Shown piece by piece: positions 1-34,084 of a stretch of DNA of 34,084 bases; the first letter of the stretch is position 1, and every line of letters starts with the position of its first letter. The notes beneath the pieces were generated by a model that was not told where the DNA came from, ran no database searches, and saw nothing but the letters and a program-made list of their open reading frames with translations. The DNA is from an uncultured Pseudomonadota bacterium. GTDB lineage: Bacteria > Myxococcota_A > UBA796 > SXON01. The stretch is from NCBI GenBank assembly GCA_903844155.1, contig CAIMSU010000119.1, positions 1 through 34,084 of the forward strand. Reading direction: 5' to 3'. The translations under genes were made by a program, and so were the position numbers.

Positions 1-303
1 ACGGGCGGGCTGCGCCGCCTGAACGCCTTGCCGGCGTTCGCCGTCGCAGTGCTCCGGCCGGCGGCTCCGCATCGGGCGCGGACGCCCGACCGCGCCCGCA
101 TCGGCGTTGATTTTTAGGCGTTCCAAGGCCACGAACCCCGCCAGCCGGCGAGTACGCCGCCTGTCACGGTTCGTGCGCGGAACGGCGGGCTGGGGGCCAA
201 TCCGAACGGCGACTGACGCAATTTCAGGGGGATACGAGGCACGTGTTAGCCGAGCGCACGGATTGGCCCCCCATGCGGCAAAACCGGGCGATAGTCCCCG
301 GCG
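1..303. other. Apparently non-coding leading region with hairpins
   Basis: I recognise no gene here. Short open frames exist, but they encode Arg/Pro/Ala-rich sequence of the kind any GC-rich strand gives. Three inverted repeats are visible. GAACGCC (21-27) pairs with GGCGTTC (33-39). TCGGGCG (73-79) pairs with CGCCCGA (84-90), with a T5 run further on at 112-116. A long 13-base pair spans 192-271 and is listed separately. The region could hold the 3' end and terminator of a gene outside the window, or a dispersed intergenic repeat. A stop codon (TAG 292-294) lies in frame directly upstream of the first gene, so that gene does not extend back into this region. Confidence 0.55.
192..271. repeat. 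13-bp perfect inverted repeat with 54-bp spacer
   Basis: GGGGGCCAATCCG at 192-204 is the exact reverse complement of CGGATTGGCCCCC at 259-271. The spacer, 205-258, is less GC-rich than its surroundings. The right arm ends 20 bases before the TAGTCC hexamer (292-297) and 32 bases before the first start codon. It could be a long-loop RNA hairpin, the ends of a small MITE-like element, or a regulatory site. No flanking target-site duplication was obvious. Confidence 0.6.
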
Positions 304-1200
304 ATGCTCTGGCTGCTCGCCTGTACCGCAGACCTGCTCCCCGGTGAGGTGATCGTCGGGGTGGATGTTCCTGCGACGCGCTGGGACGGCGCGGCGAACG
401 AGCGTTTTGGGGCGGTGGTCGCGGGAGACGTGAACGGCGGCTACGCGGCAGCGCCGGGAGTCCCCGTTGAGCGCGCGCTGTTGAGCGGAGGGGTGGTTGA
501 CGATGGGGTGACTGCGAGCTGGGTTGGCGTTGGCGGCGGACATGTCTACGCGTCGTCGGCGGACGGGACGTGGTGGTTGGACGGGGTCGCGCAGCCGCCG
601 GTCGCGGACGCGGTGGCGTGGGCGGCGAGCGACACCGGGCTGGTCGTGGCTACGAAAGAGGGGTGGACGATGCCGCTGGCGGGGGTGAGCGTGGCGCAGC
701 GGGGGATCACCTCGATGGAGATCGGGGATCGCGGCGTACTGGCCGTTGTGTGCACCCCCGACTGTGAGGTGGACGCGTGGGCGGTCGACGGGGTCGGTAT
801 GGGAATCCGGCTGACGGTCGGGGTCGGCGGTGCGGTCGGCGAGTGGGCCGGGATGGGGTGGGCGGGCGACCCGCAGGACGACGTCGACGATGGTGCCGGA
901 AAGGTCTGCAACGAGATCGGGAACTGCATCTTCGGGCAAACGGGCGACCACCTTGGTCGGACGATCGGAGGGGGGTTCGCGGCGGGGACGTTCAACAAGT
1001 GGATCGTGCCGGCGCGGGCGAGGTTTGTGCCCTTGATGTTCGGGGAGTCCGGCGCCGGGACCGTGCTATCCCTGGAGTCTGGGGCGGAGAACCAGGCTTT
1101 GGCGGTCGCCGGCGACGACGAGGCCGTGTACCTCGGCGCGCCGTACTACGAGGAGGATGGGCAGCCCGGCGGTGCCGTGTTCGCGGTGGCGCGCCCGTGA
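304..1200 (+). CDS. Predicted lipoprotein with FG-GAP-like repeats
   Basis: This 298-residue protein begins with a very short lipoprotein signal, MLWLLAC, giving a lipobox LLAC with Cys7. The start is fixed by an in-frame TAG at 292-294. The mature part is rich in Gly, Val, Ala and Trp. It contains FG-GAP/integrin-alpha-like pieces: FGAVVAGDVNGG near residue 38 and YLGAPYYEEDGQPGGAVFAV near the C-terminus. A degenerate beta-propeller on the periplasmic side of a membrane is the likely fold. There is no Shine-Dalgarno site; TAGTCC lies six bases upstream of the ATG. The stop overlaps the next gene's GTG by four bases (GTGA), so it is probably co-transcribed with the CPBP protease. Its ligand and role are unknown. 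Confidence 0.8.
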   Translation: MLWLLACTADLLPGEVIVGVDVPATRWDGAANERFGAVVAGDVNGGYAAAPGVPVERALLSGGVVDDGVTASWVGVGGGHVYASSADGTWWLDGVAQPPVADAVAWAASDTGLVVATKEGWTMPLAGVSVAQRGITSMEIGDRGVLAVVCTPDCEVDAWAVDGVGMGIRLTVGVGGAVGEWAGMGWAGDPQDDVDDGAGKVCNEIGNCIFGQTGDHLGRTIGGGFAAGTFNKWIVPARARFVPLMFGESGAGTVLSLESGAENQALAVAGDDEAVYLGAPYYEEDGQPGGAVFAVARP

Positions 1201-2042
1201 GTGCCTATCGGCAGGCGATGCTCTTGAAGCTGCTGGGGCGTCTGCCGATGATCCCGCCGTGGACGGTGTTTGCGCTGGGCGCGTTCGCCACGATTGTTGG
1301 CTGGGCGCTGGCGTTTCAGCTCGCCGGGGCGCTGGACGGTGGTCGGTTCCGCGGCAGTCGAATCGGGAGCATCCTGGCTGACCGGTGGCGGGGCGCTGCG
1401 GCAGTAACCGCGTTGGCAGTGGGTTTTGGGCTGGTCGGCGCGGTCGGCTGGCTCGGGCTCTGCCTCCTGGGCCGGCTGACGGGCGACGCGCTCTTGTTGG
1501 GGCAGGGGTTGGGGACGGTTGCTGCAGAAGGCGCGGCGATCCTCGTGCTCGTCGGCGGGGATCTCACGCGGATCGGGTGGAAGATGCCGGGGTTGCGCTG
1601 GGTCGGCGTCGCCCTGCTCGTCGCGTTCGGGTTTGACGTGCTCTCGGCCGGCTGGGAGTCGGGGCTCACGGCGGCGGGCGTCAACCCGTCGCAGCAGGAG
1701 CTGTTCACGTTGCTGGCGACGGCTACGCCGGGGCGCCGGGAGCTGCTGGTCGTGGGCATGGTCATCGTCGCGCCGCTGTTTGAGGAGCACCTGTTCCGCG
1801 GTGCCTGGTACGGTCGATTGGCGCCGATGATCGGCGTGATGCCTGCCATTGCGGTCACCGGCCTGTCCTTCGGCATCTGCCACCTCGCCTCGCCGTGGAC
1901 GGTCCCGGTCCTAATGGTCTTCGGCGCCGGGCTCGGGTGGCTGCGCGCGCGATCGGGCAGCATCTGGCCGGGTTTTATCGCGCACGCCTTGAGCAATGCG
2001 GTTGGCGTCGCGCTGCTGATCGCCGCGCCGATGCAGCCCTGA
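1197..2042 (+). CDS. CPBP-family intramembrane glutamic endopeptidase (Rce1-like)
   Basis: The 281-residue protein has several hydrophobic membrane segments and the three CPBP/Abi motifs: FEEHLFR (Glu196, Glu197, Arg201), FGICH (His229) and a final HALSN (His263, Asn267). In this family, which includes the eukaryotic CaaX protease Rce1, these glutamates and histidines form the intramembrane active site. I chose GTG 1197, which overlaps the upstream TGA as GTGA; ATG 1218 is an alternative that would still keep all motifs. The gene sits between a lipoprotein gene and a mini membrane peptide followed by an ICMT-like methyltransferase. That order recalls the proteolysis and carboxyl-methylation steps of CaaX processing, although the substrate here is unknown. 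Confidence 0.88.
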   Translation: MSAYRQAMLLKLLGRLPMIPPWTVFALGAFATIVGWALAFQLAGALDGGRFRGSRIGSILADRWRGAAAVTALAVGFGLVGAVGWLGLCLLGRLTGDALLLGQGLGTVAAEGAAILVLVGGDLTRIGWKMPGLRWVGVALLVAFGFDVLSAGWESGLTAAGVNPSQQELFTLLATATPGRRELLVVGMVIVAPLFEEHLFRGAWYGRLAPMIGVMPAIAVTGLSFGICHLASPWTVPVLMVFGAGLGWLRARSGSIWPGFIAHALSNAVGVALLIAAPMQP

Positions 2043-2087
2043 CGCGCGCTCGGGCGTGGTGTGGTACATCAAGCGTCGGAGGTTTTC

Positions 2088-2189
2088 ATGGACACCAGCG
2101 GCCTCGGTCGGCTCGGGATCTCGATCGGCGTACTCCTGCTGATCAACGGGTTGAGCTACTACTTTCACTGGGGGTGGGTGTTCTACTGA
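2088..2189 (+). CDS. 33-residue single-pass membrane peptide
   Basis: This short gene has a good ribosome site: GGAGG at 2078-2082, five bases before ATG 2088. The peptide has a short polar start (MDTSGLGR), one hydrophobic stretch of about 15 residues (roughly 10-24, including SIGVLLLING) and an aromatic tail ending GWVFY. A TACATC hexamer at 2065-2070 could be the -10 of its own promoter. Its last 16 bases overlap the proposed GTG start of the ICMT-like gene in another frame. It may be a small membrane subunit, or a substrate of the flanking protease or methyltransferase. It has no Cys, so it is not a classical CaaX peptide. I recognise no family. Confidence 0.6.
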   Translation: MDTSGLGRLGISIGVLLLINGLSYYFHWGWVFY

Positions 2190-2767
2190 GCCCGTCGCGC
2201 CGGACCTGGCCCGACCGCGCGGCCGATGTCGTCTACGCGCTGGTGGCGCTCCAAATGGCGGTCCTCGCGATCCGGCACGGCGCTGCGATGTTGTCCCTGC
2301 CCATGTTCGCCGTCGCTGCCGGGTTTGCCCGTCGGGCGGCTTGGGCGTCGACCGCGGTGGCCCCGTCCTCCTCGGCCATGACCGCCCTCCCGTCGCTCCT
2401 GCTCGGTGGCTTGCTGGCGACGGCCGCGCCCCGCGTTCCGGGCTGGATGCTGCTCGGTCCCTGCGTGTGGACGGCGCTGGCGCTCGTCTGGCTGGGCCCC
2501 AGCTTCAGCGTCCTCCCCGCGGTCGGCGCGCTCGTGGTCACCGGGCCCTACCGCTGGATCCGGCATCCGGCCTACGCTGGCGAAGCTGTCATCGCCGGCA
2601 TTCTCGCCTGTTTTTCGCCCTGGCCCTGGACCGCCTGGCCCGCGCTGCTCATCCCACCGGCGCTCGCGCTGCGCGTCCGCGCAGAAGAGCGTGGGCTTGC
2701 GCAATTGCCGGGGTGGGCGGCGTATTCTGCGGCGGTGTGCTGGCGGTTGGTTCCGGGCGTGTGGTAG
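2174..2767 (+). CDS. ICMT/PEMT-like membrane methyltransferase
   Basis: The protein has about 197 residues, several hydrophobic segments and the signature of the isoprenylcysteine carboxyl methyltransferase / phospholipid methyltransferase group. That signature is GPYRWIRHPAYAGE at residues 124-137, followed by a charged RVRAEERGL stretch (167-175) and the C-terminal WRLVPGVW. In this family the conserved His, Arg and Glu residues contact S-adenosylmethionine at the membrane face. The start is uncertain. GTG 2174 (starting VGVLLSPSRR) overlaps the upstream mini-gene, and ATG 2255 would remove the first hydrophobic segment. Together with the upstream CPBP protease it makes a pair resembling CaaX end-processing enzymes, but many bacterial members act on lipids or unknown small molecules. 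Confidence 0.8.
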   Translation: MGVLLSPSRRTWPDRAADVVYALVALQMAVLAIRHGAAMLSLPMFAVAAGFARRAAWASTAVAPSSSAMTALPSLLLGGLLATAAPRVPGWMLLGPCVWTALALVWLGPSFSVLPAVGALVVTGPYRWIRHPAYAGEAVIAGILACFSPWPWTAWPALLIPPALALRVRAEERGLAQLPGWAAYSAAVCWRLVPGVW

Positions 2768-2777
2768 CCGGCCGGGC

Positions 2778-2783
2778 TACATT
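2778..2783 (+). promoter_or_regulatory. Candidate -10 hexamer TACATT
   Basis: TACATT followed by GC lies just downstream of the methyltransferase stop codon and 23 bases before the Lys-rich mini-gene. It matches the TANNNT-TGC pattern seen before several other unit-leading genes in this window, such as TATCGT-TGC at 2956 and TATGCT-TGC at 28159. No clear -35 element was found. Confidence 0.4.
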
Positions 2784-2806
2784 GCAAGCTCAACCCCGAG
2801 TCCACG

Positions 2807-2911
2807 ATGCCCAAAGGTAGCGAGAAGCCCAAGACCAACAACAAAGAGAAGCTGACGACCGCCGAGAAGCAGAAGAAGAAGGCGGAAAAGAAGAAGGCCA
2901 AGGGCGAGTAG
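2807..2911 (+). CDS. Lys-rich 34-residue basic protein
   Basis: The ORF encodes a very hydrophilic peptide beginning MPKGSEKPKTNNKEK and continuing with Lys/Glu/Ala runs such as EKQKKKAEKKKAKGE. It should be a highly charged helix with a positively charged tail. Its codon composition is A-rich compared with the neighbours. Small Lys-rich proteins of this look recur in many bacteria, usually as uncharacterised proteins that may bind nucleic acid or ribosomes. The evidence for expression is the candidate -10 at 2778-2783 and the lack of any competing gene here. The ribosome site is weak. I cannot name a family. Confidence 0.55.
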   Translation: MPKGSEKPKTNNKEKLTTAEKQKKKAEKKKAKGE

Positions 2912-2934
2912 TCGGGCCCGTCGCGACCGCGCTG

Positions 2935-4227
2935 ATGCGGAGGCGACTCGCGTGCTATCGTTGCGGCGTGGTCGTGCTCGCCTTCGTTTTCGCCGGCTCC
3001 GACGCGTTCGCCGCGCCGCTCGACGGGGACGGCCCGTACCGCGATCACGCCCGCTGGATGTGGGAGGTCGCACCGGGGCAGTTGGTCCCTTCGTCCCCGG
3101 CGTCGTCGCCCCGTTTTCCCGACGACCCGGACCTCGTCCGATTCCGCGTCAGCGTCGACCGGCCCACGGGACCCGCCGTCCTCCGCGCCTGGCGCCCTTT
3201 TCTCGCCGTCCCGCCTCCCGATTCTGGCGACACCGCCGATTCCGGCGTCACCCCCGACTTCCGCTCGCTTCAACTCTGGCTCGACGGTGACTACGGCATC
3301 GGCGCAGACGAGGCCGCGCGCTACCCCGGCGGCGACGCAGGTGGCCACAGCATCGGCGACGTCGAGTACGGCTGGGAGAAGGACCACGAGGACCTCGTGG
3401 CGACCGCGGACGCGTTCGCCTGGGGTTTTGAGAGCGACAGCTATGAGTTCCACGGCACGTCCGTGCTCGGCATGTTGCGGGCGTCGCAGAATGGTTTTGG
3501 CGTTGACGGCGCGACCGCCGCCCCGACTGTGCTCGTCCTCTCGCCCTGGTCGGACGAGGCGACGTACGACGTTGGCGCGGCGGTGCTCGGGGCAAAGGCG
3601 CTGCTCACCGCGGGCGACGTGCTGCTCATCGAACAACAGGGGTACGTCAACGACAATTACTGCCCGGTCGAGGTGGATCCGGGCGTCGAGGCGGCGATCG
3701 CGAAGCTGACGAAGCGGGGCATCATCGTCGTCGAGCCGGGTGGGAACGGGGCGCAGGATCTCGACGACGCCGTTTGGAACGGGGCTTTTGACCGAACGGT
3801 GCAGGACTCGGGGGCGATCCTCGTGGGCGGTGGCGCCTCGCCGCTCTCGTACTGGGACACACGGAGCTGGACGAGCGGCGGGTCGAGCTTTGGGTCGCGC
3901 CTCGACATGCAGGGGTGGTATGACAGCATCGTCACAGCGACGGACGGGGAGTATGACGGGGTGTTCGCCGATCTTTACTACCCCGGTGGGGATGGCAAAC
4001 GCGCGTACACCCAGAGTTTCAACGGGACCTCGGCGGCCTCGCCGATGGTCGCGGCGGTGGCGCTTGTGGCGGAGAGCGTCTACGCGGCGCGTACGGGCGC
4101 GCCGTTGTCGCCGGCGGACCTGCGCGAGGCGATGGTGTCGACCGGCCTGCCTCAGCCGGCGCAGGACGAGCACGTTGGCCCCCAACCCGACCTCCGCCTC
4201 TGGCTCCGCACCTACGCCCGCCCCTGA
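2935..4227 (+). CDS. Secreted subtilisin-like serine protease (S8)
   Basis: This 430-residue protein begins with an apparent Sec signal: MRRR, a hydrophobic core around VVVLAFVFAG, and cleavage after DAFA. A Pro/Asp/Ser/Thr spacer, PPDSGDTADSG, near residues 94-104 precedes the catalytic domain. The subtilase elements are in order: Asp142 in GDVEYGW, His173 in FHGTSV, oxyanion Asn271 in GGNG, and nucleophile Ser366 in GTSAASP. It probably acts outside the cytoplasm; the substrate is unknown. ATG 2935 gives a basic n-region. In-frame GTG 2968 is a possible alternative, because TGCTATCGTTGC just before it looks like an extended -10, but it would remove the arginines. The gene converges on the lipoprotein hydrolase at 4292. 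Confidence 0.88.
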   Translation: MRRRLACYRCGVVVLAFVFAGSDAFAAPLDGDGPYRDHARWMWEVAPGQLVPSSPASSPRFPDDPDLVRFRVSVDRPTGPAVLRAWRPFLAVPPPDSGDTADSGVTPDFRSLQLWLDGDYGIGADEAARYPGGDAGGHSIGDVEYGWEKDHEDLVATADAFAWGFESDSYEFHGTSVLGMLRASQNGFGVDGATAAPTVLVLSPWSDEATYDVGAAVLGAKALLTAGDVLLIEQQGYVNDNYCPVEVDPGVEAAIAKLTKRGIIVVEPGGNGAQDLDDAVWNGAFDRTVQDSGAILVGGGASPLSYWDTRSWTSGGSSFGSRLDMQGWYDSIVTATDGEYDGVFADLYYPGGDGKRAYTQSFNGTSAASPMVAAVALVAESVYAARTGAPLSPADLREAMVSTGLPQPAQDEHVGPQPDLRLWLRTYARP

Positions 4228-4245
4228 CCCTGCTGCCCCCAAAAT

Positions 4246-4276
4246 GTATCAAAACCGACGACGTCACTTTTGATAC
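4246..4276. repeat. AT-rich inverted repeat between convergent genes
   Basis: GTATCAAAA (4246-4254) and TTTTGATAC (4268-4276) are perfect 9-base reverse complements separated by 13 bases. The repeat lies in the 64-base gap between the subtilase and the hydrolase, whose 3' ends face each other. It could act as a bidirectional terminator stem, though the stem is AT-rich and no U-run follows. It could also be a protein-binding palindrome. Its outer hexamers, GTATCA and TGATAC, are 19 bases apart, the same spacing as in the divergent apaG promoter region at 17628-17658. Confidence 0.55.
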
Positions 4277-4291
4277 CTCGCTGGGAGCGGC

Positions 4292-5983
4292 TCAGGTTCC
4301 GGGGGTTGTGCGGACGCCGTCCGCGATCACGTAGCCATCGGCATCACCGGAGAGGCTGACCGTGATCGCGCCGTCGGTCACGTCCACGGTTGACAGCGTC
4401 TGCCACAGCGCCCCGTCCGATGTGAACGTGGCTGGTTCAAGCTGCTGATTGACGACGACGGACGTACCGTTCACGACATACGTGGCGTTCGTCGCGCGGT
4501 TCGGATTGGACACCCACGTGGCGGCCACCGAGTAGCTTCCATTGGCAACCGAGAACGTCCAGGTCGCTACCGAGCCTGCGTCGCCGAGCGCTGCCTGCTG
4601 CAGATCCGACCCGAAGCCCTGGCCCGTCCAGTCCGTCCACGAGCCGATCGTCGCATAGGCGCCCCATGCCGGGTACAGGTCATCGACCGTCTGGATGCCA
4701 TCGCCCCAGAGGTCGTGCGAGACGGCTACGTCCAACTGATGCTCGGAGATCAGGTGGGAGTAGTGTGTCTCGTCAAGGAACACACTCCAATCACCGCCAA
4801 GCTCGGTCGCCACGGAGGCTGACAGTTCGGCTGCATAGGCTTCGTACCGCGTCCCCGAAAAGCAGCACGAGTCGTAGCGGTTGAGGATCTGGATCTGCCC
4901 GCGTGTGTCAGAGTCCGCCGCCATCGCGTAGAGGTCGAGGTAGCCGGCGATCCCGTAGAAGGAAGGCCAGTATTGTTCGGAGTCGCCGACGTCTCCCAGC
5001 GCGGCTTCCCGGAGGTAGAGCGGCAGGGAGCCGGCTACTGGATAGGAACGGGTAATACGCGGGTCGATCGCCGAGTAGACGACGGTCGTCCAGCCGCCGC
5101 CCGAGATGCCGATCATCGCGACGGGCGCGTACGTGCCGTGCGCGAGGGTGTCGTTGAGGGCGATGGCGACGGGGTCGAGGAAGACGCTCAACGGGTCTGT
5201 AGGTTGGGCGGCGGACTCGGCCGCCATCAGCTCGTCGTGCGATGCATAGGGCCCTGTGTTGGTGCCGTAGAGCGGCATGAGCAGGCCGATGACGGTGTAA
5301 CCGTGGTCCAGCAGCCACCCGATCGCCGTGTCGCCACCGTTCTCCCCGAGGGTGTTGGAGTGCCCCTGGTGGTAGACCACGAGCCCGCCGTTTGGCTCGG
5401 TTGGTTGGAACCGCCACGCCGTCGCCGTGCAACCGAAGCCGACCGGGATGTCAAGTTGGTCGACGCTGGCGAGGCTGGCGAGGCCGCTGACGGGCGAGGG
5501 GACGTCCTCCGTCACGGCGCTTGGCATCGTCGTCGGAAAACCTTTGTCCTTCCATATGTAGTCGATAAGGTCCTGCCGCACGCGCGCGACGTCGTCCTCG
5601 TTGTGGATGTGCAGCGTGCGGTCGTCGAGCAGCCCGTTCGCGGCGACGGCGTCGTTGACACACATGGCTTCCTGACACGTCAGGCTGACAGCCGTGCAGT
5701 CCCCGCACGTCTCGCCGCTCCCGCCGCACGCGTCGTCGTCGGTCCCGGCGAGACAGCTCCCTTCCGGGGTGCAGCAGCCATCGCAATTGTCGGCGCTGCA
5801 AGCCGGGATCGTGTCCGTGTCGGTGTCGACCGAGTCGGGCGTTGAGTCCGCGACCGAGTCGCTGCTCGTGTCTGCGTTGGACGCGCTGTCGGTGACGGCA
5901 CTGTCAGCAGTGGGCGCCTTGTCGGGCGACCGGCAGGCGGCAAGGAGGGCGAGAAGGAGGACCACAGGCGCGAAATCGGGCAT
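4292..5983 (-). CDS. Lipoprotein alpha/beta hydrolase with golvesin-like C-terminus
   Basis: The 563-residue protein starts at ATG 5983 behind a purine-rich ribosome site. Its lipobox is LLAAC (Cys17). An Asp/Ser/Thr-rich spacer (residues 21-58) and a Cys-rich segment (62-108, about ten Cys) follow. Residues 115-435 look like an alpha/beta hydrolase, with the nucleophile elbow GISGG (Ser294) and a candidate catalytic His in ETHYSH (His407 or His410). Residues 446-563 resemble the golvesin C-terminal / Xly carbohydrate-binding-like beta domain: GSWTDWTGQG, then YSVAATW, then a GYVIADGVR ending. It is the last gene of a five-gene run, eight bases after the upstream kinase gene. An esterase, peptidase or depolymerase tethered to the envelope is likely; the substrate is unknown. 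Confidence 0.85.
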   Translation of the reverse strand: MPDFAPVVLLLALLAACRSPDKAPTADSAVTDSASNADTSSDSVADSTPDSVDTDTDTIPACSADNCDGCCTPEGSCLAGTDDDACGGSGETCGDCTAVSLTCQEAMCVNDAVAANGLLDDRTLHIHNEDDVARVRQDLIDYIWKDKGFPTTMPSAVTEDVPSPVSGLASLASVDQLDIPVGFGCTATAWRFQPTEPNGGLVVYHQGHSNTLGENGGDTAIGWLLDHGYTVIGLLMPLYGTNTGPYASHDELMAAESAAQPTDPLSVFLDPVAIALNDTLAHGTYAPVAMIGISGGGWTTVVYSAIDPRITRSYPVAGSLPLYLREAALGDVGDSEQYWPSFYGIAGYLDLYAMAADSDTRGQIQILNRYDSCCFSGTRYEAYAAELSASVATELGGDWSVFLDETHYSHLISEHQLDVAVSHDLWGDGIQTVDDLYPAWGAYATIGSWTDWTGQGFGSDLQQAALGDAGSVATWTFSVANGSYSVAATWVSNPNRATNATYVVNGTSVVVNQQLEPATFTSDGALWQTLSTVDVTDGAITVSLSGDADGYVIADGVRTTPGT

Positions 5984-5991
5984 CGGACCCC

Positions 5992-7809
5992 CTACCTCAC
6001 CCCGTCCCAGGCCGACGCCTTTTGCCCCATCGCCGTGATCATCCCCGCGAACTTCCCACCAGACAACGTACCGTTCATCGTGAAGCCATCCTCGCCCGTC
6101 AGCGCGAGCGTACTGCCCGAGAACGTGCCGCTCGCCGACCACGTCCGCGGCGTCGTTCCGAGCAGGACTTCGACGCGCGCCTTGACCGATGATCCGGTCT
6201 GGCTCTCGATCCGCAGGGTCAACGGGTGGCCGTTCCAGCGGCCGGTCCAGGTGCCTTTGACGTCTGCCGGGGGCGCGGCGGCGACAACGGCCACCGGTTC
6301 CGGGACCGCGGCGGGCTCGACGGCGGCGACGGCGGGTTCGGTCGCCTGGGGTGGGGTCGGGGGCGGCGAGGGGGCTGGCCCGGCCGACGGGACCGTCGAG
6401 GCGGGTGGCGGCGCGGACGCCTGAGGGTGGGCGAGGGGCGACGGGGTCGGCGACGCGATCGTCGCGGTCGGTGGGACGGCGGAGGCAGGCGGGCGTGCGG
6501 TCGCCGGGTCGACGGGGTTGGTTGCTGGCGATGGGACCGCCACCTTCCCGGCGTTGGGGTCGACGATCCCGATCTGTGGCTGGATCAACGCCGGCTGTGG
6601 TGGGGGCGTCGGCCGAGTTGCCGTCCACGTGACCGCGAACAGAAAGATGCCGATGACGGTCATGATCCCGAGGCCGGCGAGGGCGAGGATCGGCCTGCGG
6701 TCTCGCTTGGGCGCGGGGGGGCGCGCCGGCTCGTCGGGCTCCAACGCTCCGGGCAGCATCGTGGCCGGCGCGGGATCGCCGTGCACCATCGTGGCGGAGG
6801 GCTGGGTGCCGCGGCCCATCGACGGGCGCGAGGGGCTGGTTCGTGCAGGCTCGGGGGTCTTCGGGCCCGGCGCCGTCGGCCTGCGCGAGAGCTCCACGGG
6901 ACCCGCCGGCATCGCGTAGATCACGCGATCGCGAAGCTCGGGGTGGCTGCTGAACACCGCCTCCGCGAAGGCGTCGCAGCTCTCGAACCGGCTCGCCGGG
7001 TCGGCGCTGACCGCGCGGGCGACGGCGTCGGCGACGTTGTCCGGGACGCCGGGGTTGAGCTGGCGGAGCGGCACGTACCGGCCGCTGGCGACGGCGTTGA
7101 GCGTGTCCAGCAGCGTCGGCCCCGAAAACGTTGGGCGACCCGTGAGGATCTCGTACAGGATCGTGCCGAGGGCGAAGATGTCGGCGCGGACATCCACCCC
7201 GGAGGCATCGTTGAATTGCTCGGGCGCCATGTACCCGGGCGTCCCCATGGCCACGCCCACGCGCGTCCCCGCGACCGGCGTGTCGCCCGGGGCCGTCTCC
7301 ATCGCCACCTTCGCGATCCCGAAATCCGCGACCTTCGGCACAACCGTCTGCGCGCCGTCCCGCGCCGTCAGCCGGTGAAGCAGGATGTTCGCCGGCTTCA
7401 GGTCGCGGTGCAGCACGCTCACCAGGTGTGCCGCGCGCACCCCCGCCAGCACCTGCGAGAAAAGGTCCAGCGACACCTCCACAGTAGGGGACGTCTCATT
7501 CCTGAGCCAGTCCTCCAGCGTCGGCCCCTCCACGAACTCGATGATCAGCCCCGGCTGCCCATCGTGCTGCACCACATCCGTCACCGCCACGACGTTCGGG
7601 TGCCGGAGCTGCGCCTGGATCCGGCCTTCCAGCAACAGGCGCTCGGCCAGACCGTTTCGCCGCAAGGTCAAGAGCTTCAGGGCGTGCGTCGTGCCCAATT
7701 GCGTGTGGCGCACGCGGTAGACACGCGCGAGACCGCCCTCGCCGAGCAAGCCCAGCACCTCGTAGCGCTCCACGAGCGTGCCCGCGTCCAACGGTGGCGT
7801 GTCCGTCAA
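5992..7809 (-). CDS. Transmembrane Hanks-type Ser/Thr protein kinase
   Basis: This 605-residue kinase has an N-terminal catalytic domain (about residues 15-290): glycine loop GEGGLARV (23-30), Lys45, HRDLKPAN (134-141), DFG (162-164) and MAPEQ in the activation segment. After a juxtamembrane linker there is one membrane helix (about 373-395). A long Pro/Ala/Thr-rich stalk and a C-terminal beta-rich domain (about 523-605, starting GTWTGRWNG) follow outside the membrane. That outer domain resembles the repeated G.W.G/beta-strand pattern of small lipocalin-like domains and is probably the sensor. The start is TTG 7809, overlapping the upstream TGA as TTGA. It lies between an outer-membrane-barrel gene and the lipoprotein hydrolase gene. 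Confidence 0.9.
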   Translation of the reverse strand: MTDTPPLDAGTLVERYEVLGLLGEGGLARVYRVRHTQLGTTHALKLLTLRRNGLAERLLLEGRIQAQLRHPNVVAVTDVVQHDGQPGLIIEFVEGPTLEDWLRNETSPTVEVSLDLFSQVLAGVRAAHLVSVLHRDLKPANILLHRLTARDGAQTVVPKVADFGIAKVAMETAPGDTPVAGTRVGVAMGTPGYMAPEQFNDASGVDVRADIFALGTILYEILTGRPTFSGPTLLDTLNAVASGRYVPLRQLNPGVPDNVADAVARAVSADPASRFESCDAFAEAVFSSHPELRDRVIYAMPAGPVELSRRPTAPGPKTPEPARTSPSRPSMGRGTQPSATMVHGDPAPATMLPGALEPDEPARPPAPKRDRRPILALAGLGIMTVIGIFLFAVTWTATRPTPPPQPALIQPQIGIVDPNAGKVAVPSPATNPVDPATARPPASAVPPTATIASPTPSPLAHPQASAPPPASTVPSAGPAPSPPPTPPQATEPAVAAVEPAAVPEPVAVVAAAPPADVKGTWTGRWNGHPLTLRIESQTGSSVKARVEVLLGTTPRTWSASGTFSGSTLALTGEDGFTMNGTLSGGKFAGMITAMGQKASAWDGVR

Positions 7810-8735
7810 TCGGCCGCCTTGTGGGGCAAAAAGACGCTCACGCCGGCGTCCAGCGTGATGGTGTCGGACGGGTTGTTGACGGCGTAGAGGGTGCCGAGCG
7901 CATCCGCGGTGAACACGACGTTGTCCGAGGATCGCAGCAGGAACTTCACGCCGCCGCGGAGATTGAACACGCGCAAGCTGGCGAAGCGGTCCGTGTCCGA
8001 GAGGTCGACGCCGCTCACGTCCACGCCCTCCGGCCTGTCAAACGCGCCGACGACCCCGCCGATGGTGAACGCCTTGTTCAAGCCCAGCAACACCTCCGTC
8101 GTCGCCGTGAACTCGCTGCCGGGGATGGGCCTGGAGTCGATCGTGGTCTTCGGGAATCGGTACAGGCCCGAAAGCTCCAGATACCCGCTCCAATTGCCGG
8201 TCTTCAAGAGGGCGCCCGTCCGCCCCACCGTCAGGTACCCGCCGATGTCGGACGTCCCCTCGCCGATGTTGGTGATGCGCGCGCGCGACGGCGCCGTATG
8301 CTGCCCCTGTCGGAATTCGCCGCCTGCAGCGAGTGAGATCGGGGCGCCATAGAACTCGTCCAGCGCGAGGCCTTGCAAGCGAAGGTCGACGATGCCGATG
8401 CCCTTCGTCGTCTTGCACGCGTCGAGCCCGAAGGTGGTGCATACCGGCCCGTCCGTGCGGTTGGCGGTCACGTAGTACCAGGGCACGTCCAGCGAGACCT
8501 GCACGCGCTTGACGATGCCGTAGCTGCCGTATGCCTGGACACCCATGGTGCTGATGCCGCTGTCCACCGTCTTGCTGTCGCTGCCGCCGGAGCCCGACTC
8601 CGTCGCCAACGTCCCGAATTCCTGGTACTCGGTCCCGAGGAACACCGAGGCGTCCTTCGGGGAGAGGACCCAGGGGCCGGATGCGGCGTGGGCACCTGGC
8701 AAAATGGCGGAGAGGAGGCTGAGCAGGAGGGACAT
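7806..8735 (-). CDS. Predicted outer-membrane beta-barrel protein
   Basis: The 309-residue protein begins with a signal peptide, MSLLLSLLSAILPGAHA, with cleavage after AHA. It continues with alternating hydrophobic and polar stretches typical of beta-barrels, such as VQAYGSYGIVKRVQVSLDVP and LSGLYRFPKTTI. The overall pattern resembles the 'transporter' or toluene-type outer-membrane families. It has no soluble enzyme motif. A disordered Gly/Ser insertion (ESGSGGSDSK) near residue 50 may be an exposed loop. The gene lies 60 bases downstream of the pilin-like lipoprotein and is translationally coupled by TTGA to the transmembrane kinase. The context suggests an envelope complex monitored by kinases. 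The specific substrate or partner cannot be told from sequence. Confidence 0.75.
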   Translation of the reverse strand: MSLLLSLLSAILPGAHAASGPWVLSPKDASVFLGTEYQEFGTLATESGSGGSDSKTVDSGISTMGVQAYGSYGIVKRVQVSLDVPWYYVTANRTDGPVCTTFGLDACKTTKGIGIVDLRLQGLALDEFYGAPISLAAGGEFRQGQHTAPSRARITNIGEGTSDIGGYLTVGRTGALLKTGNWSGYLELSGLYRFPKTTIDSRPIPGSEFTATTEVLLGLNKAFTIGGVVGAFDRPEGVDVSGVDLSDTDRFASLRVFNLRGGVKFLLRSSDNVVFTADALGTLYAVNNPSDTITLDAGVSVFLPHKAAD

Positions 8736-8795
8736 GCGCGGGGTACGTCAGGGTTTGGCGACTGGATCGGGGCTATCACGGGGGTCAGGGGGCGC

Positions 8796-9293
8796 TCAGT
8801 AGGTCGCCCCGTTGGTCAGGCGCTCCGGGTCGGTGGTCGAGGTGGCGCGGTAAACGGCGATGCGCTCGTCGTCATCGACATCGCTGTGCCCCAGGGCGTC
8901 GAAATCGCCCTCCCGGATGGCGACCTGGTAGTCGCCTCGGACCGGAGCGGGGGGCGTCCAGCCGAGGTCCTCCCAGTCCACGGGATCGCCCCAATCGGCG
9001 GGCGTAGCGTCCAGGCTGGAGTCGGGTCTCGGCGCGACGCTCGCCCCGAGAAACGTCCCATGGATCTCCATGTATGTCAGCTCGGCCGCGCGAATCTGGG
9101 AGAGGAGCCATGGAACCTCGGCGCGCTCTAAGGCGAGCCGGTCGGGGTCGGGCGATGGGTCGATGGCCGAGCTGGGTGCCTTGCCCGGTTCCGAATCGGT
9201 CGACTCAGTGGGGGCCGAGTCGTCACCGCCGGGCGTGTCGTTCTGCCCCGCCGAACCACACCCAACCGCGACAGCCGCGACCGCCGCGAGCAT
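8796..9293 (-). CDS. Lipoprotein with pilin-like secreted domain
   Basis: The ORF encodes 165 residues with a short lipoprotein signal and lipobox VAVGC (Cys12). An Asp/Ser/Thr/Pro spacer (19-50) follows. The C-terminal part (about 58-165) resembles the globular part of type IV pilin-like proteins of this bacterial group. It has an Ile-Arg-Ala-Ala-Glu-rich helix, then WGDPVDWEDLGW, then strands with DVDDDERIAVYRAT, a form of the usual D.D.DG..A.Y.AT motif. There is no prepilin N-methylation site, so the domain is lipid-anchored instead of assembled through a pilin helix. Its start codon directly follows the stop of the upstream kinase gene (TGAATG), indicating coupled expression. The function is unknown. 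Confidence 0.75.
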   Translation of the reverse strand: MLAAVAAVAVGCGSAGQNDTPGGDDSAPTESTDSEPGKAPSSAIDPSPDPDRLALERAEVPWLLSQIRAAELTYMEIHGTFLGASVAPRPDSSLDATPADWGDPVDWEDLGWTPPAPVRGDYQVAIREGDFDALGHSDVDDDERIAVYRATSTTDPERLTNGATY

Positions 9294-10763
9294 TCAGCCC
9301 ACCTCATAAAGGTTGATGTACTTGTTGCCCTGGATCGGGATGCGCCCAAGCGCGCTCGTCCCCTCCTCGACCTGCCGCGCGCCGACCTCCGTGAGGAGCA
9401 CGCGACTCCGATGCGCCGAGAGGTTCATCATCCAGCGGGCCAGGTAGAACGGGCCTGCAAGCTCCCATCCTTCGCCCGGGCGGTGCGTGTCGGACTGGAT
9501 GCGGGCCACCCCGGGGGCTACGCCGACGCTCAAGCGATATCCGGCGTTCGTCGTGGCTCGTCGCAAGGCCAGCGCGGTTCGGACGGCTCGCCCGACGGTC
9601 TCCCGAAAACCGGAGTTCACGGTCCAGCACACGAGCATCGACCCCTCGCCGTGCTCCCAGATCTCCCCGTCCGCCTCCGCGATCATCCCGGTCCACTCGT
9701 TCGCGAGGGACGCGAGCGAGACGCGTGGGCTTGCCAGGCTCCGGGGCGGCGGTGACGCCTCCATCGCGACGACCACGATGGGCGTGGGTGCAAGCGGTTT
9801 GCGCATGGCCAACGTGTCGCGGTTCGCTGGCGAGGCCGTCGGCAGTTGCTCCGATACCTCGCGCAAGAACCCGGCCAGGTCGTTGTTCGTCGCGCGGTGG
9901 CCTTCGCGGACGATGAGCTGGGCGAGCGCGTCGTACATCTCGGTGGCGTTGGCCCACCGATCGTCGCGCAACCGGGAGAGGGTCTTGAGCAGAAACTCCT
10001 CGAGATCCTCGGAGATCTCGGGACGAAAGCCGCGCGGGCTGGGGACTTCGGCCCGACGCACGCGCGCGAGGGTCTCGTCCCGGTTGCGGGCCTTGAAGAG
10101 CCGTCGACCCGTCAGCAGCTCGTACAGGACGATTCCGAGCGAGAACAGGTCGCTCCGACCGTCCAGCGGCCGCGCCTCGACCTGCTCGGGGCTCATGTAC
10201 GCGTATTTTCCGCGGATGACGTCCTGATTGCCTTGCTGGATCGCGGCGCGCGAGATGCCAAAGTCGGTGAGCTTGACCTCCCCCGCGTGGGAGAGGAGCA
10301 CGTTCTGCGGCGAGATGTCGCAATGCACGACGTGGAGCGGCTTTCCGTCGTGCTCGGCGCTGTGCGCGAACTGCAAGGCGCGCAGCACTTCGCCGACGAT
10401 GAAAAGCGCCAACGGCACTGGAAATTCCCCAAGCGCCCGGGCGCGGCTGGCGAGGCGCGCGAGGTCGATGCCGTTCACGTGCTCCATGGCGATGTAGAGC
10501 GAGCCGTTGAATTCGCCAAGCTCAAACACCTGAACGATGTTCACATGCGACAAAAGGGCGGCGATCTTCGCCTCGGTCTGGAACAGCTCCTTGAACTCGT
10601 CGTCCTTCGCCAGGGTGTCGAGGATGCGCTTGATGACGAGGATTTTCTCGAACCCCATCGCCCCTTCGAGCCGCGCCCGGTACACCTCTGCCATGCCGCC
10701 CGTGGCGATCTTTTCGAGGAGGTAGTACTGCCCGAAAACCTCGGGGTTGGCGGGGGTGGACAT
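9294..10763 (-). CDS. Ser/Thr protein kinase with degenerate nucleotide-cyclase domain
   Basis: The 489-residue protein has a Hanks kinase domain at residues 12-290: loop TGGMAEV, Lys45, Glu64, catalytic HCDISPQN (147-154), DFG (167-169) and MSPEQ (190-194). The usual Arg of HRD is replaced by Cys148, making it a non-RD kinase. Residues about 328-485 look like a class III adenylate/guanylate cyclase fold: VVVAMEA at the first strand, HGEGSML in place of the usual GDG hairpin, LSVGVAPG, and GPFYLARWMMNLSAHRSRVLLTE for the G..VN.AARL region. Both metal-binding Asp positions appear changed, so the domain is probably regulatory. No membrane helix was seen. It leads the operon; TACGAG, within TGATACGAG, lies six bases before the ATG. 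Confidence 0.88.
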   Translation of the reverse strand: MSTPANPEVFGQYYLLEKIATGGMAEVYRARLEGAMGFEKILVIKRILDTLAKDDEFKELFQTEAKIAALLSHVNIVQVFELGEFNGSLYIAMEHVNGIDLARLASRARALGEFPVPLALFIVGEVLRALQFAHSAEHDGKPLHVVHCDISPQNVLLSHAGEVKLTDFGISRAAIQQGNQDVIRGKYAYMSPEQVEARPLDGRSDLFSLGIVLYELLTGRRLFKARNRDETLARVRRAEVPSPRGFRPEISEDLEEFLLKTLSRLRDDRWANATEMYDALAQLIVREGHRATNNDLAGFLREVSEQLPTASPANRDTLAMRKPLAPTPIVVVAMEASPPPRSLASPRVSLASLANEWTGMIAEADGEIWEHGEGSMLVCWTVNSGFRETVGRAVRTALALRRATTNAGYRLSVGVAPGVARIQSDTHRPGEGWELAGPFYLARWMMNLSAHRSRVLLTEVGARQVEEGTSALGRIPIQGNKYINLYEVG

Positions 10764-10769
10764 TGCGGG

Positions 10770-10775
10770 CTCGTA
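10770..10775 (-). promoter_or_regulatory. Candidate -10 of kinase operon (TG-A-TACGAG)
   Basis: On the minus strand TGATACGAG reads as an extended -10 (TG, one base, TACGAG), ending six bases before the ATG at 10763. Transcription would begin at or next to the start codon, giving a leaderless mRNA. No Shine-Dalgarno sequence is present. Confidence 0.45.
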
Positions 10776-10826
10776 TCATGAACCGGGGCGCTTCCCGGGT
10801 AGCGCCAATGTGTGCAAATCCGGCCC

Positions 10827-10847
10827 GCGGTGAAGTCCATTCACCGC
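10827..10847. promoter_or_regulatory. Perfect 8-bp-arm palindrome, candidate operator
   Basis: GCGGTGAA (10827-10834) and TTCACCGC (10840-10847) are exact reverse complements around the five-base centre GTCCA. The site is in the divergent intergenic region between the kinase operon and the lipoprotein gene. It ends 12 bases before the TACGCT hexamer, so it would cover the -35 region of the rightward promoter. A dimeric repressor or activator site is the natural reading. No regulator gene is adjacent. Confidence 0.55.
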
Positions 10848-10859
10848 TCTTGGTGGGGG

Positions 10860-10865
10860 TACGCT
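10860..10865 (+). promoter_or_regulatory. Candidate -10 hexamer TACGCT
   Basis: TACGCT ends five bases before ATG 10871. It has the same arrangement as TATGAT before 20706 and TAGCGT before 12376, implying a leaderless or nearly leaderless transcript. TTGGTG at 10850-10855 is too close to be its -35. Confidence 0.4.
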
Positions 10866-10870
10866 GGGAA

Positions 10871-11503
10871 ATGCAGTACGCGCCGCTGTTCTCCCTCCTG
10901 CTTCTTGTCGCCTGCTCCGGAAAGGCCGATGACAGCGCCGTCGTCGTCCCGGCTGGCCTCGACCCGCTGGAGGACAACGCCGCGAGCCTCCCGAGCGACG
11001 AGACGGTCAACCTCGTCTCCAACGACGACAACGCCTACCACGACACCAACGCGCGCGGCCGCATCCTCGCCGCGATCGGGGACGTGACTGCGTGTGTGCA
11101 GAACCCGGACGTCGGCGTCGACCGCCGCCGCGTGGCCTCCTACACCGTGACCAACGATGTAAACGCCGATTACCCGGTGTCCTACGCCGTTCTCACCAAC
11201 GTGGAGGACGTCGTGAACATCACCTACACCATCACCTGGCTGCAAGGCGATCGCGGCGACGGCACGTACGGCGTTCGCTGGTCCAAGACGGCAGACGATG
11301 CGACGGACGCCAACGCCAACTTGTTGACGTTGCTCGAAGGCTCCGTCCTCCTCCAGCCCATCGACGGCACGTCCACCGACGTCGGCATCATCGAGCACCT
11401 GCAGGCGACGATGACGTCCACGGCGGACACCGAGCAGTTCACTGGCGACTTCTACGCCAGCCTCGTCGCCTGCGCGCACGGGGACGCGCTGCCCACGTAC
11501 TGA
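10871..11503 (+). CDS. Predicted lipoprotein, unknown function
   Basis: This 210-residue protein has a clear lipoprotein signal, MQYAPLFSLLLLVAC (Cys15), followed by SGKADDSAVVV. I chose ATG 10871 because it gives this compact signal and sits just after a TACGCT hexamer; ATG 10808 would add 21 non-signal residues. The mature domain is rich in Thr, Asp, Val and Asn and looks all-beta, with strands such as VASYTVTND and VVNITYTITW. Two Cys residues (in VTACVQN and LVACAHG) may form a disulphide. I recognise no family. It is divergent from the kinase operon and shares the palindrome-bearing intergenic region with it, so the two may be co-regulated. Confidence 0.78.
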   Translation: MQYAPLFSLLLLVACSGKADDSAVVVPAGLDPLEDNAASLPSDETVNLVSNDDNAYHDTNARGRILAAIGDVTACVQNPDVGVDRRRVASYTVTNDVNADYPVSYAVLTNVEDVVNITYTITWLQGDRGDGTYGVRWSKTADDATDANANLLTLLEGSVLLQPIDGTSTDVGIIEHLQATMTSTADTEQFTGDFYASLVACAHGDALPTY

Positions 11504-11510
11504 GCGGGGT

Positions 11511-11516
11511 TATCGG
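11511..11516 (+). promoter_or_regulatory. Candidate -10 hexamer TATCGG before mazG
   Basis: TATCGG lies in the 20-base gap after the preceding lipoprotein stop and ends seven bases before the mazG ATG. It fits the window-wide pattern of a TANNNN hexamer directly upstream of a start codon. No -35 was recognised. Confidence 0.35.
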
Positions 11517-11523
11517 CTGCGAG

Positions 11524-12366
11524 ATGCCCAACGATCCGCTCGCCACCGCCCTCTCCGCGCTCTGCGCCCGCCTCCGTCGCGACTGCCCGTGGGACCGCGC
11601 CCAGACCCTCGCGAGCATGCGCCCTTACCTCCTGGAGGAGGCCTACGAGGTGCTCTCGGCGTTAGACGCCGTTTCTGGGCCAGACGCGCCCCTCGCGGGC
11701 CTGCGCGAGGAGCTCGGCGATCTGCTCTTCCAGGTGGCGTTCCTGACGGAGCTCGCGTCGGAGAGGGTCGACGGGTTCACGCTCGACGACGTCGTTGCCA
11801 CGTTGCTGACGAAGATGATCGAGCGACATCCCCATGTTTTCGCCGCCGGGACAACGCCGGAGGGCTTCGCGAGGGATCCGTCGGCGCCGCCGCCGACCGA
11901 GGGTGAGGGCGGGACGATCGCGGCCTGGGAGGCGCGGAAGGCAGCGTTGCGTGGCCCGGACGCGTCCCGGGTCGACGGCGTCCCCGCCGGGCTCCCCGCG
12001 TTGCTTCGGGCGCACCGTGTCGGTGAGAAGGTCGCGCACATCGGGTTTGACTGGCCCGATCTGGCCGGTGTGAACGCGAAGATCGATGAGGAGCGCGCGG
12101 AGTTGGACGACGCGATCCGCTTCGGCGACGAGGCTGCGATCCGTCACGAGTTCGGCGACCTGCTCCTGACCTGTGCGAGCCTTGGACGGTTCCTCGGCGT
12201 GCCCGCGGAGGACGCGCTTCGGGAGGCGAACGCCCGGTTTGAGGGGCGCTTCCGGGCCGTAGAGCGGCTCGCCCGTGCCGACGGACTCGCGCTCGACCAG
12301 GCGACGCCATCGGAGCTCGATGCGCTTTGGGAACGGGTGAAAGCGGGGTCCGCCCGCAAGGGTTAG
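11524..12366 (+). CDS. mazG: MazG nucleoside triphosphate pyrophosphohydrolase
   Basis: The 280-residue product has the two MazG helical domains. The N-terminal one carries CPWDRAQTLASMRPYLLEEAYEV (in pieces, CPWD and LLEEAYE) and the metal motif REELGDLLFQV. The second repeats it as DEERAELDDAI and HEFGDLLLT. The Glu and Asp residues of EExxE/ExxD bind magnesium and drive hydrolysis of NTPs to NMP plus pyrophosphate, a housekeeping function tied to nucleotide-pool cleaning and stress. The linker region WEARKAALRGPDASRVDGVPAGLPALLRAHR matches the usual 'W..iK..E.....s.l.gvp..lPaL..A.k' join. ATG 11524 gives the standard N-terminus. It leads a run of closely packed genes up to nadD. Confidence 0.95.
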   Translation: MPNDPLATALSALCARLRRDCPWDRAQTLASMRPYLLEEAYEVLSALDAVSGPDAPLAGLREELGDLLFQVAFLTELASERVDGFTLDDVVATLLTKMIERHPHVFAAGTTPEGFARDPSAPPPTEGEGGTIAAWEARKAALRGPDASRVDGVPAGLPALLRAHRVGEKVAHIGFDWPDLAGVNAKIDEERAELDDAIRFGDEAAIRHEFGDLLLTCASLGRFLGVPAEDALREANARFEGRFRAVERLARADGLALDQATPSELDALWERVKAGSARKG

Positions 12367-12375
12367 CGTTGCTGC

Positions 12376-12933
12376 ATGGAACCCACCTTGCGCCGAATCG
12401 CCGCCGCCCTGGCGCTGGTGACCGTCGCTTCCGGGCCTTCAGCGTGCCAGAAAGCGCCGCCCGCGGCCGTGGACCTGACCGCTGCGCCCGCGGCCGAGGC
12501 GCTGGTCCGCAAGCAGCTCGGGCTCCCCGCCGGTGCCACGCTGAAGGGGCTCGCAGCGACCGCCTCGTCGCCGCAAACATCGGCGTTGCCGGCTGCCTTG
12601 TCGACCTACCTGGCCGGGCCGCAGCAGACCTCGGGCCTGCGCGTCGTGGCCGCGTTTGACCTGCCGTTGGCCGACGTCGAGTCGGAATTCTGGACGGACT
12701 GGCAGCCCCTGCCGCTGCCGCCGGCCGTCGCCGCGTTTCGGGAGCCGCCTGCGGAATTGGCAGGGCTGACGGGGTATTATCGCTGTGAGACGCGCGCGTG
12801 GAGCCCGGGGCGGGACGATGGGTGGGCGCCCGGCTCCTGCGCCTCGCCGCCTGCGAATTTCGACAGCTACGAGGCCGCGGTCTACGACCCGCAGTCGGGC
12901 CGGCTCACGGTCGTGCTCAAGCGCTACTATTGA
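12376..12933 (+). CDS. Predicted lipoprotein, unknown function
   Basis: This 185-residue protein starts MEPTLRRIAAALALV and has a lipobox-like GPSAC (Cys24). An Ala/Pro-rich spacer follows, then a compact domain with Trp-rich segments (FWTDWQPLPLPP, near 109) and two Cys residues near YYRCETRAW and PGSCASPP that could pair. It ends in a beta strand, LTVVLKRYY. The start is nine bases after the mazG stop. TAGCGT at 12364-12369 ends six bases before the ATG and may be a -10, although its TAG is also the mazG stop. The stop overlaps the next gene by TTGA. No family recognised. Confidence 0.72.
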   Translation: MEPTLRRIAAALALVTVASGPSACQKAPPAAVDLTAAPAAEALVRKQLGLPAGATLKGLAATASSPQTSALPAALSTYLAGPQQTSGLRVVAAFDLPLADVESEFWTDWQPLPLPPAVAAFREPPAELAGLTGYYRCETRAWSPGRDDGWAPGSCASPPANFDSYEAAVYDPQSGRLTVVLKRYY

Positions 12934-13628
12934 GCGATCTGCTGTTGGATCGCCTGCTCGACCTGCCGCGCGACCGGAGCGCGGTCTCCGCGGTCCGCGA
13001 CACGGCGACCGGGGAATGGGCGCACCTGACGTGGTCGGAGCTGCTCGCAGGCGTGCGACGGGCGGCGGGCGGCGCGGGCGAGCGGGGTGACGGGCGGTCC
13101 TGGAGCGCCCATCGCGGTGGCGGGCAGCTCGTCACCGACCTCGCGCTGCAGTTTGCCGGCGTTGTCGGCGAGCTTCGCGGAGATGGCGCTGGCGTCGGCG
13201 CTGCCGGCGACGACCCCGGTCGCCTCGTCCGGATGCGGCAGGATGTGCGCCCGCGCGACCCCGCCGTGCGAACCGGTGCAGGGGTCCTCGACCACGCCGC
13301 CGTCGCCGAGACGGCCTCGCGCCTGTGTCATCGCCTCGCGCCCGCCCCGGGCCTCCTGCCCACCGTGGTCATGAGCACGGCCGACGCTGCGACCGAGCAG
13401 GCGTTGGGCTGGGCGTGCGTGTGGGGAGGGCTCACGCTGGTGTGCAGCGACTCTACGCGGGTGAACCTGACGAACCCGGATGTCTGGGTGTGCGTTCCCG
13501 ACCAGCTCGCCGCCGCGGTTCCAGTCACCCGCTCGCGACTCCGAGCGGTCTTCGTCGTCGGCCAGCTTCCTGCTCCCGCGCGGTCGTGGCGAGACGTTGG
13601 GGTCGACGTGCGCGAGTGGGCAGCGTGA
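12930..13628 (+). CDS. Degenerate acyl-CoA synthetase-like (ANL) protein
   Basis: A 232-codon frame starts at TTG 12930 (TTGA overlap) and ends in a GTGA overlap with the CoA-transferase gene. Its N-terminus looks like an AMP-binding enzyme: LLLDRLLDLPRDRSAVSAVRD, then HLTWSELLAGVRRAAGG and later VTDLALQFAGVV. A middle part (VNLTNPDVWVCVPDQLAAAV, then LRAVFVVG) also fits that fold. The Thr/Ser/Gly-rich AMP-binding loop, the C-terminal adenylate site and more than half the usual length of over 500 residues are missing. Around 13080-13125 the +1 frame reads more convincingly (GAPIAVAG), hinting at compensating indels. It may be a decayed synthetase or a diverged accessory protein. The overlaps at both ends support translation. 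Confidence 0.5.
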   Translation: MSDLLLDRLLDLPRDRSAVSAVRDTATGEWAHLTWSELLAGVRRAAGGAGERGDGRSWSAHRGGGQLVTDLALQFAGVVGELRGDGAGVGAAGDDPGRLVRMRQDVRPRDPAVRTGAGVLDHAAVAETASRLCHRLAPAPGLLPTVVMSTADAATEQALGWACVWGGLTLVCSDSTRVNLTNPDVWVCVPDQLAAAVPVTRSRLRAVFVVGQLPAPARSWRDVGVDVREWAA

Positions 13629-14653
13629 GCGGCGGATCGCTCGCTGGTATGCGGGTCATCGACCTTTCGCGCCTGCTGCCGGGGCCGTTCGCGACGCTCT
13701 GCCTGCAAGGGCTCGGGGCGACGGTCGTGAAGGTCGAGGACCCGAACGGCGGCGACTACTTGAGGGCGTTGCCACCCCTGATTCCGCAGCTGGGCGGGGC
13801 CGAGGGGGCGACCGTCAACGCCTGGTTCGCGGCGCTGAACCGGGGAAAGCGGAGCGTGGCGCTCGACCTGAAGACCGGGGAGGGGCGCGACGGGGTCCAC
13901 CGGTTGTTGGCCGGGGCGGACGTGCTGGTCGAGAGTTTTCGGCCCGGCGTGCTCGCCCGGCTGGGGTTGGATCCGGCTGAGCTGCGTGAGAGGTACCCGC
14001 AGCTCGTCATCGCCAGCCTGACGGGCTGGGGCCAGACCGGGCCGATGGCGTTGCTGCCCGGGCACGACCTCGGCTTCCTGGCGTTGGCCGGGCTGCTCTA
14101 TCGAAACCCAGGCGTTCCACCGATCCAGTGGGGCGATCTGGCCGCGGGCGGGCTCTGCGCCGCGCTCCGGATCGTGGCGGCGCTGCTCGGGCGGGAGCGC
14201 GATGCTGGCGGGGGAGGGGCGTGGCTGGACATCGCCATGCTCGACAACTTGATCGGGTTGCAGCAGACGATCTTCGCGAACATCGCGGCGGGCGCCGAGC
14301 CCGACGAGGTGTTGACGGGCGGTGTCCCTGTCTACGGCACCTACGCCGTCGCGGATGGACACGTGACAGTAGCGGCGCTCGAACCGAACTTTCTCGCAGC
14401 CTTTGCGGCCCAGGCGCCGGGGATGGACGCCGAGTCGATCGCCCGCTGGCTCGGGCCCGCCACCCGTGCACACTGGGCCGAGCGGCTCGCTGGCGCCTGC
14501 GTGGTCCCCGTGCTGAGCCCCGCGGAGGTGCTCGTGCATCCCCAGGTGCTCGCCCGCGATTTGTTCGTCGATGGGCTCCCGCATCCGCCGACAGGGCCGG
14601 TGGCGGGGCCGGTCCCGGCGCTCGGCGAGCACACGCGCGAGGAACTGGGGTGA
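13625..14653 (+). CDS. Class III CoA-transferase (CaiB/BaiF) / alpha-methylacyl-CoA racemase-like
   Basis: The 342-residue protein has the family N-terminus GMRVIDLSRLLPGPFATLCLQ, then GATVVKVEDPNGGD, NRGKRSVALDLK and the active-site region GHDLGFLALAG with catalytic Asp148. These define the formyl-CoA transferase/racemase fold, in which Asp forms a CoA anhydride in transferases or acts as the acid/base in racemases. Its length is closer to alpha-methylacyl-CoA racemase than to the roughly 400-residue transferases. GTG 13625 overlaps the upstream TGA; ATG 13649 is an alternative that would begin exactly at MRVIDLS. It probably takes part in branched-chain or fatty acid metabolism and lies beside a synthetase-like remnant. 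Confidence 0.88.
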   Translation: MSGGSLAGMRVIDLSRLLPGPFATLCLQGLGATVVKVEDPNGGDYLRALPPLIPQLGGAEGATVNAWFAALNRGKRSVALDLKTGEGRDGVHRLLAGADVLVESFRPGVLARLGLDPAELRERYPQLVIASLTGWGQTGPMALLPGHDLGFLALAGLLYRNPGVPPIQWGDLAAGGLCAALRIVAALLGRERDAGGGGAWLDIAMLDNLIGLQQTIFANIAAGAEPDEVLTGGVPVYGTYAVADGHVTVAALEPNFLAAFAAQAPGMDAESIARWLGPATRAHWAERLAGACVVPVLSPAEVLVHPQVLARDLFVDGLPHPPTGPVAGPVPALGEHTREELG

Positions 14654-15315
14654 GCCAATCGTCCGCCGATGGGGGCGCGGTCACGGCCATTTTCGGGGGC
14701 AGCTTCAACCCGCCGCACCTCGGTCATGCGATGGTCGCCGCGTGGCTGAAGTGGACCGGTCGCGCGGACGACGTCTGGTTCGTTCCAGCCTTTGAGCACG
14801 CTTTTGGGAAGCCCCTCGCCCCCTTCGAAAACCGCCTCGCCGCCCTCCACCGCCTCACCGCCCTCCTCAATCCCCCACAACTACCACAACTGCAGAGAGA
14901 GGATCTGGTACACGCGCGGGGCGAAGGGGATGTACCAGAAATGGTCTCCGCAGTTGTGGGAGATCCCGGAGGCGAGCGGGGTTGGGCGGGGGTCAGCGCG
15001 CTCGAGCGGGATCTGGCGCGTCCGAGCTACACGATCCGAACGCTCGATGCACTGCAGGGGCAGTTTCCTGGGCGGCGCTTCCGGCTCGTAGTGGGGGCGG
15101 ACGTCTGGGCGCAGATGCCGATGTGGAAGGAGCACGAGCGGGTGAGGAAGGAATACGCTCCGATCGTGGTTGGGCGGGCGGGACATCCGGAAGTGCCGGG
15201 CGTTCCGACGTTTCCGGGCATCAGCAGCACGGCGATCCGGGAGGCCATCGGGCGTGGGGAGGATGTGAGCGGCTGGGTGCCCGCGATGGTTCTGCGGGCG
15301 TGGGAGGGGGGGTGA
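14650..15315 (+). CDS. nadD: Nicotinate-nucleotide adenylyltransferase-like protein
   Basis: This 221-residue protein has the nucleotidyltransferase motifs FGGSFNPPHLGH (His23, His26 of the HxGH site) and ISSTAIRE (191-198), plus ERDLARPSYTIRTLDAL, RLVVGADVWAQMPMW and other NadD features. NadD adenylates nicotinate mononucleotide in NAD synthesis. GTG 14650 overlaps the CoA-transferase stop (GTGA). Between TALL (residue 73) and GVSALERD (from 114) there are about 40 extra residues compared with ordinary NadD proteins. That DNA is a large imperfect hairpin (14884-14959), so the insertion looks like an element that kept the reading frame. Whether this is the cell's main NadD is unclear, because the usual nadD neighbours (obg, proA, rsfS) are absent. 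Confidence 0.85.
   Translation: MSQSSADGGAVTAIFGGSFNPPHLGHAMVAAWLKWTGRADDVWFVPAFEHAFGKPLAPFENRLAALHRLTALLNPPQLPQLQREDLVHARGEGDVPEMVSAVVGDPGGERGWAGVSALERDLARPSYTIRTLDALQGQFPGRRFRLVVGADVWAQMPMWKEHERVRKEYAPIVVGRAGHPEVPGVPTFPGISSTAIREAIGRGEDVSGWVPAMVLRAWEGG
14884..14959. repeat. 29-bp imperfect inverted repeat inserted in nadD-like gene
   Basis: The arms are 14884-14912 and 14931-14959, with an 18-base loop rich in G and C. Outer ends CCACAACTGC / GCAGTTGTGG and inner ends CTGGTACA / TGTACCAG match perfectly; by my alignment 23 of 29 positions pair. A direct repeat, ACAACTACC/ACAACTGC, begins just outside the left arm at 14877. The repeat lies wholly within the coding frame and specifies residues 79-104. 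This resembles a palindromic MITE or REP-like unit inserted in frame. I saw no second copy in the window. Confidence 0.7.
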
Positions 15316-15381
15316 GGGGGTTTGCGGTGGACGCCTCGGCTTCGACGCGGTCAGCAGCGGTCGCGCTCGCCGGAACCTGCG

Positions 15382-15954
15382 TCACTGAGGACGCGGGTTG
15401 GGGCCTCCCCGTCGCGCGGGATCCCGCAATTCCGCGATGGCGGTGGCGCAGGCCTCGCGACGTCCCGGGTCGACGACCCGACGACAAGCGGTCTCGTCGC
15501 CGCTGTCGGCCAACGCCCACTTGTAGTACTCGAGCCAGGGGCGCATGGTGCCGGCCGGGATGCCGTACTCCCGGATGAGGCGCTCGACGTGGGCGTCGTT
15601 CGCCGGGTTGATCCCGCGCGTGCCGAAGGTTCGGGAGAGGGCGGTCACGAACAGGTGCCGCGCGCAGTCCTGACTGTACTCGCCGGCGTTTGCGCACAGG
15701 GTTTCGTCACCGGCGCGTTCGGCGGCGAGAAACCAACACTCGTCGATGGCGTGCTGGTTCTGCAGCTGGGGGCAGGTCTGGGGACTGGACCGGCTCGCGA
15801 GCGCCAGCCAACAGTCCTCGTTGAACGCCGCGTCTGAAATCCGCGCGCAGTCCCCGGTGCGGAGTCCGGCAAGGTACCGCGCGCGCTCCTCGGCGGGCGC
15901 GGCGAAAGGCGTGGTGCATGCGGCGGCGAGCGCTGTAGCCCCGAGAATGCCCAA
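15382..15954 (-). CDS. Cys-rich predicted lipoprotein, unknown function
   Basis: The mature part carries spaced Cys pairs in repeated helical units, GDCARI..NEDCWLALA, QTCPQLQ..IDECWFLAAER, TLCANAG..SQDCARHLF, and a last pair near ETACRRV..REACATAI. Each unit is about 35 residues and probably stapled by disulphides. TTG 15954 gives a short signal and lipobox, MGILGATALAAAC (Cys13). The frame stays open further upstream to 16149, but that extension is Arg/Pro-rich and unlike a signal. A TACCTT-GC hexamer (16075-16070 on this strand) could be the promoter, leaving a leader of about 110 bases. The gene converges on nadD with a 66-base gap. Similar Cys-repeat lipoproteins occur in myxobacteria without known function. 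Confidence 0.68.
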   Translation of the reverse strand: MGILGATALAAACTTPFAAPAEERARYLAGLRTGDCARISDAAFNEDCWLALASRSSPQTCPQLQNQHAIDECWFLAAERAGDETLCANAGEYSQDCARHLFVTALSRTFGTRGINPANDAHVERLIREYGIPAGTMRPWLEYYKWALADSGDETACRRVVDPGRREACATAIAELRDPARRGGPNPRPQ

Positions 15955-16069
15955 TCCACGCGCGACGACCGGAAGGGCGAGGGCACGACGGCTCCCCGAA
16001 CCGGCGCGGGCGGGGAGCTGGGAGGGGTGCGTGATTTTGGCGCTCAGCGAAGCAGCCTGACAGCCGAGC

Positions 16070-16075
16070 AAGGTA
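16070..16075 (-). promoter_or_regulatory. Candidate -10 hexamer TACCTT
   Basis: On the minus strand the sequence reads GCTACCTTGC, nearly the same as GCTACATTGC at 2777-2785. It would drive the Cys-rich lipoprotein gene. It lies in the 256-base gap (15955-16210) in which I see no other gene. Confidence 0.3.
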
Positions 16076-16169
16076 GCTCGCACGCGCGTGACCGGCGTGG
16101 GCCTGGCGCGGCGTCCCGCGGGCGATCGGGATCGGCGCCGGGCCGCCATAGCCGCCCAAAGGATGCCGT

Positions 16170-16187
16170 AGACCCCGCGCAGGGTCT
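16170..16187 (-). terminator. Possible terminator hairpin after E1-alpha gene
   Basis: AGACCC (16170-16175) pairs with GGGTCT (16182-16187) around a six-base loop, 23 bases past the E1-alpha stop. A T-run is missing on the minus strand; on the plus strand the stem is followed by TTC. It is therefore only a weak intrinsic-terminator candidate, and it may instead shield the 3' end of the mRNA. Confidence 0.3.
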
Positions 16188-16210
16188 TTCACCGGCTGCC
16201 AACGCCGCGT

Positions 16211-17200
16211 TCAGGGCGCGTACGTGTACTCGTACAGCCGCGCGGGGTCGGGCTCGGGGGAGGTCTCGGCAAACTGGTAGGCATCTTCGGCCTCGACCTC
16301 GACGCTCGCCTGCAGCGCGGCGATCTCGGCGTCGTCGGCGCCAAACTCCCGAAGTCGGCGCTCGGTGATGAGCAGCGGGTCGGACTGCTTCTTCGCTTCC
16401 AGCTCGCCTTCGGGCCGGTACTTCGCGGGGTCGGACATCGAGTGGCCGCGGAACCGGTAGGTGATGGCCTCGAGGATCACGGGGCCGTTCCCGCTGCGCG
16501 CGTGCTCGACTGCGGCCCCGACGCGCTCGCGGACGTGCTCGACGTCAAACCCCTCGAATTGCTCGCGGACCATGCCGACGCCGAGGCCGCGCAGGCTCAT
16601 GTCGATGAGGGAGGAGGCGCGGTCCACGCTCGTTCCCATCGCGTAGTAGTTGTTTTCGCACAGGAACACGACGGGCAGCTTGTAGAGCTGTGCCAGGCAC
16701 AACGCCTCAAAGAACGCGCCCTGGTTCGCGGCGCCGTCGCCAAAAAAGCACACGGCGACGCCGCCGGTCTTGCGCTGCTTGAGCGCCCAGGCAACGCCGA
16801 CGGCCAGCGGCACGTGCGCGCCGACGATGCCATAGCCCCCCATGAAGTTCACTTTTGCGTCGAACAGGTGCATCGACCCGCCGAGGCCCTCCGTGCAGCC
16901 CGTCGCCTTTCCGAACAGCTCCGCCATGACCGCGCGCGCGCTCACGCCCTTCGCCAGCGCCTGCCCGTGCTCGCGGTACGCCGTGACCCAGTGATCCTGC
17001 GGCTGGCACGCCGCCGCAGCGCCGACGGCCACCGACTCCTGCCCGATGTACAGGTGGCAGAAGCCGAGGATCTTCCGCTGGGTGTAGGCCTTCGCCGCCA
17101 GCTCCTCCACGCGCCGGATCAGGAGCATCTCGCGGTAGAGGTGGGTGAGCTGCTCGCGCGTACACGGTGAGAGCGGGTTCGGGAGGCTGTCGTTGGCCAT
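16211..17200 (-). CDS. pdhA: Pyruvate/2-oxoacid dehydrogenase E1 component, alpha subunit
   Basis: The 329-residue protein has the thiamine diphosphate site GDGAANQGAFFEALCLA ending in CENN (Gly154-Asp155-Gly156, with Asn183/184 about 28 residues later). It also has the substrate-binding YIGQESVAVG, TAYREHGQALAKG and the loop YRFRGHSMSDPAKYR (248-262). It should decarboxylate a 2-oxoacid, most likely pyruvate, as the alpha chain of an alpha2beta2 E1. ATG 17200 follows GGAG at a good distance; GTG 17215 is an alternative. The beta chain and E2/E3 genes are not next to it, which is unusual for heterotetrameric E1 enzymes. It is 23 bases downstream of apaG on the same strand. Confidence 0.93.
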   Translation of the reverse strand: MANDSLPNPLSPCTREQLTHLYREMLLIRRVEELAAKAYTQRKILGFCHLYIGQESVAVGAAAACQPQDHWVTAYREHGQALAKGVSARAVMAELFGKATGCTEGLGGSMHLFDAKVNFMGGYGIVGAHVPLAVGVAWALKQRKTGGVAVCFFGDGAANQGAFFEALCLAQLYKLPVVFLCENNYYAMGTSVDRASSLIDMSLRGLGVGMVREQFEGFDVEHVRERVGAAVEHARSGNGPVILEAITYRFRGHSMSDPAKYRPEGELEAKKQSDPLLITERRLREFGADDAEIAALQASVEVEAEDAYQFAETSPEPDPARLYEYTYAP

Positions 17201-17223
17201 GGGCGTCGTCTCCACGGGTGCGC

Positions 17224-17607
17224 CTAGTTCAGGGCGTAGGGTTCGACCAGGGTGAACGGGGCGATCTCGGCGTCAAAGCGCTCGCCACGCGCGGTCACCA
17301 TCTGGTAGGTACCGTGCATCGTGCCCATCGGCGTCGAGAGCGGGCATCCGCTCCGGTAGCTGTATTTTCCGCCGGGCTCGAGGACCGGCTGCTCGCCGAC
17401 GACGCCGGGCCCGCGTACTTCTTCGACCCGTCCGGACGCATCCGTGATCGTCCAGTGGCGGCTGATGAGCTGCACGCGTTCGGGGCCTTCATTCTGGATC
17501 GTCACGTCGTACGCGAACATCCACTGCCCGTTCCTGGGGTCGGAGCGGCTGGGGAGGAACTCGGGGGCGACGTCGACGCGGACGCCGCGGGTGGTAGCGG
17601 TGGACAA
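17224..17607 (-). CDS. apaG: ApaG-domain protein
   Basis: The 127-residue product matches ApaG along its length: TRGVRVDVAPEFLPSRSDP, VQLISRHWTITDA, GRVEEVRGPGVVGEQPVLEPG, YRSGCPLSTPMGTMHGTY and PFTLVEPYALN. ApaG is a small fibronectin-type-III-like beta sandwich, linked genetically to Co2+/Mg2+ phenotypes and Ap4A metabolism in enterobacteria; its molecular role is unsettled. I chose TTG 17607 because AGAGG lies six bases upstream and the N-terminus LSTATTRG matches the family. ATG 17634 would add nine residues but overlaps the TGATAC promoter-like sequence. The stop lies 23 bases from the E1-alpha start. Divergent gene 17669 shares its promoter region. Confidence 0.93.
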   Translation of the reverse strand: MSTATTRGVRVDVAPEFLPSRSDPRNGQWMFAYDVTIQNEGPERVQLISRHWTITDASGRVEEVRGPGVVGEQPVLEPGGKYSYRSGCPLSTPMGTMHGTYQMVTARGERFDAEIAPFTLVEPYALN

Positions 17608-17627
17608 GGAGGACCTCTGCGGCGCGG

Positions 17628-17658
17628 GTATCATGAAACGGCGTCGGATTCTTGATAC
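17628..17658. promoter_or_regulatory. Back-to-back divergent promoter with GTATCA-N19-TGATAC symmetry
   Basis: GTATCA (17628-17633) and TGATAC (17653-17658) are reverse complements 19 bases apart, between divergent genes. Read outward, each gives an extended -10-like TG-A-TAC: TACAGC ends seven bases before ATG 17669 on the plus strand, and TACCCG lies 16 bases before TTG 17607 on the minus strand. The same symmetry and spacing occur at 4246-4276 between convergent genes. Confidence 0.45.
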
Positions 17659-17668
17659 AGCGGCGGGG

Positions 17669-18046
17669 ATGTCCGACCCCGTCGACCCGCACCCCGAGCC
17701 CGATGCCGAGCCAGTCGACCGGGACCCCCGCGAGGATTTTCCGGGCGCCGGTCGCTTTCGCAAGCTGGGGCGCAAGCTGATGGGGCAGGAGCGGGTGAGC
17801 GCCCGCGAGGTGGTCGGCGCGGTGATGGAGGGGGGCGACAAGGCGAAGACGGAGATTGTCCGCGTAGTAGCTCGTGAAGTTCGGGCCTACCTGGAGGAGT
17901 TGGGCCTGCGGGAGGTGATGACGGACTACTCACTTGAAGTGCGGGCGAGCTTCAACCTGCGGAAGTTGACGCCGGCGGAGCACGAGGGGGATGCGCGGGC
18001 CGAGCCCCGAATCGAGCCACGGCGCCCGTCGGAGCCGCCCCGGTGA
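17669..18046 (+). CDS. Conserved-looking hypothetical protein, helical
   Basis: This 125-residue protein starts with an acidic, Pro/Asp-rich disordered stretch (SDPVDPHPEPDAEPVDRDP). A basic helix, GRFRKLGRKLMGQERV, follows. The core, about residues 45-95, is VSAREVVGAVMEGGDKAKTE (in part), then IVRVVAREVRAYLEELGL. A strand-like SLEVRASFNLRKL and a disordered Pro-rich C-terminus follow. The amphipathic core and membrane-friendly helices recall small accessory proteins that bind membranes or lipid granules, but I cannot place it in a family. The stop overlaps the start of the cation-efflux gene (GTGA), so the two are co-translated. Its promoter is probably the TGATAC element shared with apaG. 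Confidence 0.75.
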   Translation: MSDPVDPHPEPDAEPVDRDPREDFPGAGRFRKLGRKLMGQERVSAREVVGAVMEGGDKAKTEIVRVVAREVRAYLEELGLREVMTDYSLEVRASFNLRKLTPAEHEGDARAEPRIEPRRPSEPPR

Positions 18047-18978
18047 GCGGCAATTCGAACGGGCAGATCCTCCAATCCCTCGCCGGCAACGTCTTCATCG
18101 CCGGCATCAAGGGAGTGGCGGCCGTCTACACAGGCTCCGGCGCGATGGCCGCGGAGACCGTGCACAGCTTTGCGGACTGCGGCAACCAGATCCTCCTGCT
18201 CCTGGGCGTGAAGCAGACCCAGCGGCCCGCCGACGACCTGCACCCCATGGGCTATGGTCGCGCGCTGTACTTCTGGTCATTCATGGTCGCGATGCTGCTC
18301 TTTTCGGGCGGCGGGGTGTTCTCGGTGTACGAGGGCGCGCACAAGATCGCGCACCCGGAGCCGCTCGAATTACCGGCGGTGGGGCTTGGGATCCTGGCGC
18401 TCTCGCTGCTGATCGAGGGCGGCTCCTGCTACTCCAACGTCCGCGAGATGAACCAGCGCCGGGGCCCGAAGTCCTTCGTCAAGTACCTCCGTGACACCAA
18501 GGATTCTGACCTGATCGTCGTCTTTGGCGAGAATGCGGCGGCTTCGCTGGGGCTCGTGCTCGCTGGCGCCGCGCTGGCGACGGCCACCGTGACCGGCGAT
18601 CCGCGCTGGGACGGCGTCGGCAGCATCGCCATCGGCGGCGTGCTCGTTGGCGTGGCGGTCTTTCTCGCGCGCGAGGTGCAGTCGCTGCTGGTCGGCGAGG
18701 CGGCGGACGAGGGGATTCGCGACGTCGTGACGACGGCAGCGAAGGACCACCCGCACATCCTCGAGATCCTCTCGCTGATCACGATCCAGCAGGGGCCGAA
18801 CGAGGTGATGGTCGCGGTGAAGGTGCACATCACGCCAACGTTGACGGTGGACGCGTGCTGCGTGGTCATCAACGAGTTCGAAGCGACCGTTCGCGCGCAG
18901 TGCCCCGAAGTCGAGTGGCTTTTTGTAGAGCCCGACCTTCCAGGCGAAGGGCACCGGGGCGCGCTGAAGCGGATCTAG
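18043..18978 (+). CDS. Cation diffusion facilitator family transporter
   Basis: The 311-residue protein has about six hydrophobic helices and the CDF signature HSFADCGNQILLLLG (His41, Asp45) in the second helix. The later helix carries ENAAASLGLVLAG in place of the usual HxxxD, as in the ZnT9-like branch. A cytoplasmic C-terminal domain (about 225-300) contains VKVHITPTLTV and ends with WLFVEPD. CDF proteins exchange Zn2+, Fe2+, Mn2+ or Co2+ for protons; the altered second metal pair leaves the ion uncertain. GTG 18043 overlaps the upstream stop. The stop TAG shares the palindrome CTAG with the convergent gene's stop. It may be functionally linked to the small protein encoded before it. Confidence 0.9.
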   Translation: MSGNSNGQILQSLAGNVFIAGIKGVAAVYTGSGAMAAETVHSFADCGNQILLLLGVKQTQRPADDLHPMGYGRALYFWSFMVAMLLFSGGGVFSVYEGAHKIAHPEPLELPAVGLGILALSLLIEGGSCYSNVREMNQRRGPKSFVKYLRDTKDSDLIVVFGENAAASLGLVLAGAALATATVTGDPRWDGVGSIAIGGVLVGVAVFLAREVQSLLVGEAADEGIRDVVTTAAKDHPHILEILSLITIQQGPNEVMVAVKVHITPTLTVDACCVVINEFEATVRAQCPEVEWLFVEPDLPGEGHRGALKRI

Positions 18979-19487
18979 GAGGGCGCGTCCGCCAGATAGC
19001 AGCCGGTGACGAGCGCCCGCGCGATCAGGACAACCGGCGCCAACTGCCCGCCGCCAAGGCGGGGAAGCTGGATGACGTCGGCGTCGCTGACGGCGAAGAA
19101 CAGCGACCCCTCGGCCGCCAGCCGGGAGAGGAGGGCGATGGGGTCGAGCCGGGCGGACAGGTGCATGTGGCCGAGGACCTCGGTGCCCGGCACCGTCACG
19201 AAGACCGGGAACGCCAGTTTGCGTTGGAGATAGGTGCGTCGCTTGTCGGGCGCCTCGTGCCGGTCCTCCAGCGAGGCGATGAGCGTGACGGCGGACTTGG
19301 GGACGACGATGCGCGGCAACATCGTGAGCGCCTGGGTCAGGTCCGGCTCGGCGTGGACGTGGGCGTCCGTGAGCGAAAAGAACTCGCTGGACCGGTCATT
19401 CGCGACCTCGTTCAGGCGCCGGTTGTCCGTGTGGAGGAGTCCGACGATCCAGTGGGTGCCCGCGAAGATCGCGACGCGCGTGGCCAT
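18975..19487 (-). CDS. Conserved-looking hypothetical protein
   Basis: This 170-residue protein starts at ATG 19487 behind GGAGG six bases upstream. It contains VAIFAGTHWIVGLLHTDNRRLNEVAND, then FFSLTDAHVH and later VPKSAVTLIASLED. A second half has TYLQRKLAFPVFVTVPGTEVLGHMHLSARLDPIALLSRL (given in part) and FFAVSDADVIQLP. The pattern of strands ('v.g..h....rl.d.ln....f..l.da.v') repeats in the two halves, suggesting a duplicated small beta-barrel, similar to uncharacterised DUF6812-type proteins that I recall only loosely. There is no signal peptide. It is the last gene of the minus-strand group and overlaps the CDF gene by four bases at the stop codons. Confidence 0.75.
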   Translation of the reverse strand: MATRVAIFAGTHWIVGLLHTDNRRLNEVANDRSSEFFSLTDAHVHAEPDLTQALTMLPRIVVPKSAVTLIASLEDRHEAPDKRRTYLQRKLAFPVFVTVPGTEVLGHMHLSARLDPIALLSRLAAEGSLFFAVSDADVIQLPRLGGGQLAPVVLIARALVTGCYLADAPS

Positions 19488-19526
19488 TTGAGGCCTCCTC
19501 CTGTGAAATCTCCCCCGATCCGGCGG

Positions 19527-19664
19527 TCACGTCAAGGGGCGATCGTCGGCGGTGCCCATCGGGGTGCGGTCCGTGGTCGTCAGCTCAACGAGGCGCGTCG
19601 TATCAATGCTCTGGGCGCGCGCGAAGGCGACCGCCGACGCGCACGAGAGCGTTACCGCGAGGAT
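19527..19664 (-). other. Possible signal-peptide mini-ORF without a standard start codon
   Basis: Between the redoxin and hypothetical genes the minus strand holds an open frame that reads like a secreted peptide. ILAVTLSCASAVAFARA forms a hydrophobic signal with an Ala-X-Ala cleavage site before QSIDTT, followed by a polar tail ending DDRPLT and TGA at 19529-19527. In this frame there is no ATG or GTG between the upstream TGA (19691-19689) and the hydrophobic segment. An ATC at 19664, seven bases after AGG, would be the only nearby start-like codon. It may be a decayed gene, a rare AUC start or chance. Confidence 0.25.
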
Positions 19665-19671
19665 GACCGGC

Positions 19672-20562
19672 CTACGGCTGGTACTCGTTCATCACTTTCT
19701 TGAAGACCTTGGTGTAGTCGCCGTTGTCGACCTCGCCATTGAAGTCCGGATCGATCAGGTTGACGCACGGGAACCCGGTGACGCTCATGTACGTCTCCAT
19801 GGTCTGGTCCGTGTTGGCCAGTACGGCGATCTGGTCGTTGGGGAAGTCGCCCGCCCACTTCGTCACGTCGTTCTCGGCCGGCGCGTTGCCCGACTTGTCC
19901 TCCGTGAGCACGGTCACCCAGTAGACATCGCCGTTCTGAACGAGCTGGGGGATGACGCTGTACCAGCTCTTGCCGCCCATGCTGGCCTCCCAGGTGTAGC
20001 CCTCCGCGGTCTCCTTATCGACCTCGCTCATGTCGCCGGACAGCCACGCCGCCATCTCGCGACACCAGCCGCACCATACCGTCGACACGTCCAGGATCAA
20101 TGGCTTGCCCTGGTTGGCAAAGTCGTAGATGTCGACCGTCTCGCCGAACTGGTCGACGAACTTGAAGTCCGCCAGCGGGCTGCCGTTGGCGAACGCGGTC
20201 CCCGTGCCGGGGTCCGTCATGCTGCCCTTGTCGGCGTTGTAGGGCCAGCCGCCCATGTAGATCATGCTCGACGGGTCCGTGGGGTCGGAGCCGGCCGTCA
20301 CCTCGTCGCCGTCCGTGTAGCCGTCGCCGTCCGTGTCCGTGAGGGTGCCGTCCGTGCCGAGATCGTACTCCTGCTTGTCCGTCAGCCCGTCGCCGTCGGT
20401 GTCGGGCAGGGTGGGGTCGGTGCCGAACGTGGCCTCCTGCTGGTCGGTCAGGCCGTCGCCATCCGTGTCCTTGCTGGCGGCCTTGTTGCCGCCGCCGCCG
20501 GGGGCGCAGGCGATGACCGTGAGCGGGAGGAAGAGCATCATGGCGGGGGCGAAGGAGCGCAT
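19672..20562 (-). CDS. Lipoprotein with calcium repeats and thioredoxin-like domain
   Basis: The 296-residue protein starts at ATG 20562 after GAGG. It has the lipobox TVIAC (Cys19), three TSP3/EF-hand-like repeats DTDGDGLTD or DTDGDGYTD (about residues 32-96), and then a redoxin domain. The domain includes GKPLILDVSTVWCGWCREM with Cys164 and Cys167 as a CxxC pair, and ends with VTGFPCVNLIDPDFNGEVDNGDYTKVF. The fold is that of TlpA/AhpC-like periplasmic thiol-disulphide proteins. The repeats probably bind Ca2+ and form a stiff spacer from the membrane. It may reduce or oxidise envelope proteins, perhaps the many Cys-containing lipoproteins of this organism. It is divergent from the CotH gene. 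Confidence 0.88.
   Translation of the reverse strand: MRSFAPAMMLFLPLTVIACAPGGGGNKAASKDTDGDGLTDQQEATFGTDPTLPDTDGDGLTDKQEYDLGTDGTLTDTDGDGYTDGDEVTAGSDPTDPSSMIYMGGWPYNADKGSMTDPGTGTAFANGSPLADFKFVDQFGETVDIYDFANQGKPLILDVSTVWCGWCREMAAWLSGDMSEVDKETAEGYTWEASMGGKSWYSVIPQLVQNGDVYWVTVLTEDKSGNAPAENDVTKWAGDFPNDQIAVLANTDQTMETYMSVTGFPCVNLIDPDFNGEVDNGDYTKVFKKVMNEYQP
20275..20472 (-). repeat. Tandem TSP3-type calcium-repeat coding segment
   Basis: Within the redoxin lipoprotein gene, three units of about 66 bases each encode DTDGDG(L/Y)TD followed by a Gly-Thr-Asp turn. The DNA similarity is highest at the GTCGCCGTCCGTGT cores as read on the plus strand. The Asp residues at positions 1, 3 and 5 of each loop are kept in all three units. 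Repeat number could vary between strains by slippage. Confidence 0.7.
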
Positions 20563-20693
20563 CTGGACCTCGAGGGCGGGAAGGTGGAAATCGACCGGCG
20601 GATTGTGACACAGTTTGTCGCGTGACGCCACGATCCGCGCGGGCAGAGTCGCGCGGACGTGTCAGAAGTGCGTCAACGCCGGCAAGCGCGGTG

Positions 20694-20699
20694 TATGAT
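20694..20699 (+). promoter_or_regulatory. Candidate -10 hexamer TATGAT before the CotH gene
   Basis: TATGAT is the closest match to TATAAT in the window and ends six bases before ATG 20706. Transcription would start on or next to the A of the ATG. No Shine-Dalgarno site fits in the remaining space, which supports a leaderless transcript. Confidence 0.55.
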
Positions 20700-20705
20700 G
20701 TGACG

Positions 20706-21992
20706 ATGCAGTGTCGAAGCCTCGCCTGTGCGCTCCTCGTCGTCCTGGTCGGTTGCACGGCGGCGCGGCCGAATGTGGGAGGTTCGGACGGGCGCGCACC
20801 CAGCGACTCGGGGCTCACCGTCCTGCCGGGCCTGGACTCGACCGTGCCGTCCGGGGACACCGGCGTCGACGACGCCACCTGGCAGTCCAACTGGTACTCG
20901 TCGGACACGATCCACGAAGTCACGATCACCATCAACGACGCGGGCTGGGCGGCGCTGACCAACGACCCCTACAACTACGTGCAGGCGGACGCGACGTTCG
21001 ACAATCAGACCGTCACTGGCCTTGGCGTGCGTCTGCGGGGCAAGGTCGGTTCGTTCCGGCCGATCACCGGCAAACCAAAGTTCAAGTTCGATTTTGGCGA
21101 GTATGTGCCGGGCCAGGAGCTCCACGGATTGAAGGGGATGTCCCTGAACAACGAGGTGGTCGACTGCTCCTACCTCAAGGAGCCGCTGGCCTACCGCATC
21201 TTCCGGGACGGCGGGATCATGGCGCCGCGCACGGGGTTTGCGCACGTCACCGTCAACGACATCGACTACGGGCTGTACGTCCTGGTGGAGGAGCCGGACA
21301 GCAAGTTCCTGACCGAGTGGATGCCGGACGACGACAAGGGCCAGCTCTACGACGGCAAGTACGTCTACTACTCCGATGGCAGCTACACGTTGCTGGACTT
21401 CGCCACGGGCGTCGACAACCTCTACCAGCTCGAGGAGGGGACGGACGACGCCAACGCCGAGATCGTCGCGACCTCCAACGCCACGATCGCGGCGAGCGCG
21501 CAATTCCAGCAGGATCTGGACCCGCTCGTCGACTGGACCCAGCTCCATTCGGTGTGGGCGGCCGAGGAGTGGACCGGGCAGGTCGACGGCTACGCGATGG
21601 ACCGAAACAACTACCGCGTGTATTACCGTCCTTCGGACGGCAAGATGTCGATGATCGTATGGGACTTCGACTACAGCTTCATCCAGGACTGGCAGTGGGG
21701 GATGAGCTGGGGCTCGCCGACGGGCGTGCTGGCGGCGCGATGCTGGGCGGACCCGCAGTGCAAGGCGGACCAGGCGGTGGGGATGCAGAACCTGCTGGCG
21801 ACCGTGGACACCGCGGCGATCCTGGACTATTTCGACGGCATGGTGACGCTGACGAAGGACCTGGCGCACGCGGATCCGAAGCGGGAATGCACCGGACCGA
21901 GCATCCGGCAGACGCAGACGCAGGTCCGTGACTGGGCGGCGAACCGGTCCGACGGGCTCGCGGCCGAGTGGGGTTTGACCACCGGGCCCTGA
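20706..21992 (+). CDS. CotH-family kinase-like lipoprotein
   Basis: The 428-residue protein has lipobox VLVGC (Cys17) and a Ser/Thr/Gly/Asp spacer up to about residue 55. A CotH domain follows: HEVTITINDAGWAAL, GVRLRGKVGSF, a Lys-rich strand KPKFKFDFG (123-131), SLNNEVVDCSYLKEPLAYRIFRDGG (in parts), and YGLYVLVEEPD. The putative metal/ATP site is DRNNYRVYY plus WDFDYSF (Asp320, Asp322). CotH proteins are atypical kinases; Bacillus CotH phosphorylates spore-coat proteins, and many other bacteria have secreted members of unknown role. Here it is membrane-anchored on the outside, where the source of ATP is unclear. It is transcribed alone, divergent from the redoxin lipoprotein. Confidence 0.9.
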   Translation: MQCRSLACALLVVLVGCTAARPNVGGSDGRAPSDSGLTVLPGLDSTVPSGDTGVDDATWQSNWYSSDTIHEVTITINDAGWAALTNDPYNYVQADATFDNQTVTGLGVRLRGKVGSFRPITGKPKFKFDFGEYVPGQELHGLKGMSLNNEVVDCSYLKEPLAYRIFRDGGIMAPRTGFAHVTVNDIDYGLYVLVEEPDSKFLTEWMPDDDKGQLYDGKYVYYSDGSYTLLDFATGVDNLYQLEEGTDDANAEIVATSNATIAASAQFQQDLDPLVDWTQLHSVWAAEEWTGQVDGYAMDRNNYRVYYRPSDGKMSMIVWDFDYSFIQDWQWGMSWGSPTGVLAARCWADPQCKADQAVGMQNLLATVDTAAILDYFDGMVTLTKDLAHADPKRECTGPSIRQTQTQVRDWAANRSDGLAAEWGLTTGP

Positions 21993-22012
21993 CCACGCAT
22001 CGGGCGCCGCGA

Positions 22013-22018
22013 TAGATC
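22013..22018 (+). promoter_or_regulatory. Candidate -10 hexamer TAGATC
   Basis: TAGATC ends five bases before ATG 22024, followed by a G-run (CGGGGG) that could also serve as a weak ribosome site. It would drive the carboxylase/mutase operon. No -35 was recognised. Confidence 0.35.
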
Positions 22019-22023
22019 GGGGG

Positions 22024-23552
<1,529 letters not shown>

Positions 23553-23556
<4 letters not shown>

Positions 23557-24088
23557 AGTACGAGATCACCGTCGGGGACATCACCCGGCTCGTCACCATC
23601 GAGCGGGAGCCGGGAAACGGCCCGATCTCCCATCGCATCTCCTGGGTCGAGGTGAGCGACGACGGCGTCGGCGAGGAGGAGACGCACCTCGTCGACCTGC
23701 TCCGGCCCTCGCCCGAAGCCTTCAACATGCTGATCGATGGCGAGAGCTGGGAGGCCGGTTGTACGCCGCTCTCCGATGGGTCGGGCGGCTACCTGGTCGA
23801 CGTGGTCGGAGTGACGATGGCGGTCGGCGTGGTTGATCCGAGGCGGAAGGCGCTCCGACTTGGGAGCGCACACGCCGGTGGTCTGGTGGCGACACAGATG
23901 CCGGGCCGCGTCGTGCGCGTGATGGTGGCGGTTGGCGAGGCGGTCAAGAAGGGACAGCCGCTCATCGTGGTGGAGGCGATGAAGATGGAGAACGAGCTGA
24001 AGAGTCCGATCGACGGGACGATTGGCGAGATCTACGTCGCCTCGGGTGGCACGGTGGAGAGCGGCGCGAAGCTGCTGCGGGTGGACGC

Positions 24089-24092
<4 letters not shown>
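23553..24092 (+). CDS. Biotin carboxyl carrier protein
   Basis: This 179-residue protein carries the biotin attachment motif EAMKMEN with Lys144, in the typical fold ([18 protein letters not shown], then [12 protein letters not shown]). About 105 residues precede the biotinyl domain and look like the linking beta domain of acyl-CoA carboxylases ([15 protein letters not shown], then [19 protein letters not shown]). It passes carboxylated biotin from the carboxylase subunit to an absent carboxyltransferase. It overlaps the genes on both sides by ATGA, so the three proteins are probably made in fixed proportion. ATG 23553 is the only sensible start. Confidence 0.93.
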
Positions 24093-25615
<1,523 letters not shown>

Positions 25616-25699
25616 GGTGGCGGGCGAATTGCGGTGGTCGACGTCGGCGACGCAGGCGCGATACTTTCGGGCCGTCCGACCACACTAGAGGAGTCCCGT

Positions 25700-26291
25700 A
25701 TGCGCACCCTGCTTCTGATCCCGCTGCTCCCGCTGTTTGCTTGCACGGGCAAGGCCATCGACACCGGCGCGTCCGCGGACGACACCGCGGCCGGGGACAC
25801 CGGCCCTGCCGACACCGGGCCCACGAACTCGGACCAGACGCGCACCTACAAGGATTTCCGACCGGCAGTGCCGTCGTCGGGGCCACCTACACCGACAGCC
25901 TCACCGCGGATGCTCTCACCACCGACGCCGACGGATCGGTCTCGCTCACCATCCCAGCGGGCGAGCGCTACACCGAGGAGGTGGTCGCCGCGGACTCCCC
26001 AAACCACGTCTACTTCAATGGCGCCGCGAAGGCCGGGTACGCCGAAGATGTGGAGAGTTTGATGGTGAGCAACCGGGCGATCACGGCGCTCGGCGGGGCG
26101 CTGGGGGTCACAGTCGACGCGAGCCGGGCCATCGTCGTCGTGCAGGTTGTGTGGCCCCCGGCAATCTCGACATCTCGCTGACCACCCCGGCGGGAGAGGC
26201 CTGCACGACCGACCTGCAGAGCGACGACACCTGGACGGACATCAGCGTCGAGGCGGGAAAGTACAGCCAGGAGAACTACTACTGCATGTGA
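25700..26291 (+). pseudogene. Frameshifted lipoprotein with carboxypeptidase-regulatory-like domain
   Basis: Three frames together make one protein. The first (from ATG 25700, after AGAGGAG) gives MRTLLLIPLLPLFAC (Cys15) and the spacer GASADDTAAGDTGPADTG up to TYKDF. Near 25855-25860 (GATTTCCG) the frame shifts, and the next reads PTGSAVVGATYTDSLTADALTTDADGSVSL and on to VVVQV. Near 26146-26156 it shifts again to APGNLDISLTTPAGE and ends YCM at TGA 26291. Both shifts fit a single missing base. The middle resembles a carboxypeptidase-regulatory (beta-sandwich) domain. It is either a recent pseudogene or carries two assembly errors in short homopolymers. TACTTT at 25662-25667 is a possible -10. 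Confidence 0.75.
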
Positions 26292-26323
26292 GGGGCGGAC
26301 GCCGGACCTCCCGACCGCTGTCC

Positions 26324-28144
26324 CTACCTGCAAACGCTCACCGCCTCATCCCCTTCCAACACAAGCAGTGTGTCAGCCCCCTCCAGCGCGACGGCGACAG
26401 AGTCCGAGGTGCCCGTCGCATAGTCGACGGTCCAGGCGCCATCCCAGCGCCGGATGACCTGGGACAAACCTGCATCCGTGGTGCCTTCGTATCCCCAGGC
26501 GTAGAGCGCAGTGCCATCGGCCAGCAGGTGGTCGACGCGCGGAGGCGCGCCGTCCACAGGCACGAGCGCACCATCGACGAGCTCGGCCAGGCCGACGTCT
26601 CCATCGAGCGCGACGTACACGCGCCCATCGGATGTGCGCGCGATGTCGCCAGCAGGGTTTGGGTCGACGAGCGTCCAGGCGGCGCCATCCCCGGTGTAGA
26701 CGCCGCTGCTGGTCGCCACCACGAGGTCTGTGAGCGACGAAGCCAGCAAAGCGTTCGCGTATTGCCCGGGGGCGGGCGGCAGATCCTCCCAGATTCCGTC
26801 GACTTGTGCGCGAAGGACGACGGTTCCGACCTCGTTGGTATCGTGCGCGCCGCCAGCCGCGAGGACGGTGCAATCGTCTGTCGTGGTCACCTTGAAGTAC
26901 ATGGTGTCCGGCGCGACGAGCGCGTCATCTTCGGTGTAGGAGGCGCCGTCCCAGGTCCCAAGTTCGCCGGTTTCCAGGAGCGCGTAGCGGTCGGACCCGC
27001 ACCCCGAAGCCGAGATTCCGGTCCACGAGCCGGGGAGCTGGCCGACAGTGGTCCATGTGCCCGCGTCGTCCACCGCGAGCCAACCGTCCTCCTCCGCGAG
27101 GAACACGGTGCCGTCTGGCGCGGACCACGCGGAGCCCTGCCCGAGGACGTGCGCGGTGGTCCACTCCAGGTCCAGCCCGCCGACATCGCCGCTTGCTATG
27201 GAGGGTCCTTCGCCGCCGACAGTGACCTGGCCCGGGGCGGGTGCGAGGACCGCGTTCCATGACCCCTGTGGCAGTGTGACAGGGACCCAACTCGCACCGT
27301 CGCTGTGGACCAGGGAGGAGGCGCCGTCAGAGTTCGCGCCGAGCACCCAAAGATCATCGAGCGAGGTGCCGGCGAGGACCGGGAATTGCGAGTCGACGGC
27401 GGCGAGGGTCCACGCGCCGTCCGAGCCGGTGGCGAGCGTGCCGTCATCCGCGATCAAGGCCCATTGTCCGTCGAAGCCGATGACGCCGGTCCAGTGCGCG
27501 GAGGGGGGGGCGATCGCCGTCCACACCCCGTCCTCGTACAGCCACCCGCCGTCACTGCCCACGGCGAGGGCTCGGCCTGCCCCGTCACCACCCACGGCGT
27601 ACACCCAGTTCGCGACCCAACCTTCGTCCTCCACCGTGAACCCTGACACGTCGCCGACACGCAAGCGGATGTCCGCCTCGTAGCAGTCCGAGCACCCCTC
27701 GTTGGAGACGATGGCCACCGTGGTGTCGTCGAGCGCTGCGAGGCCCATGATCTCTTCGTCAGAGGCCAATCCCAGGTCGACGGACCCCCAGGCGTCGCCC
27801 GAGGACCGCAGTAACGGGTCGGCAGCGCCCGGATCGAGACGCCAGAGTGTGGTGCCTGTCGCTGCAAAGCCGACGGGGCCGTTGGCTCCGCCACCGCGCA
27901 AGCCGACGTCCTCCGTCCAACCGCCGCCCGTGTCGCTCCAGACGGCTGCGGAATTCCCAAGCGCCCAGCGAACGCCGTCGGTCGTGGCGGTCAGCGCGTT
28001 CACGGCGCTGTCGGAGGGGAGGGACACGGTGGTCGCAGCGCAGGTGGCCGGGCTGTCTTTCTCGGCCCTGCATCCGGGGAGCACAGCGGGTGAGAGGAGG
28101 GCGACCGACAGAAGGGTGGGCAAGGCGAGGACGATGCTGCGCAT
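26324..28144 (-). CDS. Large Trp/Gly-rich lipoprotein, probable beta-propeller
   Basis: The 606-residue protein starts at ATG 28144, nine bases after a TATGCT hexamer; ATG 28174 is possible but would put ten residues before the signal. The signal is MRSIVLALPTLLSVALLSPAVLPGC (in parts, Cys25, with Pro at -2). The rest repeats units of about 45 residues with a strand ending in W and a turn, such as SDGAWTLAAV, DDLWVLGAN, DGASWVPVTLP, DGAAWTLVDP and WDGAWTVDY. This is typical of exported repeat proteins annotated as kelch or BNR-like propellers. A CSDC pair (near 169) and other Cys may form disulphides. It converges on the frameshifted lipoprotein. A binding or scaffold role at the cell surface is likely. 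Confidence 0.85.
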   Translation of the reverse strand: MRSIVLALPTLLSVALLSPAVLPGCRAEKDSPATCAATTVSLPSDSAVNALTATTDGVRWALGNSAAVWSDTGGGWTEDVGLRGGGANGPVGFAATGTTLWRLDPGAADPLLRSSGDAWGSVDLGLASDEEIMGLAALDDTTVAIVSNEGCSDCYEADIRLRVGDVSGFTVEDEGWVANWVYAVGGDGAGRALAVGSDGGWLYEDGVWTAIAPPSAHWTGVIGFDGQWALIADDGTLATGSDGAWTLAAVDSQFPVLAGTSLDDLWVLGANSDGASSLVHSDGASWVPVTLPQGSWNAVLAPAPGQVTVGGEGPSIASGDVGGLDLEWTTAHVLGQGSAWSAPDGTVFLAEEDGWLAVDDAGTWTTVGQLPGSWTGISASGCGSDRYALLETGELGTWDGASYTEDDALVAPDTMYFKVTTTDDCTVLAAGGAHDTNEVGTVVLRAQVDGIWEDLPPAPGQYANALLASSLTDLVVATSSGVYTGDGAAWTLVDPNPAGDIARTSDGRVYVALDGDVGLAELVDGALVPVDGAPPRVDHLLADGTALYAWGYEGTTDAGLSQVIRRWDGAWTVDYATGTSDSVAVALEGADTLLVLEGDEAVSVCR

Positions 28145-28153
28145 GATCGGGCA

Positions 28154-28159
28154 AGCATA
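28154..28159 (-). promoter_or_regulatory. Candidate -10 hexamer TATGCT
   Basis: On the minus strand the sequence reads GATTATGCTTGCCCG, with TATGCT ending nine bases before ATG 28144. It shares the trailing TGC with hexamers at 2778 and 2956. It supports the start at 28144 over 28174. Confidence 0.45.
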
Positions 28160-28249
28160 ATCGCCGGCGGCCATCGTCAGGTCGGTCCGGGGACGGACCT
28201 CGACGGGCTCACGGGAAGCCAGCCGCCCCCCGCGTTACCCGATGAATGC

Positions 28250-29992
28250 ATGCGCCTCCGCTTCCCCATCGGCACCTCCGACTTCGCCCAGATCCGGCGC
28301 GCGGGAGACTACTACGTCGACAAGACCGGGCTGATCGCCGATGTCATCCGCGGTTCCTCGCTTGTGAGCCTCATCCCACGCCCGCGACGGTTCGGCAAGA
28401 CCCTCAACTTGTCGACGCTGCGCTACTACTTCGAGCGCCCGGTTGGGCCGACGGCCCGCGGACGGCCGACGCCCGAGGACATCCGGGGGTTCTTCGACGG
28501 GCTTGAGGTCGCGACCGCGGGGGAGGACGTCGCGGAGCGGTTCATGCGACATCCGGTCGTCTACCTCACGTTCAAGGACGTGAAGTTTCGGCGGTGGGAG
28601 GATTGCTTGGCGATGGTGGTCGCGCTCGTGCGCGAAGAGGTGGAGCGACTGAGCGTGGTTTGGGCGGGCGCCGAGCTGGCGCCCGGGCAACGGGCAACGC
28701 TGGAAGCAGTCGCCGCGGGTACGGGGACCCCTGCTGAGCTCGCCGCAGGCCTGCGTCTGCTCACCCACGCCCTCCATTCGGCAACCGGCGAGGAGTGTGT
28801 GCTGCTCATCGACGAGTACGACACGCCCATCCACGAGGGCTGGCAGTACGGCTACTACGACCAGGTCATCGAGCTTTTCCGCGGGATCCTGTCCGGCACG
28901 ATCAAGGACAACGCGTCGCTCTACCGCGGCGTCCTCACTGGGATCTTGCGCGTGGCGAAGGAGTCCCTGTTCTCTGGGCTGAACAATGTTGGCGTCTACT
29001 CGCTGCTCGCGCACCCATTTTCGACGCGCTTCGGCTTCACGGAGGAGGAGGTCGTTGCGATGTGCGCCGCGGTAGGCCCATCGGCTGACCTTCAGGGCAT
29101 CCGCGACTGGTACAACGGCTACCGGATGGGCGGGCACGTCATCTACAACCCATGGTCGGTCCTATGCTATCTCGCGTCGCCGATCGACGGGCTGAAGCCC
29201 CACTGGGTCAACACCGCGTCCAACGCGCTCCTCCAGGACCTGCTGATTCGGGCGGGACTCGAGATACAGTCGGATCTCGAGACGCTGATCAAGGGCGGCG
29301 AGGTGCTGCATGAGATCGGCGAGGACATTCACCTGCGGAACCTGCATGCGGACGGCGCGATCTGGAGTTTTCTCCTGTTTTGTGGATACCTGAAGGCTGA
29401 AGATGTGCGACACGTCAAGGGCCGAACCTTCGCTGCGCTGTCCGTGCCGAATTTCGAGGTCGGTGCGGCCTATGCTGCGATCTATCGCGAGTGGCTGACT
29501 GGCGCCCTCCGGACTCCTGGCGGCGTCGACGGCCTCTGCCGCGCCCTCCTCACCGGCGATGAGCGCACATTTGGCGCAGGCCTGCAGCGGCTTGTCCTCG
29601 AATCGCTGTCCTACTTCGACACGGGGGCGCGCACGCCCGAGGCCGTCTACCAGGCGTTCCTCGTCGGCTTGCTCGTCCAGCTGAACCACACCCACGTCGT
29701 CGACAGCAACCGCGAGAGCGGCTTTGGTCGGTACGATGTGTGCGTCAAGCCCCGCGCAGACTTCGAGGATCGCGCCAGACTTGGGCGCGGTGGTGCCGTT
29801 CTGGAATTGAAGTCCATCGACACCGAGGCCGAACCGCCCGAGGACACCCAAACTGCGCTGGCCTCGGCGATGAAGCAGATCAAAGACCGGGAGTACGCGA
29901 CGGCGCTGCACCAGGCGGGCGTCGAGGTCGTCTGGCTTTGGGCAGTGGTTTTTGACGGGAAGCGCGTGCGTGCGAAGGTCGAGCGGGCGTAG
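28250..29992 (+). CDS. AAA-ATPase-like protein with PD-(D/E)XK nuclease domain
   Basis: The 580-residue protein matches the AAA-ATPase_like / DUF1703 pair. Its N-terminus, FPIGTSDFAQIRRAGDYYVDKT, and P-loop PRPRRFGKT (43-51, Lys50) are typical. The Walker B is VLLIDEYDTPI (Asp188, Glu189), and an FSTRFGFTEEEV region and WYNGYRMGG follow. The C-terminal nuclease-fold motif is GRYDVCVKP (Asp496) and LELKSID (Glu519, Lys521), with QIKDREY as the trailing helix. Similar proteins are abundant in some Bacteroidetes, Clostridia and myxobacteria; a nuclease or mobile-element-related role is suspected. ATG 28250 is the third of three closely spaced ATGs; TACCCG at 28236-28241 is the candidate -10. No associated defence gene is next to it. 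Confidence 0.9.
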   Translation: MRLRFPIGTSDFAQIRRAGDYYVDKTGLIADVIRGSSLVSLIPRPRRFGKTLNLSTLRYYFERPVGPTARGRPTPEDIRGFFDGLEVATAGEDVAERFMRHPVVYLTFKDVKFRRWEDCLAMVVALVREEVERLSVVWAGAELAPGQRATLEAVAAGTGTPAELAAGLRLLTHALHSATGEECVLLIDEYDTPIHEGWQYGYYDQVIELFRGILSGTIKDNASLYRGVLTGILRVAKESLFSGLNNVGVYSLLAHPFSTRFGFTEEEVVAMCAAVGPSADLQGIRDWYNGYRMGGHVIYNPWSVLCYLASPIDGLKPHWVNTASNALLQDLLIRAGLEIQSDLETLIKGGEVLHEIGEDIHLRNLHADGAIWSFLLFCGYLKAEDVRHVKGRTFAALSVPNFEVGAAYAAIYREWLTGALRTPGGVDGLCRALLTGDERTFGAGLQRLVLESLSYFDTGARTPEAVYQAFLVGLLVQLNHTHVVDSNRESGFGRYDVCVKPRADFEDRARLGRGGAVLELKSIDTEAEPPEDTQTALASAMKQIKDREYATALHQAGVEVVWLWAVVFDGKRVRAKVERA

Positions 29993-29997
29993 CGAAG

Positions 29998-31287
29998 TCA
30001 GCGGGCGTTGATCACGCGCCCGATCCGCTCCACCAGATCCGGAATATCCTCCGCCTCGATCCCGCAGAACGCAACGCGTAGCGCGTTCACTTGTGGGATC
30101 TGGATGACGCCGACGGACTGCTCGACGATGAGGCGCTTGCGGACCTCCTCCGCGTGCATGCCCTCCGGCAGCGGCAGCAGGCAAAAGCAGCCGGAGTTGA
30201 AGGGCCAGTACGGAACGCCATGCTCGTCCAGCGCCGCCTTCAACGCCCGGTATCGACGGGCGAGCACCGAGAGCACCGCCTCCTGCTCCGCCGCGAGTGT
30301 GGGCGACTCCAGCGCGTGCAGGACGGCCGCCTGGGAGGGAGCCGGACCGTTGGAGATCGTCGACCGGATGAGCGCGGCAGCCTTCTCCGCGAGGGCATCA
30401 CCCGCCGCACCCGTCGCAGAGAACGTGAGAAAGCCAACGCGACCGCCGAAGAACACCAGCTCCTTCGTCGCCCCGTCCACTTTGCAGATCAAGTGCCGAT
30501 TTGGGTCCGCCGCGCGCGCCAGGGCGCCGTAGACAGAGCGGCCGTACATGGCGGCTGGGCCGGTGGTTGGGCCGAAAAACAGCCCTTCGTAGGCATCGTC
30601 GCAGATCACGGCGAGCGGATGCGGGTGGCCGACGATGGCGGCGACGATGCCGTTGGGGCCTTCGACCTCGTCGGCGAGCGGCGAGTAGCCGGTGGGGTTC
30701 GCCGGAAAATTGAGGAGGAGGGTCGCGGGACCGGTCAGACGGTCGAGGGCGTGTCGCAACCCGGCGACGTTGAACCGTGGGGTCCTCGCGGCCGGTCCGT
30801 CGAAAAAGTCGAAGGTGTGGATGGGCGCGCCGGTGCGCATGGTGACGATGGTGTCGTAGTTGTCCCAGTAGGGCAGGGGCACCAGGAGCGGGCGGTCAGG
30901 AGCGGTGAAAAGCTCGCCGCAGATCGAGATGGCGTGCGTGATCCCTGCGGTGACGACGGGGTTGGAGACCGGCGTGCCGGGCCCGGCCGACGCGAGGATG
31001 TGGTCGCGCCAGACCGTCCGCAGCCGCGCCAGGCCGTGCTGAGGCGTGTAGAGGAGCGACTCGCGGGGGTCGAGGTTGGAAAAGCACCGGGCGAGGCTGG
31101 GGAGGGCGAGCGGGAGGCCCGTGCCGTCCGTGATCTGGCCGATGGTCGCTTGGCGCTCACAGTGGGCGGCGTCGGCGGCTTGTTGTGGGATGCCGAAGGG
31201 GAGCGCGGCGCGCAGGCCGAGCGGACTGAGGAGCTTGAGGGCGGCGGGGTGGCTGCGGAGCGCGTCGTTGAGGGCTTCGGGGGTCAT
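29998..31287 (-). CDS. Class I/II PLP-dependent aminotransferase
   Basis: This 429-residue protein shows the fold-type I aminotransferase pattern: VVTAGITHAISICGELF, PYWDNYDTIV, NFPANPTGYSP (Asn197), VICDDAYEGLF (Asp230/231, Tyr233) and the PLP lysine in DGATKELVFFGGRVGF (Lys275, with Arg283). It ends with IQIPQVNALRVAFCGI, giving the substrate-binding Arg. It should transfer amino groups between an amino acid and a 2-oxoacid; the specificity is not evident. It starts at ATG 31287 and converges on the AAA-nuclease gene with five bases between the stops. The unusual N-terminus (about 45 residues before GQITDGTGLPL) may mark a subgroup. Its upstream region is shared with the divergent MoxR-type gene. 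Confidence 0.92.
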   Translation of the reverse strand: MTPEALNDALRSHPAALKLLSPLGLRAALPFGIPQQAADAAHCERQATIGQITDGTGLPLALPSLARCFSNLDPRESLLYTPQHGLARLRTVWRDHILASAGPGTPVSNPVVTAGITHAISICGELFTAPDRPLLVPLPYWDNYDTIVTMRTGAPIHTFDFFDGPAARTPRFNVAGLRHALDRLTGPATLLLNFPANPTGYSPLADEVEGPNGIVAAIVGHPHPLAVICDDAYEGLFFGPTTGPAAMYGRSVYGALARAADPNRHLICKVDGATKELVFFGGRVGFLTFSATGAAGDALAEKAAALIRSTISNGPAPSQAAVLHALESPTLAAEQEAVLSVLARRYRALKAALDEHGVPYWPFNSGCFCLLPLPEGMHAEEVRKRLIVEQSVGVIQIPQVNALRVAFCGIEAEDIPDLVERIGRVINAR

Positions 31288-31332
31288 GGCTACGCTTCCC
31301 GTATCCCGACGCCTGCGGACGCCGCACGCGGA

Positions 31333-31338
31333 TAAAGG
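31333..31338 (+). promoter_or_regulatory. Candidate -10 hexamer TAAAGG
   Basis: TAAAGG ends six bases before ATG 31345, in the 57-base gap between the divergent aminotransferase and ATPase genes. It resembles a -10 less than the others do, but the position is the same. No ribosome site is present. Confidence 0.3.
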
Positions 31339-31344
31339 CCCCCG

Positions 31345-32157
31345 ATGCGCATCCTGACCCCTCCCGTCGACGACTTCCTGCAGCCGAACGTGCCGCCGTA
31401 CGTGCCCGTGGCCGACGAGATGGACGTCTTCACCCGGGCATGGCGGGCGCAGCTCCCGGTCTTGCTCAAAGGGCCGACCGGCTGCGGAAAGACCCGCTTC
31501 GTCGCCCACATGGCCGCCGTCCTGGGCCGCCCGCTCATCACCGTCGCCTGCCACGAAGACCTCTCGGCCTCCGACCTCCTCGGCCGCTACCTGCTCGTCG
31601 GCGACGAGACGGTCTGGGTCGACGGCCCGCTCACCGCCGGCGTCCGCCACGGCGCCATCGTGTACCTGGACGAGGTCGTCGAGGCCCGCAAGGACTCGCT
31701 CGTCGTCATCCACCCGCTGACGGACGACCGCCGCATCCTGCCCATCGACCGCCTCGCCACGGTGCTGCGCGCCCCGCCCGAGTTCATGATGGTCGTGAGT
31801 TACAACCCAGGCTATCAGTCGGTCATCAAGGAGCTGAAGCCGTCGACACGGCAGCGTTTTGTGAGCCTGGACTTTGGCTACCCGCCCGCGGCCGTCGAGA
31901 TCGCCGTACTCAAGGCCGAGACCGGCGTGGCGACCGTGGTGGCCGAGCGCCTCGTGAAAGTTGCTGAGAAGGTGCGGAACCTGACCGAGCGCGGGCTGGA
32001 GGAGGGGGTGTCGACGCGTCTGCTGGTCTACGCCGCCCGGCTCCTTCGCGACGGCGCCGAGCCCCGCTCCGCGCTGCGCGCCGCCCTGACGCGCACGCTC
32101 ACCGACGATCGCGACCTGCAGCGGACGATCGACGAGATCGTCGCGGACTTCTACTGA
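31345..32157 (+). CDS. MoxR-family AAA+ ATPase (CbbQ/NirQ/NorQ type)
   Basis: The 270-residue protein has the P-loop GPTGCGKT (43-50, Lys49), Walker [10 protein letters not shown] (Asp109, Glu110), VVSYNPGYQ as the sensor-1 region, [14 protein letters not shown] with the arginine finger, and a small C-terminal lid ending DEIVADFY. CbbQ and NorQ proteins work with VWA-domain partners (CbbO, NorD) to remodel or activate a metalloenzyme or carboxylase. Here the partner gene follows directly, overlapping at CTGA. No rubisco or nitric-oxide-reductase gene is visible, so the target is unknown. The start is ATG 31345. Confidence 0.92.
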
Positions 32158-34084
32158 GCCCTCCGGAGGCCCCTGGGTCGGCCCGTTCACCCGCCCCCGG
32201 GACAGCACGGGGCCGGCTGCGCGACCGGGTCTCGCCCGCGCTGGTGCTCGCCCGCGCCAGCCCGGGGGCCCTGCGGGCGTGGCTGCGGGTCCGCGGGGCG
32301 CTTGCGGCGGGCCTGGGTGAGCCGTCTGCGTTGGCCTACGATCAGCTTGTGGTGCGGGCTGCCGAGCGGGGAGGGGACCTTGCACGGCTCCTCGCGCTCT
32401 CCGTCCCGGACCACCTCGCTCGGGTGCCGGCCGAGGACCGGGTGCGCTACCTCACGATCATCGGCCGGGTCGTGGACGTGCGCCCGGTTGCGGCGACCCT
32501 GGTCTGCCGGGTGCTGCCAGACCTGCTGCCGACGATGGAAGATGAGCCGCTACGCCGGTTCCTCTCGGAGGCGCTGGCGTTGCACGCGACGAGCCCGCGG
32601 GAGGCCGAGAGCTACTTGCGCCGCGAGTCGAGCCGCGGTGCGCAGGCGGCGGCGGCGATGCAGCAGGGGACGATGCTCTCGGCGCATCAGCGCACGCTCA
32701 CGCTCTACGCGCGTGCCCACACCGGCGAGGACGTGGAAGTTCGGGCGGGGGGAAGCCGATCCTGGGGCGACGGGCACCACGTCTACCTGCCCGAGCGCAT
32801 GGAGGTCTACGGCGACGAGCGGGACTTCACGCTCTACCGGGTCCGCACGGCGCTCGCCGTCGGGCACCTCGAATTCGGGACGTTCGACCTGCGGCTTGAC
32901 GACGTCCCCGGCGACTGGCCGGAGCGGGCGGGAGGCGAGTCGGAGCTGGAACGGTTTTTTCGCGCCTTCCAGAATCGCTCGCTCGCCCGCGACCTTTTCC
33001 AGATCCTCGCAGACGCGCGCGTGGAGGCCCTCGTCCGCACCGCCTACCCCGGCATCGGCCGTGACCTCGACGCACTCGGCGCTACTGTCCGCGGCGAACG
33101 GCCCGATCCCACCGCCCCGGCGATGCGCGCGGTCGAGGCGTTGGGCCGGGCCGTCTGGGGCTTGCCGGCGCTGGCGCTCTCGTCCACCGAGCAGCGGACC
33201 GTCGAGCCACTACTGGCGTTCATCGCCGGGATTGAGGGGCGCAGCGTGGGTGACGTCGCCCTCGCCGTCGCCCGTGCCTACGACGGCGTCGACGCGCTCA
33301 TGCGGCACGTCCGCGACGAGGATCTGAACCGACCTCCCGAAGGTGCGCCGGGCCGACGGGAGCGTGGTTCTCGGCCGACCGAGTACACGCCGGTCGCGCC
33401 GTCGCCCACACAGTCACCACTCGCGCCGGAAGCGGCCGGGGAGGCCGATCGGGCGTTGGCGGCCGAGACCGAGCGGATCCTCGAGGAGATGCGGACGGAC
33501 GGCGCGGATTCGGGTCGACCGGAGCGGCTGGAGGCCCGGCGACGGGCGCGGCGGCAGCGGGAAGATCGGGCCGCGGAGGAGCGTTTGTTGGACGGCGCCC
33601 CGCACGGCGGCGCGGTGGTGGAGGAGGGGGAGGCCGAGGAGCGCGAGGCCAGGGCGGCGACCGGGGCATCGCTGGACGGGCGACGGGTGGACCCGGACGG
33701 CGAGGGGATCGTCCGGCGCGCGCTCTACCCCGAGTGGGATGCCACGATCAACGACTACAAACCGGCGTGGACGTGTGTGGAGGAGCAGCGCCTGAAGGAG
33801 GGATCCGCGGACGTCGTCGCGGAGATCCTCACCCGTCGCCACGGCCTGGTTGTGGACGTGCGACGCCGGTTTGCCGCGCTCCGGCCCGAAGGCCTGGTCC
33901 GTAGGCGCGATCTCACAGACGGCGACGAGCTGGACATGGACCGCGTCCTCGCCGCCCGCGTCGAACGCAAGGTCACCGGGCAGGCGGGCGACCGCATCTA
34001 CGCCCGTCGCGAGCGCGCGCGTCGTGACGTCGCCGTCGCCTTCCTCCTCGATCAATCCAGCTCCACCAACGAGAGCGCGGACGG
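32154..34084 (+). CDS. CbbO/NorD-type VWA-domain protein (partial, runs off the window)
   Basis: The frame beginning at 32154 stays open to the end of the window (643 codons), far longer than chance would allow. The N-terminal half is helical ([14 protein letters not shown], then [22 protein letters not shown]). A Glu/Arg/Ala-rich linker (about 390-500) follows, then a NorD-like piece, [22 protein letters not shown]. The final visible residues, [17 protein letters not shown], begin a VWA domain with the MIDAS motif DxSxS. The start is uncertain. CTG 32154 would overlap the ATPase stop as CTGA, like the NTGA junctions elsewhere here; GTG 32244 is the first usual start but would cut into the first helix. 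With the MoxR ATPase it should form a remodelling pair. The C-terminus is missing. Confidence 0.82.

Follow-up and report, generated by a model that had tools for sequence, protein, structure and literature searches.

A predicted outer-membrane barrel and a membrane Ser/Thr kinase form a recurring gene pair within one bacterial order

Two adjacent genes in the window analysed here (the whole stretch of 34,084 nucleotides) encode a predicted outer-membrane beta-barrel, BAR, and a membrane-spanning Hanks-type Ser/Thr kinase, K2. They constitute a true recurring module, unlike the five-gene cluster in which they occur in this genome, and the cluster itself combines parts of different histories. 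Our favoured reading, which we hold to be rather probable, is that K2 is a trans-envelope receptor kinase that works with BAR as its outer-membrane channel, with a contact, a ligand and a signal direction that we infer below. Beyond PASTA-type examples it is mostly unexplained how signals reach bacterial Ser/Thr kinases, and few phosphorylation routes from the outer membrane to the cytosol have been described in Gram-negative cells. A compact and conserved channel-kinase pair offers a concrete candidate whose parts can be tested, in a lineage where such kinases abound. A search of open-licence papers returned no described system with this pairing.

The five genes lie on the minus strand in the order K1, LP, BAR, K2 and HYD. 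K1 (10763-9294, 489 aa) is a soluble kinase whose cyclase-like tail is degenerate, and LP (9293-8796, 165 aa) is a lipoprotein with a pilin head. The core of the module follows: BAR (8735-7806, 309 aa), predicted to be a 12-strand channel, and K2 (7809-5992, 605 aa, with a TTG start), whose C-terminal beta domain (5992-6276, minus strand) is predicted to be a periplasmic 8-strand barrel of the avidin/calycin type. HYD (5983-4292) is a lipoprotein with a putative alpha/beta-hydrolase domain and Golvesin_C; its length of 563 aa assumes a start at the ATG with which the lipoprotein signal begins, and the mechanical open reading frame begins further upstream. The initial annotation described five genes on one strand, closely packed at three junctions and 60 bases apart at the fourth, and the sequence bears this out at all four junctions, which measure 0 (TGAATG), 60, -4 (a four-nucleotide TTGA overlap) and 8 bases from K1 to HYD. 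The same five frames were returned by a codon-based gene caller that we wrote and trained on the window. Pfam recognised two kinase domains and a Golvesin_C domain that closes HYD; it matched nothing in LP or BAR. Both genes that had been called kinases are confirmed as such (Pkinase E 8.5e-42 for K1 and 4.4e-40 for K2), with intact HxD and DFG motifs. Searches of PDB sequences with BAR, the K2 tail, the K1 tail and HYD gave no significant match. A promoter and terminator scan found nothing exceeding shuffled sequence and is uninformative in this GC-rich genome. A defence function was considered and rejected, as the padloc matches (PD-T4-6 and mad6) land on generic kinase domains.

The BAR profile was searched in 71 genomes of the class and in a phylum sample of 284 genomes. 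Matches were present in 33 of the 71 class genomes, all within one order, and the phylum sample gave no match outside that order. The first profile was too diverse for scanning contigs, and a narrower one yielded 18 loci, all in metagenome-assembled genomes; every named relative is a metagenome assembly, and many contigs are short. Strongly scoring BAR genes numbered 37 with the window included, and 29 of them have a K2 beta domain within 2.5 kb. Another seven abut a kinase that runs into the contig end ahead of the beta domain, which leaves 29 of 30 assessable loci with the pair and one (L068) with neither a beta domain nor an abutting kinase. Weakly scoring BAR-like barrels have no beta-domain neighbour. 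Counted by genome, 22 hold both BAR and the beta domain, two BAR only and one the beta domain only (Fisher p = 1e-12), a co-occurrence that partly restates linkage, since linked genes are inherited together anyway. The kinase is cut by a contig end in both BAR-only genomes.

The arrangement of the pair varies. Gene order is reversed with adjacency retained in three genomes (G028, G047 and G051), and at G029:C132 BAR and its partner are on opposite strands yet adjacent. At L066 and L227 the kinase-like region of the partner, read by eye, lacks HRD and DFG; with such pseudokinases as partners, catalysis must at times be dispensable. At L226 the BAR gene abuts a protein of 138 residues (17301-17717) that comprises a signal sequence plus the beta domain, with no kinase there. 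This secreted stand-alone protein argues that the beta domain is extracytoplasmic. Taken together, the order reversals, the pseudokinases and the kinase-free locus identify BAR and the beta domain as the constant pair, to which kinase output is a common, not universal, addition. In the genome that holds L226 (G061), all five BAR genes have a beta domain next to them. Five other loci (L210, L212, L213, L214 and L215) encode proteins of 600-800 residues with a K2-like beta tail and no BAR nearby; Pfam detects a kinase in L215 alone and none in the other four. The barrel is thus not the sole context of the beta domain.

BAR carries a signal peptide and a conserved GPW N-terminus. Its AlphaFold2 model, like that of the K2 tail a prediction from a shallow alignment (27 sequences for BAR and 16 for the tail), is a 12-strand barrel with pLDDT 88 and pTM 0.84, in agreement with the barrel named by the first reading of this DNA. 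Its best matches among solved structures were a COG4313 channel, 4rl8 (256 residues aligned at 2.9 A, Z 23.6), and FapF (Z 21-22). The alignment with 4rl8 pairs residue 1 of that channel with residue 13 of the model and takes in the whole chain, N-terminal segment included. COG4313 channels have a lumen plug formed by the N-terminus and have been implicated in taking up hydrophobic molecules (PMC4493636). By analogy with them, the ligand admitted by BAR may be hydrophobic. BAR is predicted to share the 12-strand barrel with FapF and with the COG4313/Phenol_MetA_deg channel Pput2725 (PDB 4rl8), but it has no significant Pfam match, is paired with a kinase and lies outside any catabolic or amyloid operon. 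Against PF13557 itself, the window protein gave no match above the cut-off and one of 27 relatives matched at E 0.011; profile comparisons of BAR with PF13557 relatives gave short and weak matches.

K2 was initially described as a membrane-spanning kinase with an outer beta domain, and hydropathy and modelling agree with this description. HRD and DFG are present in all 16 K2 relatives, and hydropathy shows a single transmembrane segment in 16 of 16. The tether that links this helix to the barrel is 112-161 residues long and abounds in Pro, Ala and small residues. It is the least conserved part of the protein (mean identity 25% versus 52% for the kinase), whereas it is far more uniform in length than the juxtamembrane stretch on the cytosolic side (coefficient of variation 0.11 versus 0.36; Levene p 0.01). 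With constrained length and drifting sequence, the tether behaves as expected of a spacer that spans a fixed distance. The tail is modelled as an 8-strand up-and-down barrel (pLDDT 95), and its structural matches by VIA were a domain of quinohemoprotein amine dehydrogenase (QHNDH, Z 13.9), Cap15 (12.8), designed barrels (Z 12-13) and avidins (Z 11-12). The model thus points to an avidin/calycin fold, and the fold alone shows no function. K2 resembles transmembrane Hanks-type kinases such as PknB in its cytosolic kinase, single transmembrane segment and predicted extracytoplasmic C-terminal domain, but here the tail is an avidin-like barrel borne by a long Pro/Ala tether, and the gene is paired with that of an outer-membrane channel. 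Assignment to the Stk1/PknB PASTA kinases was rejected (NF033483 score 199.9 bits versus a cut-off of 450, and no PASTA match).

In the mechanism that we propose, K2 would extend from a cytosolic kinase through one transmembrane helix and a disordered Pro/Ala tether of about 110-160 residues to the avidin-like barrel in the periplasm. There the calycin domain would most likely meet BAR, or a molecule admitted by BAR, where the outer membrane faces the periplasm, and its bound state would alter kinase pairing and activity in the cytosol. The signal would then pass inward, from the channel state or a channelled ligand to the tethered calycin domain and on to the kinase. The periplasm contains no ATP, and this together with the topology of K2 makes the inward direction the most likely one.

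TonB is an inner-membrane protein that reaches through the periplasm by a Pro-rich tether, and its small periplasmic domain has an outer-membrane barrel as partner. More tentatively, and at a likelihood that we place below even, a TonB-like tether may dock the avidin-like domain on a dedicated channel, with occupancy read out as phosphorylation and the pair reused with pseudokinases or alone. TonB and FecA-FecR share with BAR and K2 the combination of a periplasm-reaching inner-membrane protein, a small periplasmic domain and an outer-membrane barrel, but the output here is a Ser/Thr kinase, not energy or an anti-sigma factor. A TonB-dependent FecA-FecR system as such was rejected, since the BAR model has 12 strands versus 22 in a TonB-dependent transporter.

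The pair might instead handle or transport a ligand in the periplasm, the kinase being merely one means of anchoring or regulating it. Such a pair could take up or export a small or hydrophobic molecule or, like FapF, a polypeptide. The secreted beta domain that adjoins BAR at L226, the pseudokinase partners at L066 and L227 and the likeness of BAR to uptake and secretion channels all speak for this explanation. However, most partners have full kinase motifs (all 16 K2 proteins checked), their layout of transmembrane segment, tether and kinase is general, and the BAR-K2 pair has no conserved transport genes as neighbours; we therefore consider a transport pair unlikely. It is quite improbable that the adjacency is a frozen operon, kept by descent, whose two genes are not directly coupled in function. 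Shared descent would be ample for a module confined to one order, but the adjacency has outlasted changes of gene order and strand, and the beta domain stayed while the kinase part was lost or decayed. The receptor-kinase reading is the one that we retain for BAR and K2.

The initial annotation had named conserved synteny as a check on its operon and an unconserved gene order as its refutation. By this measure the five-gene operon is refuted, the order of all five genes being unique to this genome in our sample, and the BAR-K2 adjacency stands, being conserved across the order. In a comparison of five genomes of the genus, K1-LP-BAR-K2-HYD was found in none of the four congeners. G002 has K1-BAR-K2, and G004 has K1, a Spherulin4 lipoprotein, BAR and K2, with contiguity that we infer from contigs joining inside BAR. 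In G003, K1-LP and BAR-K2 are on separate contigs, each among other neighbours. In G001, K1 is followed by a PhoD-like phosphatase and BAR was not found in the assembly, which is 79% complete. The cluster terminates at a convergent S8 protease in this genome, G001, G002 and G004. This changing gene content marks the stretch downstream of K1 as a variable slot, which the BAR-K2 pair would occupy in the genus, behind an older mazG-linked K1; both kinases are then probably co-transcribed in the present genome. That all five genes co-evolved as a single system, in which the two kinases phosphorylate each other, is highly improbable and was rejected on synteny across genus and order: the tight spacing in the window and the retention of K1-(x)-BAR-K2 in two of four congeners speak for it, but outside the genus K1 has no linkage to BAR-K2, the two parts are separated in G003, G001 has K1 without BAR and HYD is unlinked elsewhere.

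K1 is a separate and ancestral gene linked to mazG, and this genus alone has it joined to BAR-K2. Of 58 genomes (the present one included), 54 contain a single match to the K1 C-terminal domain, and in a phylum-wide sample 41 of 41 matches fell within the same order. In 20 further genomes, K1 has MazG-like genes as neighbours at 14 loci and FxsA genes at 15; both domains were confirmed, and these neighbours are usually divergent from K1. K1 was never beside BAR-K2 among the loci examined outside the genus. As K1 is near-universal in the order and sits apart, beside mazG and fxsA, and BAR-K2 occurs without it outside the genus, the supposed two-kinase operon proves to be a lineage-specific juxtaposition. 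The broader idea of an envelope signalling unit survives for BAR and K2, and not for K1, LP and HYD, which are not in the conserved system. HCD replaces HRD in all 23 K1 proteins examined, which makes K1 a non-RD kinase. Its tail (window 9294-9776) shows 78% column identity over 20 genomes and matches no Pfam family. Compared with the class III nucleotidyl cyclases of its own genome, it aligned over 125 columns (hhalign probability 77%, E 2e-5), which sustains the original call of a soluble kinase with a cyclase-like domain. It differs from these cyclases in that the catalytic Asn is replaced by Tyr and the Arg by Trp, and a non-Asp residue aligns with the second metal Asp. With the catalytic Asn and Arg replaced, the tail is probably a pseudo-cyclase.

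LP and HYD are species-level cargo, and would be extra surface lipoproteins alongside the two kinases. LP homologues are canonical type IV prepilins carrying GFSLVELMIVVAIIGILAAIAIPN and N_methyl, which vindicates the description of LP as a pilin-like lipoprotein. The globular head is homologous to that of type IVa pilins, but a lipoprotein signal (lipobox) replaces the N-terminal helix, and LP has no prepilin class III signal. An LP-related lipoprotein also directly follows K1 in G003. Elsewhere in the order pilin heads are reused on other membrane anchors (L074:7798-9084, L077:2622-3611 and L035:793-1845), after an M48 peptidase domain in L074 and after RDD membrane domains in L077. For HYD, the hydrolase label stands in part: the GISGGGW motif was read by eye, and Golvesin_C (E 3.7e-11) is the sole domain with database support. 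HYD relatives occur in two of 37 other genomes, at 44% and 43% identity, on other contigs; the one in G003 is on a contig different from those of BAR-K2 and K1. The window encodes further surface proteins, a CotH-kinase protein (20691-21992) and a TSP3-repeat protein (19672-20631) in opposite orientation, and a relative of the CotH-like gene adjoins K1 in G001. A protein with AAA-ATPase_like and PDDEXK_9 domains is encoded at 28250-29992.
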